This document shows positions 1-37,800 of a DNA stretch of 37,800 bases, in pieces. The position numbers were made by a program, and so were the translations under genes. The DNA is from a virus. The notes under the pieces are model-generated. The model made no database searches. It was not told where the DNA came from and was given only the letters and a program-made list of their open reading frames with translations. The stretch spans positions 1-37,800 of the IMG/VR virus record IMGVR_UViG_3300035666_000077; one strand, given 5' to 3'. How positions within the stretch are numbered: position 1 is the first letter of the stretch; every line of letters starts with the position of its first letter.

Positions 1-794
1 TTGATAGGTTCGCAGAATTTTCCGTGGGGGTCGAATATGGATGCGGGGTTGCCTGCTCCCACCACATAGAGTTCTTGTGCGCCCTTAAATCCCCAGATTG
101 CTTCGTTAATCACAGAAGCCGAACAGTCCTGTAACTCGTCTATAATCAACACAATACGACGATTCTTCTTACCCTGAAGTCGTTTTTGGGCGTCATCTTT
201 GTATTCGTCACCAGCCGCCAAAAGCATGATGGAGGAGGCATCGCTCACCCCTGTTAGGGGATCGATAATGGCTCCCTCTTCTTCGGATAGCTTGATGATA
301 TCCATGGATTCGATGAGTCGGCCTGATGCGATTCCGAGGTTTCGGGCTTCGCGATACATCTTGACCAGTGCCGCCCAGATACGCTGCTTGGCGTCGATCT
401 TGCTTGTAGAGACCACAATGCACATCGTATTGATCGGGTCGCAGAACCAGTTGACCAATGCAAACGCCGCCATGCCGTAGGACTTTCCTGAGTCGGTGCC
501 CCCAGCCAGCCCCGTGACGCTACGCATAAACTTGTTGCCAGAGGCCTCGTCTTCTTCGTGGACTGAAGCGCAGAAGGCTTGGGCGGCTAACTCCGCCCAT
601 TTATGCCACTGGAAGGTGGGCCAGATGGCTGAGACGATATTTCGGTAGTGGCGGGCTTTGCCGAGCCCCCCCTCTTCAGGTGTTAACCCCATAAGAAAAG
701 CATCCATTTCGATACGCAGAGGTGTAATCGCCTGCCCATCCTTGGATAGCCATAACCGCCCGTATTTTTCTATCCCCTGATCTTCTGTTGCCAT
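1..794 (-). CDS. terL: Terminase large subunit (TerL), N-terminal ATPase part, truncated by window edge
   Basis: TerL is the ATP-driven motor that packages phage DNA into the prohead and cuts it. I translated the open minus frame from the ATG at 794; 264 residues are visible and the frame is still open at base 1. A Walker A motif GGTDSGKS lies at residues 98-105, a Walker B strand RIVLIIDE at 213-220, and a motif III-like strand VVGAGNP at 244-250, in the order and spacing expected for the terminase ATPase domain. The C-terminal nuclease domain would lie outside the window. The gene starts 28 bp from the divergent plus-strand gene at 823, the terminase small subunit candidate. Identification as TerL is strong; the subfamily is not determined. 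Confidence 0.9.
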   Translation of the reverse strand, partial: MATEDQGIEKYGRLWLSKDGQAITPLRIEMDAFLMGLTPEEGGLGKARHYRNIVSAIWPTFQWHKWAELAAQAFCASVHEEDEASGNKFMRSVTGLAGGTDSGKSYGMAAFALVNWFCDPINTMCIVVSTSKIDAKQRIWAALVKMYREARNLGIASGRLIESMDIIKLSEEEGAIIDPLTGVSDASSIMLLAAGDEYKDDAQKRLQGKKNRRIVLIIDELQDCSASVINEAIWGFKGAQELYVVGAGNPASIFDPHGKFCEPI

Positions 795-822
795 CTGAGA
801 AATTTCTACTAAACTAATCGGG
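795..822. promoter_or_regulatory. Short divergent intergenic region between terL and the TerS candidate
   Basis: Only 28 bp separate the two divergent start codons, so regulatory signals for both genes must sit here or inside the coding ends. A perfect 10-bp palindrome AGAAATTTCT lies at 798-807. It could be an operator, or chance in AT-rich DNA. No clear -35/-10 pair is visible. Confidence 0.3.
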
Positions 823-1590
823 ATGGCTGGACAGCGCAAGAACAAGATCGACTGGGACTTACCAGAAAACCGAATCAAAAAACAAAATGCCTTCCGACTT
901 TATGTCGCGGGCCGAGGGACCAAGGCAATTATGACCGAGCTTGGTTTTACCTCCCCTCCCCAGCTATCGAAGTTTGTCCATAGCGAGAAGTGGGAAAAGC
1001 ATGCCGAAATCTGGCGGTCTAGCCCCGAACAAGAAAACCTCTATCCTTGGGAGGTGGAGCGCCCCAATCAACTGGTTCCCGCTCCGCCAAAGATGGAGGA
1101 GATGGAAAAAGAAAAGCGGATGCAATGCATCAAGGCATTTTCGCTATTCTGCTCTGGGCGCAACGTTCCTGATATTGCTTCGGAAATCGGGGTTAGCGTG
1201 TCCACAATCAATCTTTGGAAGGAAACTCAACGCTGGGTGGCATGCCGAGAAAGGCTGGCCAACGACCAAAACCCCGCACCTTGGGAGGATTCTGATGTTC
1301 CCACCCTGCTCTCCGATATCACGGCCTCCATTGAGACCATGAAGAAATCTATTAAGTTTTTGACTGGTAAAGTGTTGGTTAAGGCTGCCGATGCCGCGCA
1401 AGACCTAGATGGCATGGAGGCTCTGGGCATGATGCGAAATATCAAGCAACTGGCCGAAGCCGCATCTATCAACTTTAGCGAAGGCAACAACCAGCAAAAC
1501 GCGGTTCAGATCAATATCGCCACCAAACTGGAATCGTTGAAGATCCCAGACAACAACACCTACGAGGCCGAATTGGTAGTCAATGAGTAG
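823..1590 (+). CDS. Putative terminase small subunit / HTH DNA-binding protein
   Basis: The 255-residue protein has two helix-turn-helix-like segments, near residues 20-55 (AFRLYVAGRGTKAIMTELGF) and 95-135 (AFSLFCSGRNVPDIASEIGV). Each is followed by a basic, Trp-containing recognition-type segment (EKWEKHA, LWKETQRW). The C-terminal half is helical and acidic. Small terminase subunits recognise the packaging site through HTH domains and commonly sit next to terL. Here the neighbour is divergent rather than in the usual terS-terL tandem. The role is inferred from the domain plus position; another HTH regulator is possible. Confidence 0.6.
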   Translation: MAGQRKNKIDWDLPENRIKKQNAFRLYVAGRGTKAIMTELGFTSPPQLSKFVHSEKWEKHAEIWRSSPEQENLYPWEVERPNQLVPAPPKMEEMEKEKRMQCIKAFSLFCSGRNVPDIASEIGVSVSTINLWKETQRWVACRERLANDQNPAPWEDSDVPTLLSDITASIETMKKSIKFLTGKVLVKAADAAQDLDGMEALGMMRNIKQLAEAASINFSEGNNQQNAVQINIATKLESLKIPDNNTYEAELVVNE

Positions 1591-2176
1591 TCTTAGATTC
1601 TGTTATCCCCGCAAAACTGACGTTCCTCCACAGGGCTGGTGGATTAAGTGCCCCGTGACGGGAGAGGCTATCCATGGTGGGGACTTTGGGGACATGGTTA
1701 AGAACTGCGAGAAGAAGATTTTGGAGCGGGGTTTGGTGCCTCCCACCGATCTCATTTCCCAAATAGAGAATGCCCTTTGTGAGCGTTTGGCGGGGTCTAG
1801 CAACTGTGTTCCTTGTTCTAGCGTTAAGCAGACCTTGGGCTTCGGAGAAATTGTCCGCTGGGTCAGGGCAATGTATAACTTTGCCACCCAATCTAAATTT
1901 CAATTGGTAGATCAAGAGGAGGCAGAGCGTAGAGCCAAAATCTGTGCGGCATGTCCGCATCAAATTTCCACCTCTGGATGTTGGGGGTGCAAGGGAATTG
2001 CAGGAATGCTTCCAGCCATCGCGGGAGCCCGAAAGACCAGCTATGACAACCAGCTAAAGGCTTGTGGGGTCTGTGGGTGCTTCAATGCCGTGAGTGTTCA
2101 TCTGCCTCTGGATGTTCAGCAAGACGCCCATCTCAGCTTTCCCGACCATTGCTGGAAGAAATCTCAAAGCGAGTAA
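1583..2176 (+). CDS. Cysteine-rich putative zinc-binding protein
   Basis: This 197-residue protein starts at an ATG overlapping the previous gene by 8 bp, so the two are probably translationally coupled. It contains many cysteines in CxxC-type pairs (CVPC, CAAC followed by PH, CWGC, CGVCGC), concentrated at residues about 70-75 and 115-170, which suggests two or more zinc sites. No catalytic motif is recognisable. Its 3' end overlaps the convergent DnaB gene by 44 bp. Operon membership with the terminase candidate suggests a role in packaging or DNA handling, but this is only context. Confidence 0.7.
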   Translation: MSSLRFCYPRKTDVPPQGWWIKCPVTGEAIHGGDFGDMVKNCEKKILERGLVPPTDLISQIENALCERLAGSSNCVPCSSVKQTLGFGEIVRWVRAMYNFATQSKFQLVDQEEAERRAKICAACPHQISTSGCWGCKGIAGMLPAIAGARKTSYDNQLKACGVCGCFNAVSVHLPLDVQQDAHLSFPDHCWKKSQSE

Positions 2177-3467
2177 TCGCCTTGTTAAAGCTCATCGGAG
2201 CAATGCCAGTAGCTCCCTCGCGGTTCTTGGCCACAATGAATTCGACTGTCGGCATTTGAGAATGGTTCTTGGCGTCCTCCTCATCACAATGGAGGATTAC
2301 CACCATATCACTATCCTGTTCGATAGCACCAGACCCCTTGAGGTCTGAGAGACTTGGTCTGCCTCCGCGTTTTTCGGGATCGCGATTCAACTGGGCTAGT
2401 ACCAAAACTGGTACGCGCAACGTCTTGGCCAGTTCCTTAATGCCACCACTGATCTCTTCGACTTCGTTAACGCGGTTGTCCTTGCTTCGCTTGCTGTCCC
2501 CGCGCAACAACTGGAGGTAGTCGATAATGATCAAATCCAACGGTTCCTTCTGGTGGGCGCGGCGAGCCACGGCCTTGATGTAACCGATAGACTTACCAGA
2601 AGTGTCGTCGCAAAGAATGTGGCTATCGCGCACTTCGGCGTAGGCGTTTGATAAGCTCTCGCGCTGAAACTTCGTAATGGACTGAGCGAGAATGTCGGCT
2701 GCTCGCACGCGAGCCCGACTCCGAATCATTCTCTCCATCAGACTGACACTGGTCATCTCAAGTGAGAAAATAAGGACTCGCTTCTGGGCATCCAAGGCAA
2801 CATGCTCGGCAATCTGCATAGCAGCACTGGTCTTGCCGACTGCGGGTCTGGCCGCGAGAACAATCATGTCTCCTCCTCGCATGCCGAACATTAGGAGATC
2901 GTCCACTGGTACCAAGCCTGTGCGTATGCCAATCTTGGGCTCACCGCGCATTGTGGATTCGATGTTGTCTAGGGCGCGGTCTACTACGCTCTTAATCGAC
3001 AGTTTCTCGGTGTTGTCGATCAGGTAGTCAGCCCGCATAATGCTGGTCTCCGACCAGTTCTTGAGTTCTTCCAGCTTTAGCTCGCGGTCACGGGCCTTGT
3101 GGACAATATCACCGCCCAACATCTCAAGGGAACGGCGATAGCGAGCTTCCTCAAGCTGGGGGAAATAGCGCCTCCAATTGTGGGAGGACTGGCAATAGGA
3201 GGCTATGTCTGCAAGAGTCTTGTCTCCCCCAGCATCTTCTAAGGTTGCGTTGCCATCCAGATCACTCTTGATGGAGATGTAGTCGGCATGGATGGATTTA
3301 CCAACCACACGAAGGAACGACTGGAATATCAGCTTATGCTCGTAGAGATGGAAGTGATCCTCTCTGAGGGTGGATAGCATCTCTCTTTGCTCATCAAGTT
3401 GTGCGTGGAGGAAACAGGAAAGAACGGCGCTTTCCGACGATTGGTCGAAGATGGATTCGTTGTTCAC
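2133..3467 (-). CDS. dnaB: DnaB-like replicative DNA helicase
   Basis: A RecA-fold hexameric 5'-3' helicase for the replication fork. The 444-residue protein is close to normal DnaB length. The helical DnaB N-domain occupies residues about 8-110. The Walker A motif ARPAVGKT is at 206-213, H1a-type FSLEM at 234-238, Walker B IIIDYLQL at 313-320, motif H3 VLAQLNR at 356-362 and H4 LSDLKGSGAIEQDSD at 373-387. The start is GTG at 3467; the next gene upstream on this strand ends 6 bp before it. It is the last gene of a minus-strand operon beginning at 5273. A second, stand-alone DnaB-N-like gene occurs at 10915. Confidence 0.93.
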   Translation of the reverse strand: MNNESIFDQSSESAVLSCFLHAQLDEQREMLSTLREDHFHLYEHKLIFQSFLRVVGKSIHADYISIKSDLDGNATLEDAGGDKTLADIASYCQSSHNWRRYFPQLEEARYRRSLEMLGGDIVHKARDRELKLEELKNWSETSIMRADYLIDNTEKLSIKSVVDRALDNIESTMRGEPKIGIRTGLVPVDDLLMFGMRGGDMIVLAARPAVGKTSAAMQIAEHVALDAQKRVLIFSLEMTSVSLMERMIRSRARVRAADILAQSITKFQRESLSNAYAEVRDSHILCDDTSGKSIGYIKAVARRAHQKEPLDLIIIDYLQLLRGDSKRSKDNRVNEVEEISGGIKELAKTLRVPVLVLAQLNRDPEKRGGRPSLSDLKGSGAIEQDSDMVVILHCDEEDAKNHSQMPTVEFIVAKNREGATGIAPMSFNKAITRFEISSSNGRES

Positions 3468-3473
3468 GAAGGG

Positions 3474-4691
3474 TTAGACAACACCTTGGGCTTTTCGTTC
3501 AGCCTTTCTTGCGAGAATCGCCTTCATGGCCTCGCTGCGGCGTTGGCGTTCCTCTGAAGAAAGCATGCGTTTTTTCTTCTTTTTAGGCGGATCTTGTTTG
3601 ATTGCCCGCATTTTTTTTTCCCTTGTGGTTATACCTACAGCCTCGCACAAGACTTGGATGGGATATGGGGCGTAATTCGCCTCTTCTGATGTTTTGTTGC
3701 AAACCGTAGTACCTTGCAAACAAGTGTCTACATTTTGTGTCACTTCCTGCAATGATATGTCGGGTTCCCGAACGGGTATATGAACAATCTCAATTTCGTC
3801 TCCTACAGAGACATTGGAAAAAGCCTGTTCCTGATCGGGTATACTTTCTAATCCCATGGAATTCGATGGGATATCTAATCCCGTGGAATCTGACGGCATT
3901 ACAGGTTTATCTTCGGGCATTGGAAATCCCGCAATAGCCATCTTGTGGAGAGATCCGTCTTTGCATCCGTGGATAACCACAGCTTTACTGGAGATAACTC
4001 TATCGGGACAGGTGACTCCTTGAATGGCTTGGGATTCGGGGTCTTCGGCAAAGAAGACAATCTTCCCATCCTTCCATTGGTAGTTCACACTCCTCCAGTA
4101 GGTTCGCATGAGAGGGCAGTCCCGACCAATGGCCATGAAGTTCCAGCGACAACGAACGTCCCAAGGCTCTGGAATAGATCCAGCAGAGCGGTAGGCCAAA
4201 TTGTAGTTGTCGAGGCTTCGGGCCGATGGGCAGAAGTCCAAGAAATTGGGTGGATAGATGGCACTACCCACAATCATTTTGTAGATATTCTTCCCATTGG
4301 TGGCCATGCCCCCTTCGTATTGGTGGCCAAGGATGGCGGGTTCTTTGCGGAATTCGGCCTCAAGGTCATCAGCCCAGCCTTGTTTCATGGGGACACAATC
4401 GGGCTCCCAGAACATCCAAGGCTCGTTGACGGAGTAGCATTGTGCCGCCGCATCACTGAACATCTGGTTGGGGCCAAGAGGCCAACCATTGAACCCGTCT
4501 TGGGCGATGATTCTGCCGACTTCGGGAAAGCTTTTCTTCAACTCTTCGATAATATCGAATAGTAGGGCGCTATCGTTCGTGGCACATACGGTGGCTTTAT
4601 GTCGCATGTTTATGCCAAAAGAGGTGATAGCTTTAGCAGATAGCAAAGCCAACTCCGCATCTCCGTTGTGGTAGGCAAAGACAATGTTCAT
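3474..4691 (-). CDS. Glycosyltransferase-like protein (GT-A fold type) with lysine-rich tail
   Basis: The 405-residue protein has an N-terminal half (about 1-270) resembling GT-A glycosyltransferase-like phage proteins. A DxD-like site lies in PWMFWEPDCVPMKQGW, followed by IVGSAIYPPNFLDFCP. The same layout appears in the protein encoded at 28490-29275 (PWLLWETDMIPARPDW, NGGAVYPSDV), so the two are probably paralogous. Residues about 275-375 are low-complexity and include a short internal repeat (SDSTGLDIPSNSMGLESIP). The C-terminus is very basic (PPKKKKKRM, then RKAERKAQ) and might bind nucleic acid. A Shine-Dalgarno GAGGAGA precedes the ATG, which overlaps the upstream stop as ATGA. The substrate is unknown. 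Confidence 0.65.
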   Translation of the reverse strand: MNIVFAYHNGDAELALLSAKAITSFGINMRHKATVCATNDSALLFDIIEELKKSFPEVGRIIAQDGFNGWPLGPNQMFSDAAAQCYSVNEPWMFWEPDCVPMKQGWADDLEAEFRKEPAILGHQYEGGMATNGKNIYKMIVGSAIYPPNFLDFCPSARSLDNYNLAYRSAGSIPEPWDVRCRWNFMAIGRDCPLMRTYWRSVNYQWKDGKIVFFAEDPESQAIQGVTCPDRVISSKAVVIHGCKDGSLHKMAIAGFPMPEDKPVMPSDSTGLDIPSNSMGLESIPDQEQAFSNVSVGDEIEIVHIPVREPDISLQEVTQNVDTCLQGTTVCNKTSEEANYAPYPIQVLCEAVGITTREKKMRAIKQDPPKKKKKRMLSSEERQRRSEAMKAILARKAERKAQGVV

Positions 4692-4876
4692 GTCTTCTCC
4701 TCGTCATCGAAATGGAGTGGCCAAGTCGGATGGGTGGGGTCTTCCATGCGGACGCGGACGTTCTTGTAGCCCTTGACTATAAGGGCATTGGCCACATGCT
4801 TGGCTTCGTCTTTGGACAGGTTGTGGTTGTGGAGTTCCACCACTTTCTCTCCATAGCACACTAAAAACTTATTCAT
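4688..4876 (-). CDS. Small hypothetical protein (62 aa)
   Basis: The 62-residue protein starts at 4876 and is linked by ATGA overlaps at both ends, to the gene upstream and to the glycosyltransferase-like gene downstream. It has a beta-alpha-beta look (FLVCYGEKVVELHNHN, then KDEAKHVANALIVKGYKNVRVRME) and an acidic end. No family is recognised; the tight overlaps support it being a real gene. Confidence 0.65.
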   Translation of the reverse strand: MNKFLVCYGEKVVELHNHNLSKDEAKHVANALIVKGYKNVRVRMEDPTHPTWPLHFDDEEKT

Positions 4877-5103
4877 TTGTTTTTCCTTTTCTTTGCTTCT
4901 GCTTGGTTGATGTATTTGGTAAACTGTTCAGCGCATGTAGTGGCCATGTCGATTTCGGTGGCGGGGTCGAACCAGTAGCCATTACGTTCAGCGAACAACG
5001 CTTCCATTGGCATGGGGGTTCCTCGACGGAATCGTGGGCCAACCACGAATGGGGAGACGGAGTCTTCATTGATGACGGTTAATACTACTTTGAATCGGGC
5101 CAT
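4873..5103 (-). CDS. Small hypothetical protein (76 aa)
   Basis: I prefer the ATG at 5103 (MARFKVVLTVINED) to a TTG three codons upstream, because the N-terminal strand then begins directly. The sequence continues with FAERNGYWFDPATEIDMATT and a basic C-terminus (EAKKRKNK). It overlaps the upstream DUF551-like gene by 19 bp and the downstream gene by ATGA. The function is unknown; it belongs to the minus operon leading to dnaB. Confidence 0.6.
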   Translation of the reverse strand: MARFKVVLTVINEDSVSPFVVGPRFRRGTPMPMEALFAERNGYWFDPATEIDMATTCAEQFTKYINQAEAKKRKNK

Positions 5104-5273
5104 GGACTCCAATACTTAATCACACGCTCAAGTATATGTCCAATACCACTCCATCCATGGTGAGGATGGTAGTGACAGGCCCACCTCAATGGAGGGTTTG
5201 ACTCGTCGTTTTTAATAAGGTAGATTCCCTCAGTATCGGGCTTTGTATTGTTGTAATCGTTCCAAGTGATCAT
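5085..5273 (-). CDS. DUF551-like small phage protein (62 aa)
   Basis: I take the start at the ATG at 5273 (MITWNDYNNTKPDTEGIYL). A longer upstream extension would run through the coding strand of the divergent HNH gene. The pattern W-x(6)-P-x(3)-G-x-Y-L followed by W-x-C-x-Y and a terminal V-x-Y-W-x-P-W is like the small phage DUF551 family, whose biochemical role is unknown. It is the first gene of the minus operon and lies 7 bp from the divergent start at 5281. Confidence 0.6.
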   Translation of the reverse strand: MITWNDYNNTKPDTEGIYLIKNDESNPPLRWACHYHPHHGWSGIGHILERVIKYWSPWPDSK

Positions 5274-5280
5274 AGTAGGT

Positions 5281-5655
5281 ATGACAAGAAAAACTCCACT
5301 TCGTTCAAAAACTCCACTCAAAAGGTCGAATGGCCTCAAACGCAGCGGAAGGTTGCGGTACGCATCCCCCAAGCGCCAGCGTGAATACAAGGAGTATGCA
5401 AAAGTGAAGAAAGCCTACTTGGCACTTCATCCCGTCTGCGAGAAATGCAAGAAGACGAAGAGTCAGGACATCCATCATAAGGCTGGCAGGGTTGGTCGCT
5501 ATCTTTGCGACTACAGTCTTTTTGCCGCGCTTTGTCGAGCTTGCCACGATTTTATTCATGCCAATGGCCGAGAATCCCGCAAGCAAGGCTGGATCATTGA
5601 TACAATTCATGTTCCTCAAGATCCCGACCAAAGTCAGGCTCATACTCCCGAATAA
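5281..5655 (+). CDS. HNH-type endonuclease
   Basis: The 124-residue protein begins MTRKTPLRSKTPLKRS, a basic arm. It carries zinc-knuckle cysteines (CEKCKK), the HNH core DIHHKAGR and the second pair CRACHDFIHANGRE, ending in KQGWIIDTIHV. This is the layout of small phage HNH nucleases, which nick or cut DNA and often act in packaging or as free-standing mobile genes. It is on the plus strand between two minus-strand operons, and its 3' end overlaps the convergent lipoprotein gene by 62 bp. The last 50 codons are duplicated as a remnant at 7041-7193. Confidence 0.8.
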   Translation: MTRKTPLRSKTPLKRSNGLKRSGRLRYASPKRQREYKEYAKVKKAYLALHPVCEKCKKTKSQDIHHKAGRVGRYLCDYSLFAALCRACHDFIHANGRESRKQGWIIDTIHVPQDPDQSQAHTPE

Positions 5656-5851
5656 GCGGATTCCAGACCCTTCCCTTCGGGGCTGTCCAGTTGCGGAAAG
5701 CGTCCACGGCATTAACCCAGCTTGTCTCCAGCGGAGCGTTCCACTCTTCCTCTGGGGGGAAGTTCCACGGGTAAGGCCGTGGATAAGAAACACAACCGAT
5801 ATTGATAAGTAGTGCGATTACTATCCCTGTTCTTTGAAGTCGTAAAACCAT
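5594..5851 (-). CDS. Small lipoprotein, copy A (85 aa)
   Basis: The N-terminus MVLRLQRTGIVIALLINIGC is a lipoprotein signal with a lipobox-like LINIGC. A Pro/aromatic-rich mature part follows, containing PWNFPPEEEWNAPLETSW. The start has an AGGAGG at 5856-5861 and lies inside the end of an upstream frame. A 95-residue near copy is encoded at 7102-7389. Small proline-rich phage lipoproteins can be outer spanins, but no inner-spanin-like partner sits upstream, so I leave the role open. Copy A lacks a roughly 10-residue insert near the C-terminus that copy B has. Confidence 0.7.
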   Translation of the reverse strand: MVLRLQRTGIVIALLINIGCVSYPRPYPWNFPPEEEWNAPLETSWVNAVDAFRNWTAPKGRVWNPLIREYEPDFGRDLEEHELYQ

Positions 5852-6017
5852 AGTTCCTCCTCGCTTTCACTAACCCATCTGCTGCCTGTATGCTCGCAGC
5901 TAAATTCTTGGCTAAATACCTTCCAGTCAGGTTTCTGAGGGAATTGCTTGGCAATAAACGATCCTCCGTCCACCCACACGCTTGCGCGATGGCGATGTTG
6001 ATTTCTGCGCTGGTCAT
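5712..6017 (-). pseudogene. Chimeric ORF: foreign N-terminus fused out of frame to a duplicated segment
   Basis: The frame starts with an ATGA overlap on the upstream gene. Its first 16 residues (MTSAEINIAIAQACGW) look like the start of a real phage protein. At about 5976 the DNA becomes a copy of the 3' part of the 216-aa gene (7359-8009) but is read in another frame, so the remaining roughly 85 residues are a shadow translation. I read this as a recombination joint near the shared TGTGG.TGGA sequence, leaving a truncated gene that is probably non-functional. Confidence 0.55.
5821..5976 (-). pseudogene. C-terminal fragment of the 216-aa gene (duplicated)
   Basis: In this frame the DNA encodes WVDGGSFIAKQF, then KPDWKVFSQEFSCEHTGSRW, then VSESEEELWFYDFKEQG and a stop. 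It matches the last 51 residues of the protein at 7359-8009 with a few substitutions. The frame is intact but has no start codon. It keeps the same 31-bp overlap with the following lipoprotein gene, so the duplication copied both genes together. Confidence 0.8.
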
Positions 6018-6616
6018 TTCGCCTCCTTTTGGATGTCTGCCAGAGCCTTGCGAGCTATCTGCAGTCCCGTCCAATTTATGCTGTCTCTGTCCTCGGTGAC
6101 TCTACGGCTGATGGATTCAGCCCAAAAAACACACATCTGCAACGCCTCCTTGTAAGCATCCCTCTCCCTCCGCAACACACACATGGGGCGACTGCAGGAG
6201 TCCCCGCAACTGTGGATCGTGGAGGCTTGGAGGTCGTCGATAAGCCTGTTTCGCTCCCGCTTTAGTTCACAAACTTGTTTGTGTTTAATTCTGGCGTTTT
6301 CACACGCATCTTTCCATTTGCTATGCCAATAATCCTGTGCAGCTTGGATCTCGCAAAGTCGTGTTTCGGTCTCTTTGCGAGAACGCTCCCGCTGATCGAT
6401 GGCTTCGTTGGCGAAATCCAACTCGATCTGCAGTTCCTCGACCTTGCGCTGCAGGGTGTTAATTTCCTCTCTGACGAGGCATTTGTCTGACCTGTAGACG
6501 AGTTGTTCTGGTTCGTCTGCGTAGCCGTAGCTCCCGCAGGTAAACCAAATACGCGCTGTGGTTCCGTCCAGTTCTGGTGATTCTTGCGGCGAACCGCATT
6601 TCGGGCAGGTGTTCAT
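6014..6616 (-). CDS. Zinc-ribbon and coiled-coil phage protein (200 aa)
   Basis: The N-terminus MNTCPKCGSPQESPELDG is a half zinc ribbon with a second cysteine near residue 28 (FTCGSYG). Residues about 48-130 form a long charged coiled coil (EEINTLQRKVEELQIELDFA and onward), followed by a Cys-containing linker (CGDSCSRPMCVLRRERDAYK). AAAGGAGA lies upstream of the ATG, and the start overlaps the previous stop as TGATG. Proteins of this kind are common among small phage accessory genes and have no known function. Confidence 0.7.
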   Translation of the reverse strand: MNTCPKCGSPQESPELDGTTARIWFTCGSYGYADEPEQLVYRSDKCLVREEINTLQRKVEELQIELDFANEAIDQRERSRKETETRLCEIQAAQDYWHSKWKDACENARIKHKQVCELKRERNRLIDDLQASTIHSCGDSCSRPMCVLRRERDAYKEALQMCVFWAESISRRVTEDRDSINWTGLQIARKALADIQKEAK

Positions 6617-6813
6617 CAGTATCTCCTTTGCAGGGTCTTGGTTGTTTGCGTGGTGATGTTGTAGAGCACCACGGTTCTGGAGTGTCTGGGGAGCAGCGCG
6701 TTAAACGCTTCGTTGGCTTCAGCTTCGATGTCGAATAGCTGCTCATGGGGCTTTCCACCTTTGGTGTATGTGATCAGCCATTCTTCTGTTGTTGTTACGG
6801 TTTGGGTTTTCAT
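6616..6813 (-). CDS. Small hypothetical protein (65 aa)
   Basis: The 65 residues begin MKTQTVTTTEEWLITYTKGG and contain an acidic helix (FDIEAEANEAFNALLP) between two strands. This resembles small alpha/beta phage proteins of unknown role. It is coupled to the next gene by a TGATG overlap. No Shine-Dalgarno is visible upstream. Confidence 0.6.
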   Translation of the reverse strand: MKTQTVTTTEEWLITYTKGGKPHEQLFDIEAEANEAFNALLPRHSRTVVLYNITTQTTKTLQRRY

Positions 6814-6894
6814 TGATGTATTTTATTTGATTTTCTTTAGAACCTTTCTGTAGTTGTTCACGCCTTCGGGGATGGTGGTGCTTGCTTTTCGGCG

Positions 6895-7032
6895 TCAGAA
6901 GTCATAGCGGTAATTCTGCTTCTCGTCCGTTTGGTAAACGACTTCATGCAGCAAGAGCTTCGGCAACTGCTGAGTATTGATCACGAACGACGAGTCAACA
7001 AACGTCAGGTGGTTGTTTGGCTGGATGGTCAT
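6895..7032 (-). CDS. Possible small protein (45 aa), low certainty
   Basis: A 45-codon minus frame from ATG 7032 reads MTIQPNNHLTFVDSSFVIN, then TQQLPKLLLHEVVYQTDEKQ, then NYRYDF, with ordinary protein-like composition. It has no Shine-Dalgarno and starts at the break point where the duplicated segment ends, so it may be a remnant of a longer gene. The stretch 6814-6894 downstream holds only two tiny overlapping frames (15 and 12 codons) and nothing else I can support. Confidence 0.35.
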   Translation of the reverse strand: MTIQPNNHLTFVDSSFVINTQQLPKLLLHEVVYQTDEKQNYRYDF

Positions 7033-7040
7033 GCGCCCGT

Positions 7041-7193
7041 TGTCGAGCCTGCCATGACTTTATCCACCAGAATGGCAGAGAAGCCCGCAAGCAGGGCTGG
7101 ATTATTGATACAGTTCATGTTCCTCAGTATCTGGCGGAAGAGCCTTCAGAAGTTCAATCTCCGAGCCAAAGTCAGGCTCATACTCACGAATAA
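7041..7193 (+). pseudogene. HNH endonuclease remnant (C-terminal 50 codons)
   Basis: The plus frame reads CRACHDFIHQNGREARKQGW, then IIDTVHVPQ, and on to a TAA at 7191. It aligns with the C-terminus of the HNH protein at 5281-5655. The N-terminal half, including the first zinc cysteines and the HH motif, is absent, and the same frame is closed by a TGA about 60 bp upstream. It is the distal part of the duplicated segment, convergent with lipoprotein copy B exactly as in copy A. Confidence 0.8.
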
Positions 7194-7389
7194 GCGGATT
7201 CCACACTTTATTGCGCGGGGCTGTCAGATTTCGCCAGTTATCAACAAGATTAAGCCAGCTAGTCTCTAGCGGGGCGTTCCATTCCTCCTCTGGGGGGAAA
7301 TTCCAAGGATAGGGTCGCGGATAAGAAGCGCAACCACTTGCAATAAGTAGTGCTAATCCTATCCCTGCTCTTTGAAATCGTAAAACCAT
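7102..7389 (-). CDS. Small lipoprotein, copy B (95 aa)
   Basis: The near duplicate of the lipoprotein at 5594. It has the signal MVLRFQRAGIGLALLIASGC with lipobox LIASGC, then the shared block PWNFPPEEEWNAPLETSW and the end TEEHELYQ. It differs by scattered substitutions and about ten extra residues (IELLKALPPD). It overlaps the end of the upstream 216-aa gene by 31 bp, with AGGAGG inside that gene as its ribosome site. This copy keeps the complete upstream gene, so it is likely the ancestral arrangement. Confidence 0.75.
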   Translation of the reverse strand: MVLRFQRAGIGLALLIASGCASYPRPYPWNFPPEEEWNAPLETSWLNLVDNWRNLTAPRNKVWNPLIREYEPDFGSEIELLKALPPDTEEHELYQ

Positions 7390-8009
7390 AGTTCCTCCTC
7401 GCTTTCACTGACCCAGCGGCTTCCTGTGGACTCACAGCTAAACTCCTGACTAAACACTTTCCAGTCGGGCTTTTTGTCAAACTTCTTGGCAATAAACGAT
7501 CCCCCATCCATCCACAATACTCGGTTGTTGGGCTGAATAAAAAACTGACCATCCTCTCCTGCAAACACATGACCACACTTGTGGCCTGCTGCCGCCTCCC
7601 CATAGCCACTTTGATACTGGGGGCCTAAACACCAATCTAGGGTAAACATATACTGGGCTTTATGGAGGGTGCGGTCTTTGAGCATGATATTAGCCGCCCG
7701 ATTCTTGCAGTAGTCAATGATACCAGCAGAACAGTAGTAGCTCATGCTATCCCAGAGTTGTATCCAGTCCAAGGGATAGTTGGTTCCCCCAACCTCTTCG
7801 GTATGGAGGTAGTGAATCGGAACCCTTGCATGCTGGCTTCCGTACTCGGTCATCACGCTGAATAGTCCGCAACGCTGGGGAATAGAAGTGAAGTTGAACA
7901 CCTCTACAACAATGCGTTCGTTGTCCACGTTGGGTTTGATGTCGTAGAGAAACCCCGTGTCCAAAAAGGCAAAGAAAACGGGGATATTGACGTTGAGATA
8001 GTTACTCAT
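7359..8009 (-). CDS. Hypothetical protein (216 aa), intact version of duplicated gene
   Basis: The start at 8009 (MSNYLNVNIPVFFAFLDTGF) gives an ATGAGTAA overlap with the gene upstream. The protein is rich in aromatic residues and cysteines (CGLFSVMTEYG, YYCSAGIIDYCKNR, DWCLGPQYQSGYGEAAAGHK), ending with the acidic VSESEEELWFYDF. No signal peptide, membrane segment or known domain is recognisable. Its last 51 codons occur again at 5821-5976. Being co-transcribed with a lipoprotein and a secreted protein may point to envelope or virion surface work, which is a guess from context. Confidence 0.7.
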   Translation of the reverse strand: MSNYLNVNIPVFFAFLDTGFLYDIKPNVDNERIVVEVFNFTSIPQRCGLFSVMTEYGSQHARVPIHYLHTEEVGGTNYPLDWIQLWDSMSYYCSAGIIDYCKNRAANIMLKDRTLHKAQYMFTLDWCLGPQYQSGYGEAAAGHKCGHVFAGEDGQFFIQPNNRVLWMDGGSFIAKKFDKKPDWKVFSQEFSCESTGSRWVSESEEELWFYDFKEQG

Positions 8010-8283
8010 TGGCAATCTTCCGTAGAAGTTCCGTTTGCTCGCGCAACTCACGCAACTGCGCCCGCGCCTCCGACTCCGCCCTCATACGATCAATCGAAGC
8101 TTGTGTGTCGGCAATGATGCGGCGATAGGCGTCAATCTGGGGTTGGTAGGGCTGGTAAGGTTGCTCCACCTCACCGCGAATGACTTGGATGCGGCCCGAA
8201 TCCAAATCAAAGACAGTTCCGTTGAATTGCTGGCCATAGCTCACGCTGGCCCCGACTGCTAGTAGCATTAGGTATTTTTTCAT
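8002..8283 (-). CDS. Secreted or periplasmic coiled-coil protein (93 aa)
   Basis: I start at the ATG at 8283, which gives a clean signal peptide MKKYLMLLAVGASVSYGQQ with probable cleavage after SYG. The mature part has a Pro-Tyr repeat (QPYQPYQPQ) and a C-terminal coiled coil (MRAESEARAQLRELREQTEL). The layout, secretion signal plus coiled coil beside a lipoprotein gene, is reminiscent of lysis accessory proteins. There is no membrane anchor beyond the signal, so spanin is only one option. Confidence 0.65.
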   Translation of the reverse strand: MKKYLMLLAVGASVSYGQQFNGTVFDLDSGRIQVIRGEVEQPYQPYQPQIDAYRRIIADTQASIDRMRAESEARAQLRELREQTELLRKIANE

Positions 8284-8329
8284 AAGAAAGATTCGGGAGC
8301 GAGGTGGCGCATCCATCTATGGAAGCCCC

Positions 8330-8644
8330 TTAATTCCTCCATAGACTACCCTGATTATTCAGACCCGCCCCGCTCCCAAAAGATAAGTTAAGCTGGGTAC
8401 GGAGACGCGCCTCCTTTTCGATGGCGGGTTTTCGGAGTGATACGGCCCGTAACGTGGCCCCCGATCCGCCAAACAGGTAATCCCCGTCTGGAATGTTAGT
8501 CCACCGCCCAGCATTGTTTTCCTCATCGGTTGTGCCCGCGCCATGAAAGACACGCATCGAACCGTTCGGAAAAGAGGTGGCGGGACTCAGGTCGCTGAAC
8601 CCCGAATTCTCAGTGTTCCCCTCAATGATCCCGCCATTAGTCAT
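8330..8644 (-). CDS. Hypothetical phage protein (104 aa)
   Basis: This is the first gene of the minus-strand run, starting at 8644 (MTNGGIIEGNTENSGFSDLS). It is Gly/Asn/Ser-rich (FGGSGATLRAVSLRK, then LSFGSGAGLNNQGSLW), a composition often seen in virion surface or tail-associated proteins. No domain is recognised. The 314-bp intergenic region upstream must hold its promoter. Confidence 0.55.
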   Translation of the reverse strand: MTNGGIIEGNTENSGFSDLSPATSFPNGSMRVFHGAGTTDEENNAGRWTNIPDGDYLFGGSGATLRAVSLRKPAIEKEARLRTQLNLSFGSGAGLNNQGSLWRN

Positions 8645-8958
8645 AGATCAATAGACACTAGGTTTCGCGGTTTGTTCAATATTTTTTTCCTTTAATAGGA
8701 ATTGGGCTTATTTAAGGAAAGCGGGTTTTTCTTTAATAAGATCTTTTGAACATTTTTACGCTTGTGATGTCTGACCATTTGTGAGAAGTTACGCAAGTCT
8801 GATGTGAGAACCCAGACGATTCAATATGAAACAAGCCTTAGCAAAAAATATTAATCTGCCGTTCAAGTGGCGGGGTGAGGGAGTAACTTGCTTGTTTCAT
8901 TGTCGGGTTCTCAATCATCCCACGCCCCGTCATTTGAGCGGCAATTTTATTTATTGCT
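8645..8958. other. Divergent intergenic region; candidate replication origin or control region
   Basis: These 314 bp separate a minus-strand from a plus-strand transcription unit. The left third is AT-rich with the repeated motif CTTTAATA (near 8690 and 8733). The right part contains three pairs of inverted repeats (listed separately). The neighbouring plus gene encodes a replication-initiator-like protein. Iterated or inverted sites beside an initiator gene are typical of phage and plasmid origins. No exact DnaA box is visible, and promoter elements cannot be fixed by eye. Confidence 0.45.
8805..8943. repeat. Set of three interleaved inverted-repeat pairs
   Basis: Pair A is TGAGAACCC (8805-8813) with GGGTTCTCA (8905-8913). 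Pair B is ATGAAACAAGC (8826-8836) with GCTTGTTTCAT (8890-8900), both perfect. Pair C is a 19-mer beginning TGCCGTTCAAG (8857-8875) against its imperfect complement at 8925-8943 (three mismatches). A and B are nested. C's right arm lies outside A, so A/B and C cannot both form simple hairpins; this suggests paired protein sites or a switch. Confidence 0.7.
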
Positions 8959-9462
8959 ATGAGAAAGAATCAAACAGTCTATAAACGGGTAGCTAGGGGC
9001 GGGTTTGTCCAGCTATCAAACGATCTCGTAAGAGATAAACGCCTATCATTCGGGGCTCGGGGCCTGCTGGCCATGGTGCTTTCCAACGCCGATGAGTGGG
9101 TGGCTAATAGGGCCTACTTTGTAAACAACACCACAGACGGGGCCAACAGGGTAAAAACCTACTTTCGGGAATTGGAAAGTCTTGGCTATGTGAAGTATGA
9201 ACTGTCTGGCGGGGGCAAGGGAGGATTCTGCAATACTTGGACGTTTTATGATACGCCAATCTCAGAAGACCAACGCAGCAATCGCACGAATTGGAATTCC
9301 TCTCTTTCCGTGCTCAAGGTTTCTAGTGCACGGGAAATCCCGTCCACGGGAAACCTTGACCACATTAGAAGACCAATTATCCAGAATACCAATAATACAC
9401 AGAATACAAATTTGGAAGATGATGAGATGTTGGGTAAGTTATTTGGGGGTATATTACGGTGA
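8959..9462 (+). CDS. Replication-initiator-like winged-helix protein
   Basis: The 167-residue protein has an N-terminal segment FVQLSNDLVRDKRLSFGARG, then LLAMVLSNADEWVANRAYFV and VKTYFRELESLGYVKYELSG. This is the pattern of the helix-turn-helix domain found at the start of phage replisome-organiser and plasmid Rep-like proteins. The C-terminal part is polar and Asn-rich (TNNTQNTNLEDDE), ending in a short hydrophobic tail. It is the first gene of the plus replication operon and adjoins the inverted-repeat region. It has no Shine-Dalgarno (leader TTTTATTTATTGCT). Origin binding is inferred. Confidence 0.65.
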   Translation: MRKNQTVYKRVARGGFVQLSNDLVRDKRLSFGARGLLAMVLSNADEWVANRAYFVNNTTDGANRVKTYFRELESLGYVKYELSGGGKGGFCNTWTFYDTPISEDQRSNRTNWNSSLSVLKVSSAREIPSTGNLDHIRRPIIQNTNNTQNTNLEDDEMLGKLFGGILR

Positions 9463-9505
9463 AATCCCGAAATGATTCATTTAACCAACCCTGTCTTTTT
9501 TCTGA

Positions 9506-9518
9506 CGGGCGAAGCCCG
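9506..9518 (+). other. Short intercistronic hairpin
   Basis: CGGGC-GAA-GCCCG forms a 5-bp stem with a GAA loop in the 79-bp gap between the initiator-like gene and the next HNH gene. There is no U-tract after it, so it is not a classical terminator; it may affect transcript stability. Confidence 0.35.
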
Positions 9519-9541
9519 AACCAGCCAGTTCCGCGCTGATA

Positions 9542-10078
9542 ATGAATTTTCAATCTAACTATCAAGACTATCTCCAGACCCCCTACTGGAAAGAAGTAAG
9601 TCGGGCGGTCAAGAAACGTTATGGATTCCGCTGTGGGGTTTGCAATAGCCCCCTAGATCTCTGTGCCCACCACCGCACCTACGAGCATCGGGGGAAAGAG
9701 CTAGACCACCTAGATGATTTGATTTGTCTGTGCAAAAAATGCCACCGAACTTTCCACGCCGTTGAGCGCGAGGAGTCGCAGAAATTTAGGCGCAAACTGG
9801 CCCGACCCAAGCCCGAACCCATAGAAGCAGAACCAGTGGCCCCGTCCAATCGGGACAAGATGACAGGAACCAGAGTTTTGAATCCCGATCTCATCAAAAG
9901 TCTCAAGGTGCATGGCGGGATGACCGCTGCCACGCTCAAAGCTTTGGGGCTAAATTGGAATTTCACCAAGCAACCCAATTGGCTGTTCCGCCTTCGGGGT
10001 CGAGTGGTAACCGAGCAAGCCTACCAAGAGGCGTTGGCTGGAAAGAAAATCCGAGCCAGCAAGAAAAAGCGGCGTTGA
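9542..10078 (+). CDS. HNH endonuclease (178 aa)
   Basis: A typical HNH core occupies residues about 8-75: YLQTPYWKEVSRAVKKRYGF, then RCGVCNS, then CAHHRTYEHRGKE, then LICLCKKCHRTFH. It has two zinc-binding CxxC pairs and the catalytic HH. The C-terminal 100 residues are basic and contain a possible DNA-binding segment (KVHGGMTAATLKALGLNWNF), ending in KKKRR. It could act in replication or recombination, or be a selfish homing gene inside the replication operon. Confidence 0.85.
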   Translation: MNFQSNYQDYLQTPYWKEVSRAVKKRYGFRCGVCNSPLDLCAHHRTYEHRGKELDHLDDLICLCKKCHRTFHAVEREESQKFRRKLARPKPEPIEAEPVAPSNRDKMTGTRVLNPDLIKSLKVHGGMTAATLKALGLNWNFTKQPNWLFRLRGRVVTEQAYQEALAGKKIRASKKKRR

Positions 10079-10127
10079 CGCACATTGAACGCCCGCTAAC
10101 TTTAACAGTCTAACCAACCACAACTTT

Positions 10128-10607
10128 ATGGAAACACTATCTATCCCGATTCAAGAACTACTGGACAAAGCCCCGTCCCACACCATTAGCGAATTAGCCA
10201 CCATGTACCAGACCGACTATGGAACGGTCTACCGTATCCTAGCGAGATATAAAGTAGAGGCATTGAAAGCCCACGAACCCATCACTAAAGAAGTGTTGGA
10301 GGCGGTGTTTGAAGAGCCCACAACGGTAGTCGAAGCTGCCGAGCAACTCCATGTCACTCCCGCCACCGTTACTCATGCCATTAAGAAGTTCGGTCTTTTT
10401 GGAGGGACTCGCAAGGCCACAGTTAAGTCCACCTTCAATGGGACGCGGGCTTTCAAGGTGCTGGGGTATATCTTCAACCACCCCGAAGAAAACCTAGCTT
10501 CTATCGGACGCCGCTTCAACTGCACCCGCGAATATGTGAGGCAGATCAAAGAAGCGGCTATTGCCGAAGGAATCATCAAGCGGGAGATTGAGCCATATGA
10601 GCAATGA
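10128..10607 (+). CDS. Multi-HTH DNA-binding protein (159 aa)
   Basis: Three successive helix-turn-helix-like segments are visible: residues about 18-45 (TISELATMYQTDYGTVYRIL), 60-90 (VVEAAEQLHVTPATVTHAIK) and 120-150 (NLASIGRRFNCTREYVRQIK). The last resembles a sigma-factor region 4 type HTH. This suggests a transcription regulator or an origin-binding accessory protein. No Shine-Dalgarno precedes the ATG (ACCAACCACAACTTT). The next gene begins inside its 3' end. Confidence 0.7.
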   Translation: METLSIPIQELLDKAPSHTISELATMYQTDYGTVYRILARYKVEALKAHEPITKEVLEAVFEEPTTVVEAAEQLHVTPATVTHAIKKFGLFGGTRKATVKSTFNGTRAFKVLGYIFNHPEENLASIGRRFNCTREYVRQIKEAAIAEGIIKREIEPYEQ

Positions 10608-10896
10608 TGATTATGTGGTAGGGCGGGCTTATGGGGAGATGGCTCCGAATCAAAGCTCCATCTATGAAGCCTTGTTAGAGAGGGCCCAGCGAGAGAACGA
10701 AGAACAAGCCCGCCTGCTGGGTAGGGGCAGCGAGCGCGAGGCCCGACTCATAACCGAACGCGACCACTACAAGCAAGCCTTGGAGGAGATCTCCACAACC
10801 ATCCAAGAATACAAAGACTCCATGATCCAAGAGCCAGCCGAAGACTTTATCTGGGCCATCAAGGCTTGGGCGGATAAGAAGTTGAAAGAAATTTAA
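10597..10896 (+). CDS. Coiled-coil hypothetical protein (99 aa)
   Basis: I place the start at 10597 (MSNDDYVVGRAYGEMAPNQS), overlapping the previous stop by 11 bp. The middle is a charged coiled coil (ALLERAQRENEEQARLLGRG, then REARLITERDHYKQALEEIS) and the end is amphipathic (IWAIKAWADKKLKEI). The function is unknown. Confidence 0.6.
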   Translation: MSNDDYVVGRAYGEMAPNQSSIYEALLERAQRENEEQARLLGRGSEREARLITERDHYKQALEEISTTIQEYKDSMIQEPAEDFIWAIKAWADKKLKEI

Positions 10897-10914
10897 CCCA
10901 CTTTTTCTTTCAAA

Positions 10915-11370
10915 ATGACCAGTCCACGCCGCATCAAAGAAACCCCGCCTCCAAGGATTGAACAGGTGGTTCCACAAAATACCACAGCAGAACAAGCAGC
11001 ACTGGCCTGTCTGTTGGATCAAGCCGATCTGTCCATCCCACTAACAGAGGCCCACTTCTTCACCCCAGCTAACAAGATCGTCTTTGGCATCATTAAGGAT
11101 CTCCATGAGAAGAACCAGCCAGTCAGCATAATGACTGTCCGCGTCATGCTGGAAGCCAAGGGACTACTGGAACAGGCAGGAGGCGACCCATCCCGCTACT
11201 TCGACTTCGGGGGGGGTGGCAACGCCGTCCTTGACTACTACTACCACCATCTGGAAGATACCCGTCAAAACCGCGATGCCCTCCTATTTATCAACTCTCA
11301 CATGGAAGACCTGTCCAAATGCCGAATCAATGCCAAGGACTTTGTCGCCCAATTGCAGGAGATTGTATGA
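10915..11370 (+). CDS. Stand-alone DnaB N-terminal-domain-like protein (151 aa)
   Basis: The sequence follows the DnaB N-domain pattern closely: VVPQNTTAEQAALACLLDQA, then EAHFFTPANKIVFGIIKDLH, then EKNQPVSIMTVRVMLEAKGL and LEQAGG. In full-length DnaB this helical domain makes the N-terminal collar and binds primase or loader. Here it ends without any RecA/ATPase domain and without Walker motifs. The phage also encodes a complete DnaB at 2133-3467. A helicase-assembly modulator, loader-like adaptor or inhibitor of a host helicase is plausible. The family match is by motif reading only. Confidence 0.7.
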   Translation: MTSPRRIKETPPPRIEQVVPQNTTAEQAALACLLDQADLSIPLTEAHFFTPANKIVFGIIKDLHEKNQPVSIMTVRVMLEAKGLLEQAGGDPSRYFDFGGGGNAVLDYYYHHLEDTRQNRDALLFINSHMEDLSKCRINAKDFVAQLQEIV

Positions 11371-11510
11371 ACGTAATCTTCTGTCTTATCTGGAACATTT
11401 TTGTTTTCGGCGGCACCGCCTATCTGGTGGGCTGGCAAGACTGGAGCCCATGGTGGTTTGCGCTTGCTGCCATCCTGCTCTTTAGCCCGTCCTCAAATCC
11501 CGAACCATGA
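11367..11510 (+). CDS. Tiny membrane protein (47 aa)
   Basis: The protein starts at the ATGA overlap with the preceding stop. Two hydrophobic segments (VIFCLIWNIFVFGGTAYLVG and WWFALAAILLFSP) are joined by a short Trp-rich turn, predicting a two-pass inner-membrane miniprotein. The C-terminus SSNPEP resembles the C-termini of two other small proteins in this operon (SNPETT, SKPET). Confidence 0.6.
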   Translation: MNVIFCLIWNIFVFGGTAYLVGWQDWSPWWFALAAILLFSPSSNPEP

Positions 11511-11538
11511 GTTATAAATCTGACGCAGAATTTATAAC
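11511..11538. repeat. Operator-like palindrome / stem-loop
   Basis: GTTATAAAT (11511-11519) and ATTTATAAC (11530-11538) form a perfect 9-bp inverted repeat. Adding CTG/CAG with one bulged A nearly closes it around ACG. It begins directly after the stop of the membrane miniprotein and lies 11 bp before the ATG at 11550. It may be an operator for a dimeric regulator or a translational hairpin. The region can also be read as a 12-codon ATGA-coupled frame (MSYKSDAEFITQ). Confidence 0.5.
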
Positions 11539-11549
11539 ACAATGACCAT

Positions 11550-11960
11550 ATGGGAACAACCATTCCAGCGGGCTATGTGGAGGTAAGAAAGGGGGTCTAT
11601 GAAAGAATTGACGTTAGAAAAAAGACCATTCTTAACAATAAGGGTTCCATCCGTAACCCCAAGCCTGAACGCCCTGTTCGCAATGAACCACTGGCAAAGG
11701 GCGAGTGCAAAAAAGAAAATACAGGCCGCATTCATATCCGCCTTACGGCAAGAAGAAAACGACTTATTGACCCCGACAATCTCATTTTCAAATACCACAT
11801 TGACTGCCTCCGCTATGCTGGAGCGATTCCAGATGACCGTGAAGGCGATGTCACAATTGAAACTCGGCAGGAAAAAACTCGCGGGCAAGAGGAGACGTTG
11901 ATAGAGTTGTTCCGCCATGAACCAATTCAGCTTCGACAAAGATCTGACCATTCGCTTTGA
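11550..11960 (+). CDS. RusA-like Holliday junction resolvase, catalytic frame (136 aa)
   Basis: RusA family enzymes cleave four-way DNA junctions, using a set of conserved acidic residues. This frame has the expected signature RRKRLIDPDNLIFKYHIDCL followed by RYAGAIPDDREGD and a final strand (EETLIELF). Its N-terminal part (IPAGYVEVRKGVYERI, then a Pro/Arg/Asn-rich linker) does not look like the RusA N-terminus. That N-terminus is instead encoded in the overlapping +1 frame starting at 11599. The ATG at 11550 has no Shine-Dalgarno. It may be a complete single-frame gene or the second half of a frameshift product. Confidence 0.7.
   Translation: MGTTIPAGYVEVRKGVYERIDVRKKTILNNKGSIRNPKPERPVRNEPLAKGECKKENTGRIHIRLTARRKRLIDPDNLIFKYHIDCLRYAGAIPDDREGDVTIETRQEKTRGQEETLIELFRHEPIQLRQRSDHSL
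11599..11901 (+). CDS. Overlapping frame with RusA-like N-terminus (100 aa)
   Basis: This frame starts at an ATG preceded by a good ribosome site (AAAGGGGG, 3 bp upstream). It begins with a RusA-like N-terminal pattern: PFLTIRVPSVTPSLNALFAM, NHWQRASAKKKIQAAF, ISALRQ. After about residue 55 it becomes Ser/Thr- and Lys-rich, as expected of a shadow frame lying over the RusA catalytic motif. It lies wholly inside the 11550 frame, offset by +1. It is either a real overlapping gene or the upstream part of a programmed -1 frameshift. Confidence 0.5.
   Translation: MKELTLEKRPFLTIRVPSVTPSLNALFAMNHWQRASAKKKIQAAFISALRQEENDLLTPTISFSNTTLTASAMLERFQMTVKAMSQLKLGRKKLAGKRRR
11709..11715 (+). other. Candidate -1 slippery heptamer A AAA AAG
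   Basis: The heptamer lies with AAA (11710-11712) and AAG (11713-11715) as zero-frame codons of the 11599 frame, the phasing used in dnaX. Slipping back by one base leads directly into the 11550 frame ahead of the RusA acidic motif. An SD-like AAAGGG lies at 11696-11701, 7-8 nt upstream of the heptamer; internal SD elements near this distance stimulate bacterial -1 shifts. No strong downstream hairpin is obvious. Confidence 0.5.
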
Positions 11961-12078
11961 CGATACAGGAGCCCTGATGCCATTCCCAGAGCAGGAAGAA
12001 GGATTTGAGGATAACCCGATTAGACAATTGTTTGAACAAGTGGAGGACTTGGAGGTCAAAGAAGAAGATGAAGAATGA
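11917..12078 (+). CDS. Small acidic protein (53 aa)
   Basis: The 53-residue frame starts MNQFSFDKDLTIRFDDTGAL and ends with a strongly acidic tail (FEQVEDLEVKEEDEE). It overlaps the RusA-like gene end by 44 bp and the next gene start by 11 bp, so it sits in the translational chain. Such acidic miniproteins in phages can be DNA mimics or inhibitors; no evidence beyond charge. Confidence 0.55.
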   Translation: MNQFSFDKDLTIRFDDTGALMPFPEQEEGFEDNPIRQLFEQVEDLEVKEEDEE

Positions 12079-12646
12079 CCCCAACGTCATCGCCTTTCTG
12101 GGCAAGTCGATACTGAAGTATCGCAACTACAAGTTTACCTTTGCTCCCCAGAAACACCTAATCACGGGTAAGGCTACTTCCGTGGGGTGGGCAGATGACA
12201 AAGAAGTCCGCGTCGCCACCAAGCGACCCCTCTCAACGTGGATCGATGTGTTTGTCCATGAGACCTGCCACATTGACCAACAGATCCAAAAGCCCAAGTG
12301 GTATGGTCCTAGAGAAGACGCTGTCGGCAAGCTGGACGAATGGCTGGCGGGGAAGAATGTCCACAATATCAAAAAGTCGCTACTTCTTGTGACGGAACTA
12401 GAGTGGGACTGCGAACGCCGCTCCATTACCAAGATCAAGCGCAACAAACTTCCCATAGACCTTAAAGAATACGCCCAAAGAGCCAATGCCTACATCTTGG
12501 GCTACCACTGGACACTCAACAACCGCAAGTGGTGCAAGAAAAGCTACGAGACCCAGAAAATCTGGAGCGGGATGCCAGACAGGCTGATTACTCTATCCGC
12601 TGCTTTAAATCCTCCCAGCCAACTTACCGATCTCTACTATGATTAA
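12068..12646 (+). CDS. Putative zinc metallopeptidase-like protein (HExxH, 192 aa)
   Basis: I start at 12068 (MKNDPNVIAFLGKSILKYRN). A zincin-type motif VHETCHIDQQ (HETCH) lies at about residues 68-77, preceded by a strand and helix (STWIDVF). Downstream aromatic and acidic residues (TELEWDCERRSI) could supply the third zinc ligand. The arrangement is SprT/zincin-like, but the remaining family features are not clear. The 3' end overlaps the next start (ATGATTAA). Expression within the replication operon suggests an intracellular target. Confidence 0.6.
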   Translation: MKNDPNVIAFLGKSILKYRNYKFTFAPQKHLITGKATSVGWADDKEVRVATKRPLSTWIDVFVHETCHIDQQIQKPKWYGPREDAVGKLDEWLAGKNVHNIKKSLLLVTELEWDCERRSITKIKRNKLPIDLKEYAQRANAYILGYHWTLNNRKWCKKSYETQKIWSGMPDRLITLSAALNPPSQLTDLYYD

Positions 12647-12911
12647 CCTCATGGACGAACTCAATGGAAAGGGAGACTACATCCCATGTCCCTCTTGCGC
12701 CGAACTGGCCTCAATCAAAGAGGTCATTGAGGGCTACGCCACCTTCGACAACGAGTCCCCTTCAATTACCATCGATCTTCTTGTCTCCGAAGTAAAGATG
12801 TGGAGATCAAAAGAAATTTACGAACGGAAGTTAAAATCCACCCTGATTGCCTCAACGATCAAGAAAATGCAGGCAGAAGGACTTCAAATTGATGGAAACC
12901 CCAATAATTAG
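12639..12911 (+). CDS. Hypothetical protein with CPSC motif (90 aa)
   Basis: The start at 12639 overlaps the preceding stop by 8 bp; a second ATG at 12651 is possible. An N-terminal CPSC pair may bind metal; the rest is helical (LLVSEVKMWRSKEIYERKLK). The next gene starts inside its 3' end. No family is recognised. Confidence 0.55.
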   Translation: MINLMDELNGKGDYIPCPSCAELASIKEVIEGYATFDNESPSITIDLLVSEVKMWRSKEIYERKLKSTLIASTIKKMQAEGLQIDGNPNN

Positions 12912-13341
12912 TGGTAAATGGCAAGCTAGGTTTGTCCACCTAGCCAAAGAAATTGCAAGCTGGAGCAAGGACGTTACCACCCAAGTTGGCTCTGTTATTG
13001 TCCGTCCAGACCGCACCATCTGTAGTGTGGGGTTCAATGGGTTCCCCAGAGGGGTGGAGGACTCGCGAGAAGCTATCGCAAATCGCGATACCAAGCTGCT
13101 TCGTACCATCCACGCCGAACTCAACGCCATCCTTTCGGCCAAGGAGTCGCTAGTCGGCTATTCCCTTTTTGTTTGGCCATTTCAGCCCTGTTCTGCCTGT
13201 GCTTCCGCCATCATCCAGTCTGGCATCAAGGATGTGTATTGCCCATTCAACGACCACCTAGCCCACGAACGTTGGAGCGAGTCCTTCAAGGCCGCGTTGC
13301 AAATGTTTGATGAGGCGGGAGTTAGAGTAATTTATTCTTGA
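12892..13341 (+). CDS. Deoxycytidylate (dCMP) deaminase
   Basis: A zinc-dependent deaminase converting dCMP to dUMP, feeding thymidylate synthesis. The zinc site is complete: HAELNAIL (His and catalytic Glu) at about residues 76-83 and PCSACASAIIQSGI at about 99-112. The N-terminal strand-helix (SWSKDVTTQVGSVIVRPD, then VGFNGFPRGVEDS) matches the dCMP/ComE deaminase pattern. At 149 residues it is near the short family size. The start at 12892 overlaps the previous gene by 20 bp. Confidence 0.88.
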   Translation: METPIISGKWQARFVHLAKEIASWSKDVTTQVGSVIVRPDRTICSVGFNGFPRGVEDSREAIANRDTKLLRTIHAELNAILSAKESLVGYSLFVWPFQPCSACASAIIQSGIKDVYCPFNDHLAHERWSESFKAALQMFDEAGVRVIYS

Positions 13342-13343
13342 CA

Positions 13344-13592
13344 ATGAACATTCCTGCCTATTATGTGTCTGATAGTAATATGAGCAATGGACTTACCAGA
13401 GTCTTTGAGTGGGTTAGTGGCTGGCGCGAATGGTCAGACTTTGAACGCGACCACGAAGGCTATATCACCACCGAACGTTGTGGGAGGGGGACAGCTATGT
13501 TTCTGTGGAGGGTTGACAAAGACCCCGTCCACCTCGACCATATGTACCTTGATGGGAAAACGCTGGTGAGATTTACCGACAACGCCCACTAA
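13344..13592 (+). CDS. Hypothetical protein (82 aa)
   Basis: I use the ATG at 13344 (MNIPAYYVSDSNMSNGLTRV); TTG 13338 and ATG 13380 are alternatives. The protein is Trp/Asp-rich (FEWVSGWREWSDFERDHEGY). No domain is recognised. It lies 2 bp after the dCMP deaminase gene. Confidence 0.55.
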   Translation: MNIPAYYVSDSNMSNGLTRVFEWVSGWREWSDFERDHEGYITTERCGRGTAMFLWRVDKDPVHLDHMYLDGKTLVRFTDNAH

Positions 13593-13600
13593 CTAATTTT

Positions 13601-13849
13601 ATGAGCGAACAAACGAACGAAACAACCACCCAAATGGTCAACAATGAACTGACCGAGCGGGTTAACAACGCATATCTTGCCAACAACTATACCCTCCTCA
13701 ATGGCGGCACCGACAATGTGGTGATGATCAAGGGAGACAAGGATGATAAGTCCATTGATGTCCTCCTTACCTTGGAAGGCATGGAAGAAGTGAGCAAAAC
13801 CCTGCGTGAGGAAGTGGACAACAAAAAGCCCGAAGCAAGCAATGAGTAG
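13601..13849 (+). CDS. Hypothetical acidic protein (82 aa)
   Basis: The protein is Asn/Thr/Glu-rich (MSEQTNETTTQMVNNELTER) with a beta hairpin-like middle (NVVMIKGDKDDKSIDVLLTL) and an acidic helix. It is coupled to the next gene by an ATGAGTAG overlap. The function is unknown. Confidence 0.6.
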   Translation: MSEQTNETTTQMVNNELTERVNNAYLANNYTLLNGGTDNVVMIKGDKDDKSIDVLLTLEGMEEVSKTLREEVDNKKPEASNE

Positions 13850-14129
13850 CGAAACCTATCCCATCTACCAAGCACAAGTGGGAGCCTTGGGTCAGGTAGC
13901 GTTTTTCAAGGACCCCGAATCCCGCACCTACTGCTTTACTTACTTTAACGGAGCCGATTGTACCCCGCTTTTTCTCTCCGAAGACGCGGCCTACTTTACA
14001 TGGCTCTTTATTGGGTGCGAACATCCTGAAGCCACTATCTCGACTTTTACTCCTCCCAAGAAGGCTGGGGGAAGTAAACCTAAAAAGCAGCCTTCAAAAC
14101 CAACTAAAAAGAAAGCGAAAAGTAAATGA
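13842..14129 (+). CDS. Hypothetical protein with lysine-rich tail (95 aa)
   Basis: The start at 13842 overlaps the previous stop. A globular part (VGALGQVAFFKDPESRTYCF, then LSEDAAYFTWLFIGCE) is followed by a Lys/Pro/Ser tail (KPKKQPSKPTKKKAKSK) typical of nucleic-acid-contacting ends. The next gene starts by ATGA overlap. No family is recognised. Confidence 0.6.
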   Translation: MSSETYPIYQAQVGALGQVAFFKDPESRTYCFTYFNGADCTPLFLSEDAAYFTWLFIGCEHPEATISTFTPPKKAGGSKPKKQPSKPTKKKAKSK

Positions 14130-14353
14130 GCAAAGAGAAAAAAGACAACAGCGGAGCGGCGTTTATGCGTAACTCCGACAATCCCAAAGCACCTTGGTGC
14201 AGCGGCCCCGTAACTGTTGACGGAAAAGACTACGAAGTGGCCATCTGGAAACAGAAGAGCCAAAAGGGCGACCAATACTTGAGCCTCAAGTTTGGCCCTC
14301 CCTACGTTCCGAAGAACAAAAAAACCGACACTAACGACGATCCTGACTGGTAA
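14126..14353 (+). CDS. DUF736-like small phage protein (75 aa)
   Basis: The pattern NSGAAFMRNSDNPKAPWCSG, then VTVDGKDYEVAIWKQKSQKG, then DQYLSLKFG matches a widespread group of small phage and plasmid proteins (DUF736-like), thought to bind nucleic acid but not well characterised. It is linked by an ATGA overlap to the gene upstream. Confidence 0.65.
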   Translation: MSKEKKDNSGAAFMRNSDNPKAPWCSGPVTVDGKDYEVAIWKQKSQKGDQYLSLKFGPPYVPKNKKTDTNDDPDW

Positions 14354-14359
14354 GTCGCA

Positions 14360-14506
14360 ATGGGCTTCATTGGCATAGCCATCTGCACGGTTTGCTACGT
14401 TGCAACCTCAGTTGATTTCTACATCAAGGGGAATCTCCCCATGGCTATTGCCTTTGGAGGCTACGCGCTCGCGAATGTGGGCTTTCTAATGATCGCAAGA
14501 CAATGA
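14360..14506 (+). CDS. Tiny membrane protein 1 of a coupled series (48 aa)
   Basis: MGFIGIAICTVCYVATSVDF and MAIAFGGYALANVGFLMIAR form two hydrophobic segments separated by a short KGN turn, predicting a two-helix hairpin in the membrane. Its stop overlaps the next start (ATGA). No homologue is recognised. Confidence 0.55.
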   Translation: MGFIGIAICTVCYVATSVDFYIKGNLPMAIAFGGYALANVGFLMIARQ

Positions 14507-14595
14507 AATCCGCAATACTTACACTGGCCATGTTTGCCAGCTTCACATTTTGGCTTTTGGCCTTCTATGGCGCATGGAGAGTTATCAATGGTTGA
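14503..14595 (+). CDS. Tiny membrane protein 2 (30 aa)
   Basis: A single hydrophobic helix (ILTLAMFASFTFWLLAFYGA) with a basic end makes this 30-residue frame a likely one-pass membrane peptide. It starts by ATGA overlap, and its 3' end overlaps the next start by 8 bp. Confidence 0.45.
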   Translation: MKSAILTLAMFASFTFWLLAFYGAWRVING

Positions 14596-14677
14596 CTACG
14601 CCATTAGCTACGTCTTTTACATCGCCATCCTTATTGTTGTACTAAAGCTGTTCAAGGACATCATCAACCCGAAATGA
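14588..14677 (+). CDS. Tiny membrane protein 3 (29 aa)
   Basis: MVDYAISYVFYIAILIVVLK is a single transmembrane segment followed by a short amphipathic tail (LFKDIINPK). It is linked to both neighbours by overlaps. Too short for family assignment; position and hydrophobicity argue for a real gene. Confidence 0.45.
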   Translation: MVDYAISYVFYIAILIVVLKLFKDIINPK

Positions 14678-14850
14678 AAAACAAACTTGAGAACTGGATC
14701 GCCAATCGCGGAGCCAATGAAGTCAGGGTGATGAATCTATTGCAAGAATACGGGGTTATCAGCGACAACACCGTCTGGGCCAAGGACTGTGGTAACGATC
14801 TAAGGGCCATCCGCTGGCTGGCGGTCAACGCCGAACAACTGCTTAAATGA
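14674..14850 (+). CDS. Small helical protein in membrane-gene series (58 aa)
   Basis: Unlike its neighbours it is soluble and helical (KLENWIANRGANEVRVMNLL, then DLRAIRWLAVNAEQLLK). The start and stop are both ATGA overlaps. It could be a small regulator or an antagonist acting with the surrounding membrane peptides; this is unsupported beyond position. Confidence 0.55.
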   Translation: MKNKLENWIANRGANEVRVMNLLQEYGVISDNTVWAKDCGNDLRAIRWLAVNAEQLLK

Positions 14851-14975
14851 CTATTGTCGAAACATTTCTAAACCTAGTGGGCTACGGGGTCTTGGCCAAT
14901 ATGGCTTTTGCCCTAACCTTCTGTTGCCTTCGGTTACGAAAAATTAACAAAACTCTCAATCGATCTTTGGAATAA
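14847..14975 (+). CDS. Tiny membrane protein 4 (42 aa)
   Basis: One hydrophobic segment (LNLVGYGVLANMAFALTFCC) followed by a basic tail (RLRKINKTLNRSLE) indicates a one-pass membrane protein with a positively charged cytoplasmic end. It is the last of the overlapped series; a short gap with an 8-C run (14989-14996) follows. Confidence 0.5.
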   Translation: MTIVETFLNLVGYGVLANMAFALTFCCLRLRKINKTLNRSLE

Positions 14976-15004
14976 ACTTTGCTAGTCTCCCCCCCCGATC
15001 TTTG

Positions 15005-15015
15005 AAAGGAGGTGA
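15005..15015 (+). promoter_or_regulatory. Perfect extended Shine-Dalgarno
   Basis: AAAGGAGGTGA is an 11-nt complement of the 16S rRNA 3' tail, placed 7 nt before the ATG at 15023. Many plus-strand genes in this window have no Shine-Dalgarno, so this site should give unusually strong initiation. Confidence 0.75.
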
Positions 15016-15022
15016 GATTACA

Positions 15023-15160
15023 ATGGAGTATACCAACCACCTTGGTATTGTCTATGGACCGTATGGATCAATTGGCTTTGCACAACGGCAGGATTTGCGG
15101 AAGCTGTCTTTCAGCTTTCGCGGATTGTTCCGCTGGGTCAAAAATCTTGCGGTTCTTTAA
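15023..15160 (+). CDS. Small basic protein with exceptional ribosome site (45 aa)
   Basis: The frame reads MEYTNHLGIVYGPYGSIGFA, then QRQDLRKLSFSFRGLFRWVK, then NLAVL. A Gly/Tyr-rich front is followed by a basic amphipathic C-terminus. It is a separate short unit: it has an 11-nt Shine-Dalgarno before it and a strong intrinsic terminator 6 bp after it. No family is recognised. The architecture suggests high-level expression. Confidence 0.6.
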   Translation: MEYTNHLGIVYGPYGSIGFAQRQDLRKLSFSFRGLFRWVKNLAVL

Positions 15161-15166
15161 GAAGCT

Positions 15167-15199
15167 AGGGCGGGGGAGCAATCCCCCGTCCTTTTTTTT
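15167..15199 (+). terminator. Rho-independent terminator
   Basis: A 10-bp stem (AGGGCGGGGG with CCCCCGTCCT, one G-T pair) and a 6-nt loop AGCAAT run into eight T residues (15192-15199). This is a textbook intrinsic terminator closing the transcript that includes the 45-aa gene. Confidence 0.9.
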
Positions 15200-15226
15200 G
15201 AACGTTCCACGATAAGCGGGGTCTAA

Positions 15227-15697
15227 ATGGGTATGTGGGACGAATATGTAGAGCAGGGTAAGAGCGTAGAGGCCAAGTTTGCCTCCATCCTTAGTGGGGC
15301 TGTCTTTGCCACCAGAGAACAAGACATGCATGAGCATTGGGATGTGATGGACGTTATGGCCCTCAAATACGATGTTAAGGGCATGAAGAAGTATCGGCGT
15401 AGTGACGATAAGCCTACTGATCGACTCCATTGGATAGAACTCCGCAACGTCAATGGAAAGAACGGATGGCTCTACGGAGAAGCTGATGTCATCGCCTTTG
15501 AGACCCGTCAGTGGTGGCTACTGGTAGATCGCGAGGATCTTGTCCAGTTTGTCGAAGGCATACTTATCGGAAGTGATCCATGCGAGAAGCCCGAACCCTA
15601 CAGACTCTACCAACGTGAAGGCCGACAAGATCTCCTTACCATCTTACCAACAGTGGACTTGCTGTCCATCGCCAGTCAAGTATTGGTAAAGAAATAA
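15227..15697 (+). CDS. Putative PD-(D/E)xK-type nuclease-like phage protein (156 aa)
   Basis: The protein has an N-terminal helix with a conserved-looking glutamate (VEAKFASILSGAVFATREQD), then EHWDVMDVMALKYDVKGMKK containing a D-x-K. The sequence continues RLHWIELRNVNGKNGWLYGE and ADVIAFETRQWWLLVDREDL. The order Glu, Asp-x-Lys and following strand is compatible with a restriction-endonuclease-like fold. The family is not certain, and it could be an inactive relative. It is the first gene after the terminator, so it needs its own promoter or read-through. Confidence 0.5.
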   Translation: MGMWDEYVEQGKSVEAKFASILSGAVFATREQDMHEHWDVMDVMALKYDVKGMKKYRRSDDKPTDRLHWIELRNVNGKNGWLYGEADVIAFETRQWWLLVDREDLVQFVEGILIGSDPCEKPEPYRLYQREGRQDLLTILPTVDLLSIASQVLVKK

Positions 15698-15706
15698 GAC
15701 AAGTTT

Positions 15707-15880
15707 ATGGCAGGTAAAGACAGCAGACCCAACGGCAAGGGGGACCAACCCCGAAAAGTGAATGGCCCGAAGTATCGGGACAACTTTGATAGTATCAAAT
15801 GGAACAACCATGAGAGCAAAACAAATAGGAATCAAGCAAGACCGCAACGCGGCCAAGACAACCCCCAAGCCCCGCAATAA
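15707..15880 (+). CDS. Small conserved phage protein, MAGKxxxPR type (57 aa)
   Basis: MAGKDSRPNGKGDQPRKVNG followed by PKYRDNFDSIKW matches a common small protein pattern (start with Gly-Lys-Gly-Asp-x-Pro-Arg, then KY..N(F/Y)D.I) seen in many phages and of unknown role. The last 25 residues are Gln/Asn/Arg-rich and overlap the next frame by 71 bp, so they may be poorly constrained. Confidence 0.6.
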   Translation: MAGKDSRPNGKGDQPRKVNGPKYRDNFDSIKWNNHESKTNRNQARPQRGQDNPQAPQ

Positions 15881-16067
15881 CATGCCCAAGCTACAAAAAC
15901 TGCTAAGTAAGGGCCACCTCGTCCCCATCTACGAGGCCCGTGGGGACACGATCTTCCTGATCGGCTACCGCCGCAAGGCAAGCTCAAGAAAAGCCCACCA
16001 GAGGCCCTTTATGCTCAAAGCAGGGGTACCTATAGCCAAGATCCCCTCAAATCCCGAAACCACATGA
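15810..16067 (+). CDS. Basic hypothetical protein (85 aa)
   Basis: Starts are possible at 15810 (MRAKQIGIKQDRNAAKTTPK) or at 15882 (MPKLQKLLSKGHLVPIYEAR), the latter 1 bp after the previous stop. The core LVPIYEARGDTIFLIGYRRK looks like a small beta structure; the rest is Lys/Arg-rich. The C-terminus ends in SNPETT and is coupled to the next gene by ATGA. Confidence 0.55.
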   Translation: MRAKQIGIKQDRNAAKTTPKPRNNMPKLQKLLSKGHLVPIYEARGDTIFLIGYRRKASSRKAHQRPFMLKAGVPIAKIPSNPETT

Positions 16068-16339
16068 AACCCACAGGCAACGAATTAATAGACCATTGTA
16101 TCAAATCCCACATGGGAGAAGATGAAACAATCCTCCTAGCAGACGGATTAGAAAGTGCCTTTATGGGGATAGGCAGGCAATTCACCCACCCCATAGCCAT
16201 CTACTCCTACAAGAAGGTGATCAAGATCCTCATGCGGGATCACAGGATGGACAGAGAAGAAGCCATCGAATACTTCGACTACAACATCGCGGGAGCCTTC
16301 GTCGGAGACCAAACCCCCGTATTCTTACAGGATGAGTAG
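16064..16339 (+). CDS. Conserved phage hypothetical protein (91 aa)
   Basis: The C-terminal half YSYKKVIKILMRDHRMDREE, then AIEYFDYNIAGAFVGDQTPV is a pattern common in uncharacterised phage proteins (helical, with an acidic EEA..YFDYNI..A segment). The start is an ATGA overlap. The function is not known. Confidence 0.7.
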   Translation: MKPTGNELIDHCIKSHMGEDETILLADGLESAFMGIGRQFTHPIAIYSYKKVIKILMRDHRMDREEAIEYFDYNIAGAFVGDQTPVFLQDE

Positions 16340-16397
16340 ATATGTCGATAAAACCCCGAAATCTATACATGTCCCCCCAGATATGGTTACGGCGTAG
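16332..16397 (+). CDS. Possible micro-ORF (21 aa)
   Basis: An ATGAGTAG overlap on the previous stop opens a 21-codon frame (MSRYVDKTPKSIHVPPDMVT plus one residue). The overlap type is the same as between real genes here, but the size prevents a judgement. Confidence 0.25.
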   Translation: MSRYVDKTPKSIHVPPDMVTA

Positions 16398-16415
16398 ACA
16401 TATCATCGGAGTAGA

Positions 16416-16553
16416 GTGGGGACAATAGTCCAAGCCAAATTTGACCTATATGGTACTTTCTATGCCATTTGGCAGTCAAGGGGCACAAAGGCAGCAAAAG
16501 CGTTCCACGGGGGATTGTGGGGCAATTACGCCCCCTCCAAGCCCGAAACATAG
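16416..16553 (+). CDS. Small hypothetical protein, GTG start (45 aa)
   Basis: A GTG at 16416 with GGAG upstream opens a 45-codon frame: MGTIVQAKFDLYGTFYAIWQ, then SRGTKAAKAFHGGLWGNYAP, then SKPET. The composition is protein-like and the frame is bounded by a stop just upstream. The C-terminus resembles two other small proteins (SNPEP, SNPETT). It is the last plus gene before a non-coding stretch. Confidence 0.5.
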   Translation: MGTIVQAKFDLYGTFYAIWQSRGTKAAKAFHGGLWGNYAPSKPET

Positions 16554-16729
16554 AGAGCTAAAAATATTCAAGAGGGGGTAACGTCCCTTGAACTAGGGGG
16601 TAGGGGGTAGTCAGAAAGAGAAGAGACGGGGGTGGTAGCCTTATGTAAACCCCGCTATACATAAACCCCCATTGGTGTATACCGAAGAGGACATCTCTAG
16701 CACACAAAGCTGATAGCGCGCTCTCTGGT
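16554..16729. other. Non-coding gap with short G-rich repeats
   Basis: The 176 bp hold a tandem GGGGGTAG motif (near 16594-16610) and two related segments of the type AT-AAACCCC around 16655-16680. There is no frame or terminator I can support. It separates the plus operon from the convergent HNH gene. Confidence 0.4.
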
Positions 16730-17227
16730 TTACTTTTTGGAGGACATTGTGGTTTTTATCTGATCCACAATCTCTAAAAGCTCACTTACTGAAAGCTCGT
16801 TCTTAACAAGATTAACAATCCCTCGACACAGGACAATGTTGTCCTTCTCATATCCTCTATTAGAGTCAACTCTGTCTATTGACACGCATTGCCACCTTCT
16901 TGGACTTGGGCCAAGAATCATTGGTTGATCTGTGTAATAACACTTTCCGCCTTGTTTTTCCCACACCTCCTGAACGTCATCTACTGTAATGTTAAACGGA
17001 ATACCACACTCCTTTGCTCTGGCCCTTGAGCCTGTTACTCTGTAATGAAGGTAGTTATTCTTGACCCATTCGTTTTGTTTTGCCTTTTTAAGCCTTTTCT
17101 CTTCTGGGCTTAATGAGTGATACTTTTTGATTTGTTTCTGAACGTGGCACCTTTTGCATATGTAATTGTGATACGAGTAAAACTCCTCTGGATTTGTGGC
17201 CCCGCATTTACATTGTTTGTTTTTCAT
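16730..17227 (-). CDS. HNH endonuclease, probable mobile gene (165 aa)
   Basis: An N-terminal zinc finger (MKNKQCKCGATNPEEF, then YICKRCHVQKQ) precedes a basic linker. The HNH-type core GKCYYTDQPM, SIDRVDSNRGYEKDNIVLCR and GIVNLVKNELSVSELL follows; this is characteristic of phage HNH proteins of homing type. It is the only well-supported gene on the minus strand between 8959 and 29275, and it is flanked by non-coding DNA on both sides, consistent with insertion as a free-standing homing endonuclease. Confidence 0.85.
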   Translation of the reverse strand: MKNKQCKCGATNPEEFYSYHNYICKRCHVQKQIKKYHSLSPEEKRLKKAKQNEWVKNNYLHYRVTGSRARAKECGIPFNITVDDVQEVWEKQGGKCYYTDQPMILGPSPRRWQCVSIDRVDSNRGYEKDNIVLCRGIVNLVKNELSVSELLEIVDQIKTTMSSKK

Positions 17228-17931
17228 AAACAGAGCTTAACATGGCCAAGAAAAAAATCAAGGCCATTTGTTTTTCTAAAAACATTTTGTCATATATTTT
17301 TCGACAGGGGGTATTTTTATGGGTTGCTGGCCCGCGCCAAGCGAAGGGTGGGGTCAACACCCGTGTGGTGGGGTCTGTGCGCTGATAGCTGATTCGCTGG
17401 TTGCGGCGGGGTTGCGCTGTCTGGCTGTCCCCGTCCCGCTGGCCTCGCGCCCCGCCCCGCCCCTACTCCGTCCCCTCTGTCCATGCCCATGACATGATAG
17501 CTGATTCGCGGCTTATACGCCCCGTGGTGGCGTTTTGATTAGGCGTCCGCTGTCTTGGTATTGCCAACCCCACAGAGAAGCGGGGCAATGGCAAGCAATG
17601 CAATCCGCCCCCATCCAAGGGGGACAACGGGGAATGCTAGGGGGGAATCCCGAAACCTAATCTATTCCCCATTCGCCAACCTCTACAGGGGGAGCAAACA
17701 AGCTTTCCCCGTTCGCCTTGCCATGGGTGGCGAGCGTAGCTTGTCCCCTTGTCCCCGCCCCGTGAGCAATACCTGACAATTTTGTCATGCTTTGTAATTC
17801 ATGCATTGGCTTTCCCCCATTCTCGCAGCGTATGCAATCCCCCCCGATTAAAACGAGCGTTCGACTTAAATTAAAAACAATTGAAAATATTCCTTGCCAA
17901 GCCTCCGCCCCCGCTTTAGCTTGTCCCCCGT
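17228..17931. other. 704-bp GC-rich region without a convincing gene
   Basis: Only weak frames exist here: 57 codons at 17319-17492 with a GGGGG upstream; 66 codons at 17787-17984; and a low-complexity frame at 17555. Contents include ATGGCC...GGCCAT around 17235-17265 and a 15-bp exact direct repeat (listed separately). There are several G/C-tract hairpins (for example CCCCC-ATCCAA-GGGGG near 17608-17623 and GGGGAGC...GCTTTCCCC near 17687-17709), and the recurring TAGCTTGTCCCC (near 17736 and 17914). The composition differs from flanking operons. It may be a decayed gene block or a structured regulatory region. Confidence 0.5.
17383..17509. repeat. 15-bp direct repeat pair
   Basis: TGATAGCTGATTCGC occurs exactly at 17383-17397 and 17495-17509, 112 bp apart; a shorter match (CTGATAGC) is near 16711. 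The pair brackets the GC-rich 57-codon frame. It could be the footprint of an insertion or protein-binding sites. Confidence 0.6.
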
Positions 17932-18207
17932 ATGGAAAACCACAATGCAACAACAACGGGCACGGGGAATTCCGCCGTGCGTGAAACGATCAAGCGCGGA
18001 ATGTGGGCGGGTTCGCCCCGCTACAATGGCGGGGATTCCGCCTTGGGAGAACGCAAAGTCTATTTCGCTCACGTTTGCGGATTCGCCGCTATCCGTGACG
18101 CTATCACCGACGAGATTCTCTATCACTTGAGCGAGCGTAGGACGCCAGAAGCGCACCTTGCATCAGCGGAAAAGATCGCTCGCAAGTTCGGCTGGGAGCT
18201 TGTTTGA
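17932..18207 (+). CDS. Hypothetical protein (91 aa)
   Basis: The frame starts MENHNATTTGTGNSAVRETI, then KRGMWAGSPRYNGGDSALGE, and has an alpha-helical C-terminal half (VCGFAAIRDAITDEILYHLS, then AEKIARKFGWELV). The codon use (GCG, GGG-rich) differs from the operon before 16553. It is the first supported gene of the accessory block. The function is unknown. Confidence 0.55.
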   Translation: MENHNATTTGTGNSAVRETIKRGMWAGSPRYNGGDSALGERKVYFAHVCGFAAIRDAITDEILYHLSERRTPEAHLASAEKIARKFGWELV

Positions 18208-18217
18208 TTGCTTCCCC

Positions 18218-18259
18218 GTCTCCCCGTGGCGATTGTCGCGGGGAGCAGGGGAGACAATC
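18218..18259 (+). other. Two mutually exclusive stem-loops after the stop codon
   Basis: GTCTCCCC (18218-18225) pairs with GGGGAGAC (18248-18255), and GATTGTC (18231-18237) pairs with GACAATC (18253-18259). The two stems share 18253-18255, so only one can form. There is no U-tract. The position is 11 bp after one gene and 22 bp before the next. It could be an attenuator-like switch or an RNA-stability element. Confidence 0.45.
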
Positions 18260-18280
18260 CCGCAACACCTAAAACACCAT

Positions 18281-18373
18281 ATGCAAATCACCGACACATT
18301 CCTTCACGGGATGACTCTTTTCGGGTCGTTCCTCATCCTCTGGACGTTTGTTCACTCATACTTTGACCTATGA
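18281..18373 (+). CDS. Tiny membrane protein (30 aa)
   Basis: MQITDTFLHGMTLFGSFLIL followed by WTFVHSYFDL is a single hydrophobic segment with a polar front. Its stop overlaps the next start by ATGA. Confidence 0.5.
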   Translation: MQITDTFLHGMTLFGSFLILWTFVHSYFDL

Positions 18374-18564
18374 GCAAGCAACCCTCCTTTGCACGTTGCA
18401 AGCTTCACTTGTCTTGCATTATTCGCAATCCGTCCCGCTGTTCTTTCTATGTTCGCGGGATCATTCGGGAATTTAAAGAGGCTTCTCCCTTTGCGCTTGT
18501 TTGCGTAGCGGGAATGTCTCCTTTTTTCGGGCTTTGTCTCGTCAAGTTCTTTTCTCAACACTAA
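18370..18564 (+). CDS. Small Cys-containing membrane-type protein (64 aa)
   Basis: The N-terminal half is basic with cysteines (SFARCKLHLSCIIRNPSRCS); the C-terminal half is hydrophobic (PFALVCVAGMSPFFGLCLVK). It is coupled by ATGA to the 30-aa membrane peptide gene. No family is recognised. Confidence 0.5.
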   Translation: MSKQPSFARCKLHLSCIIRNPSRCSFYVRGIIREFKEASPFALVCVAGMSPFFGLCLVKFFSQH

Positions 18565-18582
18565 CACCTAACACTAACACCT
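18557..18582 (+). repeat. Two tandem 13-bp units in a gene leader
   Basis: AACACTAACACCT is repeated exactly twice (18557-18569, 18570-18582), ending 1 bp before the ATG at 18584. The leader lacks guanine and so any Shine-Dalgarno; the first unit overlaps the end of the preceding gene. Confidence 0.7.
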
Positions 18583-18583
18583 A

Positions 18584-18847
18584 ATGAAAACGAAAAACAT
18601 CAAACCTTGGAACCTCCGCGAGGGGGATCAAATCGTAATTGAAACCCTTCCCCGTGATATGGCGCGGGACGGCGCACCCCGTGCTTATGAGGTCACGGGC
18701 ATATTGAAAACCCGTGGAGTCTTCACGGGCGGAAACCTCTGGAAGGTCAAATATGCTGACGGACAATCCCCGATTGGCTTTTCTGTCATTCAATACCACG
18801 GGAAAAAGGGAAACCTTCCCGCCGAATCCGCTTCAATCCTCGCCTAG
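18584..18847 (+). CDS. Hypothetical small beta-type protein (87 aa)
   Basis: MKTKNIKPWNLREGDQIVIE followed by YEVTGILKTRGVFTGGNLWK and VKYADGQSPIGFSVIQY looks like a small beta barrel. The start shares the MKTK...LREGD pattern with the protein at 22053, suggesting distant paralogy. A G-free repeat leader precedes it. Confidence 0.6.
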   Translation: MKTKNIKPWNLREGDQIVIETLPRDMARDGAPRAYEVTGILKTRGVFTGGNLWKVKYADGQSPIGFSVIQYHGKKGNLPAESASILA

Positions 18848-18854
18848 TATCACC

Positions 18855-19565
18855 ATGAAAACACTCCTATCTATCGACACTAACGCAAAGACAGTCAAAG
18901 GTCAGGCAAAAGGCTTTTTGACTGGCATTCTTTACCTTGCCCCCGTGAAGGAATCGGGCGCAATCAACGTTTGCCCCCATGCGTCCCAAGGGTGCGCGGC
19001 GGCTTGCCTATTCACGGCGGGGCGGGGAGCCTTTGACAATGTCAGAAGCGCGAGAGTCGCAAAGACTCTTGAATTCGTCCGTGATCGTGCCGCATTCATG
19101 GAAACACTCGCGGCGGAAGTTTCCCGCCTTATCAAAAAAGCGGAAAAGCTTGGCATGACTCCGTGCGTCCGTTTAAACGGAACCTCTGATCTTCCTTGGG
19201 AAAAGATCCCGTGCGGGTCGTTTGCTTCCATCATGGAAAGGTTCCCCGCGATTCAGTTCTATGATTACACTAAAAACCCAAACAGGATTGCGGCTTATCT
19301 GGAGGGGAAAATGCCCGCCAATTATCAATTGACCTTTTCGCGGTCAGAGGATAACGGGCCAATCGCCCTTTCCATCCTTGGGAGCGGGGGAAATGTCGCA
19401 ATCGTTTTCTCCTCTGCCAAGCTTCCCGAATCATTTCAGGGCAAGCCCGTGGTCGATGGGGACGAATCTGACCTTCGTTTCCTAGACCCTCGCGGGTGCG
19501 TTGTCGGTCTAAAGGCCAAGGGCAAAGCGCGAAAGGATGATTCGGGATTTGTGGTGCAAGTCTAG
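18855..19565 (+). CDS. GP88-like phage protein (236 aa)
   Basis: From the ATG at 18855 the protein follows the GP88 domain pattern: NAKTVKGQAKGFLTGILYLA, then NVCPHASQGCAAACLFTAGR, VRLNGTSDLPWEKI, IQFYDYTKNPNRI, NYQLTFSRSEDN, VVDGDESDLRFLDPRG and VVGLKAKGKARKDDSGF. The conserved cysteines (C..ASQGC..AC) could bind metal or a cluster. GP88 proteins are widespread in phages and plasmids with no settled function. The length is as expected, so the gene looks complete. Confidence 0.85.
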   Translation: MKTLLSIDTNAKTVKGQAKGFLTGILYLAPVKESGAINVCPHASQGCAAACLFTAGRGAFDNVRSARVAKTLEFVRDRAAFMETLAAEVSRLIKKAEKLGMTPCVRLNGTSDLPWEKIPCGSFASIMERFPAIQFYDYTKNPNRIAAYLEGKMPANYQLTFSRSEDNGPIALSILGSGGNVAIVFSSAKLPESFQGKPVVDGDESDLRFLDPRGCVVGLKAKGKARKDDSGFVVQV

Positions 19566-19567
19566 GC

Positions 19568-19614
19568 TTTCCCGCCTCGCCTCGCGGCATAGGGTCGCGG
19601 GGCGCACGGGGAAA
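19568..19614 (+). other. GC-rich stem-loop after the GP88-like gene
   Basis: The outer stem TTTCCC (19568-19573) pairs with GGGAAA (19609-19614), and the inner CGCCTCGC (19578-19585) pairs with GCGGGGCG (19597-19604) with one G-T pair. It begins 3 bp after the stop and is followed by a short A/C-rich leader before the next ATG. There is no U-tract. Confidence 0.5.
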
Positions 19615-19629
19615 CCCAAACAAAATACC

Positions 19630-19875
19630 ATGATAACAAACGAAATCAAAAAGGGCATGCGCTTTCGCCTCCGTAGCGGGTGGCTGGCGACCATGCAGGA
19701 CAATCGCAAAGGAAATATCCGCCTCGCGGAAGTAGAAGGGGACTACACGGAAACGGGGAGCGTTTACGCGCACGATATTGTTTCCGTTCTAATCGGGGAC
19801 AATTGGCAAGCCGTAGAGCATACGGGACAACAGCAAAAGGTGCGCGACCTAAACGTTGCGCTTTTCGGCGGCTAG
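19630..19875 (+). CDS. Conserved-type small phage protein (81 aa)
   Basis: I choose ATG 19630 (MITNEIKKGMRFRLRSGWLA). The sequence TMQDNRKGNIRLAEVEGDYT, then ETGSVYAHDIVSVLIGDNW is a compact beta-rich domain similar in style to small uncharacterised phage proteins. The leader AACCCAAACAAAATACC has no Shine-Dalgarno. Confidence 0.65.
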   Translation: MITNEIKKGMRFRLRSGWLATMQDNRKGNIRLAEVEGDYTETGSVYAHDIVSVLIGDNWQAVEHTGQQQKVRDLNVALFGG

Positions 19876-20048
19876 AGTGACAAAGGGCGCGGCGGGTCCA
19901 ATCCCCGCTTCCCTCCCCGATTTTCGCGCTTTAAATGCCCCTCTGAGACGTTTTTATTCCCTCCCCGCTATCGTGACACTCCCGAAAATATAGAAAGGCA
20001 AGCTATGATTCACGATCAATCTTCATCCTATACCAAACGCAAACGATA
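19876..20048. other. Intergenic region with hairpin
   Basis: GCGGG-TCCAATC-CCCGC (19892-19908) forms a 5-bp hairpin shortly after the stop, followed by pyrimidine-rich sequence. The remaining 140 bp (including GTTTTTATTCCC near 19949) show no clear frame. A promoter for the ASCH gene may lie here but is not identifiable. Confidence 0.4.
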
Positions 20049-20429
20049 ATGAACTCGCGCAACAATGTGACAAGGGGCGTGAACATAAACGACAAAGCCC
20101 AACCTTTCACCGATCAAATCCTGACGGGACAAAAGACAATTGAAACGAGGCGGACAAATTCCCTCCGCCCCTATATCGGGCAGAAGGTTGGAATCATTCG
20201 GACGGGGAAAGGTCAGGCCATGCTTGTCGGATTTGCTGTTATCGGGGAACCTGTATTTTACAGAACAAAAGCAGAATTTTCCGCCGATTTTGCGCGGCAT
20301 CAGGTAGGTGACAAAAGCAAATTCGGATTTCGGCGGGGCGGCAAATTCGGATATCCTCTCACGATGGTGACAAGGTGCAAACCGCAACCCGTATTTTCGC
20401 GGGGAATCATTGCCCGAAAACTTTCTTGA
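20049..20429 (+). CDS. ASCH-domain protein (126 aa)
   Basis: The motif AQPFTDQILTGQKTIETRRT, then LRPYIGQKVGIIRTGKGQAM, then LVGFAVIGEPVFYRTKAEFS fits the ASCH (PUA-like) fold, which binds RNA or modified nucleosides; some members are amidohydrolases of N4-acetylcytidine. The conserved K-x-I-E-x-R is present. The gene is isolated by non-coding DNA on both sides. No specific substrate can be assigned. Confidence 0.75.
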   Translation: MNSRNNVTRGVNINDKAQPFTDQILTGQKTIETRRTNSLRPYIGQKVGIIRTGKGQAMLVGFAVIGEPVFYRTKAEFSADFARHQVGDKSKFGFRRGGKFGYPLTMVTRCKPQPVFSRGIIARKLS

Positions 20430-20448
20430 ACTATTTTAAAAAAACCAG

Positions 20449-20476
20449 TTGACAAACTTTCTTCCCAAGCTATTTT
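20449..20476 (+). promoter_or_regulatory. Sigma70-type promoter candidate for the DUF932 gene
   Basis: A consensus -35 TTGACA (20449-20454) is followed after 16 bp by TATTTT (20471-20476), 41 bp before the ATG at 20518. AT-rich sequence (ACTATTTTAAAAAAA) lies just upstream, as in an UP element. It is the best promoter match I see in the window. Confidence 0.6.
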
Positions 20477-20517
20477 TACTTTCATCGAACCAAACCTTGC
20501 CCCGATAGGGTGACAAA

Positions 20518-21609
20518 ATGCGGAACGATAAAAACCACAAAAACACAAATAGAAAACAAAACATCATGGATATGATCGATGCAACAGTTGACAAGGTCTA
20601 CAGCAAGGTTTCCCGCGAATGGCACGGGAAAGCTATCGTGACCTCTGTCATAAACGAGGAAACCATCAACACTATCATGCCCCCCATTGTGGAGGGTGAA
20701 ATCGCGGTGAACATCGGCGGCGAGCAAGTCTCGCTGGAAAACAAAAAGGCAATCGTGGCGGACTATCGTTTCCGCGATGACATTCCCCAAGGGGAGCAAT
20801 TGGTTCCGCTCTCCATCATGGGGAAAGACTATCGGGTGATCGAAAATCGCGAGGTTTTCAATGCGGTGAAAAACGCAATTGATAATTTCGGACTCGACGC
20901 CGAAATCGTGACCGCTGGAACAGTTCGCAAGGGCCGTTCGTTCTTCATTTCCCTACAACAGGCGCAAAGCTACGAAGTGGAATTGCGCGAGGGTGACCGC
21001 TGGACGTTCTATCTGAACCTTGCAACTTCCCACGATGGCACTGATGCTCTGGTTTCCACGATTTGCGGATTCCGACAAGTCTGCTGGAACACTGTCCGCG
21101 CATCAATCGATTCATCGGACGTTAAGGTAAAGATATTCCATACCAAAAACGCCGATATGCAACTCGACGCCTTGCCCGAAATCCTTGTTGCCATGCGGAA
21201 TAAGCAAACCGATATGGTCGAGGCACTCGCGCATCTGGCGGGGATCAAATGCGATATCGTGAAGGCGAGGCGCATCATCAACGGATACTTCTCCCGTTTG
21301 CAGGGCGGAAATACCGAATTCGCTACGCGAACCGCGAACACTGTTGACGGCATCGTCTCGACGTTTCGCACAGGCAAGGGCAATCGTGGGGAGACTCTCT
21401 ACGATCTGGTCAATGGAGTCACCGAATTCTATACCCACGGGGATGGAGTCGGAAAGACTGGAACAGGATTGGTCAAAACCTATCGTTCGGAATTCGGTTC
21501 AGCGGCGGAGCATAAAGAACGCTTCCTGAACCTAGTCCGCGATTCCAATCGCCGCGAGGCAATGGAAGAATTGGGTGCGCGAGTCACGCTCGCCACTGCC
21601 CTGAACTAG
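20518..21609 (+). CDS. DUF932 phage/plasmid-like protein (363 aa)
   Basis: The protein matches the DUF932 (LGT_TIGR03299-like) family found in phages and plasmids: VADYRFRDDIPQGEQLVPLS, YRVIENREVFNAVKNAID, KGRSFFISLQ, LNLATSHDGTDALVSTICGF, RQVCWNTVRAS and NGVTEFYTHG. The family role is unknown. The start at 20518 follows GGGTGAC; a second in-frame ATG is at 20566. It has its own promoter candidate and is followed by a long hairpin, so it may be an independently expressed unit. Confidence 0.85.
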   Translation: MRNDKNHKNTNRKQNIMDMIDATVDKVYSKVSREWHGKAIVTSVINEETINTIMPPIVEGEIAVNIGGEQVSLENKKAIVADYRFRDDIPQGEQLVPLSIMGKDYRVIENREVFNAVKNAIDNFGLDAEIVTAGTVRKGRSFFISLQQAQSYEVELREGDRWTFYLNLATSHDGTDALVSTICGFRQVCWNTVRASIDSSDVKVKIFHTKNADMQLDALPEILVAMRNKQTDMVEALAHLAGIKCDIVKARRIINGYFSRLQGGNTEFATRTANTVDGIVSTFRTGKGNRGETLYDLVNGVTEFYTHGDGVGKTGTGLVKTYRSEFGSAAEHKERFLNLVRDSNRREAMEELGARVTLATALN

Positions 21610-21653
21610 GGTTTTCCATCTGCTCTCCCATGCGGAGGGCAGAATGGGGAACC
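21610..21653 (+). other. Long stem-loop directly after the DUF932 stop codon
   Basis: GGTTTTCCAT (21610-21619) pairs with ATGGGGAACC (21644-21653), and CTGCTCTCC (21620-21628) pairs with GGAGGGCAG (21634-21642). Only three pairs are G-T, with a one-base bulge and a 5-nt loop. This is a 19-bp stem immediately after the TAG. A competing near-palindrome GGGGAACCTTCCCC lies at 21646-21659. No U-tract follows, so RNA protection or processing is more likely than termination. Confidence 0.7.
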
Positions 21654-21671
21654 TTCCCCGATAACACCACA

Positions 21672-21878
21672 ATGAAAACCACTGACAAAATCAAAGCAGC
21701 AAAGCATTTCGGATTAGACCAATCCATGATGAGATGCCGCGCACTAAAGTTGGCACTCTATGAGTATGCCTCAATCCATCCGCGCATGGACAAGATCACG
21801 CGCATTCTAGAGCGTTACCGCTTGGGGGATGCGTTCGCCTTCTATGCCGCGAAACCCGAAGCATTCGGAATCCGCTAA
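21672..21878 (+). CDS. Small helical protein (68 aa)
   Basis: MKTTDKIKAAKHFGLDQSMM followed by RCRALKLALYEYASIHPRMD and KITRILERYRLGDAFAFYAA is all-helical and basic, like small DNA- or protein-binding phage proteins. The leader has no Shine-Dalgarno (ATAACACCACA). Confidence 0.6.
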   Translation: MKTTDKIKAAKHFGLDQSMMRCRALKLALYEYASIHPRMDKITRILERYRLGDAFAFYAAKPEAFGIR

Positions 21879-21880
21879 CC

Positions 21881-22042
21881 ATGAAAACACCTGAAGAAAT
21901 CACAAAGCAATTGAATGACGCCGTTTCAGTGATCATCCTCTCACCAGAGATCCGAAAGTTCCTCACTGCATACGATCCCAAAGCGCTTGAACAATGCTTC
22001 GACGCATTCAACGCCTATCGCAATAGCACAAAAACCAAATAG
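21881..22042 (+). CDS. Small helical protein (53 aa)
   Basis: The frame MKTPEEITKQLNDAVSVIIL, then SPEIRKFLTAYDPKALEQCF, then DAFNAYRN is helical with a protein-like composition. It starts 2 bp after the previous stop and shares the MKT start context of its neighbours. Confidence 0.6.
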   Translation: MKTPEEITKQLNDAVSVIILSPEIRKFLTAYDPKALEQCFDAFNAYRNSTKTK

Positions 22043-22052
22043 AAAAACACCA

Positions 22053-22298
22053 ATGAAAACAAAATGGAACTTCAACGGCCAGATGACACGCCTCCGCGAG
22101 GGGGATCTGGTCACATTCGATGGACGCGAGTCCAAGGTTGTTCGGGTCACTCCGACAGCCGCATACATCTCATTGCCCCGTCAGGTGCATGAGTTTGAGA
22201 CAAGGTTCGGGGAACAGGTCAAGTTCGTTGCCCCCGCGAAGACAGTGGCGATCAGTGCCAACTCCGAAATTCCAATCCTGAACAGGAGGGCGGCATGA
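22053..22298 (+). CDS. Small beta-type protein (81 aa)
   Basis: MKTKWNFNGQMTRLREGDLV, then TFDGRESKVVRVTPTAAYIS is followed by a second half (FGEQVKFVAPAKTVAISANS). It shares the MKTK...LREGD start with the 18584 protein. It is coupled to the next gene by ATGA. Confidence 0.6.
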   Translation: MKTKWNFNGQMTRLREGDLVTFDGRESKVVRVTPTAAYISLPRQVHEFETRFGEQVKFVAPAKTVAISANSEIPILNRRAA

Positions 22299-22627
22299 GC
22301 TATCTAATCACACTCGACAAAGAAATATCAGTTGGTGACAAGGTGTATTATGCCTTGGTTCAGGCTGATGTAGAGTTCCACGATTCGGAAGATCCCGAAC
22401 CCTGTGGAGTGGAAATAAACAACGCCGAAATATCCCCTCTGGATGGGGATCTCCTTCCCTTGGCCTATGAGGGGCGGAGGATCGAAAAAGTCATCGTCAC
22501 GGGGCTTCCAGAGCTAACAGAGGCTATCGATTCCGCTCTATGGGATGAGATCCAGACCTATACGGAGGACAATTACCAAGATCTGATGCGGGATCTTCGG
22601 GATGCCTGCGACGAACGCGATCTGTGA
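22295..22627 (+). CDS. Acidic hypothetical protein (110 aa)
   Basis: A beta-rich N-terminal half (YLITLDKEISVGDKVYYALV, QADVEFHDSEDPE) is followed by an acidic helical end (ALWDEIQTYTEDNYQDLMRD). The net charge is strongly negative. It starts by ATGA overlap and its stop overlaps the next GTG (GTGA). Confidence 0.65.
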   Translation: MSYLITLDKEISVGDKVYYALVQADVEFHDSEDPEPCGVEINNAEISPLDGDLLPLAYEGRRIEKVIVTGLPELTEAIDSALWDEIQTYTEDNYQDLMRDLRDACDERDL

Positions 22628-22911
22628 GAAGGCGCATCACCATCACGATTTGGGATGATCTCCCCATCCCTGCGAAAGTTCGACCCTTTCCCGTGATGAA
22701 GCATCCTCTCCATGAGATGTTAAAACAATTGGAAATTGGTCAGGCTTTGGATTGGCCCCGTGACTTAAACGAGCAAGATCCCAACAAGCTCCGCGCCATC
22801 ATGCAGCGCCATCAAAAAACAACTGGAAAGAAGTTCACCATGCGGACCATTTGGCCCAAGCCTTGGTCAGGTGACAAAAGGCCGATCCGCCGCATCTGGA
22901 GGACCGCTTAA
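22624..22911 (+). CDS. Basic hypothetical protein, GTG start (95 aa)
   Basis: The GTG at 22624 overlaps the previous stop. The protein is basic: MRRRITITIWDDLPIPAKVR, then LHEMLKQLEIGQALDWPRDL, then AIMQRHQKTTGKKFTMRTIW. The central part resembles a short DNA-binding-style helix followed by a strand. No family is recognised. The 3' end abuts a possible convergent gene. Confidence 0.6.
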   Translation: MRRRITITIWDDLPIPAKVRPFPVMKHPLHEMLKQLEIGQALDWPRDLNEQDPNKLRAIMQRHQKTTGKKFTMRTIWPKPWSGDKRPIRRIWRTA

Positions 22912-23108
22912 TGACCATAGGTTGCCCACTTCTTTTCCCCCGCCCGCTTTCTGGCTCCACGCCCCTTGCGGTCAGGCCGATTACGGATTTCCTGAAAGGT
23001 CAACCTTCGGGGTTTATCCCTCGGAGGGGACTTGTATCTTTCCTCGGTGACATAGGGCGATTCGCCATCCTCGGCGGGAAAATCATTGATCGACCACGAA
23101 GATTTCAT
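22908..23108 (-). CDS. Possible basic protein on the opposite strand (66 aa)
   Basis: The minus frame reads MKSSWSINDFPAEDGESPYV, then TEERYKSPPRDKPRRLTFQE, then IRNRPDRKGRGARKRAGEKK. It has a protein-like, basic, disordered composition and fills the only 240-bp gap in the plus operon. No Shine-Dalgarno is visible. It could be a small counter-transcribed gene or a chance frame. Confidence 0.4.
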   Translation of the reverse strand: MKSSWSINDFPAEDGESPYVTEERYKSPPRDKPRRLTFQEIRNRPDRKGRGARKRAGEKKWATYGH

Positions 23109-23154
23109 TGAACGTCAAGTAGGCTTTCAATGTCTATACCACAACAAACCACAC

Positions 23155-23376
23155 ATGAAAACAGCAATCGGAACCTACAAACCCGCCACTTCCCTGCGTA
23201 TTGGGATGGCGGACATCGTTAACCTTGAGATGGTGCTGATGCGTCATATCACAAGGGAATTCAAGGACCGCAATTCGCGGCCCTTCATCAAGCCTCTTCA
23301 GCGTCTCGACATTCGGGATGCGGTCAAGGCCCTGCGCTCAATCAAAAACTCAAAGCTTCAATACCATGTGGACTGA
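23155..23376 (+). CDS. Small protein, MKxxIGxYKP type, copy 1 (73 aa)
   Basis: The start MKTAIGTYKPATSLRIGMAD resembles that of the 51-aa protein at 23770 (MKAKIGKYKPSIETMLARAN), suggesting paralogy. The rest is helical and basic (MVLMRHITREFKDRNSRPFI). No Shine-Dalgarno is seen. The next gene starts 11 bp before its stop. Confidence 0.55.
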   Translation: MKTAIGTYKPATSLRIGMADIVNLEMVLMRHITREFKDRNSRPFIKPLQRLDIRDAVKALRSIKNSKLQYHVD

Positions 23377-23584
23377 TGCCTGTGGCAATGACCACTACGA
23401 ATTCTGGGAGGGGATCAAGATCAATGGCAAGACCCACCAATCCCGCCCTCTGTATGCCCTATGCGAGGAGTTCGGGGATGCACAGGTATTGGATGCCTGC
23501 ATGCACCTTGGGTGCTTGCCCTACGTTCAGGATCTGTCCGCGATTCGGGCCGAATGCCAACGTCAGGAGGATTCCTATGTCTAA
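23366..23584 (+). CDS. Small hypothetical protein (72 aa)
   Basis: MWTDACGNDHYEFWEGIKIN, then RPLYALCEEFGDAQVLDACM, then HLGCLPYVQDL is acidic with four cysteines and may be a small metal-binding fold. It overlaps both neighbours. Confidence 0.55.
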   Translation: MWTDACGNDHYEFWEGIKINGKTHQSRPLYALCEEFGDAQVLDACMHLGCLPYVQDLSAIRAECQRQEDSYV

Positions 23585-23780
23585 AGAACAAGTAAGATTT
23601 GTTTGCGACATGGCGCATGACCTCATGCTTTGGTTGCGGGGAACCCCGAAACAACAACCTTCGCTGCTGGCCCGCTCCATCCACTTCTCCACCAAGGCAG
23701 ATTGGATGCAGCGACTGGTAGCCTACGGCCAGTTAGACAACTGGCTATCCAACAAACACAAAACCACAAATGAAAGCTAA
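23577..23780 (+). CDS. Small helical protein (67 aa)
   Basis: ATG 23577 is preceded by AGGAGG, one of the few clear Shine-Dalgarno sites in this operon. The sequence MSKEQVRFVCDMAHDLMLWL, then LLARSIHFSTKADWMQRLVA is helical. The 3' end overlaps the next start by 11 bp. Confidence 0.6.
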   Translation: MSKEQVRFVCDMAHDLMLWLRGTPKQQPSLLARSIHFSTKADWMQRLVAYGQLDNWLSNKHKTTNES

Positions 23781-23925
23781 AATCGGAAAGTATAAACCAT
23801 CAATCGAAACCATGCTGGCCCGCGCCAATGCGCGGAGCTACGGATTCAAACGCCCGCAACGCAAGTTCAACACCTACACCAAGGACGAGGTAACCCTGCT
23901 TGCCCGCAACCTGAAATCACAATGA
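23770..23925 (+). CDS. Small protein, MKxxIGxYKP type, copy 2 (51 aa)
   Basis: MKAKIGKYKPSIETMLARAN followed by a basic segment (YGFKRPQRKFNTYTKDEVTL) is paired in its first ten residues with the protein at 23155. It is coupled to the next gene by ATGA. Confidence 0.55.
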   Translation: MKAKIGKYKPSIETMLARANARSYGFKRPQRKFNTYTKDEVTLLARNLKSQ

Positions 23926-24215
23926 AAACCATGAACCCACAAGAAAGAGAACAGAAAGCAATTGAATCCATGAACAGGTGTAGCAAGTTGAGAAACGAGC
24001 TTATCACCGAAACCGAAAACCTAGCAACCATAGTGCAAGGCAGCAAACAGGTAATTCTGTGCGCGGCATTCACCCGAAAATGGAACTCCAACCATATCCA
24101 AAACTGGTGGAAGAATCGCGGCCCCAGCTTCATAGACAAATGGCGTCACGATGAGGCTTATGCTTCCGCCGCGTCCAAACTAACCGCTGAAGAACGCAAA
24201 GTTCTCGGAATCTAA
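23922..24215 (+). CDS. Helical hypothetical protein (97 aa)
   Basis: The protein is helical and Trp/Arg/Lys-rich (FTRKWNSNHIQNWWKNRGPS), with a short C-terminal helix (LTAEERKVLGI). The start is an ATGA overlap. No domain is recognised. Confidence 0.6.
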   Translation: MKTMNPQEREQKAIESMNRCSKLRNELITETENLATIVQGSKQVILCAAFTRKWNSNHIQNWWKNRGPSFIDKWRHDEAYASAASKLTAEERKVLGI

Positions 24216-24219
24216 TCCA

Positions 24220-24468
24220 ATGAAAACCCATCGCCACTACACAGTAGCCGCCGATAACCGCTTGCGTAGAGCGAGAGGGGGTTGCGCGGCAGTCTGGAAC
24301 GACAGCAATACCATCGAACTGACGATGACTGTTCAGGAGATTCGGGCTTTGGAGAAACGCTTCTTCATCGATATTGAAGATGTTATTTCCGACGAACTAA
24401 TGGGCAAACTCCTCCACCACTTCAGGGACGAGGGCAGGTTGTTGGACGAGGAGGGAGTCAGAATATGA
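24220..24468 (+). CDS. Hypothetical protein (82 aa)
   Basis: A basic start (MKTHRHYTVAADNRLRRARG) precedes an acidic helical end (FFIDIEDVISDELMGKLLHH). It is coupled by ATGA to the membrane peptide gene that follows. Confidence 0.6.
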   Translation: MKTHRHYTVAADNRLRRARGGCAAVWNDSNTIELTMTVQEIRALEKRFFIDIEDVISDELMGKLLHHFRDEGRLLDEEGVRI

Positions 24469-24572
24469 TTAACCTCATCATTGATGGGTTCTTTATCCTT
24501 CTGTTTATAGTAGTGTTCGGAACCATCATCTTCTACAACGTCGATCAAATAACCAAATACAGAAAAAAATGA
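24465..24572 (+). CDS. Tiny membrane protein (35 aa)
   Basis: MINLIIDGFFILLFIVVFGT and IIFYN form one long hydrophobic helix ending with a basic tail (TKYRKK). ATGA overlaps on both sides place it in the translational chain. Confidence 0.55.
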   Translation: MINLIIDGFFILLFIVVFGTIIFYNVDQITKYRKK

Positions 24573-24787
24573 AATCATACGCACTGGACACACACAATTC
24601 CTCGCTTGGAATTGGAATCAACATAACCCCAATTGATGATGCTCCATTCATTGTGATTGAGGGTAAAATGACGGACGGAAGCGACCACTATACGGCGATT
24701 CCGATTGAACCATTTGTAGATGAACTGATGCGGATTTGCTTGTGCCACAAAGAGGCTGTCAAAATGTCCGCATACAGATATAACTAA
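24569..24787 (+). CDS. Small hypothetical protein (72 aa)
   Basis: MKSYALDTHNSSLGIGINIT, then PFIVIEGKMTDGSDHYTAIP, then FVDELMRICLCHKEAVKMSA suggests a small alpha/beta fold. It starts by ATGA overlap. The function is unknown. Confidence 0.55.
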   Translation: MKSYALDTHNSSLGIGINITPIDDAPFIVIEGKMTDGSDHYTAIPIEPFVDELMRICLCHKEAVKMSAYRYN

Positions 24788-24789
24788 AA

Positions 24790-24954
24790 ATGAACTGGAA
24801 TAAATACATAGCAATGATGGTTGTGCTTACGGCTTTTGTTGCCATCATCACGGCAGTCGAGGCTCCGCGCAAACCAAAGAAGGAGGGTGAGACAATCTAT
24901 GTCCTACCCCTCGTAGAGGATATGCCCGCTGTGGCGAATCCCCTGCAATTCTAA
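24790..24954 (+). CDS. Small membrane-anchored or secreted protein (54 aa)
   Basis: MNWNKYIAMMVVLTAFVAII followed by TAVEAPRKPKKEG has a signal-anchor-type segment and then a basic linker and a Pro-rich acidic tail (LPLVEDMPAVANP). It is the last gene before the strong terminator. Confidence 0.55.
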   Translation: MNWNKYIAMMVVLTAFVAIITAVEAPRKPKKEGETIYVLPLVEDMPAVANPLQF

Positions 24955-24964
24955 TCAAGGCAAG

Positions 24965-25015
24965 ATCAACCAAGGGGAGGGGGCAGATTGCCTCCTCCCT
25001 TTTTATTTGGTTGAT
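24965..25015. terminator. Bipartite strong terminator, probably bidirectional
   Basis: An inner 11-bp stem (GGGAGGGGGCA with TGCCTCCTCCC, one mismatch, 3-nt loop) is followed by five T residues. An outer 9-bp stem (ATCAACCAA 24965-24973 with TTGGTTGAT 25007-25015) encloses it. It ends the long plus operon and insulates the glycan module. Confidence 0.88.
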
Positions 25016-25048
25016 TACCCACTATCCCTGTACTAGCTTGGGGCGAAC

Positions 25049-25065
25049 CTAGTCAGGGGGACTAG
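25049..25065. promoter_or_regulatory. Inverted repeat upstream of the glycan module
   Basis: CTAGTC (25049-25054) and GACTAG (25060-25065) flank AGGGG, 19 bp before the ATG at 25085. TAGAAT (25063-25068) could be a -10 element overlapping the right arm, as for a repressor operator. No good -35 is visible at proper spacing. Confidence 0.4.
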
Positions 25066-25084
25066 AATAATTTTAAAAAATAAC

Positions 25085-25852
25085 GTGATGATAACGACAA
25101 ACCACTTGAGATCCGCTTACGAGAATAATTCTTTTTCGTTTGGGAATTCGGGAGCTTCATCCGTAATTTGCTTGGTTGGAAGTTGTCGCATTGTTCCAAT
25201 CCTCAACTATTTACGCGCATACAACGAACTGAGCGGACATCCGTTTGAGTTGTTATGCTTCAATCCAGTTGAGATGTGGCGCGGGGTGGGAACGGATGTC
25301 GGAGACTGTGCCACCGAACTCCTCAAGAATTACCGCTTCGGGAAAGTGGACTTCCTTGTCAGTGAGCATACAGTGCGCTGCGGGGCACTTAACACCGTGG
25401 CTGGAACGACTCCCAACATTTTTGACACTCTTGGCTGCAATCCCAGCTTGCATGTGCGCTTGCCTAATTGGAACAACATGCACATATTCGATGCGGAGAC
25501 CGCTATGTGGGATGCGAGCTATGCGAATATGGCCGTGGAGGAGAGGGTTTGCAAACTCAAGCAACAGTCGGATCTGCATAAAAGTCGATTTATCACCTAC
25601 TGTCAGCAGTGCAGCTTTCCAGAAATAACCGATTGGGTGGAGTCTGAGTGGCTGACCACCCGCATGGGCTGGAGCAGCAACCACCCAAGCCTTCCGCTAA
25701 TCTGGAGGATCTTCAACGGTGTGGCTGGGAAGCTGGGCATTACGATCACTCCAGAATTGGCGGCACATCCGATGTGCGTGACCGATGTCTATGCATCAAC
25801 TGGAATACCACTCAACAAAATCGACTACGAGGCCAATAACTGGAAATTCTAA
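25085..25852 (+). CDS. WcbI-like polysaccharide-modification protein (255 aa)
   Basis: An N-terminal strand-turn ICLVGSCRIVPILNYLRAYN (about residues 28-47) resembles the GNCQ-type start of WcbI-like proteins, which act in capsule biosynthesis. Later blocks are VDFLVSEHTVRCGALNTVAG and HVRLPNWNNMHIFDAETAMW. No confirmed catalytic triad is visible. It is the first gene of a six-gene unit with methyltransferases and glycosyltransferase-like proteins, which supports a role in sugar modification. Confidence 0.5.
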   Translation: MMITTNHLRSAYENNSFSFGNSGASSVICLVGSCRIVPILNYLRAYNELSGHPFELLCFNPVEMWRGVGTDVGDCATELLKNYRFGKVDFLVSEHTVRCGALNTVAGTTPNIFDTLGCNPSLHVRLPNWNNMHIFDAETAMWDASYANMAVEERVCKLKQQSDLHKSRFITYCQQCSFPEITDWVESEWLTTRMGWSSNHPSLPLIWRIFNGVAGKLGITITPELAAHPMCVTDVYASTGIPLNKIDYEANNWKF

Positions 25853-25857
25853 CAACT

Positions 25858-26643
25858 ATGAAAATCGACAGAGTAATGCTGGTGTGGGACGGGAACCCGT
25901 TCTACGAAGGGTTTTATGAAATGCATGAGAAACTGTGGGCGAGGCTCGGAATCAATACTGGTCTTGTGTTCATATCGAATGGTACCAACGCCCATGCGAT
26001 TCCAAAGACGGGCGATGTCCGTGTTCTTGAAGACCGAAGCACAGTTCCGTTCTCACCGCCCCCAAAACGAAGCTGGAAGGCCACCATGGGGATTATCCAC
26101 GGGCCGCGCCTGTTCCCCAACGAAGTCGTTATGGTCACTGGGATGGATCAGTTTCCCGCCAGCAAAAGATTTATAAACGCGATTGAATCCATTCCAGAGG
26201 ACGAGCTTGTGACCGCATTGGGAAGCAGGGATCACATCACAACCAACCATATTGTCGCCCATTGTGATGTATGGTCAAAAATCATGGAACCCGCTCCGAT
26301 GGATTTCACCGAATTTCTTGAATGGACTTGGGCGCTCAACCTGAACGTCGATGGCCACAGGGACGCCAACCAGCAGACTATCGCCGTAGGATGGGGGAAT
26401 GACGAAGTGCTGTTTGCGAAACTTGTCCGCGAGTCTGGAGTGAAGGTCCGCACCGTCTTTGATGACCCTTGGCCGCAATGGCTAGACAGGGTTCTTGGCA
26501 TAACACAAACAACTCCAGATCCAGAAAAGCTGCGATCAGGTTGGTATTCAGAGTTACACATCAGGCTTCCAATGTCAGACTTGGACAGAAACACATTTGA
26601 TACACTATGCAACATGAACCAATTCCCAATAGGAGATAAATAA
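25858..26643 (+). CDS. Glycosyltransferase-like protein (261 aa)
   Basis: MKIDRVMLVWDGNPFYEGFY begins a Rossmann-like strand. A DxD-like GMDQFP sits in VVMVTGMDQFPASKRFI at about residues 91-107, then NNHIVAHCD-like and NQQTIAVGWGNDEVLFAKL segments follow, as in GT-A transferases that place a metal-binding site after a hydrophobic strand. Family assignment is weak; position in the module supports it. Confidence 0.5.
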   Translation: MKIDRVMLVWDGNPFYEGFYEMHEKLWARLGINTGLVFISNGTNAHAIPKTGDVRVLEDRSTVPFSPPPKRSWKATMGIIHGPRLFPNEVVMVTGMDQFPASKRFINAIESIPEDELVTALGSRDHITTNHIVAHCDVWSKIMEPAPMDFTEFLEWTWALNLNVDGHRDANQQTIAVGWGNDEVLFAKLVRESGVKVRTVFDDPWPQWLDRVLGITQTTPDPEKLRSGWYSELHIRLPMSDLDRNTFDTLCNMNQFPIGDK

Positions 26644-26645
26644 TT

Positions 26646-27161
26646 ATGGATACAAATACATTAACAGAAAAACCCTCAATGGATTGGGGGAGCCACCTCC
26701 CAGCTTTGGTAGCATGTGTCGCAGCCTGCGATGGACCCGTGTTGGAGATTGGGGCAGGCCACCATTCAACCCCCGTTTTGCATTCTCTGTGCGCGGTGCT
26801 TGGCAAAAAGCTTGTCACGGTTGAGGCAGAAGATGTGTGGCGCGAAGTTTTCGCGGATTACGCGACTGATAACCATAAGGTTCTCAAGCAGACAGACGAA
26901 TTGCTGGTTGCGCTGGCCTCCGAAAAATGGGGTGTTGTATTTGTGGATGATCTGAAGGGTCCGCGAGACGAAAGGGCGCGTCTGTTTTGCCGCTCCTCAC
27001 AGTTTATGGTGTTCCACGATTACTCCATGCCATTCTTTGGTGGGCCGCTGGATGAATGGCTTGGGTCGGAGAAGTTCAACTCCTTTGTCTATCGCCGTTA
27101 CGATCCTCATACGCTAGTAGTATCGGCTAACTCCGATATACCCGTCTTCTCGCCACAATGA
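26646..27161 (+). CDS. SAM-dependent methyltransferase-like protein (171 aa)
   Basis: A class I motif I GPVLEIGAGHHSTPVL (about residues 30-45) and an acidic strand after it (LVTVEAED) fit SAM binding. WGVVFVDDLKGP matches motif IV and FHDYSMPF a later motif. The protein is short. It ends with ATGA coupling to the FkbM-type methyltransferase gene, so the two may act on the same sugar or peptide substrate. Confidence 0.65.
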   Translation: MDTNTLTEKPSMDWGSHLPALVACVAACDGPVLEIGAGHHSTPVLHSLCAVLGKKLVTVEAEDVWREVFADYATDNHKVLKQTDELLVALASEKWGVVFVDDLKGPRDERARLFCRSSQFMVFHDYSMPFFGGPLDEWLGSEKFNSFVYRRYDPHTLVVSANSDIPVFSPQ

Positions 27162-27811
27162 AAATGCTTCCGAACGGAATCTGGGTGTTGGAGAATGACA
27201 CCCACATTTCCAAGTGGGTCGAGGAACACAATAGCCTGAAGTGCGATCCATACCTCTTTGAGTGGCTTAAACCCCGCATACAAGACTGCAAGGTAGTATG
27301 GGATGTCGGAGCCAATATCGGTGATCACACAAGATTCTATCTGGATTTAGGTATGGAGGTGGTGGCATTTGAACCACATCCCGAAGCCTTTCAATGTTTG
27401 CGCCACAATTGCGGTGAGGCTATTTGCTACAACCTTGCCGCCTCGGATGAGAAACAGGAACTCACAATGGCTCTTGATGACAATGTCGGTGCTTCCCATG
27501 TAGTCGAAGGCGGGACTGTGGTGATCTCGGCATCCACGCTGGATTCAATTGCCACCCACCACAATACTCCAGATTACATTAAAATTGACGTTGAGGGATT
27601 TGAGCCACGGGCCCTACGAGGAATGGAGTATCTGATGCGAGATCATAAGCCCAAGCTATTCGTGGAACTTAACGATGGAGCATTGAAGCGCAATGGATCA
27701 AGCTCCGCTGATCTTAAAAAACAAATAGAATCTTACGGATATACTCAGTTTGAAATCTATCCACCGAATTGCAGTTTAACCGATCCGCAGTATGACCTCT
27801 TCTTCTTTTAA
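27158..27811 (+). CDS. FkbM-family methyltransferase (217 aa)
   Basis: The SAM-binding motif VVWDVGANIGDHTRFYLDLG (about residues 46-65) is followed by VVAFEPHPEAFQCLRHN, the acidic STLDSI, and the FkbM signature PDYIKIDVEGFEPRALRGME. FkbM enzymes O-methylate sugars or polyketides. The full domain is present. The start is an ATGA overlap, and the end overlaps the next gene by 20 bp. Confidence 0.88.
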   Translation: MKMLPNGIWVLENDTHISKWVEEHNSLKCDPYLFEWLKPRIQDCKVVWDVGANIGDHTRFYLDLGMEVVAFEPHPEAFQCLRHNCGEAICYNLAASDEKQELTMALDDNVGASHVVEGGTVVISASTLDSIATHHNTPDYIKIDVEGFEPRALRGMEYLMRDHKPKLFVELNDGALKRNGSSSADLKKQIESYGYTQFEIYPPNCSLTDPQYDLFFF

Positions 27812-28493
27812 TCCCCACTACCTAATTCGCACCTACGAAAAGGATCGGGATTGGCTGATGTATTGCTTGGCCTCCATTCGCAAGTGGGAACCCGACATCT
27901 CAATCACTGCCGTGGCTCCAGTTGGTCACGATGTTGGATGTCCCGTGACTCATGTCGAACCAATGAATCCAGATGGGTATGTTGACCAACAATATACCAA
28001 GCTCAACGCCGATCTCTATGTGCCGTCTTCTGCCACCCATGTGATTCATATGGACTCGGATTGCCTAATGATTGGCAGGCTTTCGGGTATGATTGTGGAT
28101 GGTAAGCCCGTGATGCTTAAAACCCCGTATAGTCAGTTGGACGATCAGGCTGTGGTTTGGCAGGGTGTTACCGCCCACTACATTGGGTTTAATCCTGACT
28201 ACGAATACATGAGGCGGATGCCACTTGTATATCCCATCGGGATATACGCCAAGGTTCGGGACCATCTTGCGGAACGCCATGGCCCTTGGGAGGAGTGGTT
28301 CCCTAAGATTGAAGGACGAAAACTAAGTGAGTTTAATATCCTCGGAGCCTATGCCGAACGTTTCATGGCGGAAGAATTCCATTGGATCGATACAAGTAAG
28401 GAAGAATTGCCCCCACTGGTGGCCCGTCAGGGGTGGAGTTGGGGCGGATTGGATGCGGTTCGGGCGGAGTGGAAGGCCCTCATGGCACAATGA
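27792..28493 (+). CDS. GT-A-type glycosyltransferase-like protein (233 aa)
   Basis: The N-terminus YLIRTYEKDRDWLMYCLASI and the strand THVIHMDSDCLMIGRL carry a DxD motif (DSD at about residues 83-85), typical of nucleotide-sugar and metal binding. Later HYIGFNPDYEYMRRMPLVYP resembles DUF6492-type transferases. A C-terminal segment QGWSWGGLDAVR is present. It overlaps the FkbM gene upstream and the next gene (ATGA). Confidence 0.7.
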   Translation: MTSSSFNPHYLIRTYEKDRDWLMYCLASIRKWEPDISITAVAPVGHDVGCPVTHVEPMNPDGYVDQQYTKLNADLYVPSSATHVIHMDSDCLMIGRLSGMIVDGKPVMLKTPYSQLDDQAVVWQGVTAHYIGFNPDYEYMRRMPLVYPIGIYAKVRDHLAERHGPWEEWFPKIEGRKLSEFNILGAYAERFMAEEFHWIDTSKEELPPLVARQGWSWGGLDAVRAEWKALMAQ

Positions 28494-29275
28494 ATCCTGA
28501 TCTGTCGAGAAGTTCCCCCGTATGCAGGACCGAACCCCCAGAGGGTTACAAGTGGGAACTCCCACCATTCAATGTGGCGTTTCAGTTCTGTGCCAAGGAC
28601 TACACCCAAGCTTTGCGGGTCATCAAGTGGAGTCGGGATTTGGCCCACCAACCCAACGAACTCCATCTGGTCACAGACGAGGGGTTCATGTGTGATAGCT
28701 TGATTGAAATGGCCCGCTCCTCTTGGGGCTCGGTTGTTGTCCATCGAATCAAACCCTGTAGCTCGGCATGGCCCGCCTGTAACAACCATGCGTTTGCCGA
28801 AACCTGCAAACTAATGAAGGGACTGGGCAAGCCTTGGCTCCTCTGGGAGACCGATATGATCCCCGCTAGGCCAGACTGGCTACAGGTTCTGGAAAACGAG
28901 TATATCGAGGCTTCTCGGCCCTTTATGGGGGTATGGGTGGAGGCTTACGATATCCTCAATGGGGGAGCAGTCTACCCCTCGGACGTTATGGCTTGGTGTC
29001 CCCAGTTCTTTGCGGGATCGGCTATAATTCAGCCCGCCTTTGATTGTGCCATAGCCCCTGATGTAATTTGGTTTACCCATCCCTGCAACCACCTGATGGC
29101 TAATGTCTTCTTTACCAGACCCAACGGAAGACCCTCTATTGCCATCCCGAATATTCCCAGTTGGAATAAAAGATTGTTCGACTGGACTGTTACCCACCAT
29201 ACCTGCTTGATCCATCGGGACAAGAAGGGTGAGACAATCGGTTTCCTGCGGGAGAAATTCGGTATTCGCGAATAG
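28490..29275 (+). CDS. Glycosyltransferase-like protein (261 aa), paralogue of 3474-4691
   Basis: From ATG 28490 the protein has VAFQFCAKDYTQALRVIKWS, then PWLLWETDMIPARPDWLQVL with an acidic DxD-like site, then NGGAVYPSDVMAWCPQFF. The same layout occurs in the 405-aa protein at 3474-4691. A final segment (IPNIPSWNKRLFDWTVTHHT) is unique. It ends the glycan module 3 bp before the convergent end of the giant gene, with no terminator between. Confidence 0.65.
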   Translation: MNPDLSRSSPVCRTEPPEGYKWELPPFNVAFQFCAKDYTQALRVIKWSRDLAHQPNELHLVTDEGFMCDSLIEMARSSWGSVVVHRIKPCSSAWPACNNHAFAETCKLMKGLGKPWLLWETDMIPARPDWLQVLENEYIEASRPFMGVWVEAYDILNGGAVYPSDVMAWCPQFFAGSAIIQPAFDCAIAPDVIWFTHPCNHLMANVFFTRPNGRPSIAIPNIPSWNKRLFDWTVTHHTCLIHRDKKGETIGFLREKFGIRE

Positions 29276-29278
29276 CAA

Positions 29279-32200
29279 TTAGCGTCCGCTGCGGATAGCC
29301 TTGATTTCTTTCTCTTCTTCTTTGCGGGCTTTGATCATGTCGCGGCGACCCTTGTCCCACATTCTGGCAAAGTCGGCATCGTTGAATCCACCAAGATACA
29401 ACCAATCACTAATTAGTGCGACATAGAGGAACCTCTGTTCTTCGGGTGTGAACCTCTCCATCTCTTCTGGGTTCAGAACCATTTTGGTATTAAGGATGGA
29501 CTTCTTGGCCTGATCCATGCCGATATCCAAAATGCCAAGGCTGAAAGCATTGTCGAATGAGCGATAGCGATAGAACGGTGCGCGTTCTTTTGCGTATTCA
29601 TTAAACGACATGATATCACCGTCATCATCCAAGACAGATTCGCTTTCGTTTGCTGTGTCTATCATGTATTTGATATAGTTCATTCCGTCAATTGTGTAGC
29701 TTTCAACCATCTGCCCGAATCCGCCGACAGCCATAGTTGAAATTATGTCGCCCTGTAGTTGACGCCACTTCTGTTCAAATTCTTCTTTTTTCTTTTCCTC
29801 GTCTGGCTCTTCAACGTCAACCCCGAAAATAGAGTAAAGAATCTTAACTCCGCCATAAGTAATTGCAGGAAGGACAAACCTCTTGGCCAATCCAAACATT
29901 ACGGTTCCGCCGATTGTCGCGCTCAAATCCTTTACAGCAATAGCCTTTCCTTTCCAGTCGCCAGACTTGGTAAATATTTCCGTAAGATCTGAAGATACCC
30001 TAGCCCTAAATTGAACTCCGAAAGAGTTGAACGGAACCAGAATGGCCTTTAATAAGTTCTCAGATCCAGTTTTTCCCTTTTGTGCGAACACCGCCATCTT
30101 GGTTGGATCGGAAGACCCCTGATAAATGTCGGTCATGTTCTCGGCATAAGCTGCCGCCCTCTTGTGGCCAGTATCATCGGACTTGATTAGGTTGGCGGCG
30201 TCCTCCCAATTTGTAAATCTGATTCCGTTCTTGGCCAGATATGCTCTATAAAACGTCATCCAAGTAGCGGCGGCAACCGTGAAATCGGAAACTTTTAGCG
30301 GAGTCATAAATTTGTCGGCAAATCGTGTGGCTGCTTCTTTGGCTTTAACCCAATTGCCTTCTGTGTAGTAACGCTCAAGGCGAGACTGCGCTCCCTCCAT
30401 TTGGTTGATATATTTGTAGCCAGATGAAGCATCTCCACGGCGACCAATTGAAAAAAGATCAAGGACGGGGCGGGCATTTTTAATGCTGCGAGGAGCCAAA
30501 TGTTCGGCCATCAAATCCGCCCTACCAGTAGCCCCAACAGCAACCGTGACCTGATCTGCTGGCTGTCTGATCAATTGATAGGAGCCAGCCAAGGCGATTC
30601 TTGTGCCAATGTCTCGACCAAGGTTGGCTATAACATCCACAGCCTTGCCGAAGAATCCTTCGTTAAATGAGCCTCTGCGCTCGCGTGAGCCCATAAGTCT
30701 TTCAATACGATCAGCAAAGAAGTCCAAATTAGCCTTACCTCCAAGTGCCTCTTCCGCCTGTGGAGTTTTAAGGAATGAGTAAATGCGCTGGCGGGCGGGG
30801 TTTGTGTAGGCCCTTGTAATCTGATCAGACAAAGAATTGTAAGCATTCTTTCTGAGGTTGAGACCGATTTCTTTTGGTGTCCTTCCATCACTACCCATTG
30901 GTAGCTGTGTGTAATCAGAACGCTTGATTGTGTAAGAAGACTGTTTGGGAGATGAGGAAAGATTGTCGTAATACTTCTTTTTTCCTTGTAGCAAATCCAG
31001 CGCAGGAGTTGCGTTTGAATAAATAATCGGAAGATAGTTTGGCGTATTGTAATTGTTTGCTTGGTCGTTGAAATTCTCGTCAGAGACTTTCAGGAAATCT
31101 TTGTATTGCGGAAACAGGTCATCTTTGAGCCACATCAGCGATTCATAGTTAGCTGGGTATTCGCGCTTCAGATTTGAAAGCATTTGATCGACGGTGTCGC
31201 CATCAAGTTTCTGAATGAGTTGCTGAATGCGATCTGCCATTTGTATTTTGTCTTCATCACCAGACTTGCGAAGTTCAACAATATTTTGCTGCATAAGTCC
31301 TCTGCGTTGTGCCAAGGAGTCAGCCTCTCCTTTTGCTGGCACACTCTGGATAAGGTAGGCAACTATGCCCTCGGAAAGAATGCCATCTTGTGCGCGGGCT
31401 GCTCCTTTGTATTTCTTGTCCAGTTTATCGTAGAACTTTGCCATCTTCTCTTGAATCTCTTCAAGGGTTCGGGCTGCTTGTGTAAACCCAAGGTCAAGAT
31501 CAACCATGCCCATAGCCTCGTAAAATACGGTCATAGCTTCTTTGCCAAAAGCATTACGGAAAGTGTCGGCAATCGACTGAAGTTCGGAGGCCCAAGACTT
31601 CAGTAGCTTCTTGGCCTTACGCGATCCAAGGGATGGTAGGATATTTGCCCATGCCCTGTTCTTGGTCATTGCTCCCGTGTTCTTGGCAAGGTCGCGGGCG
31701 GCTTGCTGTCCTTTGGCTGTGGCTACAAAGAATTCCGCGCCATTGGTCTGATTGTTATTAAAGATGATGTTATTCCCGATTCGGATATACGCCTGTTTTT
31801 CAGCGGAATCCAGAGACTTAACGTCAATGACCTTCATGGAATCAATGAGCTTGCGCTGATCGGCTCTGAGTATTGTTGTGTCAACGCCCCTCAAAGCTTC
31901 TTTTACACCAGACGATTTTTCATTTAAGATCCCTTCGATGGCCTCGCGTTTGGCATAGCTTTCCAATGCATCCATGATGTCTTCGGCGTCCAAGAACCTC
32001 TGCAAATCGTTGACGCTAACTCCGTATTTTTCAGCCAGCTTTTCATTGTCTTCGACATCAAACTCGGCCTTCGCGGAAACAACCTCGTCTTCTGCCGCCG
32101 AAAGGTAGCTCTCCATTTCGGCATCGGGCACAACCACATAAGCCTCGGATACCACGGGCTTGAAGCTGCGGAGATAGTGGTTTACCACATCGGAAAACTC

Positions 32201-35200
32201 ACGGGGATCGTTTAGAAGGTTGATTCCAACATTGCCAATAGCCTCCAAAACAAACCGCTGGGGTGCGGCAATAGAATCCCGCTTGGAAAGTTCTTTGGCC
32301 CTCTTCTGTGCGGCTTTGGCTTCACGCAAATCCGCATCGTAATTTGTGTTAGCCATAACCCTCTCGGCATAGGCCATAAAGTTCTCCATGGACTTCTCGC
32401 TAGTCCAGATGACTTTGGCTGCACGTTTGGCTAGGGCTTGGGCCTGCTTCGCCCGCATAGGCCCGCGCAACTCCAGAGCTTTGATGGCCTCTACTACGGC
32501 ATCTGCGGTCTCCTGCTGGGCTTTCTTGGCCTCGCGGGTCTCCCGTGCTTTGAGTCGGATCTGCTCTTTGAGGGCGGTCTTCTCTGGGACTTGGAGGATG
32601 ACGGGCTTAACTCGGACTCCCGTAGTGGCATCAATCACCCTTTGAAGGACAGTTCTTTTATTTTTGGGATCAACATCTTTCGGGATTTCCATGCCCTCTT
32701 GAAGTCCCTCCAAGGTTACCCCCGTCTCAGTTTCAAGGACGGCTTCGGCTATTTGCTGTTGCTTGTCGTATTGCTTGGCAATAGCATCAGCCACCTTCTT
32801 GGCATTGGCTGGCGTGAGGTTGGTATACTCCACCACCATGTCTTGGAGTTGGCGGGTATCTCCGCCCTGATCCATCCAGACAGAGGCTATCTCGCTGATC
32901 TTGTAGGTGGGTTTGTTTTCGGGGTTTGGCTTGCCCTCGGACGCCGTATCCACCTTGGCCATAGACTCCTTCATATTAGAAAGAGTAGATGCTTCGGGGC
33001 TTCCCTCGGAGAAGGTGGGGATGGCGTCTTCTCTGCGGGATTCACGGATAGAGTAGCGGATGTCGGGCGTTGTCTGCTGGAATCTTTCGGAGAGCGGGAT
33101 GACATTGCCTTGATCGTCGTAGGTTACGGGGTTGGCGGATTTGATTTGATTTATATTTTTTACAACAGCCCATTGCGAACCATGCGGAAACGTCAGAATT
33201 GAAACATCATTTGTGTTTTCTTTTGGCCACTGAACCTGAGATCCCTCTAATGTCTTTGTAAGCTCTCTTGCTATACCTTCATCAGCCACTCCGCTTTGTG
33301 AAAAAACGTAATATCGTTTTGGTTCATCGTCTTTTGAATACCTTCTTGAAAGACTTTTCTTTTGCGCCAACCATAGTGGTCTTTTTATTCTTTCTGGTTC
33401 TGCTGATTCAGCGCGATACCAAGCGACACCTTTTAAAGGAGGATAAACTACGCTTCCATAGTCGGTATTATCGGCATTTGTTCCACGAACATCAATTCCA
33501 TCAAATCCAAGTTCCTGCATTAAATATGTTGATGGAGTTCTAAATCCATCATTTTGATTCTGATTAAACATGCGTTCAATCCGAATCATAGCTTCGCGAA
33601 TTTTCTGTTCGCTGTTTCCAGAAATTTGACGCCCTATCGCAATGTCTATTAAAGACAAAATTCTACGCCCATCGAATCTTGGTTCTTTAAATTTTAATTT
33701 TTGTTTTTTCCTTATTTCTTCATTAAAAATCCTTAATCTGTCGTGAAATTCCATTGCCAGTGATTCTGGCTTGGCCATATTTAATCCAGATAAATCTATA
33801 TTTACAACTGGCCTTCCCTCTCTACCAAATCCAACTTCTTTTTTTCCAAGAAAATATGTTCCAGTTCCAAAATGACCAGTTCCCCTTCCGTCCATTCTCT
33901 TTAAAATTGTATCTCTAGCTGTTCCAGCATCTCCGTAATGGTAAGCCCCAGTGTCTTCAGATGTTATTACAGCCCTAATATTTGAGGGATCATTGGGTTC
34001 TATTGCGCCTGCTTGTTTAGCCACCGCATCCACCATCTTCTGTAATTCTTCCCTGTTGGATTCGGGGTTCTTCGCCAACTCCAAGAACCGCGCATTCTCT
34101 TCGGGTGTGACGAAAGCCCGACCCTCTCTAGCCTCTCCCTGCACATTGATAAATTTGTTGTATGCCTGTTTGAATTCGGCGTTGATCTCGGAGACATTGC
34201 GGGCCGCAATGTATTCGGCGGCTCGGCGTGTCAACTTATAGCCCAGCTTGTTGGCCCATGCCTCAACACGCGCCACAGCCCGTTCAAACCAGCGTCTGCC
34301 CCTCCATCCTTCGGCTAGTAGCTCGACGGCTCTAGCGGCTTCCTCGGCGGTTCTGGCCTTCTCTGCGTAGCCCAACCTAGTGATGGCATCATTGATTTCT
34401 TTTCTTTCTTTCGGGGTCAACCCCGCAACCAAACGATTAAGTGCTCCATCGGCATTGGCACTTTCTGCAATCTCATGGTTTAGGACTCGCTCTATAGCAG
34501 CATCGTCTTTTAAGGCTGCGGCGTTTAGCTCAATGGATACTACCTTCCCGTCTCGGATGATGGTGCGGCCCTCAAAGGAAGCATCGGGCTGATTAACCAC
34601 CGATACGATCCCACCCCGCCCAAATCCCAAAGACTCCAGCTTGGTCGCTACTGCTTCTGGCTCCATGCCAGCAGGGCGCGGCATCTCAATCCTCTTATAC
34701 CTTATATCTTCTTCTGTGGGCTGGAAGCGTTGGCTGGGAGGGATGATGTTGCCGCGATTGTCGCGAGTAATAGCATCTGCCGATTTAACTTGAGACGGCT
34801 TAAATACAACCGTGGCGTAGTCGCCAATAATAATTGCTGTCGCCTTATTTCTTTCTCGGAAAATTCTAATCCAATCTTTTGGCTTACCAGAATTTTGCCA
34901 CTCTTTAACCTGTTCTGGGGTTAATGTTATTGGATTGCTTCCTAGATCAGCATACGCATTAATGACTGTGGTTGGATATTCTCCAGAGCTAGGAGTTGCC
35001 ATCTTCTTGTCAAAGGCCAACCAGATTCCAGTGAGTTTTTTCCTAAACCTATTGATTACCGAAGCTTCTGTTCCGTGAAAAAGCGGAAGAACTTGGTAGC
35101 CACCCCGCCTAGCCGCTTCATCCACAATGCGCTGTTGAGTTTCGGTGTCGCCGCGATCCACCGCATCCAGATACTCTCTGTCTTGTTGGGTAATTGGAGC

Positions 35201-37800
35201 GGGTTCCCTGCGGGATTCTCTTACTTCGGGGGCGGGGGACGGGGTTCGGCCTCCAGCCAGAAGAAGGTCTCCTTCTGTAGCCAACTCAAATGCTGATCTG
35301 GAAACAACGTCCAGCACAGATCCAGCTTTCACTTCAATGCCTAGGATTCGGGCGATGGCGTCAATGATCGTTTGCCAGACAGTCTTGCCTCCCTCCATCT
35401 CAATCTCGTTGAGGGCTTTTTGGAATTCGGGGTTGCTCAGTGCTTCGGAAAGGAACTCATCAATATTCCCAAGACCGTATTCAAATCCGTATTCGACAAC
35501 CGCATCGGGATCGTTGGCAACGGGAGGCTTTTTATCCATTATCTGCCAAGATAGGCTTCCGTTGGACTGGTCAAATCCTTTACCGCGCAACTTGCGTTTT
35601 GATGGGTGGAGTCCAACCTCTTCTTTCGGAATTGTTATCTTTTCCAAATCTGACTGCGCGACAACCACATCATATCGATTGCCGTCTTGTCGCTTTACAT
35701 CAACTTCGGTTATGCCGCTTTCTTTGAGGTATTTGAGGACTCTTTTGACGTTCGTCATTCCCTCGACCTCAAACATCCTGCCGCCTTCGCGCTGGGCCTT
35801 GGTTGGATTTTGAACTCTGCCAATAACCCCCTTATAGACAGAACTTCTCCAAATTGTTCCGCCTCTACTTCCACGAAACGGGCCTTCACCCCACAAGGTT
35901 TCAGCAGCACCCATCTTTTCCGCTGCCAAGACGTATCCGCGAATGATGTCGCGAAGCGGCTTCGGAAGCGTTTTATCAGCGATGGCTTTGTCTAGTGCTT
36001 TCTTGTATCGCTTGCCACGCAAGTTGTCGGACGATATTTCTTTGGGAAGTTTGTAAACCAGTATTGCATGGATGATCTCATGCAGTGTTATGCGGACATC
36101 AGCAGCTTGGTTCGGATGCATCCGTATTGTTCTGTCCGCTGTTTCGTAGAACGATCTCCCCTTCAACCTTCCCTTATCTCTAGCGGGCGTTGTTCTGGTA
36201 AACCTTGTGATGTCTATAGCAAAGTTTATTTCTGGATTTGTTTTCGCCGCATCCAGAATGGTTTGAGCCAATTGTGCGTATGGGGTGTTGCCTTTCGCTA
36301 TAACCTCCAATACTTGAATTGCCCTTGAAGAAGGGCGCCCCTTCTCTGTCAGGGAAAGATTGGCAACGGCTTCGTCCGTATATTTAGTTTTTGTTGTGGG
36401 GGGAGTTATGGGTTCTTCTGGCTCAACAGCAGCTTCCGTTGGCTTCACTTGAGGCACAAGATTCTCCTGTGCTTTCGCCGCATCCTCGTTGATGACCAAG
36501 ATGTGTTTGACGGGGCCAGCATCGGTATCGTGCATCATTGCCACCGCATCGTATCCATTCTTGCGTAGCCATTGGGCAAACAGAGAGCCACGCACATCTT
36601 CTTTTGTCCTCTCGGAAAGTCCGCGCTGGATCAAAGCCGCTCTCGTCCTGTCCATATCGTTGCGGAAGTATTGCCATGTGGGCTGTTTGTCATCGGGGTC
36701 TCCGACAATATCCAGTCCGTAGCGATTCACTTCATTAGTTACCTCCCTCGGCACATCTTTCCATTTCCAGTTTTCTGGCAGGGTGTAGCCCATCTCTTTG
36801 GCGACCAACTCATACATTTTGGCGAAGTCGGCAGTAGTGCCCATTTCAGTGATGTCGAAAACCTTGCGGGGGCGAATCTTCTTGGAGACTACTTGACCTT
36901 CAGTGCGGGGGTCGAAGCCGTGTAGACTCTGAAACATTTTCATTCCCTCTTCTTCACCGAATCGGTCTTGATAGTCTTTTAGAATTCGGGCATCCCGCTC
37001 CAGATATGCCCTAGCATCCTGCTCACTTGTGCTGTAGTAGGTGAACGGGGCAAGAGCCACATCATCTGGCAGTCCAACCAGTTCGCCAAAATCCCGAATC
37101 CCAGCAAGCTGTCTTCCCCCTTCAAGAGCGGGTAGTTCACCACGATACACTGTTACCTCTTCGCCAACCTCCTGTGGTGCGGGTTTCGGGCGATACACCA
37201 TAGGAATTCCCATTGTTTTTGTCGGGCCTTCGGGGTCGCGCTCCCATCCAAGAGTCTTATAGAAGTTAAAGAGTTCCCTTGGCGTCATGTATCCCTGTTC
37301 GCGTATCTCTTGAGGAGTGCGATATTGTCTGTCTGCTGGCGCGGTTAAGGCTTCTCCCTTGAGTGTGACATTGTTTTCATCAGCCCAGCGGAGCATGTTA
37401 GTCATTGCTTCGCGCCCGATACCCTGACGGCGTTCTTCTCGCGGAACCCTGAATGATTCCAAATATAAAGTATTCTCGTCAGACTTGGTGGTATCGATAT
37501 CAAACCTGACGGGAACACCCCGAACATCCATCTCAAATGATTTAAACTCTGGTAGCTCCGCAAGATCTTCGCGTTCTTTTGGTTGAACAATTTGAGATAG
37601 TTTCGCCTCTGCTGTAGTTGGCTCTCCAGCGGCGACCTCTTGCGGAGCGGGCGGCACATAGATATCTCCATCCAGTGTCCAGCCTGCTGGCATACGCACA
37701 CCTGTTCCTACCTGATCTACCCCGATACGAAGACCCTTCGCGATGGCTTCGGCTACTACTTCGTTTGCTCCTGTGTCGATCTGGATCTTTCGGGCTTCGG
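29279..37800 (-). CDS. Giant mosaic polyvalent phage protein, N-terminus beyond the window
   Basis: The minus frame is open from the stop at 29279 to the right edge, giving more than 2,800 residues; the first codons at 37697-37699 (GTG) are not the true start, since the frame runs on upstream without a stop. Domains by coordinate: GNAT-like (37200-37540, ESFRVPREERRQGIG); ADP-ribosyltransferase-like (36470-37165, VYRG, YYSTSEQDARAY); zincin HEIIH (36069-36083); HGTE-type segment (35050-35090); degenerate NHEIAES (near 34475); GTGHFGTGTYFLG (33850-33890); two GN(V/I)IP-x-S-x-RF linkers; then about 1,250 mostly helical residues with a hydrophobic stretch near 29830-29930. Polyvalent proteins are injected or virion-linked counter-defence proteins in phages and conjugative elements. 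Confidence 0.8.
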   Translation of the reverse strand, partial: EARKIQIDTGANEVVAEAIAKGLRIGVDQVGTGVRMPAGWTLDGDIYVPPAPQEVAAGEPTTAEAKLSQIVQPKEREDLAELPEFKSFEMDVRGVPVRFDIDTTKSDENTLYLESFRVPREERRQGIGREAMTNMLRWADENNVTLKGEALTAPADRQYRTPQEIREQGYMTPRELFNFYKTLGWERDPEGPTKTMGIPMVYRPKPAPQEVGEEVTVYRGELPALEGGRQLAGIRDFGELVGLPDDVALAPFTYYSTSEQDARAYLERDARILKDYQDRFGEEEGMKMFQSLHGFDPRTEGQVVSKKIRPRKVFDITEMGTTADFAKMYELVAKEMGYTLPENWKWKDVPREVTNEVNRYGLDIVGDPDDKQPTWQYFRNDMDRTRAALIQRGLSERTKEDVRGSLFAQWLRKNGYDAVAMMHDTDAGPVKHILVINEDAAKAQENLVPQVKPTEAAVEPEEPITPPTTKTKYTDEAVANLSLTEKGRPSSRAIQVLEVIAKGNTPYAQLAQTILDAAKTNPEINFAIDITRFTRTTPARDKGRLKGRSFYETADRTIRMHPNQAADVRITLHEIIHAILVYKLPKEISSDNLRGKRYKKALDKAIADKTLPKPLRDIIRGYVLAAEKMGAAETLWGEGPFRGSRGGTIWRSSVYKGVIGRVQNPTKAQREGGRMFEVEGMTNVKRVLKYLKESGITEVDVKRQDGNRYDVVVAQSDLEKITIPKEEVGLHPSKRKLRGKGFDQSNGSLSWQIMDKKPPVANDPDAVVEYGFEYGLGNIDEFLSEALSNPEFQKALNEIEMEGGKTVWQTIIDAIARILGIEVKAGSVLDVVSRSAFELATEGDLLLAGGRTPSPAPEVRESRREPAPITQQDREYLDAVDRGDTETQQRIVDEAARRGGYQVLPLFHGTEASVINRFRKKLTGIWLAFDKKMATPSSGEYPTTVINAYADLGSNPITLTPEQVKEWQNSGKPKDWIRIFRERNKATAIIIGDYATVVFKPSQVKSADAITRDNRGNIIPPSQRFQPTEEDIRYKRIEMPRPAGMEPEAVATKLESLGFGRGGIVSVVNQPDASFEGRTIIRDGKVVSIELNAAALKDDAAIERVLNHEIAESANADGALNRLVAGLTPKERKEINDAITRLGYAEKARTAEEAARAVELLAEGWRGRRWFERAVARVEAWANKLGYKLTRRAAEYIAARNVSEINAEFKQAYNKFINVQGEAREGRAFVTPEENARFLELAKNPESNREELQKMVDAVAKQAGAIEPNDPSNIRAVITSEDTGAYHYGDAGTARDTILKRMDGRGTGHFGTGTYFLGKKEVGFGREGRPVVNIDLSGLNMAKPESLAMEFHDRLRIFNEEIRKKQKLKFKEPRFDGRRILSLIDIAIGRQISGNSEQKIREAMIRIERMFNQNQNDGFRTPSTYLMQELGFDGIDVRGTNADNTDYGSVVYPPLKGVAWYRAESAEPERIKRPLWLAQKKSLSRRYSKDDEPKRYYVFSQSGVADEGIARELTKTLEGSQVQWPKENTNDVSILTFPHGSQWAVVKNINQIKSANPVTYDDQGNVIPLSERFQQTTPDIRYSIRESRREDAIPTFSEGSPEASTLSNMKESMAKVDTASEGKPNPENKPTYKISEIASVWMDQGGDTRQLQDMVVEYTNLTPANAKKVADAIAKQYDKQQQIAEAVLETETGVTLEGLQEGMEIPKDVDPKNKRTVLQRVIDATTGVRVKPVILQVPEKTALKEQIRLKARETREAKKAQQETADAVVEAIKALELRGPMRAKQAQALAKRAAKVIWTSEKSMENFMAYAERVMANTNYDADLREAKAAQKRAKELSKRDSIAAPQRFVLEAIGNVGINLLNDPREFSDVVNHYLRSFKPVVSEAYVVVPDAEMESYLSAAEDEVVSAKAEFDVEDNEKLAEKYGVSVNDLQRFLDAEDIMDALESYAKREAIEGILNEKSSGVKEALRGVDTTILRADQRKLIDSMKVIDVKSLDSAEKQAYIRIGNNIIFNNNQTNGAEFFVATAKGQQAARDLAKNTGAMTKNRAWANILPSLGSRKAKKLLKSWASELQSIADTFRNAFGKEAMTVFYEAMGMVDLDLGFTQAARTLEEIQEKMAKFYDKLDKKYKGAARAQDGILSEGIVAYLIQSVPAKGEADSLAQRRGLMQQNIVELRKSGDEDKIQMADRIQQLIQKLDGDTVDQMLSNLKREYPANYESLMWLKDDLFPQYKDFLKVSDENFNDQANNYNTPNYLPIIYSNATPALDLLQGKKKYYDNLSSSPKQSSYTIKRSDYTQLPMGSDGRTPKEIGLNLRKNAYNSLSDQITRAYTNPARQRIYSFLKTPQAEEALGGKANLDFFADRIERLMGSRERRGSFNEGFFGKAVDVIANLGRDIGTRIALAGSYQLIRQPADQVTVAVGATGRADLMAEHLAPRSIKNARPVLDLFSIGRRGDASSGYKYINQMEGAQSRLERYYTEGNWVKAKEAATRFADKFMTPLKVSDFTVAAATWMTFYRAYLAKNGIRFTNWEDAANLIKSDDTGHKRAAAYAENMTDIYQGSSDPTKMAVFAQKGKTGSENLLKAILVPFNSFGVQFRARVSSDLTEIFTKSGDWKGKAIAVKDLSATIGGTVMFGLAKRFVLPAITYGGVKILYSIFGVDVEEPDEEKKKEEFEQKWRQLQGDIISTMAVGGFGQMVESYTIDGMNYIKYMIDTANESESVLDDDGDIMSFNEYAKERAPFYRYRSFDNAFSLGILDIGMDQAKKSILNTKMVLNPEEMERFTPEEQRFLYVALISDWLYLGGFNDADFARMWDKGRRDMIKARKEEEKEIKAIRSGR

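What the first reader, a model, noticed from the sequence alone, without database searches (positions are those of the whole stretch)
25085..29275. Compact glycan-modification module carried by a phage
Six consecutive plus-strand genes encode a WcbI-like protein, three glycosyltransferase-like proteins and two methyltransferases (one clear FkbM). They are insulated by a strong terminator upstream and joined by overlaps. The set could glycosylate and methylate virion proteins, modify DNA-linked sugars, or alter host surface sugars to block superinfection.
Basis: partly seen in the sequence, partly recalled or inferred. Interest (0 to 1): 0.6.

Follow-up and report, generated by a model that had tools for sequence, protein, structure and literature searches.

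The report
Phage sugar-tailoring cassette with swappable genes
An uncultured bacterial virus carries a six-gene cassette that probably builds and trims a small sugar decoration; parts of the cassette are fused together, exchanged between close relatives and tied to the head-building genes in related viruses, so the sugar most likely coats the virus particle itself, though this is not proven.

Summary
The six plus-strand genes (25088-29275) and the strong terminator before them are real. g4 is a clear FkbM methyltransferase. g5 is a DUF6492/GT2-type and g6 a GT-A (GT8/glycogenin-like) glycosyltransferase. g2 is a probable GT-A enzyme, linked through a distant bacterial homolog. g1 is WcbI-like with the Cys/His pair kept. 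g3 is only methyltransferase-like.

Relatives exist only in uncultured viral contigs. g4, g5 and g6 stay together in shuffled order and are fused into one 708-aa protein in two records. In close relatives the g5-g6 core is under purifying selection, while the genes between terminator and core are swapped cleanly: g1-g4 for a set with an RmlC epimerase and two methyltransferases, or g1-g3 absent. In related phages found by a capsid-like gene rather than by the cassette, 54 of 56 carry g6 or more inside the terminase/portal-like/capsid-like cluster; in 24 of 25 simpler ones g6 overlaps the portal-like start.

Best reading: cytosolic glycosylation and tailoring of a virion protein. Host-surface or DNA targets are not excluded. 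Phage-encoded glycosylation is known; this composite, exchangeable, head-linked version is a new variant. Portal and capsid identities rest on gene order only.

The parts
24972..25002 (+). Intrinsic terminator closing the upstream gene and insulating the cassette; also the upstream breakpoint of cassette exchange
25007..25069 (+). 63-nt element after the terminator, 57 of 63 identical in L016, where it leads directly into g4; candidate promoter/leader of the cassette
25088..25852 (+). g1, WcbI-like protein (putative CoA-dependent acyl transfer); invariant Cys33 (GSCR) and His199
25858..26643 (+). g2, probable GT-A-type glycosyltransferase of a new family; distant Verrucomicrobiota homolog with a DMD motif beside a GT2 gene
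   Evidence: structure model inconclusive
26646..27161 (+). g3, class I methyltransferase-like protein (LEIGxGxxSTP motif); weak Methyltransf_24 match in one homolog
27158..27811 (+). g4, FkbM-family methyltransferase
   Evidence: dN/dS 0.08
27792..28493 (+). g5, glycosyltransferase (DUF6492/GT2-like), both aspartates of the DSD motif invariant
   Evidence: dN/dS 0.06-0.07
28490..29275 (+). g6, GT-A fold glycosyltransferase (glycogenin/GT8-like); invariant E120-x-D122, D185, H242, K245
3474..4691 (-). Divergent paralog of g6 with a basic C-terminal tail, next to a DnaB-like helicase gene
29279..37699 (-). 2806-aa polyvalent-type protein, convergent with the cassette; the gene after the cassette in L014-L016 too

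Best explanation
The cassette encodes a soluble, cytosolic pathway that attaches a short glycan to a phage particle protein (most likely a head, portal or ejection protein) and tailors it. Shown: g6 is predicted with confidence to have a GT-A fold; g5 belongs to a GT-A-like family; g4 is an FkbM methyltransferase; g4-g5-g6 belong to one pathway, since they are co-inherited in shuffled order and fused into one polypeptide in two records. Inferred: g6 and g5 add sugars in turn, g2 adds a further sugar, g4 (and perhaps g3) O-methylates, and g1 transfers an acyl group from CoA. Upstream tailoring genes are exchanged at a fixed junction, which would change the sugar coat while keeping the core enzymes. 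The virion as acceptor is inferred from persistent embedding of the core in the head-gene cluster of related phages.
For: Families: FkbM 1.6e-20. The g5 family matches DUF6492 in 20 of 25 members, GT2 in 4 and Stealth_CR2 in 8. g6 AlphaFold2 model pLDDT 83.6 matches glycogenin, GT8, Fringe and CHSY3 at Z 14-15 over about 200 residues. The g1 family matches WcbI in 4 of 9 members (best 0.0026) and keeps an invariant Cys and His, as in WcbI Cys14/His201 (PMC4104973). g2 has a bacterial homolog at 8.7e-10 with ISDMDMIP, beside a GT2 gene at 7.3e-20. Unit: 48 of 49 viral records with g5 hold at least one more cassette gene, in about 15 arrangements; a 708-aa g6-g5-g4 fusion occurs in L093 and L100, a g6-g5 fusion in L044. 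Sugar supply in swapped cassettes: RmlC 3e-67, Methyltransf_24, GT11 2e-22; NAD-epimerase 6e-65. Virion link: g5 lies between portal-like and capsid-like genes in 20 of 20 records holding both; in records chosen by the capsid-like gene instead, 54 of 56 have g6 or more in the cluster; g6 overlaps the portal-like start by 4-8 bp in 24 of 25. No hydrophobic stretch of membrane-segment strength in any of the six, and no integrase in the window or its three closest relatives.
Against: The portal-like and capsid-like genes have no family match; their names rest on gene order next to a confirmed terminase. In the window's own lineage the cassette lies on the strand opposite to the presumed structural genes, and no portal or capsid gene of that type was found there. 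No glycan, acceptor site or virion has been observed. g2 and g3 are weakly assigned.
Confidence: 0.55

Rival explanations
1. The cassette remodels a host surface polysaccharide or lipopolysaccharide core during infection, blocking superinfection or wasteful re-adsorption (like lysogenic-conversion or exclusion genes, but in a phage without a detected integrase).
For: FkbM, WcbI-like and DUF6492-like genes are typical of bacterial polysaccharide loci (own knowledge), and a g4-g5 pair sits on a Verrucomicrobia contig beside dnaE. Swapping of tailoring genes at a fixed junction resembles surface-antigen loci.
Against: No membrane protein, flippase, polymerase or lipid-carrier enzyme in the cassette. 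No integrase in the window or its closest relatives. Long-term linkage to the head-gene cluster in related phages is unexpected for a surface modifier.
Confidence: 0.22
2. The enzymes glycosylate hypermodified bases in the phage DNA, protecting it from restriction.
For: Phage glycosyltransferases that modify DNA are well known (cited in PMC12619734). The g6 paralog at 3474-4691 lies beside a DnaB-like helicase gene and has a lysine-rich tail; several g6 homologs have basic tails.
Against: No thymidylate-synthase/hydroxymethylase family member in the window or its three closest relatives (one of 20 records positive). WcbI- and FkbM-type tailoring is not known for DNA glycans (own knowledge). 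The records may be incomplete.
Confidence: 0.1
3. The products modify a small molecule, a signal or an immune nucleotide, or act on a host protein rather than the virion.
For: All six proteins look cytosolic, and no acceptor has been identified.
Against: The number and variety of sugar-tailoring genes in exchanged cassettes fit a structural glycan better than a small-molecule modification.
Confidence: 0.1

Closest known systems
Virion glycosylation by phage-encoded glycosyltransferases in mycobacteriophages (Freeman et al. 2023, cited in PMC12619734)
   Same: Phage genes for glycosyltransferases; a virion protein as acceptor is the favoured reading here and shown there.
   Different: Here acceptor and glycan are unknown; different enzyme set (DUF6492-like, g6 GT-A, FkbM, WcbI-like) with fusion and cassette exchange; phages not cultured and host unknown.
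FkbM-family methyltransferases (Pfam PF05050, TIGR01444)
   Same: g4 is a member by score (74.4 against a cut-off of 22.7 bits).
   Different: Acceptor unknown; fused to two glycosyltransferases in two relatives.
WcbI capsule-biosynthesis protein (Pfam PF18588; structure paper PMC4104973)
   Same: Weak profile match to the C-terminal part; conserved Cys near the first strand and conserved His.
   Different: Below the family cut-off; found in phages next to g2, g3 and g4 rather than in a capsule locus.
GT8/glycogenin and Fringe-type GT-A glycosyltransferases
   Same: g6 model superposes over about 200 residues at Z about 14; acidic E-x-D and a late His/Lys are invariant.
   Different: Only 7-12% identity; E-x-D in place of D-x-D; no Pfam match; donor and acceptor unknown.
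Phage serotype-conversion (gtr) operons
   Same: Glycosyltransferase cassette with exchangeable specificity genes.
   Different: No GtrA/GtrB-like membrane proteins and no lysogeny genes found.

Membership tests
FkbM methyltransferase (g4) | Score above the curated cut-off of PF05050/TIGR01444 | tested here: met
   74.4 bits vs 22.7; 93.6 bits vs 37.7
GT-A glycosyltransferase fold (g6) | Rossmann-like nucleotide-sugar fold | tested here: met
   Model pLDDT 83.6; Foldseek E about 1e-6, Z 14-15 to GT8/glycogenin/Fringe
GT-A glycosyltransferase fold (g6) | Metal-binding acidic motif (DxD or variant) | tested here: inconclusive
   E120-x-D122 invariant in 15 homologs; its superposition on the glycogenin DxD was not checked residue by residue
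DUF6492/GT2-like glycosyltransferase (g5) | Profile match | tested here: inconclusive
   The window protein itself has no match; 20 of 25 homologs match DUF6492 (best 1.4e-7) and 4 match GT2
DUF6492/GT2-like glycosyltransferase (g5) | Conserved DxD | tested here: met
   D88 and D90 invariant in 25 homologs
GT-A glycosyltransferase (g2) | Fold | tested here: inconclusive
   Model pLDDT 49.6; profile comparison with g5 and g6 negative; bacterial homolog with DMD motif
WcbI (g1) | Score above the PF18588 cut-off | tested here: not met
   Best E 0.0026 among 9 homologs; window protein 12.7 bits vs 29.2; filed as WcbI-like, not as a member
WcbI (g1) | CoA-contacting Cys and His | tested here: met
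   C33 and H199 invariant in 9 homologs; WcbI Cys14/His201 per PMC4104973; equivalence inferred from position, not superposition
Class I SAM methyltransferase (g3) | Profile match or fold | tested here: inconclusive
   Methyltransf_24 E 0.022 in one homolog; motif LEIGxGxxSTP
Virion glycosylation system | Glycan on a virion protein | not testable with these tools
   No isolate; only gene linkage
gtr-type serotype conversion | Membrane flippase/bactoprenol transferase plus lysogeny | tested here: not met
   No membrane-strength hydrophobic segment in the six proteins; no integrase (the record may be incomplete)
DNA base glucosylation | Modified-base precursor synthesis (hydroxymethylase of the thymidylate-synthase family) | tested here: inconclusive
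   No PF00303 match in the window and its three closest relatives; records may be incomplete

The most novel reading that the evidence does not exclude
In a large, so far uncultured group of tailed phages, glycosylation is a near-core step of particle assembly: a GT-A glycosyltransferase gene overlaps and is probably translationally coupled to the portal gene, and swappable sugar, methyl and acyl genes give related phages different particle 'sugar serotypes'.
Probability: 0.4. Interest if true: 0.75.

Novelty: new variant of a known kind. Interest (0 to 1): 0.55.

Why it matters
Glycosylated phage particles have been shown in mycobacteriophages, and it is open how widespread they are. Here a glycosyltransferase is a near-constant member of the head-gene cluster of a large uncultured phage group, with exchangeable tailoring genes. 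If the target is the particle, this offers a concrete, testable system for particle sugar coats and their diversification, including a single 708-aa GT-GT-methyltransferase fusion that could be assayed alone. It also supplies candidate activities for DUF6492, DUF3431 and WcbI-like proteins.

Tried and rejected
Direct family searches of the six window proteins: only FkbM. Searches of cultured phages for g1, g2, g5 and g6 gave no match at DNA or protein level; g4 gave only distant FkbM hits. PDB profile searches for g1, g2, g3 and g6: nothing useful. The AlphaFold2 model of g2 was too poor to search, and profile-profile comparison of g2 with g5 and g6 was negative. Genome-contig scan for g2: none; a phylum search found one distant homolog. 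A capsid-like/portal-like identity check by Pfam, PHROGs, PDB profiles and tblastn failed, so these names stay positional. The LPD38 search was uninformative because no control rang. A phage-wide promoter motif was looked for in the 63-nt element; it recurs only in L016. 'The cassette moves as one unit' was rejected: g5-g6 divergence (dS 0.6-1.2) is similar to that of the DnaB-like gene in the L016 record (dS 0.92), so the core looks inherited with the genome and the upstream genes are what change. Host assignment was not resolved; the Verrucomicrobiota links are only suggestive.
Full report
OBSERVATION. The six plus-strand ORFs are present. g6 is better started at ATG 28490, a 4-bp overlap with the g5 stop, and g1 possibly at ATG 25088. 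A strong terminator precedes the cassette (24972-25002). The carrier is an IMG/VR virus record with a terminase fragment at its left end, a DnaB-like gene and a 2806-aa polyvalent-type gene convergent with the cassette.

WHAT THE PROTEINS ARE. Alone, the window proteins give only FkbM for g4. With relatives the picture improves. The g5 family matches DUF6492 in 20 of 25 members, GT2 in 4 and Stealth_CR2 in 8, with both aspartates of its DSD invariant. g6 has a confident AlphaFold2 model (pLDDT 83.6) with a GT-A fold, best matches glycogenin, GT8, Fringe and chondroitin synthase at Z about 14, and an invariant E-x-D plus a late His and Lys. g1 matches WcbI weakly in 4 of 9 homologs and keeps a Cys and a His in positions that fit the CoA-contacting pair reported for WcbI. 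The g2 model is poor, but a Verrucomicrobiota genome encodes a homolog at 8.7e-10 with the motif ISDMDMIP, next to a GT2 gene, so GT-A is likely but not shown. g3 is methyltransferase-like only.

RELATIVES. No cultured phage in the collection has g1, g2, g5 or g6. Uncultured viral contigs do. Among 49 distinct viral records with g5, 48 hold at least one other cassette gene, in many orders: g6-g4-g5 in 17, g5-g4 in 6, g4-g5-g6 in 5, and others. These records were found by searching with cassette genes, so presence of the query gene is by construction; the partners are not. Two records encode one 708-aa protein with g6, g5 and g4 domains in that order, and L044 has a g6-g5 fusion. Fusion and persistent linkage in shuffled order are strong evidence for one pathway.

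EXCHANGE AT A FIXED JUNCTION. The closest relatives (L014, L015, L016) share the g5-g6 core at 73-92% protein identity. Against L014 and L015 the DNA homology stops at about 25006, the end of the terminator, and resumes at 27807, the start of g5. Against L016 it covers 25001-25069 and then jumps to codon 8 of g4, so g1-g3 are cleanly absent there. The L014/L015 replacement carries two unassigned proteins, two Methyltransf_24 proteins, an RmlC epimerase (3e-67) and a DUF3431 domain fused to g5. Other relatives carry a GT11, a GDP-fucose-synthase-type epimerase, or a C-methyltransferase with an epimerase. Core genes are under purifying selection, dN/dS 0.06-0.16, with dS similar to that of the DnaB-like gene. 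So the core is kept and the tailoring genes vary.

LINK TO THE HEAD GENES. In all 20 records that hold both, g5 lies between a portal-like and a capsid-like gene. Because those records were chosen by cassette genes, I searched by the capsid-like gene instead. Of 56 such records with enough upstream DNA, 54 have g6 alone or with more cassette genes in the terminase/portal-like/capsid-like cluster. In the simplest type g6 overlaps the portal-like start by 4 or 8 bp in 24 of 25 records. These records are related, so they represent a few lineages rather than 56 independent cases, and 'portal-like' and 'capsid-like' rest on gene order and size next to a terminase confirmed by homology; all family searches for them were negative. 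In the window's own lineage the cassette lies elsewhere, convergent with the polyvalent gene, and no such portal or capsid gene was found; further GT-like genes (GT2-like, DUF3431) do lie in its presumed structural cluster.

MECHANISM. The best-supported reading is a soluble pathway that glycosylates a particle protein and methylates and perhaps acylates the sugar, with specificity changed by swapping the upstream genes. Absence of membrane segments and of an integrase argues against a gtr-like conversion operon. Absence of a thymidylate-synthase-family enzyme in close relatives argues mildly against DNA glycosylation. Neither is excluded, since records may be incomplete and LPS-core enzymes can be soluble. 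A g4-g5 pair next to dnaE on a Verrucomicrobia contig suggests where such genes may come from, but not the host.

COMPARISON AND NOVELTY. Phage-encoded glycosylation of DNA, host surface and virions is known; virion glycans are reported for mycobacteriophages (cited in PMC12619734). This case differs in enzyme families, in the GT-GT-FkbM fusion, in the exchange of tailoring genes and in the near-constant head-cluster location. I rate it a new variant of a known kind, interest 0.55.

Noticed in passing
window 3474-4691 (-): Divergent g6 paralog with a lysine/arginine-rich C-terminal tail, beside a DnaB-like helicase gene; similar basic tails occur in other g6 homologs. Could bind nucleic acid or an acidic scaffold; unexplained.
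   Followed up: partly
window 29279-37699 (-): 2806-aa polyvalent-type protein whose N-terminal and central parts differ strongly between otherwise close relatives; domain content not resolved.
   Followed up: partly
window 24790-24954 (+): Short ORF before the terminator with a hydrophobic N-terminus, C-terminal NPLQF conserved in L014-L016; possible small membrane protein.
   Followed up: no
L093:2790-4916, L100:4116-6242: Single 708-aa protein combining g6 glycosyltransferase, g5 glycosyltransferase and FkbM methyltransferase domains.
   Followed up: yes
L002:16693-18117 (-): MptE-like domain (as in motility-associated glycosylation factors) fused to a methyltransferase domain in a phage contig that also has two integrases.
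   Followed up: no
L141:883-6419: Cassette of g6, g5, another GT-like gene, g1, a methyltransferase-like gene, an epimerase-like gene and a C-methyltransferase-like gene directly before the capsid-like gene.
   Followed up: partly
L081:2065-3736 and L082:2920-3738: g5-like genes next to dnaE on Verrucomicrobia/Opitutae contigs, one with an FkbM neighbour; possible bacterial source of the core pair.
   Followed up: partly
L062:5418-6197 (-) and L062:12645-13325 (+): GT2-like and DUF3431 genes inside the presumed structural cluster of a close relative of the window phage.
   Followed up: partly
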